A stretch of DNA of 64,000 bases, from positions 343,501 to 407,500 of the forward strand of contig NZ_CP009048.1 of assembly GCF_000746525.1 (NCBI RefSeq). Direction: 5' to 3'. This DNA is from Pseudomonas alkylphenolica. Its GTDB lineage: Bacteria; Pseudomonadota; Gammaproteobacteria; Pseudomonadales; Pseudomonadaceae. This document shows, piece after piece, positions 1-64,000 of this stretch. The notes under the pieces were generated by a model. That model made no database searches and was not told the DNA's origin. It saw only the letters and a program-made list of their open reading frames with translations. Position numbers and translations under genes: made by a program. The stretch's first letter is position 1. The number at the start of each line of letters is the position of its first letter.

Positions 1-480
1 CACTTCGTTGCTGTAGGCCGGCAGGCCGATCCGCGCCGCGCGCGGCAGCATGATGTAGAACATTGCTTTGGCCCTGGACATGCCCAGTGCCCGCGCCGCT
101 TCGATTTCACCGCGTGGAATGGCCTGCAGCGCGCCGCGCAGGATCTCGGCGATGTAGGCGGCGGTGTGCAGGGTCATGGTCAGCACGGTGCACCAGAACG
201 GATCGCGCAAATAGGGCCACAAGGCGCTGTTGCGCACGGCATCGAACTGCGCCAGGCCGTAGTACACCAAAAACAGCTGAACCAGTAACGGCGTGCCACG
301 GAAGAAGAAGATGTAGCCGAAGGGCAGGGCGCGCACGTACCAGTGTCGGGAAGAGCGGGCGATACCCAGCGGAATGGCCAGGATCAGGCCGGCAATCACG
401 GCGATGGCTACCAGTTCGAGGGTCAGTGTGGCGCCTTGGGCCAGGCGTGGCAGCCACTTGATGATGACTTCCCAGTTCAT
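1..480 (-). CDS. Polar amino-acid ABC transporter permease (HisM-like), partial
   Basis: The first 160 residues of an inner-membrane permease are present and the C-terminus lies off the left edge. The protein begins MNWEVIIKWLPRLAQ, has hydrophobic helices near residues 15-40 and 52-75, and carries the EAA loop that docks on the ATPase (EAARALGMSRAKAMFY, about residues 128-143). Its ATG overlaps the stop of the upstream permease by 4 bp (ATGA), so the two are translationally coupled. It is the last visible gene of a four-gene operon with ATPase, binding protein and a second permease. The family imports polar or basic amino acids such as histidine, arginine or ornithine; the substrate cannot be read from sequence. 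Confidence 0.93.
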   Translation of the reverse strand, partial: MNWEVIIKWLPRLAQGATLTLELVAIAVIAGLILAIPLGIARSSRHWYVRALPFGYIFFFRGTPLLVQLFLVYYGLAQFDAVRNSALWPYLRDPFWCTVLTMTLHTAAYIAEILRGALQAIPRGEIEAARALGMSRAKAMFYIMLPRAARIGLPAYSNEV

Positions 481-1172
481 TGGTTAGGCCTCACGAAGCC
501 GCGTGCGGCACGTTTTTCCATGAAGTGCATGCCGGTCATGGCAAGGATGGTCAGGCCCAGGTAGATAACCGCGGCGACCATATAGAAGGTGAAGGGCTGC
601 TTGCTCACCGTCACGGCAATCTGCGAGTGACGCATGATCTCTTCCAGGCCGATCACCGATACCAGCGCGGTGTCCTTCATCAGGATCATGAACAGGTTGC
701 CAAGGCCCGGGAGGGCGATGCGCCACATCTGCGGAAGGATAAGCTTGGAGAAGATCCGCCCTTTGGAAAGGCCCAGGGCCAGGCCTGCTTCACGGTGGCC
801 CTTGGGGATGGCCAGGATCGCGCCGCGGAAGACCTCCGTGGCATACGCGCCGAAGCACAGGCCCAGAGCGATCACGCCCGCAGCAAAGGCGTTGAGCTCA
901 AGGCCGGGAATATTCAGGGCTTCGCCGAGCCGGTTCATCAGGCTGACGGTGCCAAAGTAAATCAACAACACCCAGAGCAGTTCGGGTACGCCACGAACCA
1001 GCGTGGAGTAGAAGCCACCCAGCCATCGCAGGGGTTTGTACGGCGAAGTCTTGGCCAGGGCGCCAAGCAGCCCCAGCACCAGCCCCAGACATAGGGCCGA
1101 CAACGCGAGTTTGACGGTCATCAGCGTCCCGGCCACCAGGGCCGGACCGAATCCGTAGAGATCAATATTCAT
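477..1172 (-). CDS. Polar amino-acid ABC transporter permease (HisQ-like)
   Basis: A 231-residue inner-membrane permease of the HisMQ family. It starts MNIDLYGFGPALVAG and has about five hydrophobic segments. The EAA motif is at about residues 133-150 (HREAGLALGLSKGRIFSK). It pairs with the downstream permease to form the heterodimeric channel. The start is 57 bp after the binding-protein stop, separated by a strong hairpin, and the stop overlaps the next ATG. The length is normal for the family. Confidence 0.95.
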   Translation of the reverse strand: MNIDLYGFGPALVAGTLMTVKLALSALCLGLVLGLLGALAKTSPYKPLRWLGGFYSTLVRGVPELLWVLLIYFGTVSLMNRLGEALNIPGLELNAFAAGVIALGLCFGAYATEVFRGAILAIPKGHREAGLALGLSKGRIFSKLILPQMWRIALPGLGNLFMILMKDTALVSVIGLEEIMRHSQIAVTVSKQPFTFYMVAAVIYLGLTILAMTGMHFMEKRAARGFVRPNQ

Positions 1173-1190
1173 GGGCAGGTTTGTTCAAGG

Positions 1191-1221
1191 GACCGGCATC
1201 GCCCTCAGGGCGATGCCGGTC
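1191..1221 (-). other. Intercistronic hairpin between binding-protein and permease genes
   Basis: Two perfectly complementary 15-base arms (1191-1205 and 1207-1221, arm GACCGGCATCGCCCT) are separated by one base, so the innermost pairs must open to form a loop. The hairpin lies between the binding-protein stop (1230) and the permease start (1172). No U-tract follows, so it is more likely an mRNA-stabilising or attenuating element. That would let the periplasmic protein be made in excess over the permeases, as is common in such operons. Confidence 0.7.
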
Positions 1222-1229
1222 GGGGCGAA

Positions 1230-1991
1230 TCAATAGATGCTGAACGGGAAGTACTTGTTGTTGATCTTCTCGTAGGTGCCGTCGGCAACGATTTCCTTCA
1301 GTGCGGCGTTCAGCTTGTTGCGCAGTTCATTGTCGCCTTTGCGCACAGCGATACCGACCTTGTCGCTTTCGTTCACCGGCTCGCCTTTGAACTCGTAGTT
1401 TTTGCCGGCTTCGGACTTGAGCCAGTCGTAGTTGGCGTACTTGTCTGCCAGCAGGGCGTCGACGCGGCCTGAGGTCAGGTCCAGGTAGGCGTTTTCCTGA
1501 GTGTCGTAAAGGCTGACTTTGAACTTGCCGTCCATGCCGCCGTGATCGTCGAGCCAGATAGCGGCCTGGGTGGCGCGCTGGGTGCCGAGGGTCTTGCCGG
1601 CGAGCGAAGCATCGTCAGTCTTGAAGTCGACGTTTTTCGGGGCGATGAACTGCTGCTTGTTCGAGTAGTACGGGTTGGTGAAGTCCACGGCCTGCTTGCG
1701 CTCGTCGGTAATCGACAGCGACGAGACGATGAAGTCGAACTTCTTGGCGTTCAGGGCCGGGATGATGCCGTCCCAGTCGGAGGTGACCACTTCGCACTCG
1801 ACTTTCATCTTGGCGCACAGGGCGTCACCGATGTCTTTGTCGAAGCCGACGACCTGGCCGCTGGCATCCTTGTTGTTGAACGGCGGGTAAGCCGCCTCGA
1901 TGCCCATCTTCAGTTTCTCGGCAGCCATTGCATTGGCCGAGAACACCAGCGTGGCGGCAGCGGCCAGGAGGAATTTCTTATAGGTCTGCAT
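1230..1991 (-). CDS. Periplasmic amino-acid-binding protein of ABC transporter
   Basis: A 253-residue extracellular solute-binding protein of family 3 (HisJ/LAO/ArgT type). The signal peptide MQTYKKFLLAAAATLVFSA is followed by cleavage near ANAMA-AEK. The mature start EKLKMGIEAAYPPFN and the segment DFIVSSLSITDERKQAVDFT are family signatures. A longer reading frame extends upstream to 2117, but the start at 1991 has a GGAG ribosome site 8 bases ahead and gives the signal peptide. That ribosome site overlaps the end of the ATPase gene. The protein captures a basic or polar amino acid for the permeases encoded next. Confidence 0.95.
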   Translation of the reverse strand: MQTYKKFLLAAAATLVFSANAMAAEKLKMGIEAAYPPFNNKDASGQVVGFDKDIGDALCAKMKVECEVVTSDWDGIIPALNAKKFDFIVSSLSITDERKQAVDFTNPYYSNKQQFIAPKNVDFKTDDASLAGKTLGTQRATQAAIWLDDHGGMDGKFKVSLYDTQENAYLDLTSGRVDALLADKYANYDWLKSEAGKNYEFKGEPVNESDKVGIAVRKGDNELRNKLNAALKEIVADGTYEKINNKYFPFSIY

Positions 1992-2004
1992 GCGTGTTGC
2001 TCCG

Positions 2005-2778
2005 TTAGCGGTTGCTGGACATGAATTGTTTACAACGCGCCGAGTTCGGGTTTTCAAAAACCTGCTGCGGCGTTCCCTGCTCTTCGACCAGCCCTTGGTG
2101 CAGGAAGACGACTTCACTGGACACCTGACGGGCGAAGCCCATTTCGTGCGTAACCAGTAGCATGGTACGGCCTTCTTCGGCGAGAGCGCGGATAACGTTG
2201 AGCACTTCCTGGACCATTTCCGGATCCAGGGCCGAGGTCGGCTCGTCGAACAGGATGACCTTGGGTTTCATTGCCAGGGTACGGGCAATGGCTGCGCGCT
2301 GCTGCTGGCCACCGGACAATTCGGCCGGGTAGCTGTGACGCTTGTTGTGGATCCCCACCTTGTTGAGCAGTGCCTCGGCATGCTCGATGGCTTCGACCTT
2401 GCTCTGGCCAAGCACGCGGCGTGGCGCCTCGATGATGTTGTCGAGGATGCTCATGTGCGGCCACAGGTTGAAATTCTGAAACACAAAGCCGATCTCGCTG
2501 CGCAGGCGATTGATCTGCTTGTTGTCGGCAGCCACCAGTTCGCCGTTCTTCGCGGACTTGAGCCGGAGTTCTTCACCGGCCACCAGGATCTGGCCCTGAT
2601 GCGGGTTCTCCAGCAGGTTGATGCAGCGCAGCAGAGTGGACTTGCCGGAGCCGGAGGATCCCAGGATCGAGATCACGTCGCCATCGCGTGCGGTCAGCGA
2701 GATGCCTTTGAGGATCTCCTGATCGCCGTAGCGTTTGTGCAGGTTGCGGATTTCCAGCGCGGGCGTGGCCTCAGCCAT
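2005..2778 (-). CDS. Amino-acid ABC transporter ATP-binding protein (HisP-like)
   Basis: A 257-residue ABC ATPase and first gene of the operon. Walker A is GSSGSGKST (about residues 38-46), the signature is LSGGQQQRAAIA (about 155-166), and Walker B is VILFDEPTSALD (about 176-187), followed by the switch histidine in LLVTHEMGFA. The insert that follows Walker A (LLENPHQGQILVAGEEL) is typical of HisP/GlnQ-type proteins. It should dimerise under the two permeases and power uptake. The binding-protein gene follows 13 bp downstream. Confidence 0.96.
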   Translation of the reverse strand: MAEATPALEIRNLHKRYGDQEILKGISLTARDGDVISILGSSGSGKSTLLRCINLLENPHQGQILVAGEELRLKSAKNGELVAADNKQINRLRSEIGFVFQNFNLWPHMSILDNIIEAPRRVLGQSKVEAIEHAEALLNKVGIHNKRHSYPAELSGGQQQRAAIARTLAMKPKVILFDEPTSALDPEMVQEVLNVIRALAEEGRTMLLVTHEMGFARQVSSEVVFLHQGLVEEQGTPQQVFENPNSARCKQFMSSNR

Positions 2779-3387
2779 GTGCGGTCCTCATGTGTTCTGG
2801 TGCGCTCCTGCTGTTGGCGGCCTTCTTGGCGAGCGCCAAGCTAGCATAGCGGCCGAATGACAGCCAACAAGGTCGGGAGGGGCAAGCAGTTGCCAGGTGG
2901 GCGAGTGTCGCATCGCTGCAGCGGACTGTCGCGCGGATGACCACTTGCCCTCGTTTCCAGGGCCGGAGCCTTGATGAAAAAAGGCGCGATGGTGCCATTT
3001 TTGGCCAGTGCTGGGAAGTCGTTTCTGACCTTGGGTACAGCTTCGGGCCGTGAATCGCGGCTTTGGTTGTACCTGAGGGTTGCGCCTTTTTGTTTCTTCG
3101 ATGTGCGTGAGGTGTTACCGCTGGATGATTTTGGTGCACCTGGGGCATTTGTAAGTGGGTATTTCAGTAATCGTGGTTTTCCGAGGGTTTTTGAGGGTCT
3201 TTCGGTCAGCTTCTGGCAGAAAGGCCTGTAAGCCTTGTTTGACGGGGGTGTGAGATATTTCGAACGAACGGTCATCGTGCTGGCGCGGATATTGCCTTAT
3301 CGATCGGCAACAGGATGTAGCAATCTTTTTATCCAAGGCGCGCCTCAGGTCGCAGGATCAGAACGCAATTCTTGCAAAGGTAGTTTT
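2779..3387. other. 609-bp divergent intergenic region
   Basis: This stretch separates the leftward ABC operon from the rightward permease gene, so both promoters should lie here. The short frames in it have no start site or motif I can support. I looked for a sigma-54 promoter and found none. It is notably more A/T-rich than its neighbours between about 2970 and 3340. Apart from the ribosome site of the next gene (AAAGG near 3376) I see no definite element. Confidence 0.5.
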
Positions 3388-4782
3388 ATGAGCGGTACGC
3401 ACAATTCCAATGACCTCGCTCAGGGGCTCAAACAACGGCATGTCACCATGCTGTCCATTGCTGGTGTTATCGGTGCCGGCCTGTTCGTAGGCTCTGGCCA
3501 CGCCATCGCCGCCGCCGGCCCGGCCGTTCTGCTGGCCTATGCCGCCGCCGGTACCCTGGTGGTGCTGGTGATGCGCATGCTCGGGGAGATGGCGGTCGCC
3601 TCGCCGGATACCGGGTCCTTCTCTACTTATGCCGACAAGGCCATCGGCCACTGGGCCGGTTTTACCATTGGCTGGCTGTACTGGTGGTTCTGGGTACTGG
3701 TGATTCCACTGGAAGCCAACGCCGCAGCGGCCATCCTGCATGCCTGGTTCCCTGATGTCGGCATCTGGGTCTTTAGTCTGGTCATTACCCTGCTGCTGAC
3801 CGCGACCAACCTGTTCAGCGTGAAGAACTACGGCGAGTTCGAGTTCTGGTTTGCCCTGCTCAAGGTTATCGCCATCATCGGCTTCATTATTCTTGGCACG
3901 GCGGCCGTGTTCGGTTTCCTGCCTAACAGCCAGGTCAGCGGCGTCAGCCACCTGTTCGACACCCAGGGCTTCATGCCTAACGGTCTGGGCGCAGTGCTGG
4001 CGGCCATGCTGACCACCATGTTCTCGTTCATGGGTACCGAAATCGTCACGATTGCGGCAGCCGAATCCAAGGATCCGGGCAAGCAGATCTCCAAGGCCAC
4101 CAATTCGGTGATCTGGCGGATCTTCCTGTTCTACCTCGTATCGATCTTCCTGGTCGTGGCGCTGGTTCCATGGAACAGCAGTGAGCTGGCAGAAGTCGGT
4201 TCCTACCAGACCGTGCTGAACCTGATGGGCATTCCTAACGCCAAGCTGATCGTCGACATCGTTGTGTTGATCGCGGTAACCAGCTGCCTGAACTCGGCGC
4301 TGTACACCTCCTCGCGCATGCTCTTCTCCCTGAGCAAGCGTGGCGATGCGCCGGCCGTGGCCCAGCGCACCACCTCCAGCGGTACCCCGTACGTTGCGGT
4401 GGTGCTGTCGACGGCGGCGGCGTTCCTGACTGTGGCTGCCAACTACGTGGCACCTGCCGCGGTGTTCGAGTTCCTGCTGGCCAGCTCCGGCGCCATTGCC
4501 TTGCTGGTGTATCTGGTGATTGCCATCTCGCAGTTGCGCATGCGCCGCCAGCGTATGGCGCGTGGCGAGAAGATCGCGTTCAAGATGTGGCTGTTCCCGG
4601 GCCTGACCTGGGCGACCATCTTCTTCATCGTTGCCATTCTCACCGTGATGCTGATCCGTCCGGATCACCGTATCGAGATCATCGCGACCGGCTTGCTGTC
4701 GATTGCCGTGGTTGCGGCCGGCCTGCTGGTGGCGCGCAAGCGCAAGGCCGAGGCGGCTGGGCGTGCGGTGCTGAACAACTGA
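3388..4782 (+). CDS. gabP: GABA permease-type amino acid transporter (APC superfamily)
   Basis: A 464-residue secondary transporter of the AAT family with about twelve hydrophobic helices. The N-terminus LAQGLKQRHVTMLSIAGVIG followed by GAGLFVGSG is the classic family signature in helix 1, and EIVTIAAAESKDP is the conserved loop after helix 6. It most resembles GabP (4-aminobutyrate:H+ symport), but related permeases for proline or aromatic amino acids share these motifs. The frame opens farther upstream at 3235, but ATG 3388 has an AAAGG site and the expected length. An intrinsic terminator follows 20 bp after the stop, so the gene is probably monocistronic. Confidence 0.85.
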   Translation: MSGTHNSNDLAQGLKQRHVTMLSIAGVIGAGLFVGSGHAIAAAGPAVLLAYAAAGTLVVLVMRMLGEMAVASPDTGSFSTYADKAIGHWAGFTIGWLYWWFWVLVIPLEANAAAAILHAWFPDVGIWVFSLVITLLLTATNLFSVKNYGEFEFWFALLKVIAIIGFIILGTAAVFGFLPNSQVSGVSHLFDTQGFMPNGLGAVLAAMLTTMFSFMGTEIVTIAAAESKDPGKQISKATNSVIWRIFLFYLVSIFLVVALVPWNSSELAEVGSYQTVLNLMGIPNAKLIVDIVVLIAVTSCLNSALYTSSRMLFSLSKRGDAPAVAQRTTSSGTPYVAVVLSTAAAFLTVAANYVAPAAVFEFLLASSGAIALLVYLVIAISQLRMRRQRMARGEKIAFKMWLFPGLTWATIFFIVAILTVMLIRPDHRIEIIATGLLSIAVVAAGLLVARKRKAEAAGRAVLNN

Positions 4783-4799
4783 TTCAGGGCTGTTGAAAT

Positions 4800-4837
4800 G
4801 AAAAGGCCGCGATCTGTAAGGATCGCGGCCTTTTTGT
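4800..4837 (+). terminator. Intrinsic terminator of gabP
   Basis: The arms AAAGGCCGCGATC and GATCGCGGCCTTT form a near-perfect stem with the loop TGTAAG, followed by a run of T. It begins 18 bp after the permease stop codon. Confidence 0.9.
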
Positions 4838-4847
4838 TTAGCGAAGC

Positions 4848-4914
4848 ATCGCGGGACAAGCCCGCTCCCACCGGGATTTAGGTGATCTCTGTGGGAGCGG
4901 GCTTGCCCCGCGAT
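4848..4914. repeat. REP pair 1 (palindrome-outward, type A)
   Basis: Two inverted Pseudomonas REP copies (ATCGCGGGACAAGCCCGCTCCC ... and its near-complement) face each other around a 21-base spacer. The first copy has one change (GCGGGACAAG for GCGGGGCAAG). It lies between the gabP terminator and the convergent gene at 4928. Confidence 0.9.
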
Positions 4915-4927
4915 GAGGCCTTTGAAA

Positions 4928-5368
4928 TCAGCCGAACATCTTCTGTTGCTGCTTGGCCACTGCTTCCGAGGCCGAGATGTAGGCTTCCTGGAACTCGTCG
5001 CTTTCCAGCCAGGCCATGGTGGTGGCTTCGTCAGCCCCGTCCAGCCATTTGCGGTAGGCGCTGAAGACCATGACGATGTAGTCGGTGGCGTGCTCTTCCT
5101 TGTGGCCTTTGAGTACCAGGGCCAGCAGCGGGTCGACCAGGAACACCGAAATCAAGGCCACCAGGCCGCCTTCCTGGGCTTGCTTCATCTTTTCGAACAG
5201 GGCGCTGTAGCTGCCCGAGTTCATGGCCTTGTCGAAGACCTGCTCGACGCTGGCGCTGGAGCTTTCGCCGGAGCTCTTGACCGCCTGGCCGCTACGCACC
5301 ATGCGATTCTCGCGAGCCTTGGTGGCGGCGCGCTTGGCGCGTTTCTGTTGTTTGCTGTTGGAGGCCAT
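4928..5368 (-). CDS. Conserved hypothetical protein, 146 aa
   Basis: I do not recognise a domain. The protein starts MASNSKQQKRAKRAATKA, a lysine/arginine-rich segment of about 25 residues, followed by a serine-rich linker. The rest is predicted helical and contains one strongly hydrophobic stretch, GGLVALISVFLVDPLLALVL (about residues 69-88), that could be a buried or membrane helix. A longer frame reaches 5509, but ATG 5368 gives the sensible start. It lies 79 bp downstream of ppk2 on the same strand and may be co-transcribed with it. Confidence 0.75.
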   Translation of the reverse strand: MASNSKQQKRAKRAATKARENRMVRSGQAVKSSGESSSASVEQVFDKAMNSGSYSALFEKMKQAQEGGLVALISVFLVDPLLALVLKGHKEEHATDYIVMVFSAYRKWLDGADEATTMAWLESDEFQEAYISASEAVAKQQQKMFG

Positions 5369-5447
5369 CGGTGAATCCTGAGTCGTAAAATTTTGCGTAT
5401 TGAAGCCTAGTTGGCAAAGAAACCCAAGTGCCGCCGACGGCCTTCGC

Positions 5448-6488
5448 TCAGGCGGGCTGTGCCAGCTCGCCGCGGTCTTCCTCGACAAGCACCCGTGCCG
5501 CGCGCTCAACCAGCAGCGGATCGGGCTGGTGGGCCACGCCCAGGTCCTTGCCCGGGTAGTCGAGCGAATGCAGGAAATGACGGATGCAGTTGATCCGTGC
5601 GCGCTTCTTGTCGTCGGACTTGATCACCGTCCAGGGCGCGTCGGCAGTGTCGGTATGGAAGAACATCGCCTCTTTGGCGGCGGTGTACTCATCCCACTTG
5701 TCCAGCGACTTGATGTCGATGGGCGACAGTTTCCAGTGCTTGAGCGGATCGTCGCGGCGCGAGATGAAGCGGCGCAGCTGTTCTTCGCGGTTGACCGAGA
5801 ACCAGTATTTGAACAGCAGGATGCCGCTGTTGCAGAGCATGCGCTCCAGGTCAGGTGCCTGGCGCATGAACTCCAGGTACTGCAGCGGCGAGCAGAAATC
5901 CATTACCCGTTCGACGCCGGCGCGGTTGTACCAGGAGCGGTCGAAGAAAACCATTTCACCGGCAGTCGGCAGGTGCTGGATGTAGCGCTGGAAGTACCAC
6001 TGGCCCTTTTCCTGCTCGGAGGGCTTCTCCAGGGCGACGATGCGCGCGCCGCGCGGGTTCAGGTGCTCCATGAAGCGTTTGATGGTGCCGCCTTTGCCGG
6101 CCGCGTCACGGCCTTCGAACAGCACGACAATGCGCTGGCCGGTTTCCTTGGCCCAGCTCTGCACCTTAAGCAGTTCGATCTGCAGCTCGTGCTTGGCCTT
6201 TTCGTACTCCGCGCGGCGCATACGGTTGCGGTAGGGGTAGCTGGCGGGCAGTTTTGCAGTAGTGCTGTCTTCGTTCGAGCCGCGCGGGGCGGAGGCTACC
6301 TTCAGTGCGGCCGGTTGCTGGCTGATGGCGCTGATTTCAGCGTCGGCGGTGACAGTGCCGGGCTTGCGGGTGGTGCGTGGTCGCCGTGGGCGGCTGGTGC
6401 CGGGCGCGCGTGACGGGGTCTGGCTGGTACTGGCCGATGTGTCTGAAGTCGGTGAGGGCAGAGGCAGGGCAGTTGATTCTTCGCTCAT
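5448..6488 (-). CDS. ppk2: Polyphosphate kinase 2
   Basis: A 346-residue PPK2-family enzyme that uses inorganic polyphosphate to phosphorylate nucleotides (typically NDP to NTP, or the reverse). The P-loop is at residues 125-132 (GRDAAGKG), Walker B is VFFDRSWYNRAGVERVM (from about 180), and the lid region carries the arginine-rich WFSVNREEQLRRFISRRDD. The first 80 residues are a low-complexity Ser/Thr/Pro/Arg extension that is not part of the kinase core. The core is of normal length for one-domain PPK2. It is followed on the same strand by the unknown 146-aa gene. Confidence 0.94.
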   Translation of the reverse strand: MSEESTALPLPSPTSDTSASTSQTPSRAPGTSRPRRPRTTRKPGTVTADAEISAISQQPAALKVASAPRGSNEDSTTAKLPASYPYRNRMRRAEYEKAKHELQIELLKVQSWAKETGQRIVVLFEGRDAAGKGGTIKRFMEHLNPRGARIVALEKPSEQEKGQWYFQRYIQHLPTAGEMVFFDRSWYNRAGVERVMDFCSPLQYLEFMRQAPDLERMLCNSGILLFKYWFSVNREEQLRRFISRRDDPLKHWKLSPIDIKSLDKWDEYTAAKEAMFFHTDTADAPWTVIKSDDKKRARINCIRHFLHSLDYPGKDLGVAHQPDPLLVERAARVLVEEDRGELAQPA

Positions 6489-6590
6489 TGGGGGCCTGTT
6501 GGGTTTTTCGAATGTCCTTCAGGCAGCATACGGCAGTGTGGCAAGCGCGCACTGACGGTGGTCAACGCCCCGCTTTTTTATGGCGAAAAC

Positions 6591-6623
6591 AAAAAACCCC
6601 TGAATCTCGCGATTCAGGGGTTT
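6591..6623 (-). terminator. Intrinsic terminator of tRNA-Phe
   Basis: Read on the minus strand, AAACCCCTGAATC pairs with GATTCAGGGGTTT around a CGCGA-like loop and is followed by a T-run (TTTTTTGTTTT). It begins 10 bp after the tRNA 3' end. Confidence 0.9.
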
Positions 6624-6632
6624 CGGTATTAG

Positions 6633-6708
6633 TGGTGCCCAGAGACGGAATCGAACCGCCGACACGGGGATTTTCAATCCCCTGCTCTACCGACTGAGCT
6701 ATCTGGGC
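6633..6708 (-). tRNA. tRNA-Phe (anticodon GAA)
   Basis: A complete 76-nt cloverleaf. The acceptor arm GCCCAGA pairs with TCTGGGC, the D-loop is AGCTCAGTCGGTAGAGC, the anticodon stem/loop is GGGGATTGAAAATCCCC with anticodon GAA, and the T-arm contains GGTTCGATTCC. The CCA end is encoded. It lies downstream of mutY-yggX but has its own promoter and terminator. Confidence 0.98.
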
Positions 6709-6718
6709 AACGGGGCGC

Positions 6719-6747
6719 ATTAAAAGGCTTTTTCAGGTTTGCGTCAA
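6719..6747 (-). promoter_or_regulatory. Sigma-70 promoter of tRNA-Phe
   Basis: On the minus strand TTGACG (-35) is separated by exactly 17 bp from TTTAAT (-10), and the tRNA begins 10 bp farther on. A GC-rich GCGCCCC discriminator follows the -10, as expected of stringently controlled stable-RNA promoters. Confidence 0.8.
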
Positions 6748-6799
6748 CGACTTTTTGAAAATTTTTTAAATTAATTCCGTCGCTTACGATTTTTCGGGG

Positions 6800-7072
6800 T
6801 TATTCGGCTGGTGGAACGTAGCCTTCGGCCTTTTCGAATTCCTGGCCGGAGAAGAACTTGTCCATCTCGCCCTGGAGGAATTTGCGGTCCTCGGCGTTCA
6901 TCATGTTCAAGCGCTTCTCGTTGATCAGCATGGTCTGTTCCTTCTGCCAGTCGGCCCAGGCCTTCTGCGAGATGTGCTCGTAGATGTCCTGGCCCTTGGC
7001 GCCCGGGTACGGTGGGCGCTCCAGACCTGGCAGTTGTTCTTTGTACTTGCGGCACATTACGGTGCGGGTCAT
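6800..7072 (-). CDS. yggX: Fe(2+)-trafficking protein YggX
   Basis: A 90-residue protein of the YggX family, linked to iron handling and protection of Fe-S clusters from oxidation. It begins [20 protein letters not shown] with the conserved Cys7, and contains the signature [19 protein letters not shown]. Its ATG overlaps the mutY stop (ATGA), so it is coupled to mutY, whose product is itself an Fe-S protein. Confidence 0.97.
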
Positions 7073-8136
7073 CGCGACTCTCCTGCAATCAAAACGTCGG
7101 CCGCGCGTTTCAGCAGTTTTTTCACCGGGGCGGCAAGGCCCAGGCGCGGCGGGGTGGCGAGGTTATACCAGAGCCAGTCGGCCTCGGCCACGTGGGCCCG
7201 GGTGTCATCGACCCGGACCAGCCATGGTTCGATGGCCAGCTGGAAATGGCTGAAGGTGTGCGTCAGGCCGTCCAGCGCCTGGCTGGCGCTGAGGCTCAGC
7301 CCGTGCTGGTCGGCCAGGTCGTCGAGCTGTTCCAGGTTGTCCAGCTCCGGCAGGCTCCACAAGCCGCCCCAGAGCCCTGTGGAAGGGCGCCGGTAAAGCA
7401 GGATGGCACCTTCGCGGTTTGCCAGCAGCGGCATCAGCGTGCGCCGCTGTGGCAGCTCCTTGCGCGGTTTGGGTATCGGGTAGCGAATCTCCTGGCCGAG
7501 CATGTGTGCTTCGCAACCGAGCTTGAGCGGGCACAGCAGGCAACTGGGTTTGCTGCGGGTGCACAGGGTGGCGCCGAGGTCCATCATCGCCTGGGTGTAG
7601 TTATTGACCCGGGTGTGAGGGGTATAGCGTTCGGCGTTGGCCCACAGGGCTTTGGCCACTTTCGGCTCGCCCGGATAGCCTTCCTGGGCGGTGTAGCGGG
7701 CCAGTACGCGCTTGACGTTGCCGTCGAGGATCGGCGCGCGCAGGCCCATGCTGATGCTGGCAATGGCGCCGGCGGTGGACAGGCCGATGCCGGGCAGATC
7801 GGTCAGCTTTTCGACATCGCGGGGGAATTCGCCGCCGTACTGCTCGACGACGATTTTCGCGGTCTTCTGCAGGTTGCGCGCGCGGGTGTAGTAACCCAGG
7901 CCTGTCCACAGGTGCAGCACTTCGTCTTCAGGGGCTTCGGCCAGGGCCTGCACGGTCGGTAGCGCGGCCATGAAGCGGTCGAAGTAATTGAGCACGGTGC
8001 TGACCTGGGTCTGCTGCAGCATGATTTCCGAAACCCACACCCGATAAGGCGTGATGCCCTGTTGCCAGGGCAGGTCATGACGGCCGTTACGGTCGTACCA
8101 CTCCAGCACGGCGCTGGAAAACTGCTCAGGACTCAT
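7069..8136 (-). CDS. mutY: Adenine DNA glycosylase MutY
   Basis: A 355-residue base-excision enzyme that removes adenine opposite 8-oxoguanine. Visible features are the catalytic-Glu region EIMLQQTQV (about residues 37-45), the helix-hairpin-helix [14 protein letters not shown], the catalytic Asp in [12 protein letters not shown], and the four-cysteine [4Fe-4S] loop from [17 protein letters not shown]. The C-terminal Nudix-like domain that reads 8-oxoG spans about 225-350. It overlaps yggX at its stop and the asmA-like gene at its start. Confidence 0.97.
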
Positions 8137-10385
8137 CGCTTGAACAACCCCTTGAGCGCATCTTTGAGCTCCGGACTGACCTTGTCACCGAGTTTCTCGT
8201 CGATCTTGTCGCTGAGTTTTTCGCTGACTTTGTCGCCCGCCAGCTTGGCGGCGACTTTGCCCAGCGCATCTTTGTCCAGGCGGCAGGCTTTGGCGCCCAG
8301 CTCAAGCGGGCCACGGCAGCGCAGCGGCAGTTCGAGGCCGACATAGCGCTCGCCGACCTGGCAGGCAGGGTCCGGCATGTCGCGTTTGTCGCCCTCAACG
8401 ATCACGCCCACCCGGTAGTCCATACCCAGCACGCGCAGGTCGAGGTCGCCATGGCCGTTGACGGTTAGGCCGGGAATACGCGCCTTGAGGTCAGGGTTGC
8501 TGGCCACGCCATTACGCAGTACCAGGCTGCCTTTGAGCTCCTGGAAGGGCGTGTCCTTGCCGCGGGGTTCGCCGCTCAGGGCTTTGCGGTTGAGGGTGGC
8601 GATGGCCTGGCACAGCTGTTGTTCAAGGTTGGCGTTGACCAGGATACCGTCGTTGATGACAAAGCTGGCGTTGCCATTGAGGGTGTCGACCAGCGCCTTC
8701 TGACTGTTGCCGGTGGCGGTCAGGTCGCTGCTCAGGGTCAGCAGGCCCTTGACCGGCGGAGTTTCGGTCTGGCTCTTGATGAAGTGCTCGACCGGCACCC
8801 GGTTGACCTTGGTGGTGAGGCCGATCTGCGGCACCGCCGGGCGCACATCCAGGGTGCCCTTGCTTTCGAAGTCGCCGTCATACAGGCCGCCGCGCAGGGC
8901 TTCCAGGGTGATCAGGCCGCCCTGGCCCTGGGCTTTCAGGTGGGCGTTTTCGATCGGTAGTTTCTCCAGGGTCAGCAGGCCGAACGTCAGGTCAGCCTGC
9001 AGATCGAGCTGGCGCAGGCGATCGACCGGCAGCAGCTTGTCGTTGCTCCAGGCCACCTGGGTCGGGGCGTCGGGCAGCGGCGTGTTGCCGGCGCTGGCCA
9101 GGGCGCTTTGTTCCTTGCTCTTGACCTCGGCCTGGCGCGCTGCAGTGGCACTGGCCGCCGCCTCACTCTTGGCCGGCATATAGCGGTCGGCGTCGAACTT
9201 GTCGGCCTTGAGCTGAATGCGCAGGGCTTGTTTGGCGAAGTCTTCGACCGCCAGGCGGCCACTGAAGGTGCTGTCGTCGAGTTTTACCGCCAGGTCTTCC
9301 AGGGCCAGGCTGGTGGGGCTGCCTTGCAGGCGGCTGACCAGTTCGAACTTGTTCAGCGCGCTGGCGTCAGCTGTGGCGGGCAGCGTCACGCCGACGCTGT
9401 CGAGGAAGGTACGCAGGTTGATCTGGGCGATCGACAGGCCACCCGTCAGTTGCGGGGTCTTGTCCAGGTCACGCAGGTTCAGTTCGCCAAGGGCGCGCAA
9501 CTGGTTGGCCGAGAGTTTCAGGCCGTTCCATTCGGCGACGTTGGCTGCCAGGTCGACCAGCAATTGGCCCTGGGCAGCGAAGGTCAGGGTTTTGCCCTGC
9601 AGAGGCTCGCCCGAGGCTTCGCCGCTGAGCTTCATGTCTTCGAACTGGTAGCGCTTGAGGCGGCGGTCGAAACGCAGCTCGCCGTTGAGTTCCGTGCGTG
9701 CTTTGAGTACCGGTTGCCCGACGCTGACAAAGGCGGTCATTTTCAGCGGGATATTCACCCCTTCGTGGACCGCGCCGGTGCTCAGCTGGATGCTTTCGGC
9801 GCCAAAGGTCTGACCGCTGCGTGCATCGCTGTACTGAACCCGGGCGTTGTTCACGGTCAGGCTGTCGATATCCAGCTTGACCGGACGCTCGTTGCTGTCG
9901 CTCTTGGTCTCGGCCTTGGCCGTGGCTTCGCCAGCAGGTGCGGGTGCGGCGCCCTCGGCGGGGGCTGCTGCAGCGACCGGCAATGGCTTGCCGATGTCTT
10001 CCCAGTTGCCGTGGCCGTTCTCGTCACGGCTCAGGCTCAGGTTCAGACCTTCGACGCGTACGTCGCTCATCTGCACTTCGCGGCGCAACAATGGCAGGAC
10101 GCGCACTGACAGACCGAGCATCTGCAGATCGGCAAACGGCACTTTCGGGTTGTTCAGGGTGGCGATGCTGGCTTCATGCAGCTCCAGCCCCAGCCAGGGG
10201 AACAGGCTCCAGCCGATGTCGCCATTGAGCGTCAGCTCGACGTGGGCTTTGTCGCGTGCAAGTTGGCGAATCTCGTCTTTGTAGTCGTTGGGATCGAAGA
10301 GGTGGGTCAGGGCAAATCCCAGAGCCACAATGATCAGCAACAACCCGAGAAGCACCAGCCCCAGGATTTTGCCGAACGCTTTCAT
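8133..10385 (-). CDS. AsmA family protein
   Basis: A 750-residue envelope protein. One N-terminal membrane anchor (about residues 5-28, ILGLVLLGLLLIIVALGFAL) precedes a large AsmA domain, a bridge-like fold that in related proteins helps move lipids between the membranes. An alanine/proline-rich linker occurs near residues 140-165. The C-terminal 60 residues are charged and repetitive (DKVSEKLSDKIDEKLGDK). Its stop overlaps the mutY start, so the three genes form one transcription unit starting at this gene. Confidence 0.92.
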   Translation of the reverse strand: MKAFGKILGLVLLGLLLIIVALGFALTHLFDPNDYKDEIRQLARDKAHVELTLNGDIGWSLFPWLGLELHEASIATLNNPKVPFADLQMLGLSVRVLPLLRREVQMSDVRVEGLNLSLSRDENGHGNWEDIGKPLPVAAAAPAEGAAPAPAGEATAKAETKSDSNERPVKLDIDSLTVNNARVQYSDARSGQTFGAESIQLSTGAVHEGVNIPLKMTAFVSVGQPVLKARTELNGELRFDRRLKRYQFEDMKLSGEASGEPLQGKTLTFAAQGQLLVDLAANVAEWNGLKLSANQLRALGELNLRDLDKTPQLTGGLSIAQINLRTFLDSVGVTLPATADASALNKFELVSRLQGSPTSLALEDLAVKLDDSTFSGRLAVEDFAKQALRIQLKADKFDADRYMPAKSEAAASATAARQAEVKSKEQSALASAGNTPLPDAPTQVAWSNDKLLPVDRLRQLDLQADLTFGLLTLEKLPIENAHLKAQGQGGLITLEALRGGLYDGDFESKGTLDVRPAVPQIGLTTKVNRVPVEHFIKSQTETPPVKGLLTLSSDLTATGNSQKALVDTLNGNASFVINDGILVNANLEQQLCQAIATLNRKALSGEPRGKDTPFQELKGSLVLRNGVASNPDLKARIPGLTVNGHGDLDLRVLGMDYRVGVIVEGDKRDMPDPACQVGERYVGLELPLRCRGPLELGAKACRLDKDALGKVAAKLAGDKVSEKLSDKIDEKLGDKVSPELKDALKGLFKR

Positions 10386-10744
10386 GGGCGAGTCCTTGTA
10401 GTTCGATTCTAAAATTTAGCCGCAGAGTATAGCGCTGCGCTTGGCGTCGCTGGAGATGCTCAAGGATTACTGAGGATTTCTCCTACGGCGCTGGCCTGAT
10501 TTGCTCAGGATTTCGACAGCGATGGGTATGACAGTTCCTTGCGCGCAGTGATCAGCTGCCGAACAAAAGACGATATCAGTTTGCTTTCAAAGGCAGAGGC
10601 TAATGCTACTCTTGCGCCGCTCACAGGCCCTTGTGCGGCGATTTGTCGCGTTTTATAGGGCATCTGTGCCAAAAAACGATCAGTTGCCTATGTGCCAAGG
10701 TCGTGAGCCGTGAGCTGACCATCTCTACGCGGGGAACACAATAA
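10386..10744. other. 359-bp divergent intergenic region
   Basis: It holds the promoters for the leftward asmA-mutY-yggX unit and the rightward MFS gene. The only pattern I can support is a direct repeat TGTGCCAA at 10665-10672 and 10691-10698 (26 bp apart), just upstream of the MFS gene. It may be a regulator site, but nothing else supports this. Confidence 0.5.
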
Positions 10745-12406
10745 ATGAACAGCAGTATCACGGCAGGCACGTTAACCAGCAGCCCTGGTTTTCTGTCCAA
10801 GGAGCGGATCATCGCCGCGCCTGGTTTCAACCGCTGGCTGGTACCACCGGCGGCGCTGGCCATCCACCTGTGCATCGGCATGGCCTACGGTTTTTCGGTG
10901 TTCTGGTTGCCGTTGTCGCAAGCGATCGGTATTACCGCGCCGCTCGCCTGCGCGCCGGACATGAGCTTCTTCGCCCGCCTGTTCAGCACTGAATGCGACT
11001 GGCAGATCTCGATGCTCAGCTGGATCTATACCCTGTTCTTCGTGTTCCTCGGCTGTTCTGCCGCCGTTTGGGGTGGCTGGCTGGAGCACGCTGGGCCACG
11101 CAAGGCCGGGGTGGTTTCGGCGTTGTGCTGGTGTGGTGGCCTGCTGATCTCGGCGTTCGGTATCTATAGCCACCAGCTCTGGCTGATGTGGCTGGGCTCG
11201 GGTGTCATCGGCGGTATCGGCCTGGGCCTGGGCTATATCTCGCCGGTTTCGACCTTGATCAAGTGGTTCCCGGACAAGCGCGGCATGGCCACCGGCATGG
11301 CGATCATGGGCTTTGGCGGTGGCGCCATGGTGGGCGCGCCACTGGCGGCAGCGCTGATGAACCACTTTGCCAGCCCTGAAGGCGTAGGCGTCTGGCAGAG
11401 CTTCGTGGTGATGGCGGTAATTTACTTCGTGTTCATGATCGGCGGTGCCTTGGCCTATCGAGTGCCACCGACCGGCTGGAAGCCCGAAGGCTGGACCGCA
11501 CCGCTGAAGAAAGCCAGCAACGCGATGATTACCCACCGCCACGTACATGTCAGTGTGGCGTGGAAAACGCCGCAGTTTGCATTGATCTGGTTGGTGTTGT
11601 GCCTGAACGTGTCGGCAGGTATCGGTATCCTGGGCATGGCCTCGCCACTGCTGCAGGAAGTTTTTGCCGGCAAGTTGCTCGGCAACGACTTGAGCTTCAG
11701 CGAACTCAGCAGCACGCAACTGGCGCAGATTGCCGCAATTGCTGCCGGCTTTACCGGCCTTTTGAGCCTGTTCAATATCGGTGGGCGGTTTTTCTGGGCG
11801 TCGTTCTCCGACTACATCGGGCGCAAGAACACCTATTTCGCCTTCTTCGCCCTGGGTGTCGCGCTGTATGCGCTGGTGCCGAACATGGGCCACCTGGGCA
11901 ATATCGCCCTGTTCGTGGCGGCGTTCTGCATCATCCTGTCGATGTACGGCGGCGGCTTCGCCACGGTGCCGGCGTATCTGGCCGACCTGTTCGGCACGCA
12001 GATGGTCGGCGCCATTCATGGTCGTCTGTTGACTGCCTGGGCTGCTGCTGGCGTGCTGGGGCCGGTGCTGATCACCTACCTGCGTGAGTACCAGCTGGCG
12101 CTGGGCGTGGAGCGTGCGGCGGTCTACGACATCACCCTGTACATCCTGGCCGGCCTGCTGGTGCTGGGGTTTGTCTGTAACGCGCTGGTGCGCCCGGTGG
12201 CCGACAAGTACTTCATGACCGATGCGCAGCTGGCGGCGGAACAGGCGCTGAGCCATGACCAGGGCAACGGCAACGCCCGGGTGCTGGAGTGGCATGCGGC
12301 GCCGGGCAGTCTGCCGCTGGTGGTCGCTGCCTGGCTGGTGGTGGGGATTCCACTGGCCTGGGGGATCTGGGTGACGCTGCAAAAAACCGCGGTGCTGTTC
12401 AACTGA
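10745..12406 (+). CDS. MFS transporter, oxalate/formate antiporter (OFA) family
   Basis: A 553-residue inner-membrane transporter with about twelve to fourteen helices. Family features are the opening GFNRWLVPPAALAIHLCIGM followed by AYGFSVFWLPLS, the loop KWFPDKRGMATGMAIMGFGG after helix 4, and ADLFGTQMVGAIHGRLLTAW late in the protein. Family members exchange carboxylates such as oxalate, formate or monocarboxylates; the substrate here is unknown. The long cytoplasmic/C-terminal parts make it larger than a typical 430-aa member. It stands alone between a divergent gene and a REP site. Confidence 0.88.
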   Translation: MNSSITAGTLTSSPGFLSKERIIAAPGFNRWLVPPAALAIHLCIGMAYGFSVFWLPLSQAIGITAPLACAPDMSFFARLFSTECDWQISMLSWIYTLFFVFLGCSAAVWGGWLEHAGPRKAGVVSALCWCGGLLISAFGIYSHQLWLMWLGSGVIGGIGLGLGYISPVSTLIKWFPDKRGMATGMAIMGFGGGAMVGAPLAAALMNHFASPEGVGVWQSFVVMAVIYFVFMIGGALAYRVPPTGWKPEGWTAPLKKASNAMITHRHVHVSVAWKTPQFALIWLVLCLNVSAGIGILGMASPLLQEVFAGKLLGNDLSFSELSSTQLAQIAAIAAGFTGLLSLFNIGGRFFWASFSDYIGRKNTYFAFFALGVALYALVPNMGHLGNIALFVAAFCIILSMYGGGFATVPAYLADLFGTQMVGAIHGRLLTAWAAAGVLGPVLITYLREYQLALGVERAAVYDITLYILAGLLVLGFVCNALVRPVADKYFMTDAQLAAEQALSHDQGNGNARVLEWHAAPGSLPLVVAAWLVVGIPLAWGIWVTLQKTAVLFN

Positions 12407-12410
12407 CTCG

Positions 12411-12497
12411 GTAGGAGCGGGCTTCGGTGGGAGCGGGCTTGCCCCGCGATGCAATGTGACTGAACAACCGCGATCGCGGGGCAAGCCCGCTCCCACC
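12411..12497. repeat. REP pair 2 (type B) plus partial copy
   Basis: A partial REP (GTAGGAGCGGGCTT) abuts a full inverted pair with TGGGAGCG ends outward. The spacer GCAATGTGACTGAACAACCG belongs to the conserved type B spacer family. It follows the MFS stop. Confidence 0.9.
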
Positions 12498-12545
12498 GAG
12501 TTGCCCCAGCGGTCACTGTTCCAATCAGAAGTTGCAGAAAATCAT

Positions 12546-12574
12546 CATGTGGCAGGTAAATCCCCTGCCACATG
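12546..12574. promoter_or_regulatory. Perfect inverted repeat upstream of hisB
   Basis: CATGTGGCAGG (12546-12556) is perfectly complementary to CCTGCCACATG (12564-12574) with a 7-base gap. It sits 78 bp before hisB and is not a REP. It could be an RNA hairpin or an operator. No T-run follows. Confidence 0.5.
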
Positions 12575-12651
12575 TCATCTTCGTTTCATGCCACGCGCTT
12601 CTAGGCCTATAATGATCACCTTTTTCGCCCAATGATTTTGCGGAGCTGGTG

Positions 12652-13245
12652 ATGGTCGAACGTAAGGCTTCCGTCGAGCGCAATACTCTGGAAACCCAGA
12701 TCAAGGCCTCGATCAACCTGGATGGCAGCGGCAAGGCCCGATTTGATATCGGTGTGCCTTTCCTTGAACACATGCTCGACCAGATCGCCCGACATGGGCT
12801 GATCGATCTCGACATCGAGTGCAAGGGCGACCTGCATATCGACGATCACCATACCGTCGAAGATGTCGGTATCACCCTCGGCCAGGCTTTCAACCAGGCC
12901 ATCGGCGACAAGAAGGGCATCCGCCGCTACGGCCATGCCTATGTGCCGCTGGATGAAGCCCTGTCGCGTGTGGTCATCGACTTCTCCGGCCGTCCCGGCC
13001 TGCAGATGCACGTGCCCTACACCCGCGCCTCGGTAGGCGGCTTCGATGTCGACCTGTTCCAGGAATTCTTCCAGGGCTTCGTCAACCACGCCAACGTCAC
13101 CCTGCACATCGACAACCTGCGTGGGCACAACACCCACCACCAGATCGAAACGGTGTTCAAGGCGTTCGGCCGCGCGCTGCGCATGGCGATCGAGCTGGAC
13201 GAGCGCATGGCCGGGCAGATGCCATCGACCAAGGGTTGCCTGTAA
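12652..13245 (+). CDS. hisB: Imidazoleglycerol-phosphate dehydratase
   Basis: A 197-residue monofunctional HisB catalysing the sixth step of histidine synthesis (IGP to imidazole-acetol phosphate). Metal-binding motifs DDHHTVED and HNTHHQIE are intact, and the C-terminus ends PSTKGCL. A GTG lies just upstream at 12649, but ATG 12652 after GGAG is the expected start. The stop overlaps the hisH ATG by one base (TAATG). It is the first gene of the operon. Confidence 0.98.
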
Positions 13246-13883
13246 TGCAGACAGTTGCCGTTATCGACTATGGCATGGGCAACCTGCACTCGGTGGCCAA
13301 GGCCCTGGAGCACGTCGGCGCCGGCAAGGTGCTGATTACCAGCGACGCTGCGGTAATCCGCGAGGCTGACCGCGTGGTGTTCCCAGGTGTCGGTGCGATT
13401 CGCGACTGCATGGCCGAGATTCGCCGCCTGGGCTTCGACAGCCTGGTGCGTGAAGTCAGCCAGGACCGTCCGTTCTTCGGCATTTGCGTCGGCATGCAGG
13501 CGTTGCTCGATCACAGTGAAGAGAACGACGGTGTCGACTGCATCGGCCTGTTCCCAGGCCAGGTGAAGTTCTTCGGCAAAGACCTGCACGAAGAGGGCGA
13601 GCACCTGAAGGTGCCGCACATGGGCTGGAACGAAGTTAGCCAGGCCATCGACCACCCGCTGTGGCACAACATTCCTGACCTGGCGCGCTTCTATTTCGTC
13701 CACAGCTACTACATCACCGCGGCCAAGGCCGTGCAGGTGGTGGGGCGCGGTCACTATGGCGTCGATTTCGCCGCCGCGCTGGCCGAAGGTTCGCGTTTTG
13801 CCGTGCAGTTCCATCCGGAGAAGAGCCATACCCATGGCCTGCAGCTGCTGCAGAACTTCGCCGCCTGGGACGGCCGCTGGTAA
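13245..13883 (+). CDS. hisH: Imidazole glycerol phosphate synthase subunit HisH (glutaminase)
   Basis: A 212-residue class I glutamine amidotransferase that supplies ammonia to HisF. The nucleophile lies in [11 protein letters not shown], and the His/Glu pair of the triad lies in [10 protein letters not shown] near the C-terminus. The start [14 protein letters not shown] is preferred over the in-frame start nine bases upstream because it gives the normal N-terminus. TAATG overlaps couple it to hisB before and the DUF2164 gene after. Confidence 0.98.
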
Positions 13884-14143
13884 TGAGCAAGTCCAGGACC
13901 AAGGCACCGATTCTCACCCTCGCCCCGGAACAGGAACGCGAGGCGCTGGATGTTCTCAAGCGCTTCCTCGAAGACCGTTTCGAGTTGCAGCTGGGGTCGT
14001 TCGAGGTCGCCGAGGTGCTGGATCTGTTCACCAAAGAGATTGCCCCGCACTACTACAACAGGGCGATTTTCGATGTGCAGAACCACCTCAAGGAACGGTT
14101 CGAAAGCATCGAAAGCGACCTGTGGGCGCTCGAGAAGAACTGA
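13883..14143 (+). CDS. DUF2164 family protein
   Basis: An 86-residue protein matching the DUF2164 family by recall: a charged helical N-terminus followed by FELQLGSFEVAEVLDLFT and the conserved APHYYNRAIFDVQNHLKERF. Function is unknown. It is translationally coupled to hisH (TAATG) and precedes hisA by 42 bp, so it is embedded in the histidine operon. It carries no motif for histidine chemistry. Confidence 0.9.
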   Translation: MSKSRTKAPILTLAPEQEREALDVLKRFLEDRFELQLGSFEVAEVLDLFTKEIAPHYYNRAIFDVQNHLKERFESIESDLWALEKN

Positions 14144-14185
14144 CTTCCCGAGCATCACTGTTTACCGAATAGACAGGTTTTGCAG

Positions 14186-14923
14186 ATGCTGATTATCCCC
14201 GCTATCGATCTCAAGGACGGTGCTTGCGTACGCCTGCGCCAAGGCCGCATGGAAGATTCCACGGTTTTCTCCGACGACCCGGTGAGCATGGCCGCCAAGT
14301 GGGTCGAAGGCGGCTGCCGCCGTCTGCATCTGGTTGACCTCAACGGCGCTTTCGAAGGCCAGCCGGTCAACGGCGAAGTGGTGACCGCCATTGCCAAGCG
14401 CTACCCGAACCTGCCGATCCAGATCGGCGGCGGTATCCGTTCGCTGGAAACCATCGAGCACTACGTCAAAGCCGGCGTCAGCTACGTGATCATCGGCACC
14501 AAGGCGGTCAAAGAGCCGGAGTTCGTCGCCGAAGCCTGCCGCGCGTTCCCGGGCAAAGTCATTGTCGGCCTGGACGCCAAAGACGGTTTCGTCGCCACCG
14601 ACGGCTGGGCTGAAGTCAGCTCGGTGCAGGTCATCGACCTGGCCAAGCGTTTCGAAGCTGACGGCGTCTCGGCCATCGTCTACACCGACATCGCCAAAGA
14701 CGGCATGATGCAAGGCTGCAACGTGCCTTTCACCGCCGCCCTGGCCGCGGCCACCAAGATCCCGGTCATCGCCTCCGGCGGTATCCACAACCTGGGTGAC
14801 ATCAAGGCCCTGCTCGACGCCAAGGCGCCAGGCATCATCGGTGCGATCACCGGCCGCGCCATCTACGAAGGCACCCTGGATGTCGCCGAGGCACAAGCCT
14901 TCTGCGACAGCTATAAAGGCTGA
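14186..14923 (+). CDS. hisA: ProFAR isomerase HisA
   Basis: A 245-residue (beta/alpha)8 barrel isomerase, fourth step of histidine synthesis. The catalytic aspartates lie in [10 protein letters not shown] at the N-terminus and in [13 protein letters not shown], with phosphate-binding glycines in QIGGGIRS and VIASGGI. The start LIIPAIDL with ATG 14186 is chosen over an upstream in-frame TTG. Confidence 0.98.
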
Positions 14924-14933
14924 GGACTCCGAC

Positions 14934-15704
14934 ATGGCACTGGCCAAGCGCATCATCCCTTGCCTGGACGTGGACAACGGCCGGGTGGTCAAGGGCGTCA
15001 AGTTCGAGAACATCCGCGATGCCGGTGACCCGGTGGAAATCGCCCGGCGCTACGATGAACAGGGTGCTGACGAAATCACCTTCCTCGACATCACTGCCAG
15101 CGTCGATGGCCGCGATACCACCCTGCATACCGTCGAGCGCATGGCCAGCCAGGTGTTCATCCCGCTGACCGTGGGCGGTGGCGTGCGTACCGTGCAGGAC
15201 ATCCGCAACCTGCTCAATGCCGGTGCCGACAAGGTCTCGATCAACACTGCCGCAGTGTTCAACCCGGAGTTCGTTGGCGAGGCTGCCGCGCACTTCGGTT
15301 CGCAGTGCATCGTGGTTGCCATTGACGCCAAGAAGGTTTCCGGCCCGGGCGAAACCCCGCGCTGGGAAATCTTCACCCACGGCGGTCGCAAGCCGACCGG
15401 CCTGGACGCGGTGGAGTGGGCGAAGAAGATGGAAGGCCTGGGTGCCGGTGAGATCCTGCTGACCAGCATGGATCAGGACGGCATGAAGAACGGCTTTGAC
15501 CTGGGCGTGACCCGGGCCATCAGCGATGCCCTGGGCATTCCGGTGATTGCTTCAGGTGGTGTGGGTAACCTGCAGCACCTGGCTGACGGGATTCTGGAAG
15601 GTCATGCCAGCGCAGTGCTAGCGGCAAGCATCTTCCACTTCGGTGAGTACACGGTGCCGGAAGCCAAGGCGTTCATGGCCAAGCAAGGCATCGTCGTCCG
15701 CTGA
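14934..15704 (+). CDS. hisF: Imidazole glycerol phosphate synthase subunit HisF (cyclase)
   Basis: A 256-residue barrel enzyme forming the synthase with HisH. N-terminal [20 protein letters not shown] carries the catalytic Asp11, and the second catalytic Asp lies in [12 protein letters not shown]. Phosphate sites TVGGGVRTV and IASGGVGN are present. It follows hisA by 10 bp and closes the cluster. hisI/hisE are not in the window. Confidence 0.98.
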
Positions 15705-15713
15705 CAGTCCTCT

Positions 15714-15780
15714 ATCGCGGGGCAAGCCCGCTCCCACCGGAATTGAGGTGATCCCGGTGGGAGCGGGCTTGCCCCGCGAT
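15714..15780. repeat. REP pair 3 (type A)
   Basis: Inverted REP copies with ATCGCGG ends outward sit between the convergent hisF and cbcV genes, only 5 bp from the cbcV stop. Confidence 0.9.
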
Positions 15781-15785
15781 AGCAT

Positions 15786-16964
15786 TCACCCCAGATTCTT
15801 GCCCAACAGCGCGTGATACAACTCGCTGTCACCGAGAATCCCCACCACCGTATTACCTTCCTGCAGCACCAGCTTGTTACCGGTCTGGTAACGGATCTGC
15901 AGGGCCTCACGCATACCGATGCTGGCACTGACCAACGTTGGCTTGCGGGCTAGTCCTTCCACCGCTTCCCCTGGTGCCCAGTTCTGCAGGTCCATACCCG
16001 TAGCGCCCTGACGCGCGCCCTTGATGGTATTGCCTTCGGCCAGATCCAGCCACGAGTCGCCACCCGGATCGATACACACCGAACCATTGATGCGCTTGCA
16101 CTTGTCCAAGGTGCGCATCAGGCTGCGGCCACACAGCACGTTGAGTGGGTTGGTATGGGCGACGAAGGTCCGTACATATTCGTCTGCCGGGTTGAGGACG
16201 ATCTCTTCAGGCTTGCTGTACTGGATGATCTTGCCGTCTTTCATGATGGCGATCCGGCTGCCCAGCTTCAGTGCTTCGTCCAGGTCGTGGCTGACGAAGA
16301 CGATGGTCTTGCTCAGCTTGCGTTGCAGCTCCAGCAGCTCGTCCTGCAGGCCCTGACGGATCAGCGGGTCGAGGGCCGAGAAGGGTTCGTCCATCAGCAG
16401 GATGTCGGCGTCCATGGCCAGCGCGCGGGCCAGGCCCACACGTTGCTGCATGCCGCCTGAGAGTTCATCGGGCTTCTTGTTGCGCCATTGCGTCAGGCCG
16501 ACCAGTTCGAGTTTCTCGTCGACCAGCTTGCGCCGCTCTTTCTCCGGGCGCCCCTGCATTTCCAGGCCGAAGCTGATGTTCTCGCGCACCGTCAGCCAGG
16601 GCATCAGGGCGAACTTCTGGAACACCATGGCGATGCGCTTGGTGCGCATCATCTTCAGTTCCGCCGGGGTGCAATGGGCGATGTCGATATGCGAGCCTTC
16701 GTGCTCGACGAACAACTTGCCGCGGCTGACGGTATTGAGGCCGTTGATGCAGCGCAGCAGGCTCGACTTGCCTGAACCGGACAGGCCCATCAGCACGCAG
16801 ATCTCGCCTTTGTTGATATCCAGGTTGGCCTTTTCCACGCCGACTACCAACCCGGTTTTTTTCAGGATCTGCTCCCGCGAAAGGCCTTGGTCTAGCAGGC
16901 TGAGGGCCTCACGCGGTCGGTTGGAGAAGATAACGTCTACATCTTCGAAGCGAATAATGCTCAT
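15786..16964 (-). CDS. cbcV: Choline/betaine/carnitine ABC transporter ATP-binding protein
   Basis: A 392-residue ATPase of the ProV/OpuA class. Walker A is GLSGSGKSSLLR, the signature is ELSGGMQQRVGLARA and Walker B is ILLMDEPFSALDPL. The C-terminal 110 residues are a CBS-like regulatory region, as in osmoprotectant transporters, ending with a repeated VGILGDSELYHALLGK segment. It is the last gene of cbcX-cbcW-cbcV and overlaps cbcW (ATGA). From knowledge of P. aeruginosa, CbcWV is the core imported-amine channel shared by several binding proteins. Confidence 0.95.
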   Translation of the reverse strand: MSIIRFEDVDVIFSNRPREALSLLDQGLSREQILKKTGLVVGVEKANLDINKGEICVLMGLSGSGKSSLLRCINGLNTVSRGKLFVEHEGSHIDIAHCTPAELKMMRTKRIAMVFQKFALMPWLTVRENISFGLEMQGRPEKERRKLVDEKLELVGLTQWRNKKPDELSGGMQQRVGLARALAMDADILLMDEPFSALDPLIRQGLQDELLELQRKLSKTIVFVSHDLDEALKLGSRIAIMKDGKIIQYSKPEEIVLNPADEYVRTFVAHTNPLNVLCGRSLMRTLDKCKRINGSVCIDPGGDSWLDLAEGNTIKGARQGATGMDLQNWAPGEAVEGLARKPTLVSASIGMREALQIRYQTGNKLVLQEGNTVVGILGDSELYHALLGKNLG

Positions 16965-17806
16965 GCTTCACTCCTTACCGGTGCGTCGGGTTGTTTGCAG
17001 ATACGGTCGAGCATGATCGCCAGCAATACGATTGCCAGACCCGCTTCGAAGCCCAGGGCGATATCGGCGGTGTTCAATGCGTTGACTACCGGTTTGCCCA
17101 GACCATCAGCGCCCACCAGCGCGGCAATCACCACCATCGACAGCGACAACATGATGCATTGGGTGACGCCGGCGGCGATGCTCGGCATGGCATGCGGCAG
17201 TTCGATGCGTGACAGCAGTTGGCGGCGTGAGCAACCGAAGGCCTTGCCGGCATCGAGCAGTTCCTGGGGCACATCACAGATACCCAGGTAGGTCAGGCGG
17301 ATCGGCGCGGCGATGGCGAACACCACCGTCGAGATCAGCCCGGGGACCACGCCCAGACCGAACAGGGTCAGGGTCGGGATCAGGTACACGAAGGTAGGGA
17401 CCGTCTGCATCAGGTCGAGGACCGGGCGCATGGCGGTGTAGAACATCGGTTTGTGCGCGGCGAGGATGCCCAGCGGTACGCCGATGGCCACGCAGACCAG
17501 GGTGGCGAACAGCACCTGGGCCAGGGTCTCCATGGTCTCTTGCCAGTAACCGAGGTTGAGGATCAGCAGGAATGACAGCACGCAGAAGGTGGTCAGCGCC
17601 CATTTGCGCTGGATCAGGTGCGCGATCACTGCAATCAGGCCGATCAGGACGAAGGGATTGAACCAGGTCAGTGCCCCGGTTACACCGTGGATCATGTATT
17701 CCAGTGCCGCAGCGAAAGCATCGAAGTAGTTGGCGCCGTGTTGCGTCAACCATTCAACGAAGCCTGCGATGTACTGGCCCAGAGGGAGTTTTTCATCGAT
17801 CAGCAT
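16961..17806 (-). CDS. cbcW: Choline/betaine/carnitine ABC transporter permease
   Basis: A 281-residue ProW-type inner-membrane permease with about six helices. The EAA-like loop is QELLDAGKAFGCSRRQLLSR (about residues 183-202), and MQTVPTFVYLIPTLTLFG is a family signature. Its ATG is 69 bp after the cbcX stop and its end overlaps cbcV. It should form the channel with CbcV for choline, betaine and carnitine. Confidence 0.95.
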   Translation of the reverse strand: MLIDEKLPLGQYIAGFVEWLTQHGANYFDAFAAALEYMIHGVTGALTWFNPFVLIGLIAVIAHLIQRKWALTTFCVLSFLLILNLGYWQETMETLAQVLFATLVCVAIGVPLGILAAHKPMFYTAMRPVLDLMQTVPTFVYLIPTLTLFGLGVVPGLISTVVFAIAAPIRLTYLGICDVPQELLDAGKAFGCSRRQLLSRIELPHAMPSIAAGVTQCIMLSLSMVVIAALVGADGLGKPVVNALNTADIALGFEAGLAIVLLAIMLDRICKQPDAPVRSEA

Positions 17807-17875
17807 GATAGCGAGCGTCCACCTGCAAAAAATTGAAGACAGCCTGCGGCGGGGCCAGCCCGCCGCAGGCAGTGC

Positions 17876-18823
17876 TTACTGCGTCAGTTTGGCCTTGGCC
17901 GCCTCCAGGCCCGGTTTGCCGTCAACGGTGGTAACCCCTGCCAGCCAGGTATCGAGTACCTGAGGGTTGTTTTTCAGCCAGGCCTTGGCGGCTGCGTCGG
18001 GTTTCATCTTGTCGTCCAGGACGTTGCCCATCAGGGTGCTTTCCATGTCCAGGGTGAAGGACAGGTTTTTCAGCAGCTGGCCGACGTTGCTGCATTCCTG
18101 CACATAACGCTTGCGGGTATTGGTGAGCACGGTGGCTTTACCGTAGTCGGGGCCAAAGAAATCATCGCCGCCGTCGAGGTATTTCATCTTGAAACGGGTG
18201 TTCATCGGGTGTGGTTCCCAGCCCAGGAACACCACCGCAGTGTCGCGGCGCTGGGCACGTTCAACCTGCGAAAGCATGCCTGCCTCGCTGGACTCGACCA
18301 CCTTGAAACCGGCGTCCTTGAGGCCAAATGCGTTCTTGTCGATCATGCTCTGGATGGTGCGGTTGCCGTCGTTGCCCGGCTCGATGCCGTAGATCTTGCC
18401 GTCCAGTTCCTTCTTGAACTTGGCAATGTCGGCGAAGTTTTTCAGGCCCTTGTCATACAGCGCCTGCGGTACGGCCAGGGTGTACTTGGCGTTCTCCAGG
18501 TTGGCCCGCACGGTTTCCACCGTACCGGCATCACGGTACTGCTTGATGTCGTTTTCCATGGTCGGCATCCAGTTGCCGAGGAACACATCCATATTCTTGC
18601 CGTCGGCCAGCGACTTGTAGGTCACTGGCACCGAAATCATGGTGGTCTTGGTTTTGTAGCCCAGCGATTGCAGCACCACACTGGTCACCGCGGTGGTCAC
18701 GGTGATATCGGTCCAGCCGACATCGGAGAAGTTGACGGTATGACACTGCTCAGGCTCGGTGGCCTGGGCCAACAGCGGCACACTCAGTAGCGCGGTCAGC
18801 AATAGCGAGGGTGAACCTTTCAT
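17876..18823 (-). CDS. cbcX: Choline/betaine periplasmic binding protein
   Basis: A 315-residue binding protein of the OpuAC/ProX type with signal peptide MKGSPSLLLTALLSVPLLAQ followed by A-TEPEQC. Trimethylammonium-binding proteins of this family use a cage of aromatic residues; tryptophans occur in DVGWTDI, LGNWMPT and FLGWEPHPMN. It begins the leftward cbcXWV operon, divergent from the serine dehydratase gene. Confidence 0.94.
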   Translation of the reverse strand: MKGSPSLLLTALLSVPLLAQATEPEQCHTVNFSDVGWTDITVTTAVTSVVLQSLGYKTKTTMISVPVTYKSLADGKNMDVFLGNWMPTMENDIKQYRDAGTVETVRANLENAKYTLAVPQALYDKGLKNFADIAKFKKELDGKIYGIEPGNDGNRTIQSMIDKNAFGLKDAGFKVVESSEAGMLSQVERAQRRDTAVVFLGWEPHPMNTRFKMKYLDGGDDFFGPDYGKATVLTNTRKRYVQECSNVGQLLKNLSFTLDMESTLMGNVLDDKMKPDAAAKAWLKNNPQVLDTWLAGVTTVDGKPGLEAAKAKLTQ

Positions 18824-19274
18824 GCGATGGACTCCTGATGTTTTTTCTCGGATGTCCCACGGGACCGCCGTGCTTTATGGTTTGCATTCGGTCGGGCCTG
18901 ACTATCGGGCGATAGCGGGACAGGTGCCGTGCAATCGAGTCGATACCGATCATCTAACAGCGAAAATCAAACGCCTACAGGGTGCGTCGTATCCAGTACA
19001 GACAGGGTCGTATCCAGTGTCGATGAGGTCGTTTACAGATTTTTATCAGCCCGTAAACGCAGTTTTGCTGCTTCTGCACCGCAAAAAAACGGCGCAGAAA
19101 CGGTCGTGACAGCTGGCGGCGTTGCTGGGCAAGAACGCGTCGGTTGTAGACGTCAGAAGTCCGCTCAAAAGCCTGATGATGCGCGAATTCGGCGGATTGC
19201 CGCCTATTTAGCGTAGCAGTTGCAACGCCCTTGGCCTGGCTTGGGGGTGGCTGCTCAATCAGGAGGTAGGTGGC
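18824..19274. promoter_or_regulatory. cbcX / sdaA divergent control region with three 21-bp-phased repeats
   Basis: A 451-bp region controls cbcXWV leftward and sdaA rightward. It contains GTCGTATCCAGT at 18986-18997 and again, identically, at 19007-19018. A related GTCGTTTACAG lies at 19028-19038. The period is exactly 21 bp, two turns of the helix. This is the typical arrangement for AraC-family activators such as GbdR, which is encoded next door. No sigma-54 promoter of good quality was found. Confidence 0.7.
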
Positions 19275-20651
19275 ATGGCCATCAGTGTGTTCGACCTGTT
19301 CAAGATTGGCGTCGGCCCATCCAGCTCTCATACCGTCGGGCCAATGCGGGCCGCGGCGCTGTTCGTCCAGGGCCTGCGTGAGCGTGGTGAGCTCGAGCAG
19401 GTGCGCCGCATCGAGGTGCGCCTGTACGGCTCGTTGTCGGCCACGGGGATCGGTCACGGCAGCGACAATGCGGTCATCATGGGCCTGATGGGCGAGTGGC
19501 CGGACGCTATCGACCCGTCGCAAATCGGCCCCCGCATCGCCGCACTGCGCGAAACAGACACTTTGCTGCTCGATGGCCGGCTGCACGTCGGCTTTGTCTG
19601 GGCGCGCGACATGCTGTTGCTCGACGAGAACCTGCCTTATCACCCCAACGCCATGACCCTGATCGCTGAAGGCGCGGCGGGCGAGCTGCATCGCGATACC
19701 TATTACTCGGTCGGCGGCGGCTTTGTGGTGGATGCGGCGCAGGCCGCCAGTGGTGTGCTGGACGCCGATAACACGGTGCTCCCCTACGATTTCAACAGCG
19801 CTGTGGAACTGCTGGAACTGTGCAAGAAAAACGACCTGCGCGTGTCGCAACTGATGCTGGAAAACGAGAAGGTCTGGCGTAGCGAAGCGGAGATTCGCGC
19901 CGGTTTGCTCAAGCTCTGGCAGGCCATGCAGGCCTGTGTCGAAAACGGTCTGAAGTACGAAGGGATTCTGCCTGGCGGGCTGAATGTGAAGCGCCGGGCG
20001 GCCAAGCTCTATCGCAGCCTGCAGGAACTGAACAAGCCCAATGTGATCGGCTCGACCTTGAGCGCCATGGAGTGGGTCAACCTCTACGCGCTGGCGGTGA
20101 ATGAGGAAAACGCGGCCGGTGGGCGCATGGTCACGGCGCCGACCAATGGTGCGGCCGGGATCATTCCGGCGGTGCTGCACTACTACATGCGTTTCAGCGA
20201 CGAGGTCAGCGAAGCCTGCGTGGTCGACTTCTTCCTGGCGGCGGCGGCGGTGGGCATTTTGTGCAAGAAAAACGCGTCGATCTCCGGTGCCGAGGTGGGC
20301 TGTCAGGGCGAGGTCGGTTCGGCTTGTGCGATGGCGGCGGCAGGGCTTGCCGAAGTGCTCGGAGCGACGCCGGCGCAGCTTGAGAATGCCGCAGAAATCG
20401 GTCTTGAGCATAACCTCGGGCTGACCTGCGACCCGGTCGGCGGGCTGGTTCAGGTGCCGTGCATCGAACGTAATGCCATTGCCGCGGTGAAGGCGATCAA
20501 TGCCGCGCAGATGGCGCTGCGTGGCGATGGTGAGCACTTCATCTCGCTCGACCGGGTGATCCGCACCATGCGCGACACCGGCGCCGACATGCATGACAAA
20601 TACAAGGAAACCTCGCGGGGTGGTCTGGCGGTCAACGCCATCGAATGTTGA
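19275..20651 (+). CDS. sdaA: L-serine ammonia-lyase (serine dehydratase, iron-sulfur type)
   Basis: A 458-residue single-chain L-serine deaminase giving pyruvate and ammonia. The N-terminus [20 protein letters not shown] is the substrate-binding beta domain signature. Fe-S cysteines lie in [17 protein letters not shown] and [18 protein letters not shown]. The ribosome site is a strong AGGAGG 9 bases ahead. It completes betaine catabolism by converting the serine made by GlyA, and lies directly upstream of gbdR. The P. aeruginosa orthologue is usually called sdaB. Confidence 0.96.
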
Positions 20652-21043
20652 TCCGGCCTGCGCCGTTAATGCCCATGCATGCCACCTTTTGGCGCATCAC
20701 TCGCTAGCGCTTCGATAAACGCCTGTCACCCCGGTCATTTGCGCCTGGGGTGACACATCGTCGATGTCGTTTCTGGGCATCCTTCCCACAAGTGCTACCG
20801 AATTGCTCATGTTTCCTATGCAGCGGCGCTAGCACGGTCTTTCCCGTTTAAAACCGGCGCTCGGAACAAAGGCGATTTAGACGCTGCGCGACGTCGTTTT
20901 TGGGTTTTATTGAATGCCCATTCAATTTCAGGCATGGCAATTGCGTTGTGATTGGCAAAGCCCCTGCATTCGAATCGGGGCCGTGACAAAAAAAGCCCGT
21001 GCCTGCCTGAGGCGCACCCTGCATTGTGTGAGGAGATACCGCG
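20652..21043. promoter_or_regulatory. gbdR upstream region with sigma-54-like promoter
   Basis: In this 392-bp gap TTGGCAAAGCCCCTGCA (20952-20968) matches the -24/-12 sigma-54 pattern. GG and GC are separated by exactly 10 bases, with two departures from consensus. It ends 75 bp before the gbdR ATG. As I recall, gbdR of P. aeruginosa is driven by RpoN with NtrC/CbrB, which fits. No other element is clear. Confidence 0.55.
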
Positions 21044-22147
21044 ATGACGTCGTACAACTCCGGGACCCCAACCCAGAACCGCGCACCTCAATCCATCGGC
21101 TTCCTGCTGCTGGACAACTTCACTCTCATCTCCCTGGCTTCAGCAGTCGAACCGCTGCGCATGGCCAACCAGCTATCCGGCCGCGAGCTGTACCGCTGGA
21201 GTACCTTGAGTGTGGACGGTGGGCAGGTGTGGGCCAGCGACGGCTTGCAGATCACCCCGGATGCGGCCATGCACAAGGCACCGGCCATGGACACCGTGAT
21301 TGTCTGCGGCGGTATTGGCATTCAGCGTACCGTGACCCGTGAGCACGTGACCTGGCTGCAGAGCCAGGCCCGCCAGTCGCGGCGTCTGGGTGCGGTGTGC
21401 ACCGGCAGTTGGGCACTGGCGTGCGCCGGTTTGCTCGACGGTTTTGATTGCAGCGTGCACTGGGAATGCCTGGCGGCAATGCAGGAAGCTTTCCCGCGGG
21501 TGAGCATGAGTACCCGGCTGTTCACCCTCGACCGTAACCGCTTCACCAGCTCCGGTGGTACCGCGCCGCTGGACATGATGCTGCACCTGATCAGCCGCGA
21601 TCATGGCCGCGAGCTGTCGGCAGCGATTTCCGAGATGTTCGTCTACGAGCGCATTCGCAACGAGCAGGATCACCAGCGTGTGCCACTCAAGCACATGCTC
21701 GGCACCAACCAGCCGAAGCTGCAGGAAATCGTCGCGCTGATGGAAGCCAACCTGGAAGAGCCGATCGACCTGGATGAACTGGCTGTGTATGTCGCGGTGT
21801 CGCGTCGCCAGCTTGAGCGCCTGTTCCAGAAATACCTGCACTGCTCGCCGTCGCGCTATTACCTGAAGCTGCGCCTGATTCGCGCCCGACAACTGCTCAA
21901 GCAGACGCCGATGTCGATCATCGAAGTGGCGTCGGTGTGCGGCTTTGTCTCCACACCGCACTTCTCCAAGTGCTACCGCGAGTACTTCGGCATTCCGCCG
22001 CGTGATGAGCGCGTGGGTTCCAATACCGCGCAACAGGTGGCGATGATGCCGATTCCGCAGGCACTGGTGTTGTCGCCGCTGGCCGGGCCGATGTCGGCGT
22101 TGAGCCAGGCGCGCAATGAGTCGACATTTGCCAGTGTGAGGCTCTAA
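21044..22147 (+). CDS. gbdR: AraC-family activator of glycine betaine catabolism GbdR
   Basis: A 367-residue GATase1-like AraC regulator. Residues about 15-190 form a DJ-1/PfpI-like sensor domain (SIGFLLLDNFTLISLASAVE, GAVCTGSWALACAGLLDGFD). About 220-320 hold two helix-turn-helix motifs (VAVSRRQLERLFQKYLHCSP and IIEVASVCGFVSTPHFSKCY). The orthologue senses glycine betaine and dimethylglycine and activates gbc, dgc, sox, cbc and related genes. Its position after sdaA in this pathway cluster supports the assignment. It is a paralogue of cdhR in the same window. Confidence 0.95.
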   Translation: MTSYNSGTPTQNRAPQSIGFLLLDNFTLISLASAVEPLRMANQLSGRELYRWSTLSVDGGQVWASDGLQITPDAAMHKAPAMDTVIVCGGIGIQRTVTREHVTWLQSQARQSRRLGAVCTGSWALACAGLLDGFDCSVHWECLAAMQEAFPRVSMSTRLFTLDRNRFTSSGGTAPLDMMLHLISRDHGRELSAAISEMFVYERIRNEQDHQRVPLKHMLGTNQPKLQEIVALMEANLEEPIDLDELAVYVAVSRRQLERLFQKYLHCSPSRYYLKLRLIRARQLLKQTPMSIIEVASVCGFVSTPHFSKCYREYFGIPPRDERVGSNTAQQVAMMPIPQALVLSPLAGPMSALSQARNESTFASVRL

Positions 22148-22158
22148 GCGAGGCTTCG

Positions 22159-22229
22159 GTGGGAGCGGGCTTGCCCCGCGATGCGATGTGACTGACAGAT
22201 CGCAATCGCGGGGCAAGCCCGCTCCCACC
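22159..22229. repeat. REP pair 4 (type B)
   Basis: Inverted REP copies with TGGGAGCG ends outward and the spacer GCGATGTGACTGACAGATCG, the clearest example of the conserved type B spacer. It separates convergent gbdR and the gene at 22233. Confidence 0.92.
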
Positions 22230-22232
22230 CTT

Positions 22233-22487
22233 TCAGCGATTCTTGAACTGCGCCAACGCCGGCAAAAGCTGCTTTTCGATTGCCTGACGCACAGCGGGCA
22301 GAATGGTCGCATTGCCGGTGTACATCTGCTCAACCATGCCCTTCAGGGCTTTGGCCCGCGGTTCACTCAAACCCCGCACTGCATACTCGCAGGCCTGTTC
22401 GGCGCTGGCGTCGGCCGGCATCTCGAAACCCAGGGCGCGCAACTGGCCCAGCAGGTCGTCTTGATCAATCAAATCCGCATGCATCAT
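22233..22487 (-). CDS. Conserved hypothetical protein, 84 aa
   Basis: I do not recognise a named domain. The protein MMHADLIDQDDLLGQLRALG is predicted all-helical, acidic at the start and basic at the end, with no signal peptide or membrane segment. Two ATG codons are adjacent; an AAGGA site lies 8-11 bases before them. It is on the same strand as the carnitine genes but 277 bp downstream of cdhB, so co-transcription is uncertain. Confidence 0.7.
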   Translation of the reverse strand: MMHADLIDQDDLLGQLRALGFEMPADASAEQACEYAVRGLSEPRAKALKGMVEQMYTGNATILPAVRQAIEKQLLPALAQFKNR

Positions 22488-22534
22488 GGTTGTTGTCCTT
22501 GTTTGCAGGTGTGATCGTCAGTCGATTCTGTGGG

Positions 22535-22714
22535 CTCAGTTGCAGGGCGGCAAGGACAGAATGCCGTAATGGCTGCTTTACCTAAGAACAGGTCGTTTTC
22601 GGGCAAATCGACAGGGACGGGAGGTTGCACACTGAGGCCATGCACAGAAAAGGAAGGTTTGGTCACCGTCCGCTTTAGCCCCGGTTGCTTCACGGCTTTC
22701 CGGGGCTATTTTTT
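22535..22714 (+). ncRNA. Possible small transcript ending at an orphan terminator
   Basis: A well-formed terminator at 22676-22714 points rightward although both neighbouring genes point left, so something short on the plus strand probably ends here. The segment contains an open frame from about 22569 (MAALPKNRSFSGKSTGTGG) that runs through the terminator and a REP, so I doubt it is a protein gene. A small RNA is the simpler reading. The 5' end is not defined. Confidence 0.3.
22676..22714 (+). terminator. Orphan intrinsic terminator
   Basis: TAGCCCCGG (22676-22684) pairs perfectly with CCGGGGCTA (22700-22708) and is followed by six T residues. It has the wrong orientation to serve the adjacent leftward genes. 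Confidence 0.8.
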
Positions 22715-22733
22715 GCGTCCGATGGCGGGGCCG

Positions 22734-22757
22734 GTGGGAGCGGGCTTGCCCCGCGAT
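22734..22757. repeat. Single REP copy 5
   Basis: One REP copy (GTGGGAGCGGGCTTGCCCCG then CGAT) without a partner, the only clear singleton in the window. It lies just past the cdhB stop. Confidence 0.85.
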
Positions 22758-22764
22758 AGGGCCC

Positions 22765-23235
22765 TCAGCCTGGCAAGCCAATCACCCGACCAACAAACTC
22801 AGGCGCTGGCAGGTCAACCTGCTCATCAACAATCCCCTGCAAACGCGCCGCAACCTCCGGCGCAAACGGCGCAGAGCGCGGCCCGGCCAGGTCTACATGC
22901 AGCAACATCTGCTCGCTGGCCGCCAACGCCTCGGCAAAACCTTCACGGTGCAGGCTGTGATACAGGTGCAAGCGCTTGCGATCAAAACCGATCACCTGCG
23001 TCTGCACCCATACCTGGGTACCCAGCTTTACCTCATGCAGGTAGTTCAGGTGGCACTCCAGGGTAAACAGCGAGTTACCGCTGGCGCTGCGGTTGTCGCT
23101 ATCAAGGCCGATACGGTCCATGAAGGCATCGGTGGCGTAGCTGAAGATCAGCAGATAAAAGGCATCGCGCAGATGCCCGTTGTAATCGACCCAGTCCGCC
23201 TGGACCGGGGTTTGATAGGTGATCAGTGTCGGCAT
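22765..23235 (-). CDS. cdhB: Carnitine-pathway thioesterase (betainyl-CoA thioesterase)
   Basis: A 156-residue hot-dog thioesterase. VQADWVDYNGHLRDAFYLLI carries the 4-hydroxybenzoyl-CoA-type catalytic Asp motif (D-Y-N-G-H), and MDRIGLD follows. It probably hydrolyses betainyl-CoA to glycine betaine, the last step of carnitine degradation to betaine. The frame opens at 23271, but ATG 23235 with GGAG gives the usual start. It follows cdhA by 13 bp in the caiX-cdhC-cdhA-cdhB operon. Confidence 0.88.
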   Translation of the reverse strand: MPTLITYQTPVQADWVDYNGHLRDAFYLLIFSYATDAFMDRIGLDSDNRSASGNSLFTLECHLNYLHEVKLGTQVWVQTQVIGFDRKRLHLYHSLHREGFAEALAASEQMLLHVDLAGPRSAPFAPEVAARLQGIVDEQVDLPAPEFVGRVIGLPG

Positions 23236-23248
23236 CCGAGGGCTCCGT

Positions 23249-24214
23249 TCAGTCGCTGAAGGCCATGCCATGCTTGGCCTTGGTGGTTTTTACTGCCTCC
23301 AGTACGGCCAGCAGGCAATCATCACGATAGCGCTCCAGCGCGCTGATGCTGCGTTCGCCCAACTGTTCGCTGGTGCCTTCGACTACAGCGTCGATCAAGC
23401 CGTCAGTCAGCTCCGGCGCCGGCAGGTAGGTCCATGGCAGTTGCAGCGCCGGGCCGAACTGCGCCATGAAGTGGCGCATGCCGGCATCGCCACCGGCCAG
23501 GGTGTAGGTGAGGAAAGTGCCCATGAACGACCAGCGCAAGCCGGCGCCAAAGCGAATGGCATCGTCGATCTCGCCGGTGGTCGCCACGCCGTCGTTGACC
23601 AGGTGCAGGGCCTCGCGCCACAGCGCTTCGAGCAGGCGGTCGGCAATAAAACCGGGGACCTCCTTGCGCACATGCAGCGGGCGCATGCCCAAGGCGCTAT
23701 ACACCGTTTTCGCCGCCTCGATGGCTTCCGGCGCGGTCTTGTTGCTGCCGACGATTTCCACCAGCGGCAGCAGGTACACCGGGTTGAACGGGTGGCCGAC
23801 CACGCAGCGTTCAGGATGGGTCGCCGATTCGTAGAACTCGCTGGGCAGCAGGCCAGAGGTGCTGGAGCCGATCAGTGCGTTGGGCTTGGCCGCGGCGCTG
23901 ATCTTGCTGTGCAGGTCGAGCTTGAGGTCGAGGCGCTCCGGGGCGCTTTCCTGGATAAAGTCGGCATCGCGTACACACTCTTCGATGGTCGCGACGAAGC
24001 GCAGGCGATCTGGTGATGCACCGGGCGCCAGGCCCTGCTTTTCCAGGGCCGGCCAGGCATTGGCGATGCGTTTGTGCAGCGCCGCTTCAGCGCCGGGTGC
24101 CGGGTCCCAGGCCACCACGTCGAGGCCGTGGGCCAGGGCGCGGGCGACCCAGCCGCTGCCGATCACGCCGCTGCCCAGGGCTGCAAACGTCTTGATCTCG
24201 GTGATAAAGCTCAT
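23249..24214 (-). CDS. cdhA: L-carnitine dehydrogenase
   Basis: A 321-residue NAD-dependent oxidoreductase of the 3-hydroxyacyl-CoA dehydrogenase superfamily. The Rossmann loop GSGVIGSGW is at residues 14-22, and [16 protein letters not shown] and [20 protein letters not shown] are superfamily signatures. It oxidises L-carnitine to 3-dehydrocarnitine. A TTG-started extension to 24229 exists, but ATG 24214 with GGAG ten bases ahead is preferred. The neighbouring BKACE and thioesterase fix its role. Confidence 0.94.
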
Positions 24215-24229
24215 CTTCAACTCCTTCAA

Positions 24230-25114
24230 TCAGCGACGGGTCAGGTTCATTTTCGCGCGGCCTTCAGCAGGGCTAAGCACCCGTGCGCCGAGACGGCTGA
24301 GGATTTCCGTGGCGCGTTCGACCAATTGGCCGTTGCTGGCCAGCACGCCCTTGTCCAGGTACAGGTTGTCTTCCAGTCCCACACGTACGTTGCCGCCGAG
24401 CAGCACCGCCTGCGCGGCCATGGGCATCTGCATGCGGCCGATGCCGAAGCCGGCCCAGGTCACGCCCGCTGGCAGGTTGTCGACCATGGCTTTCATGGTC
24501 GTGGTGTCGGCCGGCGCGCCCCAGGGAATGCCCAGGCACAGCTGGAACAACGGGTCGTCGAGCAGGCCTTCCTTGATCATCTGCTTGGCGAACCACAGGT
24601 GGCCGGTGTCGAAGATTTCCAGTTCGGCTTTGACGCCGAGCTCGGTGATGCGTTTGGCGCCAGCGCGCAGCTGGGCCGGGGTTGAGACATAAATGCTGTT
24701 GCCGTCGCCGAAGTTGAGGGTGCCGCAGTCCAGGGTGCAGATCTCCGGCAGCAGTGCCTCGACATGGGCCAGGCGCTCCAGCGGACCGATCAGGTCGGTG
24801 CCGGCGCCGAACTCCAGCGGTGTTTCCCCCGGGCCGATCTCCAGGTCGCCGCCCATGCCGGCGGTGAGGTTGACGATGATGTCCACGTCGGCTTCGCGGA
24901 TGCGTTCCATCACTTCGCGGTACAGCGCGACATCGCGGCTGAAACGCCCGGTTTGCGGGTCGCGGACATGGCAGTGGACCACGGTGGCACCGGCTTTGGC
25001 GGCTTCCACGGCGGCTGCGGCGATCTGTTTAGGAGTGACGGGGACCAGGTGGCTTTTGCTGGCGGTGTCGCCGGCGCCGGTCAGGGCGCAGGTGATGATG
25101 ACGTCATGGTTCAT
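24230..25114 (-). CDS. cdhC: 3-dehydrocarnitine cleavage enzyme (BKACE, DUF849)
   Basis: A 294-residue beta-keto acid cleavage enzyme. The metal-binding histidines lie in [18 protein letters not shown] (about residues 43-60) with a later conserved Glu in the barrel. Family members condense a beta-keto acid with acetyl-CoA. Here dehydrocarnitine would give betainyl-CoA plus acetoacetate. It lies between caiX and cdhA, with 15 bp to the cdhA start. Confidence 0.93.
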
Positions 25115-25143
25115 GTGCGGTTTCCTTCAGGCGTGTTGGGGCC

Positions 25144-25209
25144 ATCGCGGGGCAAGCCCGCTCCCACAGGGGGGGAGGGATCTCTGTGGGAGCTGGCTTG
25201 CCCCGCGAT
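25144..25209. repeat. REP pair 6 (type A)
   Basis: Inverted REP copies with ATCGCGG ends outward; the second has GAGCTGGCTTG instead of GAGCGGGCTTG. It sits inside the operon between caiX and cdhC, where it may stabilise the caiX message. Confidence 0.9.
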
Positions 25210-25217
25210 ACGGTCTG

Positions 25218-26162
25218 TCAGTTGGAGGTGAGCTTGAGGTTGTCGGCAGCGGGCTTGCCGTCGAAGGTGGTCACCCCTTCGAGCCAGCGCGCCTTGTCCT
25301 CGGGATGGTCCTGGAGCCACTGGCGGGCAGAGGCCAGGGCGTCTTTATGCTCGAGCAGCGGTTGCATCATGCGGCTCTCGTCTTCGGCGCTGAATTTCAG
25401 GTTGCTCAGCAGGCGATTGGCGTTCGGGCAGCGTTCGGCGTAGTCCGGGGCGGTGACGGTCCACACCGTGGCGCGGCCTTCGTCCGGGCCCAGGGCGCCT
25501 TCGCTGCCACTGAGGTAGGCCATGTCGATGTTGACGTTCATCGGGTGCGGCGCCCAGCCGAAGAACACCACGGCCTCGTTGCGCCGCACGGCACGGTCGA
25601 CGGCGGCGAGCATCCCGGCTTCGCTGGACTCGACCAGCTGGAACTTGCCCAGGCCGAACTGGTTCTTGCTGATCATCGCCTTGATCTGGGTGTTGGCGCC
25701 GGAGCCGGGTTCGATGCCGTAGATCTTGCCGCCCAGCTCTTTTTCAAACCTGGCGATGTCGGCAAAGGTTTTCAGGCCCTTGTCGGCCAGGTATTTGGGC
25801 ACGGCGAGGGTGGCGCGGGCGTCGTTCAGGCTGGGTTGCTCAAGGACCTTGACCTGCTTGGCGTCGATGAAGGGGGTGATGGTCTGGGTCATGATCGGGT
25901 TCCAGTAACCGAGGAACATGTCCAGGCGCTGGTCACGAATACCAGCGAAGATGATTTGTTGCGAGGCACTGGTCTGCTTGGTCTTGTAGCCGAGGCCGTC
26001 GAGCAGTACCTGGGTCATGGCGCTGGTGGCCATCACGTCGGTCCAGTTGACCACGCCAAGGCGCACGTTCTTGCATACGGCCGGTTCGGCGGCCATTACG
26101 TTGGTGCTGAGGATTGCGGTACCGACGAGCGTCAGCAGGCTACGGCTGATCAATCTGTTCAT
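25218..26162 (-). CDS. caiX: Carnitine-binding periplasmic protein CaiX
   Basis: A 314-residue OpuAC-type binding protein with signal peptide MNRLISRSLLTLVGTAILST and cleavage after NVMAA. It is clearly related to CbcX; ESSEAGMLAAVDRAVRRNEA parallels ESSEAGMLSQVERAQRRDTA there. Aromatic cage tryptophans occur in VVNWTDV, LGYWNPI and FFGWAPHPMN. No permease or ATPase is encoded beside it. As known from P. aeruginosa, it should deliver carnitine to CbcWV. It is the first gene of the carnitine operon, divergent from cdhR. Confidence 0.93.
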   Translation of the reverse strand: MNRLISRSLLTLVGTAILSTNVMAAEPAVCKNVRLGVVNWTDVMATSAMTQVLLDGLGYKTKQTSASQQIIFAGIRDQRLDMFLGYWNPIMTQTITPFIDAKQVKVLEQPSLNDARATLAVPKYLADKGLKTFADIARFEKELGGKIYGIEPGSGANTQIKAMISKNQFGLGKFQLVESSEAGMLAAVDRAVRRNEAVVFFGWAPHPMNVNIDMAYLSGSEGALGPDEGRATVWTVTAPDYAERCPNANRLLSNLKFSAEDESRMMQPLLEHKDALASARQWLQDHPEDKARWLEGVTTFDGKPAADNLKLTSN

Positions 26163-26332
26163 GGTGGCTCCTCCAACGGCAGTTCTAATTGTTATAGGGG
26201 CGGCCTCTGCGTGCCGTGCTGATCAAACTACGCGCACCGCACCGGGAAAATACGCACCCTGGCGACCCGCACTTGCACAGTGGCGACCTGCAGGGTATTA
26301 ACCGCAGACCCGTGGCCGTCGAGTCGTTCGCT
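26163..26332. promoter_or_regulatory. caiX / cdhR divergent operator
   Basis: TGGCGACCCGCA (26260-26271) and TGGCGACCTGCA (26281-26292) are direct repeats exactly 21 bp apart with 11 of 12 bases identical. They lie between the divergent caiX and cdhR starts. This is the best candidate for CdhR binding. The spacing equals that of the repeats upstream of sdaA, but the half-site differs. Confidence 0.7.
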
Positions 26333-27274
26333 ATGCCCCAGGATTTCTACTTTTTGTTGCTCCCCGGTTTTTCCGCGATCGGCTTTATCTCGGCGATCGA
26401 GCCGCTACGGGTGGCCAACCGCTTTCGCGGCGGCTTGTACCGCTGGCAGGTGCTGAGCATAGAGGGCGGGGCGGTGCAGGCCAGTAATGGCATGTCGGTC
26501 AACGCCGATGGCGCGCTGCAGGCGCTGGCCAAAGGTGCAACCCTGCTGGTGGTGGCCGGGTTCGAGCCGCTGGGCAGTTTCAGCCCGACGCTGCAGCACT
26601 GGCTGCGCAAGCTCGATCACGACGGTGTGGTGCTTGGCGGCATCGACACCGGTACGGTGGTCCTGGCCGAGGCCGGCCTGCTCGATGGCCACCGGGTGAC
26701 CCTGCACTGGGAGGCGCTGGAAGCGTTCAAGGAGTCTTATCCACAGCTGCAGGCGACTCAGGAACTGTTCGAAGTCGATCGACGGCGCATAACCTCGGCC
26801 GGCGGCACCGCGTCAATCGACCTGATGCTCCACCTGATCGCTCAGGCTCACGGCCCGGAGCTGGCGATCCAGGTGTCCGAGCAGTTCGTGCTCGGGCGCA
26901 TCCGCCCGCGCCAGGACCACCAGCGCATGCAGATCGCCTCACGCTACGGCATCAGCAACAAGAAGCTGGTGCAGGTGATCGGCGAGATGGAGCGCAACAC
27001 CGAGCAACCGCTCAACACCCTGGTGCTGGCCGAGTCGGTGCAGGTCACCCGGCGTCAGCTGGAGCGCCTGTTCCGTCTATACCTGCACGACACCCCCAGC
27101 GGTTTCTACCTGCGTCTGCGGCTGGACAAGGCGCGGCAACTGCTGCGTCAGACCGACATGAGCGTGCTGGAGGTGGGCATTGCTTGCGGTTTCGAGTCAG
27201 CGTCTTATTTCACCCGTTGCTACCGGGGGCGTTTCGAGCGTTGCCCTCGGGAGGATCGCAAGGCCCAGCGGTGA
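26333..27274 (+). CDS. cdhR: AraC-family activator of carnitine catabolism CdhR
   Basis: A 313-residue regulator with an N-terminal DJ-1/PfpI-like sensor (MPQDFYFLLLPGFSAIGFIS, LGGIDTGTVVLAEAGLLDGH) and a C-terminal AraC DNA-binding domain (VQVTRRQLERLFRLYLHDTP, VLEVGIACGFESASYFTRCY). It is a paralogue of GbdR. The orthologue responds to carnitine and activates the divergent caiX-cdhCAB operon. The frame opens at 26216, but ATG 26333 aligns with GbdR; its ribosome site is weak, and a GTG at about 26312 is an alternative start. Confidence 0.93.
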   Translation: MPQDFYFLLLPGFSAIGFISAIEPLRVANRFRGGLYRWQVLSIEGGAVQASNGMSVNADGALQALAKGATLLVVAGFEPLGSFSPTLQHWLRKLDHDGVVLGGIDTGTVVLAEAGLLDGHRVTLHWEALEAFKESYPQLQATQELFEVDRRRITSAGGTASIDLMLHLIAQAHGPELAIQVSEQFVLGRIRPRQDHQRMQIASRYGISNKKLVQVIGEMERNTEQPLNTLVLAESVQVTRRQLERLFRLYLHDTPSGFYLRLRLDKARQLLRQTDMSVLEVGIACGFESASYFTRCYRGRFERCPREDRKAQR

Positions 27275-27277
27275 ACC

Positions 27278-27697
27278 TCAGCGGCGCTTGAGCAACACCG
27301 CACAAGCGCTCTTGAAGGCTTCGTGCTGGTACTTGTTCAACGAAGCGGGCAGTTCAATGTTGTGCTTCTTGGCCTGAGCGCTGACGGTCTGTGGTGAAAC
27401 CAGCTCCACTTCACAATTGTCCAGCAACTGCAGCACGCCTTCGATCTTGAAGGTGGTCGGGCCGCCGGCGAAATCGCCCTTCTTGCTGCGCTTCTTGATC
27501 GCCAGGTGGCTGATGCCGTGCTCGGCGATGAACTGCCGGGCCTGGCTGGCGAAGGCTTTGACGTTGTCTGCATGTTCATCGTCTTCCAGACCGATCTTTT
27601 TCGTCGCCAGGGCAACATGCACCGGGCTTGCGCCGTCCAGCGTGGCGACGGCGAGCAGCGCTTCGCTGCCTTTGATTTCAATTCCGCAGATTTTCAT
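27278..27697 (-). CDS. DUF3010 family protein
   Basis: A 139-residue protein beginning MKICGIEIKGSEALLAVATL, with HLAIKKRSKKGDFAGGPTTF in the centre. I recall this as DUF3010. The first strand pattern resembles an RNase H/actin-like nucleotide-binding fold, but its role is unknown. It is convergent with cdhR (3 bp apart) and follows the LprI-like gene by 7 bp on the same strand. Confidence 0.85.
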   Translation of the reverse strand: MKICGIEIKGSEALLAVATLDGASPVHVALATKKIGLEDDEHADNVKAFASQARQFIAEHGISHLAIKKRSKKGDFAGGPTTFKIEGVLQLLDNCEVELVSPQTVSAQAKKHNIELPASLNKYQHEAFKSACAVLLKRR

Positions 27698-27704
27698 GCT
27701 GTTC

Positions 27705-28112
27705 TCAATCGGAGTTTTGCAGACCCAGGGACTGCAGGTATTCGGAGCGATCGTCGCTACGTTGGGCCAGGCAGGTATTCAGGGCCGCGTCGAAGGTTTT
27801 GCCCGGTTTTTCGTCGAAGGTTTCCACCTTGCAATCGGCATCGCGCAGCTGTTTCCAAAGGCTTTCGGCGTCGTTCAAACGCTTGCTGACCTCACTGATC
27901 TTCGCGTCCTGCCCGGCATACTGTTCCTTGATGCGATCGAGCAGGTCGGTAAACGCGGCGTTGAGCTCACGTTCGGCGGTGGTGCGGCTGAACAGTGCGC
28001 AGTCGTAGTTCTGCTGGTCGGTCTCGACGTTGTCGCACGGCGTACTGTCTTCATCACTGGCGTGGGCACCAAAGGCCAGCGCGGCCAGAACCAGCCATAC
28101 CATCGATTTCAT
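27705..28112 (-). CDS. LprI-like / DUF1311 secreted protein
   Basis: A 135-residue protein with signal peptide MKSMVWLVLAALAFGAHA. The mature part has four cysteines and the pattern QQNYDCALFSRTTAERELNA, typical of the lysozyme-inhibitor LprI N-terminal domain (DUF1311). It is probably periplasmic with disulfides. It is the first gene of a two-gene unit with DUF3010, divergent from the dimethylglycine operon. Confidence 0.85.
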   Translation of the reverse strand: MKSMVWLVLAALAFGAHASDEDSTPCDNVETDQQNYDCALFSRTTAERELNAAFTDLLDRIKEQYAGQDAKISEVSKRLNDAESLWKQLRDADCKVETFDEKPGKTFDAALNTCLAQRSDDRSEYLQSLGLQNSD

Positions 28113-28356
28113 TCAATCATCCTCCCCGGGGAACATGGGCGCCGATTCTCGCTCAGCGCCGCGGCAAAGAACAGGGTAGCCGCAAGCCCCGTCACCCTCC
28201 GAATGAAACTTGCGCGAGCCCTTTGTCGCGGTTTGACGCTTTCGGCAATTCCCCTGTCGTTTTTGCATCTTAGCGACCTGGCCCCTAGGCATATGCTGGC
28301 CCCAAAGCGCCGGCAGACGATTCGGCGCAGGTAATGCCAATAAAGGGGACAGCCTG
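28113..28356. promoter_or_regulatory. Control region upstream of the dimethylglycine operon
   Basis: GACGCTTTCGG (28235-28245) and GTCGTTTTTGC (28256-28266) are similar elements 21 bp apart. CTGGCCCC occurs at 28278 and again at 28296. The region is divergent to the LprI-like gene. These are possible GbdR half-sites, weaker than those at sdaA. Confidence 0.4.
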
Positions 28357-29334
28357 ATGAGCCCAGCCGAATTACACGCCGACAGCATCGTTATCGACGG
28401 GCTGATCATTGCCAAATGGAACCGCGAGCTGTTCGAAGACATGCGCAAGGGCGGCCTGACGGCTGCCAACTGCACAGTGTCGGTTTGGGAAGGCTTCCAG
28501 GCCACGGTCAACAACATTGCCGCTAGCCAGAAACTGATTCGCGAGAACGCCGACCTGGTGATGCCGGTGCGTACCACTGCCGACATTCGCAAGGCCAAGG
28601 AGCTGGGCAAGACCGGCATCCTCTTCGGCTTCCAGAACGCCCATGCCTATGAAGACCAGATCGGTTATGTCGAGGTGTTCAAGCAGCTCGGCGTCGGTAT
28701 CGTGCAGATGTGCTACAACACCCAGAACCTGGTCGGTACCGGTTGCTACGAGCGCGACGGCGGCCTGTCGGGCTTCGGCCGCGAGATCGTCGCGGAAATG
28801 AACCGTGTCGGGGTCATGTGCGACCTGTCCCATGTCGGTTCCAAGACCTCCGAAGAAGTCATCCTCGAATCGAAAAAGCCGGTGTGCTACTCGCACTGCC
28901 TGCCCTCCGGGCTCAAGGAGCACCCGCGCAACAAGTCCGATGAAGAGCTGAAATTCATCGCCGACCATGGCGGCTTTGTCGGCGTGACCATGTTCGCCCC
29001 GTTCCTGGCCAAAGGCATCGACTCGACCATCGACGACTACGCCGAAGCCATTGAATACACCATGAACATCGTTGGCGAAGACGCCATCGGTATCGGCACC
29101 GACTTCACCCAGGGCCATGGCCAGGACTTCTTCGAGTACCTGACCCACGACAAGGGCTACGCCCGGCGCCTGACCAACTTCGGCAAGATCATCAACCCGC
29201 TGGGCATCCGCACCGTGGGCGAGTTCCCCAATCTCACCGAAACCCTGCTCAAACGCGGCCATAGCGAGCGCGTGGTGCGCAAGATCATGGGCGAGAACTG
29301 GGTCAACGTGCTCAGAGACGTTTGGGGCGAATAA
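28357..29334 (+). CDS. M19 (membrane dipeptidase-like) hydrolase of the betaine cluster
   Basis: A 325-residue amidohydrolase-fold protein of peptidase family M19. The later metal/catalytic region is recognisable (GVMCDLSHVGSKTSEEVILE, CYSHCLPSGLKEHPRNKSDE, IGIGTDFTQGHGQDFF). The usual N-terminal His-x-Asp zinc motif is absent: the equivalent position reads VIDGLIIAKWNRELF. It is the first gene of the dgc operon. The altered site and the context suggest a substrate other than ordinary dipeptides; annotation as dipeptidase should be taken with caution. Confidence 0.88.
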   Translation: MSPAELHADSIVIDGLIIAKWNRELFEDMRKGGLTAANCTVSVWEGFQATVNNIAASQKLIRENADLVMPVRTTADIRKAKELGKTGILFGFQNAHAYEDQIGYVEVFKQLGVGIVQMCYNTQNLVGTGCYERDGGLSGFGREIVAEMNRVGVMCDLSHVGSKTSEEVILESKKPVCYSHCLPSGLKEHPRNKSDEELKFIADHGGFVGVTMFAPFLAKGIDSTIDDYAEAIEYTMNIVGEDAIGIGTDFTQGHGQDFFEYLTHDKGYARRLTNFGKIINPLGIRTVGEFPNLTETLLKRGHSERVVRKIMGENWVNVLRDVWGE

Positions 29335-29409
29335 GCCGCCAGTAACCGTCTTCCGACCCCTGCCACCGGCGCAGGGGCAGCCAACCAAAATTTCTGGAGT
29401 TCAGTTTCC
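29335..29409 (+). other. Intercistronic spacer with small hairpin
   Basis: CCCCTGC (29357-29363) pairs with GCAGGGG (29371-29377) between the M19-like and DUF5943 genes. No T-run follows, so it is not a full terminator and may be a processing or stabilising hairpin. Confidence 0.4.
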
Positions 29410-29940
29410 ATGGCCAAGATCGCCCCGCAATTGCCTATCGAAGTCGACAGCGAGACCGGTGTCTGGACCAGCGATGCCCTGCCGATGCTGTACGTGCCGC
29501 GGCATTTCTTCGTCAACAACCACATGGGTATCGAGGAAGTGCTGGGCGCTGAAGCCTATGCCGAAATCCTCTACAAAGCCGGCTACAAGTCCGCCTGGCA
29601 CTGGTGCGAGAAAGAAGCTGAATGCCACGGTCTGGAAGGCGTGGCGGTGTTCGAGCACTACATGAAACGCCTGTCGCAGCGCGGCTGGGGCCTGTTCAAG
29701 ATCCAGGACATCGACCTGGAAAACGGCACCGCCAGCGTCAAGCTTGAGCACTCGGCATTCGTCTATGTGTACGGCAAGGTCGGGCGCAAGGTCGACTACA
29801 TGTTCACCGGCTGGTTCGCCGGGGCCATGGACCAGATTCTTGCCGCCCGCGGCAGTTCCATCCGTACGGTCGCCGAGCAGGTCTACGGCGGTTCGGAAGA
29901 AGGCCACGACGACGGCCTGTTCATCGTCAAGCCGCTGTAA
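29410..29940 (+). CDS. DUF5943 protein of the dimethylglycine operon
   Basis: A 176-residue soluble protein (MAKIAPQLPIEVDSETGVWT) resembling the V4R / 4-vinyl-reductase-like fold. GYKSAWHWCEKEAECHG and FTGWFAGAMDQIL are its conserved-looking parts. It has no signal peptide. It lies 15 bp before dgcA, implying a direct link to dimethylglycine demethylation, but the activity is unknown. A ligand-binding or assembly role is only a guess. Confidence 0.85.
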   Translation: MAKIAPQLPIEVDSETGVWTSDALPMLYVPRHFFVNNHMGIEEVLGAEAYAEILYKAGYKSAWHWCEKEAECHGLEGVAVFEHYMKRLSQRGWGLFKIQDIDLENGTASVKLEHSAFVYVYGKVGRKVDYMFTGWFAGAMDQILAARGSSIRTVAEQVYGGSEEGHDDGLFIVKPL

Positions 29941-29955
29941 GTCGAGGATCCCGCC

Positions 29956-32016
29956 ATGGCTTTCGAAGCAATGTTCCAGCCGATCCAGATCGGCAAACTG
30001 ACTATCCGCAACCGGGTCCTGAGTACTGCGCACGCCGAGGTCTACGCCACCGACGGCGGCATGACCACCGCGCGCTACATCAAATACTACGAAGAGAAGG
30101 CCAAGGGTGGCCTGGGCCTGGCGATCTGTGGCGGTTCCTCGGTGGTGGCCATCGACAGCCCGCAGGAATGGTGGGCCTCGGTGAACCTATCGACCGACCG
30201 GATCATCCCGCACTTCCAGAACCTGGCCGACGCCATGCACAAGCACGGCGCCAAGATCATGATCCAGATTACCCACATGGGCCGCCGCTCGCGCTGGGAC
30301 GGTTTCAACTGGCCAACCCTGATGTCGCCCTCGGGCATCCGTGAACCGGTACACCGCGCGACCTGCAAGACCATTGAGCCGGAGGAAATCTGGCGGGTGA
30401 TCGGCAACTACGCGCAAGCCGCGCGCCGGGCCAAAGAAGGCGGCCTGGACGGCGTCGAGCTGTCGGCGGTGCACCAGCACATGATCGACCAGTTCTGGAG
30501 CCCGCGGGTCAACAAGCGTACCGACGAATGGGGCGGCAGCTTCGAGGGCCGCATGAAGTTCGGCCTGGAAGTGCTCAAGGCCGTGCGTGCCGAGGTCGGT
30601 CCGGATTTCTGCGTCGGCATGCGCATCTGCGGTGACGAATTCCATCCAGATGGCCTCAGCCACGAGGACATGAAGGAAATCGCCAAGTACTACGACGCCA
30701 CCGGCATGCTCGACTTCTTCGGGGTGATCGGTTCGGGCTGCGATACCCACAACACCCTGGCCAACGTTATCCCCAACATGAGTTATCCACCGGAGCCGTT
30801 CCTGCACCTGGCGGCCGGGATCAAGGAAGTGGTCAAGGTTCCGGTGCTGCATGCGCAGAACATCAAGGACCCGAACCAGGCCACGCGCATTCTTGAAGGC
30901 GGCTATGTCGACATGGTCGGCATGACCCGTGCGCACATCGCCGACCCGCACCTGATCGCCAAGATCAAGATGGGTCAGGTCGACCAGATCAAACAGTGCG
31001 TCGGTGCCAACTACTGCATCGACCGTCAATATCAAGGCCTGGATGTGCTGTGCATCCAGAACGCCGCGACCTCCCGTGAATACATGGGGGTGCCGCACAT
31101 CATCGAAAAAACCACCGGGCCCAAGCGCAAGGTGGTGGTGGTTGGCGCCGGCCCTGCGGGGATGGAAGCGGCGCGGGTATCGGCCGAGCGTGGCCACGAC
31201 GTCACTCTGTTCGAGAAGAAAGACGCCATCGGCGGGCAGATCAGCATCGCCGCCAAGGCCCCGCAACGCGATCAGATCGCCGGTATTACCCGCTGGTACC
31301 AGCTGGAGCTGGCGCGCCTGAAGGTCGACCTGCGCCTGGGCACCGCCGCGGATATCGACACCATCAAGGACCTGCGTCCGGATGTGATCGTGCTGGCGGT
31401 GGGCGGTCATCCGTTCCTTGAGCAGAACGAGCACTGGGGCGCTGCTGAAGGCCTGGTGGTCAGCAGCTGGGATGTGCTCGACGGCAAGGTGGCGCCGGGC
31501 AAGAACGTGCTGGTGTACGACACCATTTGCGAGTTCACCGGGATGTCGGTGGCCGACTACCTCGCCGACAAAGGCAGCCAGGTCGAGATCGTCACCGACG
31601 ACATCAAGCCGGGCGTGGCCATTGGTGGTACGTCGTTCCCGACCTACTACCGCAGCATGTACCCCAAGGAAGTGATCATGACCGGTGACCTGGCGCTGGA
31701 AAAGGTCTACCGCGAGGGCGACAAGCTGGTGGCGGTGCTGGAGAACGAATACACCGGCGCCAAAGAGGAGCGGGTGGTCGACCAGGTGGTGATCGAGAAC
31801 GGCGTGCGGCCGGACGAAGCGCTCTACTACGGGCTCAAGGAAGGTTCGCGCAACAAGGGCCAGATCGATGTCGAGGCGCTGTTCGCGATCCAGCCGCAGC
31901 CGATCCTCAGTCAAGCGGGCGAAGGCTACTTGCTGTATCGCATCGGTGACTGCGTGGCTCAGCGCAACACCCATGCGGCGATCTACGACGCCTTGCGCCT
32001 GTGCAAGGACTTCTGA
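29956..32016 (+). CDS. dgcA: Dimethylglycine demethylase subunit DgcA
   Basis: A 686-residue flavoprotein of the trimethylamine dehydrogenase / dienoyl-CoA reductase family. Residues 1-330 form an old-yellow-enzyme FMN barrel. About 345-375 form the Fe-S loop, and about 390-680 hold FAD/NAD-type Rossmann domains (KVVVVGAGPAGMEAARVSAE). The Fe-S loop reads CVGANYCIDRQYQGLDVLC: one cysteine of the usual four is replaced by alanine. It demethylates dimethylglycine to sarcosine and probably passes electrons to DgcB or the linked Etf. Confidence 0.95.
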   Translation: MAFEAMFQPIQIGKLTIRNRVLSTAHAEVYATDGGMTTARYIKYYEEKAKGGLGLAICGGSSVVAIDSPQEWWASVNLSTDRIIPHFQNLADAMHKHGAKIMIQITHMGRRSRWDGFNWPTLMSPSGIREPVHRATCKTIEPEEIWRVIGNYAQAARRAKEGGLDGVELSAVHQHMIDQFWSPRVNKRTDEWGGSFEGRMKFGLEVLKAVRAEVGPDFCVGMRICGDEFHPDGLSHEDMKEIAKYYDATGMLDFFGVIGSGCDTHNTLANVIPNMSYPPEPFLHLAAGIKEVVKVPVLHAQNIKDPNQATRILEGGYVDMVGMTRAHIADPHLIAKIKMGQVDQIKQCVGANYCIDRQYQGLDVLCIQNAATSREYMGVPHIIEKTTGPKRKVVVVGAGPAGMEAARVSAERGHDVTLFEKKDAIGGQISIAAKAPQRDQIAGITRWYQLELARLKVDLRLGTAADIDTIKDLRPDVIVLAVGGHPFLEQNEHWGAAEGLVVSSWDVLDGKVAPGKNVLVYDTICEFTGMSVADYLADKGSQVEIVTDDIKPGVAIGGTSFPTYYRSMYPKEVIMTGDLALEKVYREGDKLVAVLENEYTGAKEERVVDQVVIENGVRPDEALYYGLKEGSRNKGQIDVEALFAIQPQPILSQAGEGYLLYRIGDCVAQRNTHAAIYDALRLCKDF

Positions 32017-32023
32017 TCGACCT

Positions 32024-32098
32024 CTGTGGGAGCGGGCTTGCCCCGCGATAGCCATGTAGCTGACATACCGCTATCGCGGGGCAAGCCCGCTCCCACAG
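32024..32098. repeat. REP pair 7 (type B)
   Basis: Inverted REP copies with TGGGAGCG ends outward and spacer AGCCATGTAGCTGACATACC. It lies inside the dgc operon between dgcA and dgcB. Confidence 0.92.
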
Positions 32099-32135
32099 TG
32101 TCATTTCCAAAGCACGATTGCTGTGGGAGCTTCCC

Positions 32136-34085
32136 ATGTTGAACACCCTGCTTCCCATCCTCCTGTTCGCCGCCCTGGGCCTCGCCGTCCTCGGCGCGCT
32201 GCGACGTGTGCGGATGTGGCGCCAAGGCCGGCCGTCCAAGGTCGACCTGCTCGGCGGCCTGCTGGCCATGCCGCGGCGCTATATGGTCGACCTGCACCAC
32301 GTGGTCGCCCGTGACAAATACATGGCCAACACCCACGTCGCCACCGCCGGTGGCTTTGTGCTGGCTGCGGTGCTGGCGATCCTGGTGCACGGCTTTGGCC
32401 TGCACAACAAGATTCTTGGCTATGCTTTGCTGCTGGCCACGGTGCTGATGTTTGCCGGTGCGCTGTTCGTCTACAAACGCCGGCTCAACCCGCCTTCGCG
32501 CCTGTCGAAAGGGCCGTGGATGCGCCTGCCGAAAAGTTTGCTGGTGTTCGCCGGCAGCTTCTTCATTGCCACCTTGCCGGTGGCCGGCATTCTTCCCGAA
32601 GGCTTTGGCGGGTGGGTGCTGGTGGCCTTGCTGGGGCTTGGTGTGCTTTGGGGCGTGTCCGAGCTGTTCTTCGGCATGACCTGGGGCGGGCCGATGAAGC
32701 ACGCCTTTGCCGGGGCCTTGCACCTGGCCTGGCACCGTCGCGCCGAGCGCTTCGGCGGTGGCCGTTCCACCGGCCTCAAACCGCTGGACCTGGAAGACCC
32801 GCAGGCATTGCTGGGCGTTGAGAAACCCAAGGATTTCACCTGGAACCAGTTACTCGGCTTCGATGCCTGCGTGCAGTGCGGCAAGTGCGAAGCCGCGTGC
32901 CCGGCCTTTGCTGCCGGACAGCCGCTGAACCCGAAAAAGCTCATTCAGGACATGGTCGTCGGCCTGGCCGGCGGCACTGACGCCAAGTTTGCCGGCAGCC
33001 CGTACCCCGGCAAGCCAATCGGCGAGCACGGCGGCAACCCGCACCAGCCAATCGTCAACGGCCTGGTCGATGCCGAAACCCTGTGGTCGTGCACCACCTG
33101 CCGCGCCTGCGTGGAGGAGTGCCCGATGATGATCGAGCACGTCGATGCCATCGTCGACATGCGTCGTCACCTGACTCTGGAAAAGGGCGCCACGCCAAAC
33201 AAGGGCGCCGAGGTGCTGGATAACCTGATCGCCACCGACAACCCGGGCGGCTTTGCCCCAGGCGGGCGGATGAACTGGGCCGCAGACCTCAACCTGAGCC
33301 TGCTCAGCGATACCAAAACCGCAGACGTGCTGTTCTGGGTCGGCGACGGCGCCTTCGACATGCGCAACCAGCGCACCCTGCGCGCCTTCGTCAAAGTGCT
33401 GAAAGCGGCTCAGGTGGACTTTGCCGTGCTTGGTCTTGAAGAGCGCGACAGTGGTGATGTGGCCCGGCGCCTGGGCGATGAAGCGACCTTCCAGCAACTG
33501 GCCAAACGCAATATCCAGACCATGGCCAAGTACAGCTTCAAGCGTATCGTCACCTGCGATCCGCACAGCTTCCATGTGCTCAAGAATGAATATGGCGCCT
33601 TCGGCGGCGAATATCGGGTGCAACATCACAGCACCTACATTGCCGAACTGATCGGCGCGGGTGCGCTGAATCTTGGGCAGCACAAGGGCGGCAGCGTCAC
33701 CTATCACGACCCGTGCTACCTGGGCCGTTACAACGGTGAGTACGAGGCGCCGCGTGAAGTACTGCGGGCCCTGGGCATCGAAGTGAAGGAAATGCAGCGC
33801 TCGGGCTTCCGCTCGCGTTGCTGTGGCGGTGGCGGCGGTGCGCCGATCACCGACATTCCCGGCAAGCAGCGGATTCCCGACATGCGCATGGAGGATATCC
33901 GCGAGACCGCCGCCGAGCTGGTGGCCGTGGGTTGTCCACAGTGCACGGCGATGCTCGAAGGGGTGGTCGAACCGCGCCCATTGATCAAGGACCTGGCAGA
34001 GCTGGTCGCCGATGCCCTGCTCGAAGAACAGGCCCCGGCGAGTAAACCTGCCCCGGCAAAGCGTGAACCTGCGGAGGTGCACTGA
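32136..34085 (+). CDS. dgcB: Dimethylglycine demethylase subunit DgcB (Fe-S electron transfer)
   Basis: A 649-residue membrane-linked iron-sulfur protein. The N-terminal 200 residues hold about five hydrophobic helices (DUF3483-like). Two [4Fe-4S] motifs follow, CVQCGKCEAACP (about 247-258) and CTTCRACVEECP (about 320-331). A CCG heterodisulfide-reductase-type domain ends the protein (YHDPCYLGRYNGEYEAPREV, RCCGGGGGAP). It should carry electrons from dimethylglycine oxidation to the respiratory chain. A frame extends to 32118; ATG 32136 is chosen. The stop overlaps the etfA start (TGATG). Confidence 0.93.
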   Translation: MLNTLLPILLFAALGLAVLGALRRVRMWRQGRPSKVDLLGGLLAMPRRYMVDLHHVVARDKYMANTHVATAGGFVLAAVLAILVHGFGLHNKILGYALLLATVLMFAGALFVYKRRLNPPSRLSKGPWMRLPKSLLVFAGSFFIATLPVAGILPEGFGGWVLVALLGLGVLWGVSELFFGMTWGGPMKHAFAGALHLAWHRRAERFGGGRSTGLKPLDLEDPQALLGVEKPKDFTWNQLLGFDACVQCGKCEAACPAFAAGQPLNPKKLIQDMVVGLAGGTDAKFAGSPYPGKPIGEHGGNPHQPIVNGLVDAETLWSCTTCRACVEECPMMIEHVDAIVDMRRHLTLEKGATPNKGAEVLDNLIATDNPGGFAPGGRMNWAADLNLSLLSDTKTADVLFWVGDGAFDMRNQRTLRAFVKVLKAAQVDFAVLGLEERDSGDVARRLGDEATFQQLAKRNIQTMAKYSFKRIVTCDPHSFHVLKNEYGAFGGEYRVQHHSTYIAELIGAGALNLGQHKGGSVTYHDPCYLGRYNGEYEAPREVLRALGIEVKEMQRSGFRSRCCGGGGGAPITDIPGKQRIPDMRMEDIRETAAELVAVGCPQCTAMLEGVVEPRPLIKDLAELVADALLEEQAPASKPAPAKREPAEVH

Positions 34086-35308
34086 TGAGCGACATTATTC
34101 GCCGTGATCCGCGCGCCGAGTGGATTGCCCGCAACCGCCTGCACCCGCTGCACGCAGCTATGCAACAGGGTCAGCAGCACAGCTGGATGGGCCCCAACGG
34201 GGTCATCCGCAAGAACCTCCATGGCGTCGGCTTTATCGGCCCCAACGGCATCAAACGCATCGACCGCAGTGGCGCCCAGCAGGGCACCAGCAACAAGCGC
34301 AGTGCGGCGGCGGTGGTGGAGTTGCCGTTGCATCAAGTACTGCAACCGGCGTTCTACATCGCCGTGGTCCCGGACATGGTCGGTGGCCGCCTGGGCAGCC
34401 ACGACCGCGACCTGCTCGGCCTGGCCCATAGCCTGGCCGGGAGTGACGGCGCGGTGTTGGCCGTGGTGTTTGGCGAGCACAAGGAAAATAACTTTTCCAC
34501 AGCCGGTGTTGATCGCTTGCTGGTCATCGAGGGCGATGAATTCGACGGATATGCACCGGAGCAACTGGTGCAGGGCCTGCGCGCTGTGGATAACCAGTTC
34601 AACCCGCGCCACTGGCTGCTGCCCGACAGCCGCACCGGTGGCGGCGAATTGGGCCGGCGTTTTGCTGCAGCGATCAATGAACGCCCGGCTACGCGGGTCT
34701 GGCAGGTCAAGGACGGCCAATGCAGCGGTCGCGCCGGTGCTGGCCAGCAGGACCTGATTCGTCGCCTGCCACGCTTGATTCTGGCCGCAGCCGAATGCGC
34801 CGAGCCGGTCAGTGAAACGCGTCACGAAGCCTTGCCTGAGCAGTTATCCACAAGCGTGGCACGCAGCCTGTCACGTATCGAAGACCTCGGTCCGGTGGCT
34901 GTCGACCCGGCCGCGATTGCCATGGCCGAAGCCGAGTTCATTGTGTCCGGCGGTAACGGGGTCAAGGACTGGGAGCTGTTCCACCGCGCCACCGTGGCCC
35001 TCGGCGCAACCGAGGGCGCGTCGCGGGTGGCGGTGGATGACGGCTTCATGCCGCGCAATCGGCAAGTCGGGGCCACCGGTACCTGGGTGACCGCACGGGT
35101 CTATGTGGCTGTGGGTATTTCCGGGGCGATCCAGCACCTGCAGGGCATTGGCGCCTGCGACAAGGTGGTGGCGATCAACATGGACCCTGGCTGCGACATG
35201 ATCAAACGTGCCGATCTGTCGGTCATCGGCGACAGTGCGGCGATCCTCCAGGCGCTGATCGAGGCTGTGGAAAACTATCGCAACGACGCCAAGTGCGACG
35301 CGGCATAA
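34085..35308 (+). CDS. etfA: Electron transfer flavoprotein alpha subunit (betaine-pathway type)
   Basis: A 407-residue EtfA. The C-terminal FAD domain is clear (GFMPRNRQVGATGTWVTARV, VAVGISGAIQHLQGIGACDK, INMDPGCDMIKRADLSVIGD). The N-terminus has about 75 extra residues with two related segments, SWMGPNGVIRK and GFIGPNGIKRI. It should pair with the next gene product to accept electrons from dimethylglycine or sarcosine oxidation. The coding sequence contains perfect DnaA boxes at 34585-34593 and 34844-34852. Confidence 0.92.
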   Translation: MSDIIRRDPRAEWIARNRLHPLHAAMQQGQQHSWMGPNGVIRKNLHGVGFIGPNGIKRIDRSGAQQGTSNKRSAAAVVELPLHQVLQPAFYIAVVPDMVGGRLGSHDRDLLGLAHSLAGSDGAVLAVVFGEHKENNFSTAGVDRLLVIEGDEFDGYAPEQLVQGLRAVDNQFNPRHWLLPDSRTGGGELGRRFAAAINERPATRVWQVKDGQCSGRAGAGQQDLIRRLPRLILAAAECAEPVSETRHEALPEQLSTSVARSLSRIEDLGPVAVDPAAIAMAEAEFIVSGGNGVKDWELFHRATVALGATEGASRVAVDDGFMPRNRQVGATGTWVTARVYVAVGISGAIQHLQGIGACDKVVAINMDPGCDMIKRADLSVIGDSAAILQALIEAVENYRNDAKCDAA

Positions 35309-35323
35309 GGGCAGGGGACAACT

Positions 35324-36094
35324 ATGAACACCAAGGTCATCAGTCTGGTTTCGATCGGTGCTCATCCCAGCTCCGGCCGCACCCGGCGCGCCGAGCAGGA
35401 CGCACGGGCGGTGGAGCTGGGCCTGCAGCTGGCTGGGGATAACTTGCAGGTGCTGCATGCTGGCGATCCTCAGGAGCCGGCCTTGCGCGCCTACCTGGGC
35501 ATGGGCCTGGAACAACTGGATGTACTTGAACAACCGTCGGGCGCCGATGCCCTCGGGGTACTCGGCGATTACCTGCGCGATGCCGGTGCCCAGCTGGTGC
35601 TGACCGGGAGCCAGGCGGAAACCGGTGAAGGCTCCGGCATGCTGCCGTTCCTGCTGGCCGAACGCCTGGGCTGGCCGCTGGTGGTGGGCTTGGCCGAGGT
35701 GGAATCTATCCACAATGGCGTGGCCCAGGTGCTGCAGGCGCTGCCACGCGGCCAGCGGCGCCGGCTCAAGGTGCGCCTGCCGCTGCTGGCAACGGTGGAT
35801 AACGCCGCGCCAAAGCCACGCCAAAGCGCTTTTGGCCCGGCTCGGCGTGGTGTGTTGGCCGCCCGCCAGGTACAGATTGTCGAAGACGAGTTATTCACAA
35901 GCGCCGAACTGCAGCCGGCCAAACCGCGGCCCAAGCGCTTGAAAGTGATCAAGGCCAAGAGCGGTGCCGATCGCATGAAAGCGGCCACGGCCAAGGCCAG
36001 CGGTGGCGGTGGACAAGTGCTCAAGGATGTCAGCCCGCAAGCCGGTGCCGAAGCCATCCTCAAACTGCTGGTGGAAGAGGGTGTGCTGCGCTGA
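35324..36094 (+). CDS. etfB: Electron transfer flavoprotein beta subunit (betaine-pathway type)
   Basis: A 256-residue EtfB. GAQLVLTGSQAETGEGSGML with LPFLLAERLGWPLVVGLAEV corresponds to the AMP-binding/recognition region of the family, and KPRPKRLKVIKAKSGA precedes the C-terminal tail. It follows etfA by 15 bp. Together they form a dedicated ETF for this pathway rather than the housekeeping pair. A DnaA-box variant TTATTCACA lies inside the gene at 35891. Confidence 0.92.
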   Translation: MNTKVISLVSIGAHPSSGRTRRAEQDARAVELGLQLAGDNLQVLHAGDPQEPALRAYLGMGLEQLDVLEQPSGADALGVLGDYLRDAGAQLVLTGSQAETGEGSGMLPFLLAERLGWPLVVGLAEVESIHNGVAQVLQALPRGQRRRLKVRLPLLATVDNAAPKPRQSAFGPARRGVLAARQVQIVEDELFTSAELQPAKPRPKRLKVIKAKSGADRMKAATAKASGGGGQVLKDVSPQAGAEAILKLLVEEGVLR

Positions 36095-36664
36095 GCAGTT
36101 GCTCACAAAGTCTGTTGGCCGATCTGTGGATAAAGTGTTTGTGTATCGCTGGAAGGCACGCATGGCGTGCCTTTCGGCGTTATGGTCAAAAAGTGATCAG
36201 GCTAAGTGACGGATTTTTCGAGATTTTCTCTCACCGCCTTGGTTGATATTGCCCACAATCGCTGTTGGCGGGTCTGTGGATAATATGTTTGCCCATGGCG
36301 GAGAGCCCCGTGTGGCAAGGGTTTCACGAGGTTGATCAAAAAACACCCAATTCGCCTGTTTGCCTTAGCCAATGCTGTGTATCTGGGCCATTTGAGGCGT
36401 TATCCACAACGGTTTTCCACGCTTGGGACTTTTGCACACAAAGTCTGTTGGCGTCTCTGTGGATAAGGTGTTCGCCTTCTGCTGTGAGCCTTGTGTTTAA
36501 AGGCTTGTAGAGATTTGATCAAATATTGATCAATATTTTTTGCAGGGAAAAACAATGACTTGCCCACATTAGCTGTGGGCTGTCCTGTGGATAAAGTGTT
36601 TGCTGTGTGCAGGGGCCCAGTGGGGCCGGGGCGTTGCGCGAGGTGGTTAAAATTTGAGCAGAGC
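36095..36664. other. DnaA-box cluster in four 40-bp repeat units
   Basis: This region between convergent etfB and gbcA has five perfect DnaA boxes. TGTGGATAA occurs at 36125, 36275, 36458 and 36586, and TTATCCACA at 36400. The four same-strand boxes lie in units with consensus TTGCNCACA ... CTGTTGGC ... CTGTGGATAA.GTGTTTG. CACA is always 21 bp before the box (36104/36125, 36254/36275, 36437/36458, 36565/36586). TTGCNCACA itself is a degenerate inverted DnaA box. An AT-rich tract with two TTGATCAA sites lies at 36511-36541. No gene is convincing here. It resembles a DnaA titration or reactivation site. Confidence 0.85.
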
Positions 36665-36729
36665 ATCGCGGGGCAAGCCCGCTCCCACCGGTTTTCACCA
36701 TCCCGGTGGGAGCGGGCTTGCCCCGCGAT
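36665..36729. repeat. REP pair 8 (type A)
   Basis: Inverted REP copies with ATCGCGG ends outward, 7 bp before the gbcA stop. Confidence 0.92.
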
Positions 36730-36735
36730 CAGACT

Positions 36736-38028
36736 TTACTGCACAGCCACACCCTTGAGATAAGGCGCAGGCGCCGCCCCCAGGTTGTTCAACATACGCT
36801 CGCTGTACCAGTCAACGAAGTTCACCACCCCGAACTCATAGGTCTTGGAATACGGCCCAGGCTGATACGCCGTGGAGTTGATCCCGCGCTGGTTCTCTTC
36901 GGCCAGGCGCCGGTCCTGGTCGTTGGTGGCGTCCCATACCTGGCGCATGCGCTCGGGGTCGTAGTCCACACCCTCGACCGCATCCTTGTGCACCAGCCAC
37001 TTGGTGGTGACCATGGTTTCCTGGGCGCTGATCGGCCACACGGTGAAGACGATCATGTGATCGCCCATGCAGTGGTTCCACGAGTGCGGCAGGTGCAGGA
37101 TGCGCATCGAACCGAGGTCCGGGTTCTTGATCCGGCCCATCAGCTTCTGGCAGCCCTGCTTGCCGTCCAGGGTCATCGACACCGTGCCCTTGAGCAGCGG
37201 CATGCGCACGATGCGGTTGCGCAGGCCGAAGCTGGCGTGGGCATACGGAATCTTCTCGGCGTCCCAGGCCGCAGCCGAGGCGGCGACGTGATCCTTGAAG
37301 GCCTGGTCGGCACGCGGGTCGGTGACGTCGTCCCATTCCAGCAGGGTTTTCAGCAGCTCCGGGTGCGAACCGCTGCAGTGGTAGCACTCGCGGTTGTTTT
37401 CCAGCACCAGCTTCCAGTTGGCCTTTTCCATCAAAGTGGTTTGCACCGCCACCTTGGTGTTTTCCATGTCGTAGGGCTCCATGTAATGAGCCAGGGTGGC
37501 GAGGAAGTCGTCGATCGCCGGCGGATTCTCGGCCAGGCTGATGAAGATGTAGCCGCCAGCGGTCTTGACGTTGACCGGTTTGAGCCCGTACTGCTTCATG
37601 TCGAAATCGGCACCCATCTCGGTGCCGGCGAACAGCAGGCGGCCATCGAGCTCGTAGGTCCACTGGTGGTAATGGCAGACCAGTTTCGCCACCTTGCCCT
37701 TGTCGCTGGTGCACAGCCGAGAACCACGGTGACGACAGACGTTATGGAAGGCATGCACCTGGCCTTCAGCACCGCGCACCACGAGGATCGGGTTCTTGCC
37801 GATCTGCAGGGTGAGGAAGTTGCCCTTGGCCGGGATTTCACAGGTCATCCCGGCGATCAGCCATTCCTTCTGGAAAATCTCTTCCATATCGATCTGGAAC
37901 AGGCGTTCGTCGCTATAGAACGGCTGTGGCAGCGAGAAGGTACGCTCGCGGCTCTGCAGCATCTCGGCAGTCGCCTTGCGCGCAGGTTCCAGTGGATCGC
38001 CCAGACTCAAAGTTGCGGTGACGTCCAT
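36736..38028 (-). CDS. gbcA: Glycine betaine monooxygenase, Rieske oxygenase subunit
   Basis: A 430-residue Rieske non-heme iron oxygenase. The [2Fe-2S] motif is CRHRGSRLC ... CHYHQW (about residues 98-121), and the mononuclear iron site lies in ENNRECYHCSGSHPELLKTL with a later acidic ligand. It oxidatively demethylates glycine betaine to dimethylglycine, releasing formaldehyde, with electrons from GbcB. It is divergently transcribed from gbcB. Confidence 0.96.
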   Translation of the reverse strand: MDVTATLSLGDPLEPARKATAEMLQSRERTFSLPQPFYSDERLFQIDMEEIFQKEWLIAGMTCEIPAKGNFLTLQIGKNPILVVRGAEGQVHAFHNVCRHRGSRLCTSDKGKVAKLVCHYHQWTYELDGRLLFAGTEMGADFDMKQYGLKPVNVKTAGGYIFISLAENPPAIDDFLATLAHYMEPYDMENTKVAVQTTLMEKANWKLVLENNRECYHCSGSHPELLKTLLEWDDVTDPRADQAFKDHVAASAAAWDAEKIPYAHASFGLRNRIVRMPLLKGTVSMTLDGKQGCQKLMGRIKNPDLGSMRILHLPHSWNHCMGDHMIVFTVWPISAQETMVTTKWLVHKDAVEGVDYDPERMRQVWDATNDQDRRLAEENQRGINSTAYQPGPYSKTYEFGVVNFVDWYSERMLNNLGAAPAPYLKGVAVQ

Positions 38029-38314
38029 CGTTCAGGTCCTCATGGCCGGTGTTTGTGGCCGGTGAAAGTGGCTAATCATTGTTATGGCGACGCAAGGCTG
38101 AATAACAGCAGGATCATTTGCGATGGAGTGTGCGTTCGAAGCCGCCGCGATCCATATCCATGGACGACATGATCAGATCCGTTTCCGACGCGCCAGCCCT
38201 TGTGGCAGGGGGCTGGTCGCGATAAGCACGCCGATGTCGCGGATAGGAATGTGTCCGCCGTGCAGCTTGAGCAGAATCGCAAGCATCAGGCCGCAGTCGG
38301 CCGTGGAGACGAGC
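38029..38314. promoter_or_regulatory. gbcA / gbcB divergent control region
   Basis: Close to gbcA, TGGCCGGTGTTTG, TGGCCGGTGAAAG and TGGCTAATCATTG (38043-38081 region; copies begin 38043, 38056 and 38069) make a 13-bp tandem array. Near gbcB, GCGATAAG (38219) and CGGATAGG (38240) repeat the GATA core at 21-bp spacing. Both are candidate regulator sites for GbdR; neither is certain. Confidence 0.45.
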
Positions 38315-39412
38315 ATGTCCAATTTCCTCAATCCGGTCAGCACCCAGACCTGGGCCAACGGCCGCCACATCGTCCGTTGCGTCAAGGTGATCCAGGAAAC
38401 CTGGGATGTGCGCACCTTCTGTTTCATGGCCGACCAGCCGATCATGTTCTTCTTCAAGCCCGGGCAGTTCGTCACCCTGGAGCTGGAGATCGACGGCGAG
38501 CCGATCATGCGCTCGTACACCATCTCCAGCTCGCCTTCGGTGCCTTACAGCTTCTCGGTGACGATCAAGCGGGTGCCGGGCGGCAAGGTCTCCAACTGGC
38601 TGCACGACACCCTGCACGAAGGCCAGGAGCTGGCGGTGCACGGCCCGGTCGGGCTGTTCAACGCCATCGACTTCCCCAGCCCCAAGGTGCTGTACCTCAG
38701 TGGCGGCGTCGGCATTACCCCGGTGATGTCCATGGCCCGCTGGTTCTACGACACCAATGGCAATGTCGACATGGTGTTTGTGCACAGCGCGCGCTCGCCG
38801 AAAGACATCATCTATCACCGCGAGCTGGAGCACATGGCGTCGCGGATCGACAACTTCAGCCTGCACATCATTTGTGAGAAGCACGGCCTGGGCGAGCCCT
38901 GGGCGGGCTATCGCGGCTACCTGAACCAGAAGCTGATGGAGCTGATTGCCCCGGACTACATGGAACGGGAAATCTTCTGCTGCGGCCCGACCCCGTACAT
39001 GCATGCGGTCAAGCGTCTGCTTGAAGGCAGCGGCTATGACATGACCCGTTACCATGAGGAGTCGTTCGGGGCGACCCCAGCCGAGGTCAAGGCCGACGCC
39101 GTCGAGCTCGCCGAGCAAGCGGCCGACGCGCCGGAAGTGGACAATGCCGACCTGCATCAGGTGGAGTTTACCGCCGCCGGCAAGAGTATTCGGGTGGCGC
39201 CGGGTGAGACCGTGCATGCCGCGGCGGCCAAGCTTGGCCTGATGATTCCCAAGGCCTGCGGCATGGGCATCTGCGGCACCTGCAAGGTGCTCAAGCTGGG
39301 CGGCGAGGTGGAGATGGAGCACAACGGCGGCATCACCGATGATGACGTCGCCGAAGGCTATATCCTGTCGTGCTGCAGCGTGCCCAAGGGCGACGTGCGT
39401 ATTGAATACTGA
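38315..39412 (+). CDS. gbcB: Glycine betaine monooxygenase, ferredoxin reductase subunit
   Basis: A 365-residue flavoprotein reductase. Residues about 15-250 form the FAD/NAD module (FKPGQFVTLELEIDGEPIMRSY TISSS region, YLSGGVGITPVMSMARWFY, IFCCGPTPYMHAVKRLLEGS). About 285-365 form a plant-type [2Fe-2S] ferredoxin (CGMGICGTCKVLKLGGEVEM, CCSVPKGDVRIEY). It transfers electrons from NAD(P)H to GbcA. A longer frame exists from 38123, but ATG 38315 after GGAG is the right start. Confidence 0.95.
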   Translation: MSNFLNPVSTQTWANGRHIVRCVKVIQETWDVRTFCFMADQPIMFFFKPGQFVTLELEIDGEPIMRSYTISSSPSVPYSFSVTIKRVPGGKVSNWLHDTLHEGQELAVHGPVGLFNAIDFPSPKVLYLSGGVGITPVMSMARWFYDTNGNVDMVFVHSARSPKDIIYHRELEHMASRIDNFSLHIICEKHGLGEPWAGYRGYLNQKLMELIAPDYMEREIFCCGPTPYMHAVKRLLEGSGYDMTRYHEESFGATPAEVKADAVELAEQAADAPEVDNADLHQVEFTAAGKSIRVAPGETVHAAAAKLGLMIPKACGMGICGTCKVLKLGGEVEMEHNGGITDDDVAEGYILSCCSVPKGDVRIEY

Positions 39413-39424
39413 TCCGGGAATTTT

Positions 39425-39489
39425 TCGCGGGGCAAGCCCGCTCCCACAGGGGGAGACTGCCCCCTGTGGGAGCGGGCTTGCCCCGCGAT
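39425..39489. repeat. REP pair 9 (type A)
   Basis: Inverted REP copies between convergent gbcB and the chemoreceptor gene, with the spacer CAGGGGGAGACTGCCCCCTG itself palindromic. Confidence 0.92.
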
Positions 39490-39491
39490 GA

Positions 39492-41117
39492 TCAGACGCT
39501 GAAGCGTGCCACCAGCCCGTTGAGGTCAACCGCCAGGCGCGACAGCTCGGCACTGGCCGCAGTGGTCTGGTGGGCACCGGTGGCCGATTGCACCGACAGG
39601 TCGTTGATGTTGACCAGGTTGCGGTCCACTTCGCGGGCCACCTGAGCCTGCTCTTCGGCAGCGCTGGCGATCACCAGGTTGCGCTCGTTGATCTCGGCGA
39701 CCGCGCCGGTGATGGTGTCCAGCGCCAGGCCTGCACCGCGGGCGATGTTCAGCGTCGACTCGGCACGTTCGGTGCTGTTGCGCATGGAGTTGACCGCCTG
39801 CTCGGTACCGCCCTGGATACTGCCGATCATCCGCTCGATTTCACTGGTCGACTGCTGGGTGCGGTGGGCCAGGGCGCGGACTTCATCGGCGACCACGGCA
39901 AAGCCACGACCGGCCTCACCGGCACGCGCGGCCTCGATGGCGGCGTTGAGTGCCAGCAGGTTGGTCTGGTCGGCCAGGCCGCGAATAACATCCAGGACCT
40001 TGCCGATATCTCGCGATTCTTCCGCCAGGTTGCCGATCAGTTCGGCGGTGCCCTGCACATCGACACTCATGCGCTCGATGGCGCTGACGGTTTCCAGCAC
40101 CAGATCACGGCCATCGCCTGCCGAACGGGTGGCTTCCTTCGATGCTTCGGAGGTGCTCACGGCATTGCGCGCCACTTCTTCAACCGCGCTGGTCATCTCG
40201 GTGACAGCGGTGGCGGCCTGCTCGATTTCGTTGTTCTGCTGTTGCAGGCCACGGGCGCTTTCGTCGGTGACGCTGTTCAATTCTTCGGCAGCCGAGGCCA
40301 GCTGCGTGGCGGAGCCGGCAATCAGCTGCAGGGTGTCGCGCAGTTTATTCTGCATCTTGGCCATGGCCCGCAGCAGCCGTGCGGCTTCGTCGTGACCCTC
40401 GGTCTCGATGGTGCGGGTGAGGTCGCCTTCGGCGATGCGCTCGGCCGCCTGCAGGGCCTCATCGATCGGTTTGACGATACTGCGGGTCAGCAGCAGGGCA
40501 CAGATCAGGGTCAGTACCGTGGCGGCCAACAGCAGGCTGATGACCAGGCTGACGGCGTTGGAATACTGATCGGCAGCGGTCTGGTTGATGGTACGGGTCT
40601 GCTCGGTGTTGATGCTGACCAGTTGATCCATGACGCTGTTGATCTGCTCGGAACTGTTGAGCATGTCGCGGTTGATCAGGGTGCGCAGGGTTTCCAGATC
40701 GTTGCTCTGCGAAGCCTGGTGCATGCGGCTTTCCAGCTGGCGGTACTCGTTGAGCAGCTGCACATACTGGTTGTAGGCGGAACGCTCCTGCGGACTGCTG
40801 ATCAGCGGTTCATAAATCCGGCGCGCTTCATCGATCTGCTGGTTGCGCTGGCCGATCAGCTTGAGGGTGTTTTGCAGGGTATCGGCTTCGCGGTTGAGCA
40901 GCAGGCGATAGGACAAAGTTCGCAGGCGCAGGGTCAGCTGGGTGATCTGATCAAGGTTGGTGATGCTCGGCACCGAGGATTGCTCGATGAATTCACCGGC
41001 CTGGCGGATCTTGCTCATCTGGTTCAGGGCGAACAGACCCAGGCCCAGCATCAGCGCGCCGATCAAGGCGAACCCCAGCAGCGCGCGCGGGGCGATATTC
41101 ATATTACGTAGGGACAT
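39492..41117 (-). CDS. Methyl-accepting chemotaxis protein with four-helix-bundle sensor
   Basis: A 541-residue chemoreceptor. The first membrane helix is about 10-32 ([20 protein letters not shown]). A helical periplasmic sensor of the 4HB class spans about 35-190, the second helix about 192-212, then HAMP and a coiled-coil signalling domain. The CheA/CheW-binding tip is intact ([20 protein letters not shown]). No C-terminal CheR tether pentapeptide is present. The frame extends upstream to 41339 but ATG 41117 starts at the first membrane segment. A sigma-28-like promoter precedes it. The ligand is unknown. Confidence 0.93.
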
Positions 41118-41390
41118 GGTGGTCTTCCGGAGGGGGAAAAGGCGCGCCATACCGGCGCCGGATTCAGGATTGCCATCCCTATCGGACAACCTTGGGCAGA
41201 CTTGAGGGGCGGAAGATGAAACTGTGAAATAGCCATCGGTTTTCCTGACAGGCGGGCATCTGCAGCGGGAACCGGACGCTGATCGGTGGGTCAATCTGCA
41301 CCAGGCCGAAGCGTCTAACCCGATATCCCTGGCGACCACGCGGACTTTTCTTTATCGTGTGCGCCCCCTGAAAATCCCGAGAAGGCAATC
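41118..41390. other. Chemoreceptor / ZapA-pair divergent intergenic region
   Basis: A 273-bp region between the leftward chemoreceptor and the rightward coiled-coil/ZapA-like pair. It contains the flagellar-type promoter listed separately. No second promoter is obvious for the rightward genes. Confidence 0.5.
41179..41205 (-). promoter_or_regulatory. Sigma-28 (FliA) type promoter of the chemoreceptor
   Basis: On the minus strand TCAA is separated by exactly 15 bases from TCCGATAG, close to the flagellar sigma consensus TAAA-N15-GCCGATAA. It lies 62 bp upstream of the chemoreceptor ATG, consistent with motility-linked expression. Confidence 0.6.
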
Positions 41391-41621
41391 ATGTTGGAAA
41401 CTTCCCTCAGTCAATTGGAACAACTTGTCAGCGACCTGGTACAGAAGAATCAGGAACTGACCGAACGCAACGAGCAGATCGCTGCTGAACTGGCCCAGGC
41501 CAAAGATGAAAACGAAAGCCTGCAGCTGGCGCTGATGGAACAGGAAGAAAAACAGGGCGCCACCGCCGCGCGCATCCAGGCCCTGGTCGAGCGCGCCAGC
41601 GTTGGTACCGTTAACGCATGA
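41391..41621 (+). CDS. Short coiled-coil protein, TIGR02449-like
   Basis: A 76-residue, almost wholly coiled-coil protein (MLETSLSQLEQLVSDLVQKN, then ELTERNEQIAAELAQAKDEN). It resembles the small TIGR02449 / ZapB-like proteins normally encoded next to zapA. Its stop overlaps the next ATG (ATGA). The location between two chemoreceptor genes is not the usual one. Confidence 0.8.
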   Translation: MLETSLSQLEQLVSDLVQKNQELTERNEQIAAELAQAKDENESLQLALMEQEEKQGATAARIQALVERASVGTVNA

Positions 41622-41920
41622 GAACTTCAGCACAGCCGATCAATGTCGTGTCGATCCTCGGCAGCGATTATTCGATCAAGGCCCCCGAAGGCCAGGAACA
41701 GGCCCTGGCGCAGGCCGTGCAGATGCTCAACGCGTCGCTGGCCGAGACCAAGCGTAAATACCCGACCCTGATTGGTGACAAGCTGCTGGTTCTGGCAGCC
41801 CTGAACCTGTGCTCGCAGCAGATCGAACTGCAACAGCAGCACCAGCAGGCCCTCGACCGTTACCAAGAGCAAGTCAGCGCCACGGTCGATGTCATTGCCC
41901 GGACCATCGGCAACAGCTGA
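41618..41920 (+). CDS. ZapA-like cell division protein, divergent paralogue
   Basis: A 100-residue ZapA family protein. INVVSILGSDYSIKAPEGQE is the globular start, KLLVLAALNLCSQQIELQQQ the conserved centre, and a C-terminal helix follows. ZapA bundles FtsZ at midcell. From memory, the housekeeping zapA of pseudomonads lies beside 6S RNA and pepP, so this is probably a second copy. It is coupled to the coiled-coil gene, in the same order as in the canonical locus. No 6S RNA-like sequence follows. Confidence 0.82.
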   Translation: MRTSAQPINVVSILGSDYSIKAPEGQEQALAQAVQMLNASLAETKRKYPTLIGDKLLVLAALNLCSQQIELQQQHQQALDRYQEQVSATVDVIARTIGNS

Positions 41921-42004
41921 TCGGCTCCCGCTACACCGTTCCACTTCTTTTGCTTGCTCACTGCCCTTTCGGCAGTGGGCGGCATTGTCGTGGGTCAATG
42001 GAAT

Positions 42005-42030
42005 AATTGTATTTTCGTCTGTATACAATT
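42005..42030. promoter_or_regulatory. Inverted repeat upstream of mcpH
   Basis: AATTGTAT (42005-42012) and ATACAATT (42023-42030) are perfect inverted repeats with a 10-base gap, centred about 60 bp before the chemoreceptor start. The arrangement suits a dimeric repressor. The AT content is far above the surroundings. Confidence 0.55.
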
Positions 42031-42076
42031 GGCCTGGCTATTGCAGCACAAGGCTTATTTACTCAGGGGAAGGTTC

Positions 42077-44014
42077 ATGCAGTTCTGGCGGCGCAGTATC
42101 CAGTGGCAATTGATTGCAAGCATGGGCGCAGCCCTGTTGGTGAGCATTCTTATCGTGGTCGGAATCTACTCGGTGGCGGTCAATCGCCTGACTGAGCGTT
42201 ACCTGGTCGACACTGCGTTGCCGGCCAGCATTGAGGCGATTCGTAACGACATCGAGCGGATGTTGAGCCGTCCGCTCACCGCCGCCGCCGATATTGCCAA
42301 CAACACGTTGCTGCGCGACTGGCTGGCGGCGGGCGAAGACAGTGCCCAGGCGCCGCAATTTATCGAGTACCTCGAAGCGCTGCGGCAGAAAAACCAGGCC
42401 TTCACGGCGTTGTTCGCAGCCACTGAAACCAACCATTACTACAACGAGAAAGGCCTTGATCGTACGTTGAGCCGCAGCAACCCGGCCGACAAATGGTTCT
42501 TTGGTTTCATCGACAGCGGCAATCCGCGCCTGCTCAACATCGACACCGATGGCAGTACCGGTGAACTGGCACTGTTCATCGACTATCGGGTGGAAAAGGC
42601 CGGCAAACTGGTTGGCATTGCCGGGCTCGGTCTGCGCATGACCGAACTGTCGGAATTGATCCACAACTTCAGTTTCGGTGAGCGCGGCCGGGTGTTTCTG
42701 GTGCGCGGCGATGGCCTGATCCAGGTTCATCCGGAGCAGCAATTGAGCGGCAAAACCAAGCTTGCCGAGCAGATCGGTGAGTCGGCCGCCCAGGCTGTCT
42801 TGAACCGAACCGAAGGCTTGCACAGCAGCCGCTTCGAGCGTGACGGCGAGAGCTACCTGGCCCTGAGCCTGCCGCTGCGCGACCTGAACTGGACCCTGGT
42901 CGCTGAAGTACCGCAAGCGCAAATCTATGCCCCGGTGCGCCAGACGGTGTGGTTGACCAGCCTGATTGGTGCCGGCGTGGCGCTGGTGTCGTTGCTGCTG
43001 GTGGTGTTGCTGGCCCGTGGCATTGTCCGGCCGATCCGCCGGGTTACCGGGGCGCTTATGGCGATTGGCAACGGTGGCGGTGACCTGACCCAGCGCCTGG
43101 ATGCGACGCGCGCGGATGAACTGGGCGACCTGGCTCGCGGGTTCAACCGCTTTCTCGACAGCCAGCGCGACCTCATCGGCGAGGTCTTGCACACCAGCGA
43201 ACGCTTGCACCGTTCGGTCGAACTGGTGACCCAGGTTGTGGAGAACACCGCAGACCGCTCGGGGCGTCAGCAGGAAATGACCGAAATGGTTGCCACGGCA
43301 GTGCATGAAATGGGCCTGACCGTACAGGACATCGCGCAGAACGCCGGCAATGCCGCACACGCGTCGGAAACCGCGCGTACCGAGGCGCTTGCCGCCCGCG
43401 AAGTGGTGCGCCGTTCGATTGCCCATATCGAGGGCATGTCCGGTGAAATAGGCCAGGCGGCCCATGCAGTGGGTGAGCTGGCCAGTGAAGTGGCGTCAAT
43501 CGACGAGGTGCTGGCGGTCATCCGCAGCATCTCCGAACAGACCAACCTGCTGGCGCTCAACGCCGCCATCGAAGCGGCGCGTGCCGGGGAGATGGGCCGC
43601 GGCTTTGCCGTGGTCGCCGACGAAGTGCGCACCTTGGCCCGGCGCACGCAGGTGTCCACCGATGAAGTGCAGCAGATGATCCTGCGCCTGAAGCACGGCG
43701 CCGGCAGCGCAGTGACATCGATGCAGGCCGGGCAGGCGGCAACCGGCACCGGTGTGCAATCCAGCCAGCAGACCGGCGCCTCACTGAGCACCATTACCGA
43801 TCAGGTCGAACACATCAGTGACATGAACCATCAGGTGGCGACAGCTACCGAGGAGCAGTCGGCGGTGACCGAGGAGATCAATCGTACCGTTCAGGGGATT
43901 TCCGATCTGGCCCGGGAGACGGCATCCGAAGTGCAGGAATGTCGTGAGGAGTGTCAGGCGTTGCGCGGGTTGGCCGATGATCTGGCGCGGCAGATGGGAG
44001 GCTTCAGGTTGTAA
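42077..44014 (+). CDS. mcpH: Methyl-accepting chemotaxis protein with double-Cache sensor (McpH-like)
   Basis: A 645-residue chemoreceptor. The first membrane helix is about 14-36 ([20 protein letters not shown]). A large periplasmic Cache-type sensor spans about 38-280, the second helix about 290-312, then HAMP and the signalling domain with tip [20 protein letters not shown]. Gene order before ltaE and glyA matches the P. putida purine receptor McpH as I remember it; the ligand assignment is inference. The frame extends upstream to 41954, but ATG 42077 has a GGGGAAGG site. Its last 127 bp are duplicated at 44781-44907. Confidence 0.9.
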
Positions 44015-44033
44015 CGCCGGATCATGCAGACGA

Positions 44034-44072
44034 GCCGGGTGTGTGAGCGATGAAAATACTCAGCACACCCGG
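44034..44072 (+). other. Imperfect hairpin after mcpH
   Basis: CCGGGTGTGTGAG and CTCAGCACACCCGG form a near-complete stem with one bulge just past the mcpH stop. No T-run follows, so it is a weak terminator candidate. Confidence 0.4.
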
Positions 44073-44084
44073 TTGAGTCAGTTA

Positions 44085-44522
44085 TTAAGATAATTTGCGT
44101 GTTAAACAGACTAGTTGCAAATGATCGGGGTCGAGTAAAATAATTACCCTGACTTGGATCTCATGATTGTTTTTATCTTTTTCAAAAACCGACCCTGTCT
44201 GGAGATGGATTAGCGCATCTTTTAGATGCCCAGTTACCGGATGAGCGGTACCGTCGCTTATATCCCCTAGATAAACAGAGAATGGTCCTTCTTTAGTGGC
44301 TTCATTGATGAGTTTGATGTTAGGAGGAGTGGCACTTTCAAAGTTGTAAGGGTTTTTGAAATCCCAGCGACCTCTGCCTTCAAATACCGTGTATCTGTGC
44401 ACAGAAGGAGCCCCAGTGAAGCTACCTGGATAGTCTGTAGCGCTAAGATTCATCACGAATTTTTTCAAGTCGGGGTGGTTAACCTGACTGTCAAAATAAT
44501 AGACATCAAGATCTTCGTACAT
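44085..44522 (-). CDS. Orphan hypothetical protein, 145 aa, low GC
   Basis: I do not recognise this protein. It starts MYEDLDVYYFDSQVNHPDLK at ATG 44522 with a GGAGA site, though the frame continues to 44603. It has no signal peptide or membrane helix and looks like a compact alpha/beta domain. Its DNA is much richer in A/T than all neighbours, with codons such as ATA, TTA and AAA that are rare here, so it is probably acquired. It is flanked by mcpH and a duplicated mcpH 3' end. Confidence 0.7.
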   Translation of the reverse strand: MYEDLDVYYFDSQVNHPDLKKFVMNLSATDYPGSFTGAPSVHRYTVFEGRGRWDFKNPYNFESATPPNIKLINEATKEGPFSVYLGDISDGTAHPVTGHLKDALIHLQTGSVFEKDKNNHEIQVRVIILLDPDHLQLVCLTRKLS

Positions 44523-44780
44523 TGAAATTCTCTCCGGCCAGTGACGTAATTGTGTTGTTGGCGTCTGCATTTTCGATAGTATGCGGATTGGCACGACTCG
44601 CAACTGACAGTTTTATCAGTTGACAGCAGGTGTTTTTTGCTAAGGCCGCCTGCTGCCTCGCCAGTCTCGTTGAGCGAAATTCAAGTTTGGCTAGAGGCTT
44701 CTCTGTGACAAGAGATAACTGATAGTCGTTGTATCTGACTTATTGGCTTTTATTTGTTCGGGTTTAAGAAGGCCGGTTTA
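44523..44780. other. Low-GC upstream part of the inserted cassette
   Basis: A/T-rich sequence upstream of the orphan gene, presumably holding its promoter. Nothing else is recognisable. It ends abruptly where the duplicated chemoreceptor sequence begins at 44781. Confidence 0.5.
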
Positions 44781-44907
44781 CGTTCAGGGGATTTCCGATC
44801 TGGCCGCGGAGACGGTATCCGAAGTACAGGAGTGTCGTGAGGAGTGTCAGGCATTGCGCGGGTTGGCCGATGATCTGGCGCGGCAGATGGGTGGGTTCAA
44901 GCTTTAG
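44781..44907 (+). pseudogene. Duplicated 3' end of mcpH
   Basis: These 127 bp match the last 127 bp of mcpH (43888-44014) at 115 positions by my count, with no gaps. Read in frame they give [20 protein letters not shown] to GGFKL and a stop, against GGFRL in mcpH. Most differences are silent or conservative. There is no start codon or upstream receptor sequence, so it is a remnant. The usual REP follows 4 bp later, suggesting this was the original gene end. Confidence 0.9.
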
Positions 44908-44911
44908 ATTG

Positions 44912-44979
44912 ATTCGCGGGGCAAGCCCGCTCCCACAGAGGTATCACAACACCCAGTGGGAGCGGGCTTGCCCCGCGAT
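44912..44979. repeat. REP pair 10 (type A)
   Basis: Inverted REP copies immediately after the mcpH remnant and 7 bp before the ltaE stop. Confidence 0.92.
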
Positions 44980-44986
44980 GCAGTCG

Positions 44987-46027
44987 TCAGGCGCCCATGG
45001 CCTCACGGATGTCCGCCGCCAGTTCACGCACCCGCGCCTCGTCGGTGTCCCACGAACACATGAACCGCGCACCGCCACTACCAATGAAGGTGTAGAAGCG
45101 CCAGCCCTTGTTGCGCAAGGCTTCCAGTGCCTGTTCCGACATCTGCAGGAACACCCCGTTGGCTTCCACCGGGAACATCAGCTCTACGCCCGGCACGTCA
45201 CTCACCAGTTCGCTGAGCAGTTGTGCGCAGCGGTTGGCATGGGCGCCGTACTTGAGCCAGGCGCCGGTTTCCAGCAAACCGACCCATGGCGCAGACAGAA
45301 AGCGCATCTTCGAGGCCAGCTGGCCTGCCTGTTTGCAACGGTAGTCGAAGTCTTCGGCCAGTTTGCGGTTGAAGAACAGGATCGCCTCGCCTACCGCCAT
45401 GCCGTTTTTGGTACCGCCAAAGCACAGCACATCGACACCGGCCTTCCAGGTCAGCTCGGCCGGCGTGCAGCCGAGGTAGGCGCAGGCGTTGCTGAAGCGG
45501 GCGCCGTCCATGTGCAGGTTCAGGCCCAGCTCCTTGCAGGTGGCGCTGATGGCCTTGAGCTCTTCCGGGCGATACACGCTGCCGACTTCGGTGGCCTGGG
45601 TAATGGTCACCACACGTGGCTTGGGGTAGTGGATGTCCTGGCGCTTGAGGGCAATTTCGCGGATCGATTCAGGGGTCAGCTTGCCGGCCACGGTACGGGC
45701 GGTGAGCAGTTTCGAGCCGTTTGAGAAGAACTCCGGCGCGCCACATTCGTCGGTCTCGACGTGGGCGGTCTCCGAGCAGATCACGCTGTGATAGCTCTGG
45801 CACAGCGACGACAGCGCCAGCGAGTTGGCGGCGGTGCCGTTGAAGGCGAAGAACACTTCGCAGTCGGTTTCGAACAGTTTGCGAAAGTACTCCGAGGCGC
45901 GCGCGGTCCACTGGTCATCACCGTAGGCGCGGTCGTGACCCTGGTTGGCTTTTTCCATCGCGGCCCAGGCTTCCGGGCAGATACCTGAGTAGTTGTCGCT
46001 GGCGAATTGCTGGCTTTGATCTGTCAT
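44987..46027 (-). CDS. ltaE: Low-specificity L-threonine aldolase
   Basis: A 346-residue PLP enzyme cleaving L-threonine (and allo-threonine) to glycine and acetaldehyde. The PLP lysine lies in LCFGGTKNGMAVGEAIL. HMDGARFSNACAYLG carries the Asp that contacts the cofactor, and FAFNGTAANSLALSSL binds its phosphate. The frame opens at 46147 through REP sequence; ATG 46027 is the real start. It feeds the same glycine pool as the divergent glyA and sox genes. Confidence 0.96.
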   Translation of the reverse strand: MTDQSQQFASDNYSGICPEAWAAMEKANQGHDRAYGDDQWTARASEYFRKLFETDCEVFFAFNGTAANSLALSSLCQSYHSVICSETAHVETDECGAPEFFSNGSKLLTARTVAGKLTPESIREIALKRQDIHYPKPRVVTITQATEVGSVYRPEELKAISATCKELGLNLHMDGARFSNACAYLGCTPAELTWKAGVDVLCFGGTKNGMAVGEAILFFNRKLAEDFDYRCKQAGQLASKMRFLSAPWVGLLETGAWLKYGAHANRCAQLLSELVSDVPGVELMFPVEANGVFLQMSEQALEALRNKGWRFYTFIGSGGARFMCSWDTDEARVRELAADIREAMGA

Positions 46028-46304
46028 GACACTGTCCTGTGAACGACGCAGGTGAGCACTGTAAACAAGATTTATGAAGTCGCCTATACAGCTGTATTGG
46101 ACGGTAAAGCATCGCGGGGCAAGCCCGCTCCCACAGGATCTGCACAACCCGGTGGGAGCGGGCTTGCCCCGCGATCAGGTCGCATGTCGTAAACGCACCT
46201 TTGTGTGGCGTCCATAGGCATCTGGGCTGTCTGCGTCGGGCATAGGATCGCTGCAAAAGGGCAATTGCCCGACAAGAACCGATGCCGCTGCCGGGAGAGA
46301 CGCG
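46028..46304. promoter_or_regulatory. ltaE / glyA divergent region with 21-bp-spaced elements
   Basis: Besides REP pair 11, GTCGTAAACG (46186-46195) and GGCGTCCATA (46207-46216) share a G-N-C-G-T core 21 bp apart, upstream of glyA. They resemble the sdaA repeats in spacing and first bases, so they may be GbdR half-sites. No glycine riboswitch is visible. Confidence 0.4.
46111..46175. repeat. REP pair 11 (type A)
   Basis: Inverted REP copies in the divergent region between ltaE and glyA. This is unusual, since REPs mostly lie at 3' ends. Confidence 0.92.
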
Positions 46305-47558
46305 ATGTTCAGCAAGCAAGACCAGATCCAGGGTTACGACGATGCACTGCTGGCGGCGATCAATGCCGAAGAGCAACGCCAGGAAGATCACATCGAACTG
46401 ATCGCCTCGGAAAACTACACCAGCAAGCGCGTCATGCAGGCCCAGGGCAGCGGCCTGACCAACAAATACGCCGAAGGTTATCCAGGCAAGCGCTACTACG
46501 GCGGTTGCGAGCATGTGGATAAAGTCGAGCAACTGGCTATCGATCGCGCCAAGCAGCTGTTCGGCGCCGACTACGCCAACGTCCAGCCGCACTCCGGCTC
46601 CTCGGCCAACAGTGCCGTGTACCTGGCTCTGCTGCAGGCCGGCGATACCATTCTCGGCATGAGCCTGGCCCATGGCGGCCACCTGACCCACGGCGCCAAG
46701 GTGTCGTCTTCGGGCAAGCTGTACAACGCCGTGCAGTACGGCATCGACACCAGCACCGGGCTGATCGACTACAACGAAGTCGAGCGCCTGGCCGTGGAAC
46801 ACAAGCCGAAGATGATCGTTGCCGGGTTCTCGGCCTACTCGAAAACCCTCGATTTTCCACGTTTCCGTCAGATCGCCGACAAGGTCGGCGCCTACCTGTT
46901 CGTCGACATGGCCCACGTTGCCGGTCTGGTGGCTGCGGGCCTGTATCCGAACCCGCTGCCTTACGCCGATGTGGTCACCACCACCACCCACAAGACCCTG
47001 CGCGGCCCACGTGGCGGCCTGATCCTGGCGCGCAGCAACGAAGAGATCGAAAAGAAGCTCAACGCCGCGGTATTCCCCGGTGCCCAGGGCGGCCCGCTGA
47101 TGCATGTGATCGCCGCCAAGGCAGTGTGCTTCAAGGAGGCGCTGGAGCCGGGCTTCAAGACTTATCAACAGCAGGTGATCGACAACGCCCAGGCCATGGC
47201 CAAGGTGTTTATCGAGCGTGGCTTCGATGTGGTCTCCGGTGGTACCGACAACCACCTGTTCCTGGTCAGCCTGATTCGCCAGGGGCTGACCGGTAAAGAT
47301 GCCGACGCTGCCCTGGGCCGCGCCCACATCACCGTCAACAAGAACGCCGTACCCAACGATCCGCAGTCGCCGTTCGTCACCTCCGGCCTGCGCATCGGCA
47401 CCCCGGCGGTTACCAGCCGCGGCTTCAAGGTTGCCCAGTGCGTGGAACTGGCCGGCTGGATCTGCGACATCCTCGACAACCTCGGCGATGCCGATGTCGA
47501 GGCTGATGTTGCGAAGAACGTGTCGGCACTCTGTGCAGATTTCCCGGTTTATCGCTGA
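46305..47558 (+). CDS. glyA: Serine hydroxymethyltransferase (betaine-cluster copy)
   Basis: A 417-residue PLP enzyme interconverting glycine plus 5,10-methylene-THF with serine. The PLP lysine is in [17 protein letters not shown], and [20 protein letters not shown] and [15 protein letters not shown] are intact. It heads glyA-soxBDAG-purU. Pseudomonads usually have a second housekeeping copy elsewhere. It condenses the glycine and methylene-THF made by sarcosine oxidase into serine. Confidence 0.97.
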
Positions 47559-47578
47559 GCGGTTCAGGAGTGAAGACT

Positions 47579-48829
47579 ATGCAACGTTACTCGGGCTTCG
47601 GCCTTCTCAAGCACTCGCTCAGCCACCACGAAAACTGGCAGCGCATGTGGCGCACGCCGACCCCGAAAAAGGTCTACGACGTGGTCATCGTCGGCGGTGG
47701 CGGGCACGGCCTGGCTACGGCCTACTATCTGGCCAAGGAACACGGCATCACCAACGTCGCCGTGGTCGAGAAGGGCTGGCTGGGCGGCGGTAACACCGCG
47801 CGCAATACCACCATCGTGCGCTCCAACTACCTGTGGGACGAATCGGCACATCTCTATGAACATGCCATGAAGCTCTGGGAAGGGCTGTCGCAAGACATCA
47901 ACTACAACGTGATGTTCTCCCAGCGCGGCGTCTACAACCTCTGCCACACCCTGCAGGACATTCGCGACTCCGAGCGCCGGGTCAACGCCAACCGCCTCAA
48001 CGGCGTGGACGGCGAGCTGCTCAACACCCAGCAGGTCGCCGAAGAAATCCCCTACCTGGATTGCTCGAAAAACACCCGCTATCCGATCCTCGGCGCCACC
48101 GTGCAACGGCGCGGTGGCGTGGCCCGTCACGATGCCGTGGCCTGGGGCTACGCACGTGCCGCCGATGCCCTGGGCGTGGACCTGATCCAGCAGACCGAAG
48201 TGATCGGCTTTCGTAAGGAAAACGGTGTGGTCATCGGGGTCGAGACCAACAAGGGCTTTATCGGCGCCAAGCGCGTCGGTGTGGTCACCGCCGGTAACTC
48301 CGGGCACATGGCCAGGCTCGCCGGCTTCCGCCTGCCGATCGAATCGCATCCGCTGCAGGCGCTGGTGTCCGAACCGCTCAAGCCGATCATCGACAGCGTG
48401 ATCATGTCCAACGCCGTGCACGGCTACATCAGCCAGTCGGACAAGGGTGACCTGGTCATCGGCGCCGGTATCGACGGCTGGGTTGGCTACGGTCAGCGCG
48501 GTTCGTACCCGGTGATCGAACACACCCTGCAGGCGATCGTCGAAATGTTTCCGATTCTTTCGCGGGTGCGGATGAACCGCCAGTGGGGCGGCATCGTCGA
48601 CACCACGCCGGACGCTTGCCCGATCATCTCCAAAACCCCGGTGAAGAACATGTTCTTCAACTGTGGCTGGGGCACCGGCGGCTTCAAGGCCACCCCGGGC
48701 TCGGGCAACGTTTTTGCCGCCAGTCTGGCCAAGGGCGAAATGCACCCGCTGGCCAAACCTTTTTCCATCGACCGTTTCTACAACGGTGCACTGATCGACG
48801 AACACGGCGCCGCCGCTGTCGCCCACTAA
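47579..48829 (+). CDS. soxB: Sarcosine oxidase beta subunit
   Basis: A 416-residue FAD/FMN-binding subunit of heterotetrameric sarcosine oxidase. The dinucleotide fold [20 protein letters not shown] is at about residues 34-53. The histidine used for covalent FMN attachment in this family would lie near [13 protein letters not shown]. It starts at ATG 47579 with GGAG; a GTG nine bases upstream is also in frame. It lies 20 bp after glyA. Confidence 0.96.
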
Positions 48830-48843
48830 CAGGAGAAATCCCT

Positions 48844-49173
48844 ATGTTGCATATCTTCTGTCCCCACTGCGGCGAGCTGCGCTCCGAAGAGGAGTTCCAC
48901 GCCGCAGGCCAGGCGCACATTCCGCGGCCGCTGGACCCCAGCGCCTGCTCCGACGAGGAGTGGGGCACCTACATGTTCTTCCGTGACAACCCGCGTGGCC
49001 TGCACCACGAGCTGTGGATTCACGCCGCCGGTTGCCGCCAGTACTTCAACGCCACCCGTGACACGGTGACCTACGAAATCCTGGAAACCTATCCGATCGG
49101 CGCCAAGCCGCAAGTGACCGGCAAAAACACCAGCCCGCAGTTGGCAGTCAGTGGTCAGGGAGAAAAGGTATGA
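48844..49173 (+). CDS. soxD: Sarcosine oxidase delta subunit
   Basis: A 109-residue zinc-binding subunit. MLHIFCPHCGELRSEEEFHA carries two Cys plus His of the zinc site, and LWIHAAGCRQYFNATRDTVT the rest. The stop overlaps the soxA ATG (ATGA). Normal length. Confidence 0.97.
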   Translation: MLHIFCPHCGELRSEEEFHAAGQAHIPRPLDPSACSDEEWGTYMFFRDNPRGLHHELWIHAAGCRQYFNATRDTVTYEILETYPIGAKPQVTGKNTSPQLAVSGQGEKV

Positions 49174-52100
49174 GCCAGGTCTATCGCCTGTCCAACGGCG
49201 GTCGTATCGATCGCAGCAAAGTCTTGAACTTCACTTTCAACGGCCAGACCTACCAGGGTTATGCCGGTGACACCCTGGCCGCAGCGTTGCTGGCCAACGG
49301 TGTGGACATCGTCGGGCGCAGCTTCAAGTACTCGCGCCCCCGCGGGATCATCGCCGCAGGCTCCGAAGAGCCGAACGCGATCCTGCAGATCGGTGCCACC
49401 GAAGCCACCCAGGTGCCCAACGTGCGCGCCACCCAGCAGGCCCTGTATGCCGGCCTGGTGGCCACCAGCACCAACGGCTGGCCGAGCGTCAACACCGACG
49501 TCATGGGGATTCTCGGCAAGGTCGGCGGCAAGCTGATGCCGCCGGGCTTCTACTACAAGACGTTCATGTACCCGCAGTCGTTCTGGATGACCTACGAGAA
49601 TTACATCCGCAAGGCGGCCGGCCTTGGCCGTGCGCCGCTGGAAAACGATCCGGACAGCTACGACTACATGAACCAGCACTGTGACGTGCTGGTGGTCGGC
49701 GCTGGGCCTGCCGGCCTTGCCGCGGCATTGGCCGCCGGGCGTAGCGGTGCCCGGGTGATCCTTGCCGATGAGCAGGAAGAGTTCGGTGGCAGCCTGCTCG
49801 ACAGCCGTGAAAGCCTGGATGGCAAACCGGCTGCCGAATGGGTCGCGGCGGTGATCGCCGAGCTCAAGGGCATGCGTGAAGTGACCCTGTTGCCACGGGC
49901 CACGGTCAACGGTTACCACGACCACAACTTCCTCACCATCCACGAGCGCCTGACCGACCACCTGGGCGATCGCGCGCCGATCGGCACCGTGCGCCAGCGC
50001 ATGCACCGGGTACGTGCCAAGCGCGTGGTGCTGGCCACTGGCGCCCATGAGCGTCCGCTGGTGTACGGCAACAACGATGTGCCGGGCAACATGCTGGCCG
50101 GCGCGGTTTCCACCTACGTGCGTCGTTATGGCGTGGCGCCGGGCCGCAACCTGGTGCTGTCGACCAACAACGACCATGCCTACCGTGTGGCGCTGGACTG
50201 GCATGACGCCGGCCTGAAAGTGGTCGCCATCGCCGACGCCCGGCACAACCCGCGCGGTTCGCTGGTGGAAGAAGCGCGGGCCAAGGGCATGCGCATCCTC
50301 ACCTCCAGCGCAGTGATCGAGTCGCGTGGCAGCAAGCATGTGACCGCTGCCCGTGTCGCCGCGATTGACGTCAAAGCGCACAAAATCACCAGCCCGGGCG
50401 AATGGCTGGACTGCGATCTGGTTGCCACTTCCGGTGGCTACAGCCCGGTCGTGCACCTGGCTTCGCACCTGGGCGGCAAGCCGGTCTGGCGTGAAGACAT
50501 TCTCGGCTTCGTGCCGGGCGACGCACCGCAGAAGCGTGTGTGTGTCGGTGGCATCAACGGTGTGTTCGCCCTGGCCGACACCCTGGCAGACGGTTTCGAA
50601 GGCGGCGTGCGCGCGGCAACCGAAGCCGGTTTCAAGGCCGTGCAGGGCACCCTGCCGAAAGTCCTGGCGCGTCAGGAAGAAGCTACCGTGGCACTGTTCC
50701 AGGTGCCCCACGACAAAAACACCGCACGGGCGCCGAAGCAATTCGTCGACCAGCAGAACGACGTCACCGCCGCCGCCATCGAACTGGCTACACGCGAAGG
50801 TTTCGAATCGGTCGAGCACGTCAAACGCTACACCGCCCTGGGCTTCGGTACCGATCAGGGCAAGCTGGGCAACATCAACGGCCTGGCCATCGCAGCGCGC
50901 TCGATGGGCATCACCATTCCGGAAATGGGCACCACCATGTTCCGCCCCAACTACACGCCGATCACCTTCGGCGCCGTGGCTGGCCGGCACTGTGGGCACC
51001 TGTTCGAACCGGTGCGTTTCACCGCGCTGCATGCCTGGCACCTGAAAAGCGGCGCCGAGTTTGAAGACGTCGGCCAGTGGAAACGGCCGTGGTACTTCCC
51101 GCGCAACGGCGAAGACCTTCATGCCGCCGTGGCCCGTGAGTGCAAGGCTGTGCGTGACAGCGTCGGCCTGCTCGATGCTTCGACTCTGGGCAAGATCGAT
51201 ATCCAGGGCCCGGACGCCCGCGAGTTCCTCAACCGCATTTACACCAACGCCTGGACCAAGCTCGATGTAGGCAAGGCCCGTTATGGCTTGATGTGCAAGG
51301 AAGACGGCATGGTCTTCGACGACGGCGTGACGGCTTGCGTCGGCGAAAACCACTTCATCATGACCACCACGACCGGCGGCGCGGCGCGTGTACTGCAGTG
51401 GCTGGAGATTTATCAACAGACCGAATGGCCAGACCTGAAGGTGTACTTCACCTCGGTGACCGACCATTGGGCGACCCTGACCCTGTCGGGCCCGAACAGC
51501 CGCAAGCTGCTCAGCGAAGTGACTGATATCGACCTGGACAAGGACGCGTTCCCGTTCATGAGCTGGAAGGAAGGCCTGGTCGCGGGTGTGCCAGCGCGGG
51601 TGTTCCGCATCTCGTTCACCGGTGAGCTGTCGTACGAAATCAACATCCAGGCCAACTACGCCATGGGCGTGCTGGAGAAAATCGCCGAGGCCGGCAAGCA
51701 GTACAACCTCACCCCTTACGGCACCGAGACCATGCACGTCCTGCGGGCCGAGAAGGGCTTCATCATCGTCGGTCAGGACACCGACGGCTCGATGACCCCG
51801 GACGACCTCAACATGGGCTGGTGTGTGGGCCGTACCAAGCCGTTCTCGTGGATTGGCTGGCGCGGCATGAACCGCGAAGACTGCGTGCGCGAAAACCGCA
51901 AGCAGCTGGTCGGGCTCAAGCCGGTCGACCCGACCCAGTGGCTGCCGGAAGGCGCACAACTGGTGTTCGACCCGAAACAAGCGATCCCGATGGACATGGT
52001 CGGTCACGTCACCTCCAGCTATGCCAGCAACTCCCTGGGCTATTCCTTTGCCATGGGCGTGGTGAAAGGCGGGCTCAAGCGGATCGGCGAGCGGGTTTAC

Positions 52101-52187
52101 TCGCCGCAGGCCGATGGCAGCGTGATTGAAGCGGAGATCTGTTCTTCGGTGTTCTTCGATCCGAAGGGTGAGCGGCAGAACATCTAA
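49170..52187 (+). CDS. soxA: Sarcosine oxidase alpha subunit
   Basis: A 1005-residue subunit. The N-terminus has a ferredoxin-like segment (FTFNGQTYQGYAGDTLAAAL, GRSFKYSRPRGI), then an NAD/FAD Rossmann domain (CDVLVVGAGPAGLAAALAAG, about 171-190). A C-terminal folate-binding GcvT-like domain follows from about 615 (GEDLHAAVARECKAVRDSVG onward). The enzyme oxidises sarcosine to glycine and hands the methyl as methylene-THF or formaldehyde. A short stretch GMVFDDGVTACVGENHFIMT is typical of the GcvT fold. Confidence 0.97.
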   Translation: MSQVYRLSNGGRIDRSKVLNFTFNGQTYQGYAGDTLAAALLANGVDIVGRSFKYSRPRGIIAAGSEEPNAILQIGATEATQVPNVRATQQALYAGLVATSTNGWPSVNTDVMGILGKVGGKLMPPGFYYKTFMYPQSFWMTYENYIRKAAGLGRAPLENDPDSYDYMNQHCDVLVVGAGPAGLAAALAAGRSGARVILADEQEEFGGSLLDSRESLDGKPAAEWVAAVIAELKGMREVTLLPRATVNGYHDHNFLTIHERLTDHLGDRAPIGTVRQRMHRVRAKRVVLATGAHERPLVYGNNDVPGNMLAGAVSTYVRRYGVAPGRNLVLSTNNDHAYRVALDWHDAGLKVVAIADARHNPRGSLVEEARAKGMRILTSSAVIESRGSKHVTAARVAAIDVKAHKITSPGEWLDCDLVATSGGYSPVVHLASHLGGKPVWREDILGFVPGDAPQKRVCVGGINGVFALADTLADGFEGGVRAATEAGFKAVQGTLPKVLARQEEATVALFQVPHDKNTARAPKQFVDQQNDVTAAAIELATREGFESVEHVKRYTALGFGTDQGKLGNINGLAIAARSMGITIPEMGTTMFRPNYTPITFGAVAGRHCGHLFEPVRFTALHAWHLKSGAEFEDVGQWKRPWYFPRNGEDLHAAVARECKAVRDSVGLLDASTLGKIDIQGPDAREFLNRIYTNAWTKLDVGKARYGLMCKEDGMVFDDGVTACVGENHFIMTTTTGGAARVLQWLEIYQQTEWPDLKVYFTSVTDHWATLTLSGPNSRKLLSEVTDIDLDKDAFPFMSWKEGLVAGVPARVFRISFTGELSYEINIQANYAMGVLEKIAEAGKQYNLTPYGTETMHVLRAEKGFIIVGQDTDGSMTPDDLNMGWCVGRTKPFSWIGWRGMNREDCVRENRKQLVGLKPVDPTQWLPEGAQLVFDPKQAIPMDMVGHVTSSYASNSLGYSFAMGVVKGGLKRIGERVYSPQADGSVIEAEICSSVFFDPKGERQNI

Positions 52188-52208
52188 CACTGTGGGAAGG
52201 GGATTGTG

Positions 52209-52281
52209 TGTGGGAGCGGGCTTGCCCCGCGATGCGATGTTGACTGTACCGACGTCATCGCGGGGCAAGCCCGCTCCCACA
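52209..52281. repeat. REP pair 12 (type B)
   Basis: Inverted REP copies with TGGGAGCG ends outward and spacer GCGATGTTGACTGTACCGAC. It splits the sox operon between soxA and soxG. Confidence 0.92.
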
Positions 52282-52329
52282 GAAGTCCCTCCCGCAGGCA
52301 GGGTCCATAGAATTCAAGGCAGGTGAGTA

Positions 52330-52962
52330 ATGAGCACGATCAACGTCTACCAGCAACGCCCCGGCAACGACGTCAAAGCCGAGTCGCCACTGCATCACGC
52401 CGACCTGCCCAGCCTGGTCGGCAAAGGCCGCAAGAACGCCGGGGTGACCCTGCGGGAACACAAGTTTCTCGGTCATCTGACCCTGCGTGGCGATGGCCGC
52501 GACCCCGCGTTTGCCGGCGGTGTGTTCAAGGCCTTGGGCCTGGAACTGCCAGTGGCGCTGACCGTGGTCGCCAACGGCGAGATGTCGCTGCAATGGCTGG
52601 GCCCGGATGAGTGGCTGCTGATCGTCCCAGGCGGCCAGGAATTCGCGGTCGAGCAGAAGCTGCGCGATGCCCTCGACGGTCAGCATATCCAGGTGGTCAA
52701 CGTCAGCGGCGGGCAAACCCTGCTGGAACTGAGCGGCCCGAATGTGCGCGAAGTGCTGATGAAATCCACCAGCTATGATGTTCATCCAAACAACTTCCCG
52801 GTCGGCAAGGCCGTGGGCACGGTGTTCGCCAAGTCGCAACTGGTGATCCGCCGTACCGGCGAGGAAACCTGGGAACTGCTGATTCGTCGCAGCTTCTCCG
52901 ATTACTGGTGGCTGTGGCTGCAGGACGCGGCAGCCGAATACGGTTTGAGCATCGAGGCCTAG
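52330..52962 (+). CDS. soxG: Sarcosine oxidase gamma subunit
   Basis: A 210-residue subunit with a GcvT-like fold (SLQWLGPDEWLLIVPGGQEF, ELSGPNVREVLMKSTSYDVH, RTGEETWELLIRRSFSDYWW). It completes the heterotetramer. It is 142 bp after soxA, with REP pair 12 in between, and 11 bp before purU. Confidence 0.96.
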   Translation: MSTINVYQQRPGNDVKAESPLHHADLPSLVGKGRKNAGVTLREHKFLGHLTLRGDGRDPAFAGGVFKALGLELPVALTVVANGEMSLQWLGPDEWLLIVPGGQEFAVEQKLRDALDGQHIQVVNVSGGQTLLELSGPNVREVLMKSTSYDVHPNNFPVGKAVGTVFAKSQLVIRRTGEETWELLIRRSFSDYWWLWLQDAAAEYGLSIEA

Positions 52963-52973
52963 GGAGAGTCGTC

Positions 52974-53831
52974 ATGAGCCGAGCACCGGACACCTGGATT
53001 CTCACCGCTGACTGTCCGAGCCTGCTCGGTACGGTGGATGTGGTGACGCGTTATCTGTATGAGCAGCACTGCTACGTCACCGAGCACCATTCGTTCGATG
53101 ACCGGTTGTCCGGGCGCTTCTTCATTCGCGTGGAATTCCGTCAGCCGGATGACTTCGACGAAGCCAGTTTTCGTGCAGGCCTTGCGGAGCGGGGCGAGGC
53201 CTTTGGCATGCTGTTCGAGCTGACCGCGCCCAAGCATCGACCGAAAGTGGTGATCATGGTGTCCAAAGCCGATCACTGCCTCAACGACCTGCTCTATCGC
53301 CAGCGCATCGGGCAATTGAGCATGGACGTTGTGGCGGTGATCTCCAACCACCCGGACCTCGAACCGCTGGCCCAGTGGCACCGCATTCCCTATTACCACT
53401 TCGCCCTGGAGCCGCACGATAAACCGGCGCAGGAGCGCAAGGTGCTGCAGGTGATCGAAGAGTCCGGCGCCGAACTGGTGATCCTTGCCCGCTACATGCA
53501 GGTGCTGTCGCCGGAACTGTGCCGCAAGCTCGACGGTTGGGCGATCAACATCCATCACTCGCTGCTGCCGGGCTTCAAGGGCGCCAAGCCCTATCACCAG
53601 GCCTACAACAAAGGCGTGAAGCTGGTGGGGGCGACGGCCCACTACATCAACAACGATCTCGACGAAGGGCCGATCATTGCCCAGGGCGTGGAGTCGGTCG
53701 ATCACAGTCACTATCCGGAAGACCTGATCGCCAAAGGCCGCGACATCGAGTGCCTGACGTTGGCGCGGGCGGTGGGCTATCACATTGAGCGGCGAGTGTT
53801 TTTGAATGCCAACAGGACGGTAGTGCTTTGA
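52974..53831 (+). CDS. purU: Formyltetrahydrofolate deformylase
   Basis: A 285-residue enzyme releasing formate and THF from 10-formyl-THF. The N-terminal ACT domain (about 8-85) starts WILTADCPSLLGTVDVVTRY. The formyltransferase-type catalytic part has LARYMQVLSPELC, the catalytic INIHHSLLPGFKGA, and DLDEGPIIAQGVE. It regenerates THF for sarcosine oxidase. It follows soxG by 11 bp; a longer frame from 52908 is out of context. Confidence 0.97.
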   Translation: MSRAPDTWILTADCPSLLGTVDVVTRYLYEQHCYVTEHHSFDDRLSGRFFIRVEFRQPDDFDEASFRAGLAERGEAFGMLFELTAPKHRPKVVIMVSKADHCLNDLLYRQRIGQLSMDVVAVISNHPDLEPLAQWHRIPYYHFALEPHDKPAQERKVLQVIEESGAELVILARYMQVLSPELCRKLDGWAINIHHSLLPGFKGAKPYHQAYNKGVKLVGATAHYINNDLDEGPIIAQGVESVDHSHYPEDLIAKGRDIECLTLARAVGYHIERRVFLNANRTVVL

Positions 53832-53875
53832 TCGCGGGGCAAGCCCGCTCCCACCGGGTTGAGTGGCCCCGCGAT
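53831..53875. repeat. REP 13 (one full plus truncated copy)
   Basis: A full REP (ATCGCGGGGCAAGCCCGCTC, then CCACC) is followed by a partner truncated to GTGGCCCCGCGAT, which has lost the central part of the palindrome. It lies right after purU. Confidence 0.88.
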
Positions 53876-53964
53876 AAAACAAACAGATTCCAGTAACACA
53901 GCGCCGCCCCCGGGCAGCGCACTTTGCACCGCTACATAACAACAAACTTTAGCGAGGTAAAAGC

Positions 53965-55164
53965 ATGTCTGGTAATCGTGGTGTGGTGTATCTCGGCGCC
54001 GGCAAGGTCGAGGTGCAGAAGATTGACTACCCGAAAATGCAGGATCCGCGTGGCAAGAAAATCGAGCACGGGGTGATCCTCAGGGTGGTCTCCACCAACA
54101 TCTGTGGCTCCGACCAGCACATGGTCCGTGGCCGTACCACGGCCCAGGTCGGCCTGGTGCTGGGCCATGAAATCACCGGCGAGGTGATCGAAAAAGGCCG
54201 CGACGTGGAAAACCTGCAGATCGGCGATCTGGTCTCGGTGCCCTTCAACGTCGCCTGTGGCCGCTGCCGCTCCTGCAAGGAACAACACACCGGCGTCTGC
54301 CTGACGGTCAACCCGGCGCGTGCCGGTGGTGCCTACGGCTATGTCGACATGGGCGACTGGACCGGTGGCCAGGCCGAATACGTGCTGGTGCCTTACGCCG
54401 ATTTCAACCTGCTGAAACTGCCCAACCGCGACAAGGCCATGGAGAAAATCCGCGACCTGACCTGCCTCTCCGACATTCTTCCGACTGGCTATCACGGCGC
54501 GGTAACTGCCGGGGTTGGCCCAGGCAGTTCGGTGTACATCGCCGGTGCCGGCCCTGTGGGCCTGGCTGCGGCAGCTTCGGCACGTTTGCTAGGGGCAGCA
54601 GTGGTAATCGTCGGCGACGTCAACCCGGTGCGTCTGGCGCACGCCAAGGCCCAGGGCTTTGAAATTGCTGACCTGTCCCAGGACACCCCGTTGCACGAAC
54701 AGATCGCCAACCTGCTGGGCGAACCGGAAGTCGACTGCGCGGTGGATGCCGTGGGTTTCGAAGCCCGTGGTCATGGCCATGCCGGTGCCAAGCACGAAGC
54801 ACCGGCTACCGTACTCAACTCGCTGATGGGCGTGGTCCGTGTTGCCGGCAAGATCGGCATTCCCGGCCTGTATGTCACTGAAGATCCGGGTGCGGTGGAT
54901 GCCGCAGCGAAAATCGGCAGCCTGAGCATCCGCTTCGGTCTGGGCTGGGCCAAGTCGCATAGCTTCCACACCGGGCAAACGCCAGTGATGAAGTACAACC
55001 GTCAGCTGATGCAGGCGATCATGTGGGACCGCATCAACATTGCCGAAGTGGTGGGCGTGCAGGTGATCAGCCTGGATCAGGCGCCTGAAGGGTATGGCGA
55101 GTTTGATGCCGGGGTGCCGAAGAAATTCGTTATCGATCCGCACAAGCTGTTTAGCGCGGCGTAA
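53965..55164 (+). CDS. fdhA: Glutathione-independent formaldehyde dehydrogenase
   Basis: A 399-residue zinc-dependent, NAD-linked dehydrogenase of the medium-chain family. The catalytic zinc lies in TNICGSDQHMVRG and LGHEITGEVIEKG, the structural zinc in CGRCRSCKEQHTGVC. The Rossmann motif is YIAGAGPVGLAAAASARLLG. It oxidises formaldehyde freed by GbcAB, DgcAB and Sox. It is separated from purU by REP 13 and a 90-bp gap, so it may have its own promoter. Confidence 0.96.
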   Translation: MSGNRGVVYLGAGKVEVQKIDYPKMQDPRGKKIEHGVILRVVSTNICGSDQHMVRGRTTAQVGLVLGHEITGEVIEKGRDVENLQIGDLVSVPFNVACGRCRSCKEQHTGVCLTVNPARAGGAYGYVDMGDWTGGQAEYVLVPYADFNLLKLPNRDKAMEKIRDLTCLSDILPTGYHGAVTAGVGPGSSVYIAGAGPVGLAAAASARLLGAAVVIVGDVNPVRLAHAKAQGFEIADLSQDTPLHEQIANLLGEPEVDCAVDAVGFEARGHGHAGAKHEAPATVLNSLMGVVRVAGKIGIPGLYVTEDPGAVDAAAKIGSLSIRFGLGWAKSHSFHTGQTPVMKYNRQLMQAIMWDRINIAEVVGVQVISLDQAPEGYGEFDAGVPKKFVIDPHKLFSAA

Positions 55165-55168
55165 GGCC

Positions 55169-55233
55169 ATCGCGGGGCAAGCCCGCTCCCACCGGATTTT
55201 GAGAACCCGGTGGGAGCGGGCTTGCCCCGCGAT
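55169..55233. repeat. REP pair 14 (type A), 3' of RAYT
   Basis: Inverted REP copies between fdhA and the RAYT gene, 4 bp from the RAYT stop codon. Confidence 0.93.
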
Positions 55234-55237
55234 GCTG

Positions 55238-55693
55238 TTAAAGCCAGACCGCATCCCAATGCGGATAATCCCCAAGCTTGGTTACCAGCCCAGCCCTCAG
55301 CGGATTGGCCACCACATAGCGCGCCACCACCCGCACCTTTTCTTCCCGCCGCAACGCATGATCATGATATCCAGGCTGCCACAGCTTGCCCTGCAGCGTG
55401 CCTTGCTTGTACAGCGCACAACGGCTGCGGGATTTGAAGCGGCGCATCAGGCAGGCCAGTGAGCCATGCTGCAGTTCAATCAGCCAGTGCACATGATCCG
55501 GCATTACCACCCAGGCCAGAGTACGTGCGGCGCCATCAATTTGTGCCTGCTGGAACTGTGCCGGAATACAGCGGGCGGCCTGGAAACTCTCGAATATCGG
55601 TTCTCGATTGCGAGTAATGCTGGTCAGCAGGTAATAGCGGCCGGGCTCGGAGAAGCGGCCGCGGCGCAGGCGGTGGGAGGCGGGACTGTCCAT
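55238..55693 (-). CDS. REP-associated tyrosine transposase (RAYT)
   Basis: A 151-residue single-domain Y1/HUH transposase of the IS200/IS605-related RAYT family. MDSPASHRLRRGRFSEPGRY opens it, the HUH metal motif is MPDHVHWLIEL (about residues 62-72), and the tyrosine helix is VVARYVVANPLRAGLV near the end. An excellent AAGGAG site precedes ATG 55693, so the longer frame to 55783 is rejected. It lies between REP pairs 14 and 15, forming a REPtron. It probably nicks REP DNA and may mobilise REP pairs seen across the window. Confidence 0.95.
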   Translation of the reverse strand: MDSPASHRLRRGRFSEPGRYYLLTSITRNREPIFESFQAARCIPAQFQQAQIDGAARTLAWVVMPDHVHWLIELQHGSLACLMRRFKSRSRCALYKQGTLQGKLWQPGYHDHALRREEKVRVVARYVVANPLRAGLVTKLGDYPHWDAVWL

Positions 55694-55800
55694 GTCGTGG
55701 CTCCTTGAAAGATGAATTTTCAAGGTAGTTGTCGAGCGGTGGAGGCACCCGACCAAACTGGATCTCAATGTTGCCAAAGGCAATCGTAAGCAACCCCCCG

Positions 55801-55872
55801 GTAGGAGCGGGCTTGCCCCGCGATAGCGGTTTGTCAGTCACATCGAATCGCGGGGCAAGCCCGCTCCCACCG
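55801..55872. repeat. REP pair 15 (type B, reverse), 5' of RAYT
   Basis: Inverted REP copies with GGGAGCGG-side ends outward. The spacer AGCGGTTTGTCAGTCACATC is the reverse complement of the type B spacer found in pairs 2, 4, 7 and 12. It lies 108 bp upstream of the RAYT start. Confidence 0.93.
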
Positions 55873-55989
55873 GCCGTTGCAGTTACTTCTGGATGTTTCC
55901 AGGCTGGTCAATTCCGGTCCTAGGAAATACCCTACCGCGTCTGTCGATCCAGGTCTGATTGCCCTCGGAAACCTGTCCTTTTAGGCTCC

Positions 55990-56181
55990 GTGGGTCGCTG
56001 TCGGTTCAGCGATCGGGTGTGGAAACCCGGTAGTCATTCAGGATCTGCCGTTATGGCGGCTGTGCGCGGGAGGCCTTTGGCCTGCCGGGTTTCCTGTATG
56101 CCCCGGTTTTCCACCCCGCGTACAGCTGCCACCTTACGTGTGGAAACGGACGGGGCGGCTCCTATGCATGCAGGAGTTTCC
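55990..56181 (+). promoter_or_regulatory. Structured mRNA leader of the DUF6124 gene
   Basis: Several perfect stems are visible. TCGCTG (55995) pairs with CAGCGA (56007). GGAAACCCGG (56021-56030) pairs with CCGGGTTTCC (56085-56094) and encloses hairpins 56047-56060 and AGGCC/GGCCT (56071-56083). TTTCCAC (56108-56114) pairs with GTGGAAA (56140-56146). CTCCT (56159-56163) pairs with AGGAG (56172-56176), the ribosome site of the gene. GTGTGGAAAC occurs twice (56017 and 56138), so alternative pairings are possible. I recall similar leaders before other DUF6124 genes in Pseudomonas. Confidence 0.65.
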
Positions 56182-56487
56182 ATGAAAAAGATCGTCCCTG
56201 ATCCACCCACCTCGCTTTATCCCACCCTCGACAAACCCTTCGGCGATTGCCCTGCCGGTCACCCGCAACTCTTCTCCGTCAATGCCGGCATCGCTCCGCA
56301 TGACGCGCTGGTGCATATCTCGCTGTATCTGCGTTGCGCCTACGACACGGCGAATCAATCTTTCGATGGTATCGATGAGTCGGCCAAGGGCTTTCTCTGG
56401 TCCACCCTGCATTCGGTGGAGATGGCCAAGGGGCTGGTGGAGGCTTTGCTTGATGCTCTGGAGAATCGGGAGTTGAGTCCGCTTTGA
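56182..56487 (+). CDS. DUF6124 (DUF3077-like) family protein
   Basis: A 101-residue helical protein (MKKIVPDPPTSLYPTLDKPF) with the family-like centre NAGIAPHDALVHISLYLRCA and GFLWSTLHSVEMAKGLVEAL. Function is unknown. Pseudomonads often carry several copies. The start follows AGGAG by 5 bases, and that site is predicted to be paired in the leader. No signal peptide or membrane segment. Confidence 0.85.
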   Translation: MKKIVPDPPTSLYPTLDKPFGDCPAGHPQLFSVNAGIAPHDALVHISLYLRCAYDTANQSFDGIDESAKGFLWSTLHSVEMAKGLVEALLDALENRELSPL

Positions 56488-56491
56488 CAAC

Positions 56492-56540
56492 ATCGCGGGG
56501 CAAGCCCGCTCCCACCGGTGGGAGCGGGCTTGCCCCGCGA
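56492..56540. repeat. REP pair 16 (type A, minimal spacer)
   Basis: Two REP copies back to back with no real spacer (CCCACCGGTGGG at the junction) make a near-perfect 48-bp palindrome just after the DUF6124 gene. Confidence 0.93.
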
Positions 56541-56628
56541 AGAGGCCATCACTGCCCACGGAACATTCCCCCACCTCCACAGTCCAACCCTCGTTTCCCC
56601 CCGCCTTTACGGCTGACGAGGTCCCTTC

Positions 56629-57195
56629 ATGAAACGTTTCGCACTGGTCACCCTGATGACCCTGGCTGCCAGCCCGGTGTTTGCCTTCAACCTCAGCGAT
56701 GCGGCCAACGCCGTTTCCGCCATGCAAGGTAACAAGGACGGCGCTGCAGTGCAGGCGCCAGCCGCCTCGGCGAATCTGCTCAACACCCTCGGTAGCGAGC
56801 TGAAAATCACCCCGGAACAAGCCATCGGTGGTACCGGTGCCTTGCTCGGTCTGGCCCGTAATCAACTCAGCAGCACTGACTACGAACAACTGAGCAAAGC
56901 CGTACCGGGCCTTGATCTGCTCTCTGGCGAAAACGCCTTGGGCGGCTTGAGCGGGCTGGGTGAACTGCTCGGTAACAGCGGCAACTCGTCGGCCCTGAGC
57001 AATGCCCTGGGCGGCAACGTCAAAGACACCAATGACCTGAACAATGCCTTCAGTGCCCTGGGTATGGACACCGGTATGATCGGCCTGTTTGCCCCGCTGA
57101 TCTTGCAGTACCTCGGTCAGCAGGGCGTTACCGGTTCGCTGTTGCAGAGCCTCGGCGGCCTGTGGGGCACGCCGGCTACAGTGCCGTCGGTATAA
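56629..57195 (+). CDS. DUF2780 (VcgC/VcgE-like) secreted protein
   Basis: A 188-residue protein with signal peptide MKRFALVTLMTLAASPVFA. The mature part is Ala/Gly/Leu/Asn-rich (LLNTLGSELKITPEQAIGGT, GALLGLARNQLSSTDYEQLS) as in DUF2780. Asn/Gly-rich repeats follow at about 105-140. Function unknown, probably periplasmic. It is convergent with the permease gene, 6 bp apart. Confidence 0.88.
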   Translation: MKRFALVTLMTLAASPVFAFNLSDAANAVSAMQGNKDGAAVQAPAASANLLNTLGSELKITPEQAIGGTGALLGLARNQLSSTDYEQLSKAVPGLDLLSGENALGGLSGLGELLGNSGNSSALSNALGGNVKDTNDLNNAFSALGMDTGMIGLFAPLILQYLGQQGVTGSLLQSLGGLWGTPATVPSV

Positions 57196-57201
57196 CGGCG
57201 C

Positions 57202-58566
57202 TTAGGCTGCTTCGGAGAAATTCACCGTGCGCACCGGGCGGCGGAATCCGCCCGTCAGCACCATCAGATAGCCCAGGCCCAGGCCGAACCAGCTCAGGCC
57301 GATGGTCAGGGTCATCGCCGACAGGCTGGTCCACAGCCACAGGGTCAGGCTCATGCCCACCAGCGGGATCAGGCCATAACGCAGCAACCCGGCCAGGTTG
57401 CGCTGGCAGGTGTCGCTGATCAGGTGGGTGCGGATCACCGCCAGGTTCACCGCCGAGAACGCCACCAGGGCGCCAAAGCTGATCAGCGATGCCAGGGTCG
57501 CGAGGTCGATCACCAGCGCCAGCAGCGAAAACGCCGAGACCACCAGGGTAGCGGTGACCGGTGTGCCGAAGCGTGGTGAGAGGGTGGCGAACCAGCGTTG
57601 TGGCAAGACCTTGTCACGGCCCATGGTGTAGAGAATCCGCGATACCGCCGCTTGCGAAGCCAGGGCCGAACCGAGGCTGCCGGCGACGAACGCAGCGGTG
57701 AAGAAGTTGGCCAGGAACTGACCGCCAGCCTTGAACATGACCTCGTTGGCGGCCGCGTCGGTATTGGCGAAATGGCTGCCTGGCAGCACCAGCTGACTGA
57801 TATAGGCCAGCAGGGTGAACAGCAGGCCAGCGCCGAGGGTGGTGAGGATGATCGCCCGTGGCACGTTACGTTCCGGGTCTTTGGTTTCCTCGGCCAGGGT
57901 CGACACGGCATCGAAGCCGAGGAACGACAGGCACAGCACCGCCGCCCCCGCCATCAAATGACTGAAGCCCGGCTGGGTGCCATCGCCGAGGAAAGGTGAG
58001 AGCACATCGACCGGTTGCCCACCGCCCAGGGTTTTCAGCGACAGCGCGACGAACACGCCGATGAAAATGATCTGCGCGCCGACAATCAGGTTGCTGGCCT
58101 TGGCCACCGAGTTGATGCCGACGACGTTGAGCACGGTAACCAGGGCGATCGACGCGAGGATGATGGTCCAGACCGGGATGCTCGGGAAGGCGATGTTCAG
58201 GAACAGGCCAATGAGCAGGTAATTGATCATCGGCAGGAACAGATAGTCGAGCAGCAGCGACCAGCCCGCGAGAAAGCCGATGCTCGGCCCGAATGCCAGG
58301 TTGGTGTAGGAGTAGGCCGAGCCGGCAACCGGAAAGCGCCGGACCATGAAGCTGTAGGACGTGGCCGTGAAGAGCATGGCCAGCAGAGTGACCAGGTAGG
58401 CGCCGGCGGTGCGTCCCCCGGTGAGCTCGGTGACAATGCCGTAGGTGGTGAAAATGGTCAGCGGGACCATGTACACCAGCCCGAAGAACACCAGGGCGGG
58501 AAGCCCGAGGACGCGGCGCAGTTGAGCGGAATCTGCCTGGGCAGCATTGCTGGATTGGTTGGCCAT
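57202..58566 (-). CDS. APC-family amino acid / amine permease
   Basis: A 454-residue transporter with about twelve helices. LGLPALVFFGLVYMVPLTIF, GIVTELTGGRTAGAYLVTLL and FLGFDAVSTLAEETKDPERN are APC signatures. It is closest in feel to the putrescine-importer (PuuP)-type subgroup, but the substrate cannot be assigned. It is monocistronic, with an A/T-rich 110-bp upstream region before REP pair 17. Confidence 0.87.
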   Translation of the reverse strand: MANQSSNAAQADSAQLRRVLGLPALVFFGLVYMVPLTIFTTYGIVTELTGGRTAGAYLVTLLAMLFTATSYSFMVRRFPVAGSAYSYTNLAFGPSIGFLAGWSLLLDYLFLPMINYLLIGLFLNIAFPSIPVWTIILASIALVTVLNVVGINSVAKASNLIVGAQIIFIGVFVALSLKTLGGGQPVDVLSPFLGDGTQPGFSHLMAGAAVLCLSFLGFDAVSTLAEETKDPERNVPRAIILTTLGAGLLFTLLAYISQLVLPGSHFANTDAAANEVMFKAGGQFLANFFTAAFVAGSLGSALASQAAVSRILYTMGRDKVLPQRWFATLSPRFGTPVTATLVVSAFSLLALVIDLATLASLISFGALVAFSAVNLAVIRTHLISDTCQRNLAGLLRYGLIPLVGMSLTLWLWTSLSAMTLTIGLSWFGLGLGYLMVLTGGFRRPVRTVNFSEAA

Positions 58567-58678
58567 TGATCGATCCTGGCTTTTTTGTAGTTGTTAGTTG
58601 ATCGATTTTTATCCAGTTAATCCGCCAATAGCAAAGAAGATTCCCTTATCTTGATTATTAACGCAGATTTTAATCGGC

Positions 58679-58743
58679 TATCGCGGGGCAAGCCCGCTCC
58701 CACAGCTCCCCCCCACCCGGTGGGAGCGGGCTTGCCCCGCGAT
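58679..58743. repeat. REP pair 17 (type A)
   Basis: Inverted REP copies whose last base coincides with the stop codon of the acyltransferase gene (58743-58745). They lie upstream of the APC permease. Confidence 0.92.
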
Positions 58744-59630
58744 CAGTTCAGCTCCGCCCGCAAGGCTTCAATCCGCTGATCTTTGTCGCGCCACAGCTGG
58801 TTGACCCAGTCCTGCACGGTCTGGCGCAACAGCGGGTCGTTTTCGTAGTCGCCCTCCCACAGCGCCGGGTCCAGCTCGTGCACCTGGATGTCGATGATCA
58901 CCTTCGGCACAGCGCCACTGAGCAGGTCCCAGAAGCCCGGCGCCTTGTCACCGGGGTAGACGATGGTGACGTCAAGCAGGGCATCGAGCTGTTCGCCCAG
59001 CGCCGCCAGCACAAAGGCGACACCACCGGCCTTGGGTTTGAGCAGGTGCTTGTAGGGTGACTGCTGGGCCACACGCTTGGCTTCGGTGAAGCGCGTGCCT
59101 TCGAGGTAATTGACCACGGTTACCGGCTGGCGCTTGAACAACTCGCAGGCGGCCTTGGTGATTTCCAGGTCCTGGCCTTTGAGCTGCGGATGTTTGTCGA
59201 GAAACGCTTTGCTGTAGCGCTTCATGAACGGGTAATCCAGCGCCCACCAGGCCAGGCCCAGCAATGGCACCCAGATCAGTTCTTTTTTCAGGAAAAATTT
59301 GAAGAAGGGGATACGTCGGTTGAGCACCTGGATCAGCGCCGGGATATCGACCCAGCTCTGGTGGTTGCTGATGGCCAGGTAGGATGTGTCCAGGCGCAGG
59401 TCATCGGCACCACGCACGTCCCACACCGTGGGGATGCACAGACGGAAAATCAGTTTGTCGATTTCAGACCAGGTTTCGGCGATCCACATCACCGTCCATG
59501 AGGCATAGTCACGGTAGCGGCCGGGCAGGACCAGTTTGAGCAGGGCAAAGACCAGCAATGGGCCGATCAGGACCAGGGTGTTGAGCAGCAACAGCAAGGT
59601 CACAAGAATGCCCGTCAGTAAGCGGCGCAT
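58743..59630 (-). CDS. 1-acylglycerol-3-phosphate acyltransferase-like (YihG family)
   Basis: A 295-residue inner-membrane acyltransferase. One or two N-terminal helices (LLTGILVTLLLLLNTLVLIG, about 3-22, and following) precede the PlsC domain with the catalytic NHQSWVD (H-x4-D, about 92-98) and the glycerol-phosphate motif EGTRFTE (about 172-178). It probably acylates lysophosphatidic acid or a related lipid. A frame extends to 59729; ATG 59630 starts directly at the membrane helix. Confidence 0.9.
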   Translation of the reverse strand: MRRLLTGILVTLLLLLNTLVLIGPLLVFALLKLVLPGRYRDYASWTVMWIAETWSEIDKLIFRLCIPTVWDVRGADDLRLDTSYLAISNHQSWVDIPALIQVLNRRIPFFKFFLKKELIWVPLLGLAWWALDYPFMKRYSKAFLDKHPQLKGQDLEITKAACELFKRQPVTVVNYLEGTRFTEAKRVAQQSPYKHLLKPKAGGVAFVLAALGEQLDALLDVTIVYPGDKAPGFWDLLSGAVPKVIIDIQVHELDPALWEGDYENDPLLRQTVQDWVNQLWRDKDQRIEALRAELN

Positions 59631-59811
59631 AAGAAAGCTCTTATATTCAAGTAAGCGGCCGGCAATGATAAGCAGCCTGTCGGCATACGCCAAATGCTCA
59701 GGTCTGCTCGACTGGGACAAATGTTTCACATTGTGTTGAATAAGCTATCAACGCGAACCTATCCTGCCTTCGCAGTCTAAACACTGTCTTATCTCTAGGA
59801 AGCGGATCCCC

Positions 59812-60315
59812 GTGAAATCTGTACTTGCACTGCTGTCGCTGCTGGCCCTTCCGGTGATGGCTGCCGAGCCGACCCTGTATGGCCGCTACGAATACATCAC
59901 GCTGCCGGAGTTTGGCGGTGAAACCCTCAAGGCGAAAATGGACACCGGGGCGCTGACCGCGTCGTTGTCGGCCAAAGACATCGAGCTTTTTACCCGTGAT
60001 GGCGAAGAGTGGGTGCGTTTCCGCCTGGCGACCAAGGACTCCAGCGGCAAGGTTTACGAACACAAGCTGGCGCGCATCAGCAAGATCAAGAACCGCGCCG
60101 ATGAAGATGAAGACGGCGAGGGGGCGGAGATCAGCAAGCGTCCGGTGGTGGACCTTGAGCTGTGCCTGGGCGACGTCAAGCGTACCGTTGAAGTCAACCT
60201 GACCGACCGCAGCAGCTTCAACTATCCACTGCTGATCGGTGCCAAGGCCTTGCGTGAGTTCAAGGCGGCGGTGAACCCGGCGCGACGCTTCACGGCGGGC
60301 AAACCTGAGTGCTGA
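59812..60315 (+). CDS. Retropepsin-like / putative ATP-dependent zinc protease domain protein
   Basis: A 167-residue protein with signal peptide MKSVLALLSLLALPVMA, so probably periplasmic. The domain (PF05618-type, retropepsin-like) has its active-site-like motif in KAKMDTGALTASLSAKDI. VEVNLTDRSSFNYPLLIGAK is the second conserved part. The start is GTG 59812 after AGGAAG. Similar proteins of this family are linked to glutamate-ligase loci elsewhere; here no partner is adjacent. Protease activity is not proven by sequence. Confidence 0.88.
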   Translation: MKSVLALLSLLALPVMAAEPTLYGRYEYITLPEFGGETLKAKMDTGALTASLSAKDIELFTRDGEEWVRFRLATKDSSGKVYEHKLARISKIKNRADEDEDGEGAEISKRPVVDLELCLGDVKRTVEVNLTDRSSFNYPLLIGAKALREFKAAVNPARRFTAGKPEC

Positions 60316-60320
60316 TACCT

Positions 60321-60393
60321 GGTGGGAGCGGGCTTGCCCCGCGATTGCGGTTTCTCAGTCGCATCGCATCGCGGGGCAAGCCCGCTCCCACCG
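60321..60393. repeat. REP pair 18 (type B, reverse)
   Basis: Inverted REP copies with the spacer TGCGGTTTCTCAGTCGCATC, the reverse complement of the type B spacer with a few changes. It precedes creB. Confidence 0.93.
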
Positions 60394-60476
60394 GTGGGGA
60401 AAACATCCTATGGGCCTTGCCAGACCCCTGAGAATCTCCTACAAGATGCAACACCCCAGTGCCAGGCCCGGACGCC

Positions 60477-61157
60477 ATGCCCCACATACTCATTGTCGAA
60501 GACGAAGCGGCCATTGCCGACACCCTGATTTTTGCCTTGCAGGGTGATGGTCACAGTACGGAGTGGGTGACCCTGGGCAGTGCGGCGCTCGATCAGCAGC
60601 GTCAGCGGCCAGCCGATCTGATCATCCTCGATATCGGTCTGCCGGATATCAGCGGCTTCGAAACCTGCCGCCAGCTGCGCCGTTTCAGCGATGTGCCGGT
60701 GATGTTCCTCAGTGCCCGCGACGGTGAAATCGACCGCGTGGTGGGCCTGGAAATCGGCGCCGACGACTATGTGGTCAAGCCCTTCAGCCCGCGCGAAGTT
60801 GCGGCGCGGGTACGGGCAATCCTCAAGCGCATGGCACCGCGTGCGGAGCCGGTGAGCGCAGCGCTGCTGTTCCAGGTCGATACCCTGCGCATGCAGATCA
60901 GCTATCGCGGCCAAGCCCTGAGCCTGACCCGCCACGAATTCCGGTTGTTGCAGAGCCTGCTGGAGCAACCCGAGCGGGTGTTCAGCCGCGAGCAGCTGCT
61001 CGATGCCGTCGGTGTGCCCGCCGACGCAGGTTATGAACGCAGCATCGACAGCCATATCAAGAGCCTGCGTGCCAAGCTGCGCCAGGTGGCCGCCGATGCC
61101 GAGCCGATCCAGACCCACCGTGGCCTGGGTTACAGCTACAGCCCGAGCCACAGCTGA
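60477..61157 (+). CDS. creB: Two-component response regulator CreB
   Basis: A 226-residue OmpR-type regulator. The receiver has HILIVEDEAAIADTLIF and the phosphorylated Asp in DLIILDIGLPDISGFE, then VVKPFSPREVAARVRAIL. The winged helix C-terminus has LTRHEFRLLQSLLEQPERVF and DSHIKSLRAKLRQ. The orthologue controls creD and affects beta-lactam and biofilm traits. The start MPHILIVEDE is chosen over one 18 bases upstream. The stop overlaps the creC ATG (TGATG). Confidence 0.95.
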   Translation: MPHILIVEDEAAIADTLIFALQGDGHSTEWVTLGSAALDQQRQRPADLIILDIGLPDISGFETCRQLRRFSDVPVMFLSARDGEIDRVVGLEIGADDYVVKPFSPREVAARVRAILKRMAPRAEPVSAALLFQVDTLRMQISYRGQALSLTRHEFRLLQSLLEQPERVFSREQLLDAVGVPADAGYERSIDSHIKSLRAKLRQVAADAEPIQTHRGLGYSYSPSHS

Positions 61158-62590
61158 TGCGCCTGGGCATCCGCATCTTCCTGGTCTACTTCCTGTTTGT
61201 CGGGCTGACCGGCTACTTCATTCTCAGCACCGTGCGTGAAGAGATCCGTCCCGGTGTGCGCCAGTCCACTGAAGAAACTCTGGTGGACACTGCCAACCTG
61301 CTCGCCGAAATCCTTCACGACGACGTCAAGGCCGGTACCCTCGGCCAGAGCCGCTTGCCGCAGGTGTTGAGTGCTTACGGCCAGCGTCAGCCGAATGCCG
61401 ATATCTGGGGGCTGTCGAAGAATCAGGTCAACCACCGCATCTATGTCACCGATGCCAAGGGCATTGTCCTGCTCGACTCCAGTGGTGCGGCGGTGGGCCA
61501 GGACTATTCCCGCTGGAACGACGTCTACCTGACCCTGCGCGGTGAGTATGGTGCACGTTCGACCCGCAGCGACCCGGATGATCCCGAGTCGTCAGTGATG
61601 CACGTCGCCGCGCCGATTCTCGATGCAGGCAAGATCATCGGCGTGGTCACCGTGGCCAAGCCGAACAAGTCCTTGCAGCCGTATATCGATCGCTCCGAGC
61701 AGCGTCTGCTGTACCTGGGACTGGGCCTGATCGGCCTGGGCTTGCTGGTCGGTGCCGCGCTGTCCTGGTGGCTGGCCCGTTCGCTACGACGCCTGACCCA
61801 TTACGCCCAGGCTGTCAGCGAAGGAGAGCGCACCGCGCTACCGCACTATCGCGGCGGTGAGCTGGGGCAGCTGGCGGCGGCGGTGGAGCGTATGCGCACC
61901 CAGCTGGAAGGCAAGGACTATGTCGAGCGCTACGTTCATACCCTGACCCATGAGCTGAAGAGCCCGCTGGCGGCCATTCGCGGCGCATCGGAGCTGCTCC
62001 AGGGACCGATGCCGGAAGCACAGCGCCAGCGCTTTGCCGACAACATCGAGAGCGAAAGTGCGCGCATGCAGCAGTTGATCGAGCGCCTGCTCAACCTGGC
62101 GCAGGTCGAACAGCTGCAAACCCTGGAAGAACAGCAGCATGTGTCGCTGGCGGCCCTGGTCGATGAGCTGTTGCTGGCCCAGAGTGCGCGGATCGAAAGC
62201 AACGGTCTGCAGGTGCGCCAACGTGTACCGGCGAGTACCCGCCTGCTGTGTGAGCCGTTCCTCATGCGCCAGGCCATCGCCAACCTGCTGGACAACGCCC
62301 TGGACTTCACCCCGCCCGGCGGCAAGCTGGTGTTCGAGCTGGAGAGACAGGGCGCGCGCGTGGCCCTGAGCCTGTTCAACCAGGGCGAGGCGATTCCCGA
62401 CTATGCCTTGGGGCGGGTGAGCGAGCGCTTCTATTCGTTGCCGCGGCCGCTTAGCGGGCGCAAGAGTACCGGGCTGGGGCTGAACTTTGTCGAAGAAGTG
62501 ATGCAACTGCATGGCGGTTCGCTGGAAGTCGCCAACGTCGAGGACGGTGTACGCGTGAGATTGTGGCTGCCCGGCAAACGCCTGGACTGA
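61157..62590 (+). CDS. creC: Two-component sensor histidine kinase CreC
   Basis: A 477-residue membrane kinase. Membrane helices are at about 7-25 and 183-205, enclosing a periplasmic/Cache-like sensor. HAMP follows, then the phospho-acceptor histidine in LTHELKSPLAAIRGASELL (about 260-278), and the ATPase boxes NLLDNALDFTPPGG, and KSTGLGLNFVEEV. It is coupled to creB. Confidence 0.95.
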   Translation: MRLGIRIFLVYFLFVGLTGYFILSTVREEIRPGVRQSTEETLVDTANLLAEILHDDVKAGTLGQSRLPQVLSAYGQRQPNADIWGLSKNQVNHRIYVTDAKGIVLLDSSGAAVGQDYSRWNDVYLTLRGEYGARSTRSDPDDPESSVMHVAAPILDAGKIIGVVTVAKPNKSLQPYIDRSEQRLLYLGLGLIGLGLLVGAALSWWLARSLRRLTHYAQAVSEGERTALPHYRGGELGQLAAAVERMRTQLEGKDYVERYVHTLTHELKSPLAAIRGASELLQGPMPEAQRQRFADNIESESARMQQLIERLLNLAQVEQLQTLEEQQHVSLAALVDELLLAQSARIESNGLQVRQRVPASTRLLCEPFLMRQAIANLLDNALDFTPPGGKLVFELERQGARVALSLFNQGEAIPDYALGRVSERFYSLPRPLSGRKSTGLGLNFVEEVMQLHGGSLEVANVEDGVRVRLWLPGKRLD

Positions 62591-62593
62591 AAC

Positions 62594-62620
62594 TTCACAC
62601 ACTCTGCACGCAAGCTCCAC
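62594..62620 (+). promoter_or_regulatory. CreB-binding (cre/blr tag-like) site before creD
   Basis: TTCAC (62594-62598), TGCAC (62605-62609) and TCCAC (62616-62620) are spaced 11 bp apart. The known Cre/Blr tag is TTCAC-N6-TTCAC, so the first two elements match with one change and the third extends the register. It lies 66 bp before the creD ATG. Confidence 0.65.
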
Positions 62621-62685
62621 ACATCTCCCCAAACGCTCCATTTTGATTGCGCAGACTCTGCTCATCGAAACCGGAGTCTTGCCCC

Positions 62686-64000
62686 ATGAGCCGAACCCTG
62701 AGTCTGAAACTTGGCACCATCGCCTTGCTGATTGTGCTGTTGCTGATCCCGCTGTTCATGATCGGCGGCCTGATTGGCGAGCGTCAGCAATTGCGTGACA
62801 ACGTCGTACAGGACATCGCCCAGAGCGCGAGTTTCAGCCAGCAGATCAGCGGCCCGGTACTGGTGGTGCCGTACCGCAAGACCGAGCGAAGCTGGAAGAC
62901 CGAAGAGGGCAAAATCTTCGTGGAAACCAAGCAAGTCAGTGGTCACCTGTATTTTCTGCCAGAAACCTTCGAACTGAAGTCGAGCATCGACACTGAACTG
63001 CGTTCGCGAGGGATTTACCAGGCGCGGCTGTTTCATGCCGATAACCACATCAGTGGCCAGTTCAAAGTGCCGGCGAATTGGGGCATTAACCAGGACCTTG
63101 AGGATTATCGCTTCGAGCCAGCCTTTCTCGCGGTCGGCATCAGTGATATCCGCGGTATCGAAAAGGGCCTGCAATTGCAGTTCAATGACCAGCGCCTGGA
63201 CTTCCAGGCCGGCACCGGCCTGAGCTGGCTGGGTGGTGGTGTGCACGTGCCCCTTGGCCGCCTCGACGGCAAGGCAGAAACCCTGTTCGACTATGCCTTC
63301 TATCTCAGCTTGCAGGGTACTGGTCAGCTGTATGTGCTGCCGGTTGGCCGCAGCACCAGTGTCAGCATGGCGGCTAACTGGCCGCACCCAAGCTTTGTCG
63401 GCAACTACCTGCCCAGCAGCCGCAAGATTGATGCGGGTGGCTTCTCGGCGCGCTGGCAGACGTCGTTCTTCTCTACCAACCTGGAAGACGCCCTGAGCCA
63501 ATGTGCGGTCAATGCCAGTTGCGCGGATTTCCGCGACCGCGCCTTCGGGGTCAGCTTTGTCGACCCGGTGGATCAGTACCTCAAGAGCGAGCGGGCGATC
63601 AAGTATGCGTTGTTGTTCATCGCCCTGACTTTTGCTGGCTTCTTCCTCTTCGAGATTCTAAAGAACCTCAGCGTGCACCCGATTCAGTACGCCCTGGTGG
63701 GTGCGGCCCTGGCGTTGTTCTACCTGCTGTTGCTGTCGTTGTCCGAGCATCTGGGTTTTGGCCTGGCGTATCTGCTGTCTGCCGGCGCCTGTGTACTGCT
63801 GATCGGTTTCTATCTGTCTCATGTGCTGCACAGCCTGTTTCGCGCCATGGGCTTTGCCCTCGGGCTGGCGGTGCTCTACGGCATGCTCTACGGGCTGCTT
63901 AGCGCCGAGGACTATGCCTTGTTGATGGGTTCGCTGCTGCTGTTCGGGTTGTTGGGTGTGTTCATGGTCCTGACCCGGCGACTGGACTGGTACAGCGTTG
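62686..64000 (+). CDS. creD: Inner-membrane protein CreD, partial
   Basis: The first 438 residues of CreD. The N-terminal helix is about 8-28 (LGTIALLIVLLLIPLFMIGG), a large periplasmic domain spans about 30-300, and several membrane helices begin at about 305 (YALLFIALTFAGFFLFEILK). The C-terminus lies off the right edge. CreD is the main target of CreBC. It begins 96 bp after creC with a CreB-like site between. Confidence 0.94.
   Translation, partial: MSRTLSLKLGTIALLIVLLLIPLFMIGGLIGERQQLRDNVVQDIAQSASFSQQISGPVLVVPYRKTERSWKTEEGKIFVETKQVSGHLYFLPETFELKSSIDTELRSRGIYQARLFHADNHISGQFKVPANWGINQDLEDYRFEPAFLAVGISDIRGIEKGLQLQFNDQRLDFQAGTGLSWLGGGVHVPLGRLDGKAETLFDYAFYLSLQGTGQLYVLPVGRSTSVSMAANWPHPSFVGNYLPSSRKIDAGGFSARWQTSFFSTNLEDALSQCAVNASCADFRDRAFGVSFVDPVDQYLKSERAIKYALLFIALTFAGFFLFEILKNLSVHPIQYALVGAALALFYLLLLSLSEHLGFGLAYLLSAGACVLLIGFYLSHVLHSLFRAMGFALGLAVLYGMLYGLLSAEDYALLMGSLLLFGLLGVFMVLTRRLDWYSV

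What the first reader, a model, noticed from the sequence alone, without database searches (positions are those of the whole stretch)
34490..36600. Dense DnaA-box cluster spanning etfA, etfB and the etfB-gbcA gap
Seven perfect TTATCCACA sites (either strand) lie within 2.1 kb: 34585, 34844, 36125, 36275, 36400, 36458 and 36586. Close variants occur at 34493 and 35266 (TTTTCCACA), 35706 (CTATCCACA) and 35891 (TTATTCACA). At about 62% GC I roughly expect fewer than 0.01 perfect sites in this length, and the other 62 kb holds only two (26737, 46514). It is not oriC: no dnaA, dnaN or rpmH is present. Known loci with such clusters are datA and DARS of E. coli, which tune DnaA-ATP. A counterpart in Pseudomonas inside a betaine locus would be new to me.
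Basis: partly seen in the sequence, partly recalled or inferred. Interest (0 to 1): 0.88.

Follow-up and report, generated by a model that had tools for sequence, protein, structure and literature searches.

The report
Phased DnaA-Fis replication-control array in Pseudomonas
Between two genes of a betaine-breakdown region this Pseudomonas carries four copies of a DNA module that looks like the E. coli switches (DARS) that recharge the replication starter protein DnaA, lined up on one face of the helix and kept in most related species examined, so it is probably part of how Pseudomonas times its chromosome replication.

Summary
In detail: seven perfect DnaA boxes in 2.1 kb, two in the rest of the window. 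It is not a loose cluster. The etfB-gbcA gap holds four copies of a ~115-bp module: DnaA box I(+), 5 bp, box slot II(-), 3 bp, box III(-), a dyad, and a Fis-type site 59 bp from box III. The slot spacing equals that of the E. coli DARS1 and DARS2 cores. A profile of modules from outside the genus, found with the Pseudomonas profile, has DARS1 as its best match in the 38 kb of E. coli searched (27.8 bits). Modules occur in 70 of 81 etfB loci. Their spacings change in whole helical turns (10.74 bp; 0 of 20,000 null draws). Two boxes inside etfA fall on its most constrained synonymous codons. All 45 genomes of the genus sampled have modules; in 16 complete ones 121 of 152 lie within 15% of the genome from dnaA. 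Against: slot II is degenerate here, IHF sites are lacking, and DARS2 matches weakly. I read it as a DARS-family DnaA/Fis array acting on DnaA; whether it reactivates or sequesters DnaA is inferred. It is a new variant of a known kind; the searches made found no account of it.

The parts
36097..36211 (+). Module 1: box I 36099-36107 (TTGCTCACA), slot II 36113-36121, box III 36125-36133, Fis-type site 36184-36198 (GGTCAAAAAGTGATC)
   Evidence: R1 hit G000:379597-379711, 79.5 bits (the window's modules are in R1's training set); slots; Fis consensus
36247..36361 (+). Module 2: box I 36249-36257 (TTGCCCACA), slot II 36263-36271, box III 36275-36283, Fis-type site 36334-36348 (GATCAAAAAACACCC, loose consensus only)
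   Evidence: R1 hit, 80.8 bits; also 54.0 bits with an HMM of modules from outside the genus
36431..36542 (+). Module 3: box I 36432-36440 (TTGCACACA), slot II 36446-36454, box III 36458-36466, Fis-type site 36517-36531 (GATCAAATATTGATC)
   Evidence: R1 hit, 89.1 bits
36558..36668 (+). Module 4: box I 36560-36568 (TTGCCCACA), slot II 36574-36582, box III 36586-36594, Fis-type site 36645-36659 (GGTTAAAATTTGAGC)
   Evidence: R1 hit, 59.9 bits
36400..36408 (+). Single perfect DnaA box on the other strand between modules 2 and 3, without a module of its own
   Evidence: slot scores 2, 4 and 8 of 8
34585..34593 (-). DnaA box inside the etfA coding sequence (codon indices 166-169), perfect in 76 of 80 relatives
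   Evidence: synonymous-constraint ranks 2 and 7 of 302 columns
34844..34852 (+). DnaA box inside the etfA coding sequence (codon indices 253-255), perfect in 43 of 80 relatives; most others begin TTG instead of TTA
   Evidence: synonymous-constraint ranks 1, 4 and 3 of 302 columns
35794..35802 (-). DnaA-box place inside etfB: one mismatch here (TTATCCACC), perfect in 61 of 80 relatives
34085..35308 (+). etfA-type gene (electron transfer flavoprotein alpha)
   Evidence: PF00766, PF01012
35324..36094 (+). etfB-type gene (electron transfer flavoprotein beta); runs towards the array
   Evidence: PF01012
36736..38028 (-).
   Evidence: PF00848, PF00355; in 52 of 52 relatives with modules and this gene held, all modules lie between the two gene ends

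Best explanation
The etfB-gbcA gap is a helically phased array of four DARS-family modules. Shown by sequence: each module has box I(+), 5 bp, slot II(-), 3 bp, box III(-), a dyad and a Fis-type site; neighbouring modules are separated by whole helical turns; the array is kept across most of the genus. Inferred: DnaA nucleates on the perfect box III and spreads to the weak slots I, II and +11, Fis binds at +59, and the repeats stack into one DnaA-Fis complex on one face of the DNA. Inferred and least certain: as in E. coli DARS, the complex makes ADP-DnaA release its nucleotide, so that a Fis-rich, fast-growing cell recharges DnaA soon after the locus is copied. I give about 0.85 to 'DARS-family DnaA/Fis array acting on DnaA' and about 0.45-0.5 to reactivation as its direction; the main alternative is a sink or inactivator.
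For: Geometry: the forward-box score peaks at -26 from box III in 246 Pseudomonas gap boxes and in 15 modules from other genera, the offset measured for DARS1 (3108/3134) and DARS2 (7452/7478) in MG1655. Of 20 further modules from other families, best-placed slots I-III score 18-24 of 24 and slot II is perfect in 16; R1 was trained on a degenerate slot II, so that was not selected for. An HMM of the same alignment gives 45 hits at E up to 10 in 843 kb and 0 in the reversed sequence. Fis: 220 of 225 modules match GNNYRNNNNNYRNNC in the 101 bases after the box (shuffle mean 55.3), with 183 matches at offset 59 and 36 at 60; a Fis homologue is encoded (59% identity). Phasing: 13 spacing classes, period 10.74 bp, R 0.975, 0 of 20,000 null; in E. 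coli a 5-bp shift of DARS2's Fis sites considerably inhibited activity, a 10-bp shift only moderately (PMC4245941, passages). Constraint: 5 of the top 7 synonymous columns of etfA lie in its two boxes. Position: 121 of 152 modules in 16 complete genomes within 15% of genome length from dnaA.
Against: Slot II, the partner of box I in the head-to-head pair that is essential in DARS (PMC10380432, section 10), matches the box at only 3-4 of 8 positions here. No strict IHF site lies in the array, and only 4 of 69 arrays have one, whereas DARS2 needs IHF. DARS2 itself scores 10.8 bits with R2, fifth and below a datA and an oriC one-box match of about 12; R1 gives no E. coli match above 7.1 bits. DARS1 has no Fis match at +59. 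Single copies with a perfect slot II exist in the same genomes and could be the true DARS. At other loci the spacing is not phased at 10.74 (R 0.54; best 0.80 at 11.47). Eight etfB loci with at least 5 kb held beyond etfB lack modules. R1 was trained on these modules; the -26 offset of box I and the Fis site are part of R1, so their presence in hits from other genera is partly selected.
Confidence: 0.5

Rival explanations
1. DARS-derived DnaA sink or inactivator. The modules lost the strong box II needed for reactivation; weak II, strong III and weak +11 boxes in one orientation gather ATP-DnaA head to tail, as in oriC or datA. Early replication doubles the sites soon after initiation, which lowers free ATP-DnaA and blocks re-initiation.
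For: Slot II degenerate yet conserved (TGTTGG, each letter invariant or at least 90% in A1); weak same-orientation box maxima at -12 and +11 (3.6 and 3.5 of 8). The five loci of this genome lie 6-13% of the genome from oriC, like datA (0.10 in PMC5010248, Table 1) rather than DARS2 (0.21) or DARS1 (0.33). Copies with a perfect slot II exist separately. B. subtilis has DnaA-box clusters outside oriC whose loss gives early initiation (PMC13220808, passage).
Against: datA needs IHF; none found in the window array, 4 of 69 arrays. A pure sink does not need slot I, the dyad, the Fis site or helical phasing. In E. coli DARS2 moved to 0.01, 0.02 or 0.09 from oriC gave a wild-type phenotype, and DARS1 moved beside oriC raised origin number (PMC5010248, passages and Table 1), so an oriC-side place does not exclude reactivation.
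Confidence: 0.33
2. Nucleoid or segregation landmark: DnaA and Fis, with an unknown dyad-binding protein, fold the oriC-side domain, and initiation control is a side effect.
For: In most of the 16 complete genomes modules lie at several loci on both arms around oriC, and they are helically phased at the array; a dyad of unknown reader recurs without RNA-like covariation; Fis is known as an architectural protein (recalled).
Against: Slot spacing equals that of DARS, and the profile leads to DARS1, which acts on DnaA's nucleotide. Links to parS were not examined.
Confidence: 0.1
3. Local transcription control or an RNA element: DnaA/Fis regulate etfAB or gbcA, or the units are terminators or small RNAs.
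For: Module 1 has a strong hairpin just after the etfB stop, and inverted repeats score above shuffles (40 of 246 against 1 at 20 or more); DnaA is also a transcription factor (PMC8203912, listing only).
Against: The array lies between convergent gene ends in 52 of 52 testable loci. No covariation of the inverted repeat (496 of 500 shuffles reach the observed pairing). No promoter-like site and one terminator-like site against 1.6 expected. No Rfam match up to E 1 except far below the gathering score at 36.65-36.75 and 37.2 kb, which touch only the end of module 4. Modules also stand beside other ORFs.
Confidence: 0.05
4. Chance or mere repeat spread: a mobile or slipped repeat that happens to hold DnaA boxes.
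For: Tandem copies; a REP-like pair adjoins (36.66-36.74 kb, seen by eye).
Against: 0 of 100 shuffles; recurring place and number across the genus; coding boxes held by synonymous codons; quantised spacing.
Confidence: 0.02

Closest known systems
E. coli DARS1 (bioD-uvrB gap)
   Same: Box I(+)-5-II(-)-3-III(-) and a related downstream flank: best E. coli match of R2, model positions 2-89 of 111. DARS1 needs a specific flank beside its core (PMC4585315, passage).
   Different: One copy, strong box II, no Fis match at +59, 0.33 of the genome from oriC; here four copies, strong box III, a Fis-type site, about 0.06.
E. coli DARS2 (near mutH)
   Same: Same core spacing; activated by Fis (PMC4245941, abstract; PMC8682772, passages).
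   Different: Needs IHF sites, not found here; weak profile match (10.8 bits); one core. A DARS-like pair at uvrB and mutH is reported for Vibrio cholerae (PMC6090056, passage); I found no uvrB or bioD beside the modules tested.
E. coli datA
   Same: Non-coding DnaA-box locus on the oriC side (0.10).
   Different: Box-IHF-box layout absent here; R2 matches only one box there (11.8 bits).
B. subtilis DnaA-box clusters outside oriC
   Same: Several clusters near oriC (PMC13220808, passage).
   Different: I did not compare sequences; no Fis or DARS geometry is known to me for them (recalled).

Membership tests
DARS (DnaA-reactivating sequence) | Three DnaA-box slots spaced I(+)-5-II(-)-3-III(-) | tested here: met
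   MG1655 DARS1/2 spacing measured; same offsets in Pseudomonas and in modules of other genera; four window modules
DARS (DnaA-reactivating sequence) | Head-to-head boxes I and II that both bind DnaA | tested here: inconclusive
   Box I 6 of 8, slot II 3-4 of 8 in the window; II is 8 of 8 in DARS1/2 and perfect in ten single copies looked at; binding not tested
DARS (DnaA-reactivating sequence) | Sequence-profile link to a known DARS | tested here: met
   R2: DARS1 27.8 bits, E 7e-8, but DARS2 only 10.8 bits; R1 alone shows no link; 0 decoy hits
DARS2 | Fis site near the core | tested here: met
   220 of 225 modules, mostly offset 59-60, by consensus only; in E. coli DARS2 the sites lie elsewhere (loose matches at 7013, 7281 and 7635)
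DARS2 | IHF sites IBS1-2 | tested here: not met
   No strict site in the window array; 4 of 69 arrays
DARS (DnaA-reactivating sequence) | Promotes ADP release from DnaA | not testable with these tools
   Needs purified DnaA
datA | DnaA boxes flanking an IHF site | tested here: not met
oriC | Origin beside dnaA | tested here: not met
   dnaA near 9.4 kb of the genome, about 370 kb away; oriC region scores at most 7.9 bits with R1; P. putida oriC lies between rpmH and dnaA (PMC3056050, passage)
oriC-proximal DnaA-box clusters (DBC) | Several DnaA-box clusters outside oriC, on its side of the chromosome | tested here: met
   121 of 152 modules within 15% of genome length from dnaA; perfect boxes decline with distance
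oriC-proximal DnaA-box clusters (DBC) | Loss advances initiation | not testable with these tools
   Needs deletion strains

The most novel reading that the evidence does not exclude
Pseudomonas controls DnaA with a distributed, oriC-side set of some ten DARS-derived modules in which the strong box moved from slot II to slot III, turning a reactivating element into a Fis-gated, helically phased DnaA-ATP sink; single copies further out keep a strong slot II and the reactivating role, so one module family supplies both arms of the DnaA cycle.
Probability: 0.28. Interest if true: 0.92.

Novelty: new variant of a known kind. Interest (0 to 1): 0.8.

Why it matters
How bacteria other than E. coli and B. 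subtilis tune DnaA is poorly known. The data suggest that a DARS1-type module occurs in most sampled Gammaproteobacteria (194 of 218 genera with an R2 match at E up to 1e-5, own and training genomes included) and that Pseudomonas multiplied it, with a phased array near oriC. That gives exact sites to delete, move and bind in a genus with good laboratory strains. The helical-turn rule predicts that half-turn insertions break function.

Tried and rejected
RNA hairpin or terminator: the inverted repeat after box III looked like one, but its pairs do not covary and no terminator excess appeared. oriC remnant: oriC shares single boxes and a loose 'CTACAG' flank only (at most 7.9 bits with R1). IHF site: none strict in the window array, 4 of 69 arrays. 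R1 directly against E. coli: best match 7.1 bits, one box; the link came only through R2. uvrB or bioD beside modules of other genera: none in the short stretches held; the one tblastn hit was a 29% match in an own-genome stretch without modules. Absolute phasing at other loci: not supported, though at one pair lengths fall at 362-365 and 375-376, about a turn apart. Papers: searches listed no account of DARS-type sites in Pseudomonas; I looked at passages of the two papers that hold DARS1, DARS2 and Pseudomonas together (PMC10218098, PMC6090056), and they do not describe any. Most listed papers were seen as titles and abstract beginnings only. The 2009 DARS paper is not held, and a review says that similar sequences are conserved in many proteobacteria, so earlier notice of Pseudomonas copies cannot be excluded.
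Full report
OBSERVATION. TTATNCACA occurs 10 times in the window against 0.56 expected. The genome (G000, one contig of 5,764,622 bases; window = 343501-407500) has 128 perfect boxes against 10 for the pattern read backwards, and no other 2.1-kb stretch beginning at a box has seven. dnaA lies near 9.4 kb, so the locus is about 370 kb from oriC.

CONSERVATION. Boxes recur inside etfA and etfB and in the gap after etfB. Perfect boxes stand at the 34585 place in 76 of 80, at the 34844 place in 43, at the 35794 place in 61. Of 246 boxes in the orientation of box III after etfB, in window plus relatives, 225 sit in one composite sequence (the other 21 were dropped from module counts). Modules are present in 69 of 81 loci by that score and in one more (L068) by profile. 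Of the 11 left, three contigs end within 20-813 bases of etfB; eight lack modules: L062 (one 12.7-bit partial match), L065, L067, L074, L082, L083, L086, L107. Four of these also lost the 34585-type box that all 68 module-bearing relatives keep (the test there counts L068 as without modules; Fisher p 9e-5, not corrected for relatedness). Where modules and the convergent oxygenase gene are both held, all modules lie between the two gene ends in 52 of 52 loci.

CODING BOXES. In an 81-sequence codon alignment of etfA, 302 columns have a residue conserved in 90% or more. Box codons rank 1, 2, 3, 4 and 7 for departure from normal codon use (for example GCT in 77 of 81, where GCT is 10% of Ala codons). 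Other box codons are ordinary (ranks 60 and 225). The 35891 box in etfB is not conserved.

ANATOMY. Alignment A1 used 108 of 186 dereplicated modules. Consensus: TTGCCCACA, 5 bp, TGTTGGCNN, 3 bp, TGTGGATAA, 2 bp, TGTTCG, then a dyad (CTGNAGGCC...GGCTTNCAG), then TTGATCAAAAAATGATCAA. The dyad does not covary as an RNA stem, so I take it as a DNA site; its reader is unknown. The last element fits the Fis consensus printed in PMC8682772 (passages): strict form in 94 of 225 modules (shuffle mean 14.6), a looser form in 220 of 225 (shuffle mean 55.3), with 183 matches 59 bases and 36 matches 60 bases from the start of box III. A Fis homologue (59% identity) and an Hda homologue (47%) are encoded. 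Strict IHF sites: none in the window array, 4 of 69 arrays, four sites in all against 1.0 in shuffles.

PHASING. Distances between successive modules fall at about 128, 139, 149, 161, 172, 182, 193, 300, 310, 321, 343, 354 and 365 bp: period 10.74, R 0.975 with each class counted once, 0 of 20,000 null draws (155 distances, one of 803 bp dropped). In the window they are 150, 183 and 128. At other loci, 32 spacings give R 0.54 at 10.74 and 0.80 at best (11.47); at one pair lengths fall at 362-365 and 375-376, about one turn apart. So in-phase spacing is shown for this array only.

OTHER LOCI. Profile R1 (trained on A1) finds 11 modules in G000 at E up to 0.002: four here, pairs near 442, 5101 and 5201 kb and one at 744 kb; a twelfth match is weak (E 0.31). 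All 45 genomes of the genus sampled, own included, have matches. In 16 complete genomes, own included, the largest array has four modules in 11, three in G020, G012 and G014, seven in G041 and two in G003. I did not check which genes flank the arrays in those relatives. 121 of 152 modules are within 15% of genome length from dnaA, where 30% would be expected (rounded genome sizes for relatives).

LINK TO DARS. R1 also hits 47 of 145 genomes of the order (30 of 82 genera, E up to 1e-4) and 25 of 281 of the class (19 of 218 genera, E up to 1e-5), own genome included in both. In modules fetched from other genera the sequence mostly reads TTGTCCACA or TTATCCACA, 5 bp, TGTGGATAA, 3 bp, a third box. 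Slot II is perfect in 16 of 20, and a Fis-type site stands at +59 or +60 from the third box in 19 of 20 (L185 lacks it) and close to there (+58 to +60) in 13 of the 15 other loci. R1 carries a degenerate slot II, so the perfect box there is independent evidence; the box I offset and the Fis site are not, being part of R1. E. coli DARS1 and DARS2 measured in MG1655 have the same 5- and 3-bp spacing. R2, from 37 modules outside the genus (one locus, L155, of the same family), has DARS1 as best match in 38 kb holding DARS1, DARS2, datA and oriC: 27.8 bits, next 12.9 (near asnC), one-box matches at oriC 11.9 and datA 11.8, DARS2 fifth at 10.8. An HMM of the same alignment gives 45 hits at E up to 10 in 843 kb and none in the reversed sequence; the window's modules score 29.7-54.0 bits although none was in its training set. 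R2 matches 243 of 281 genomes of the class (194 of 218 genera; about 20 of these genomes supplied training modules) and 93 of 150 in a phylum sample, 54 of them marked as another class, so it is not confined to Gammaproteobacteria. Whether all these matches are DARS is untested.

TWO SUBTYPES. In the window slot II scores 3-4 of 8 and box III 8 of 8. Single copies elsewhere in Pseudomonas keep a perfect II: CAATCCACA-5-TGTGGATAA-3-RGTGGANAA in seven genomes, about 25-31% of the genome from dnaA in the five where dnaA was placed, and three others. So the oriC-side modules look like a derived subtype. In DARS the head-to-head I-II pair is essential and III stimulates (PMC10380432, section 10), which leaves open whether this subtype reactivates DnaA or holds it.

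MECHANISM. Shown: architecture, conservation, phasing, position. Inferred: binding by DnaA and Fis, assembly into one complex, effect on initiation. I lean to reactivation because the family is DARS-like and Fis activates DARS2 (PMC4245941, abstract and passages), and because in E. coli DARS2 placed at 0.01, 0.02 or 0.09 from oriC gave a wild-type phenotype (PMC5010248, passages and Table 1). The sink reading is close behind.

LITERATURE. Seen as passages, tables or named sections: PMC8682772, PMC4245941 (with abstract), PMC10380432, PMC4585315, PMC13220808, PMC5010248, PMC10218098, PMC6090056, PMC3056050. All others were seen only as search listings. No paper listed or 92 was seen to describe DARS-type sites in Pseudomonas. 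The original 2009 DARS paper was not held.

I reopened one paper, looked at passages of three more, and recounted box conservation, slot II and the oriC element. Changes: conservation counts per coding box, array sizes in relatives, the oriC element (6 of 11), and the DARS relocation passage.

Noticed in passing
G000:C1:1427708-1427812 (L194:2509-2613): A single module with strong box II about 25% of the genome from oriC, near an ORF that looks RmuC-like to me (no family search run); the same form recurs in six relatives looked at (G015, G010, G036, G018 and, from another genus of the family, G145 and G122). Candidate canonical Pseudomonas DARS.
   Followed up: partly
G000:C1:5717151-5717457, 743028-743467 and 54790-71347: Other groups of perfect DnaA boxes that R1 does not report as modules.
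   Followed up: no
G000 whole genome: Perfect DnaA boxes fall off steeply with distance from oriC (51, 29, 23, 7, 2, 12, 2, 0, 1, 1 per 5% bin), most of them outside the modules.
   Followed up: partly
L138-L148, upstream of dnaA: GTACAGAGAATGACAAC follows the first DnaA box of oriC in 6 of 11 stretches, exact; its reader is unknown.
   Followed up: partly
G041:C1:1113593-1114786 (L168): A seven-module array 1.1 Mb from dnaA with spacings alternating near 168 and 193 bp, not phased at 10.74 bp.
   Followed up: partly
window 36660-36740: A REP-like inverted pair (GCGGGGCAAGCCCGCTCCCACC) next to module 4.
   Followed up: no
family f197: An unnamed family outside the class has up to nine R2 matches per genome.
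   Followed up: no
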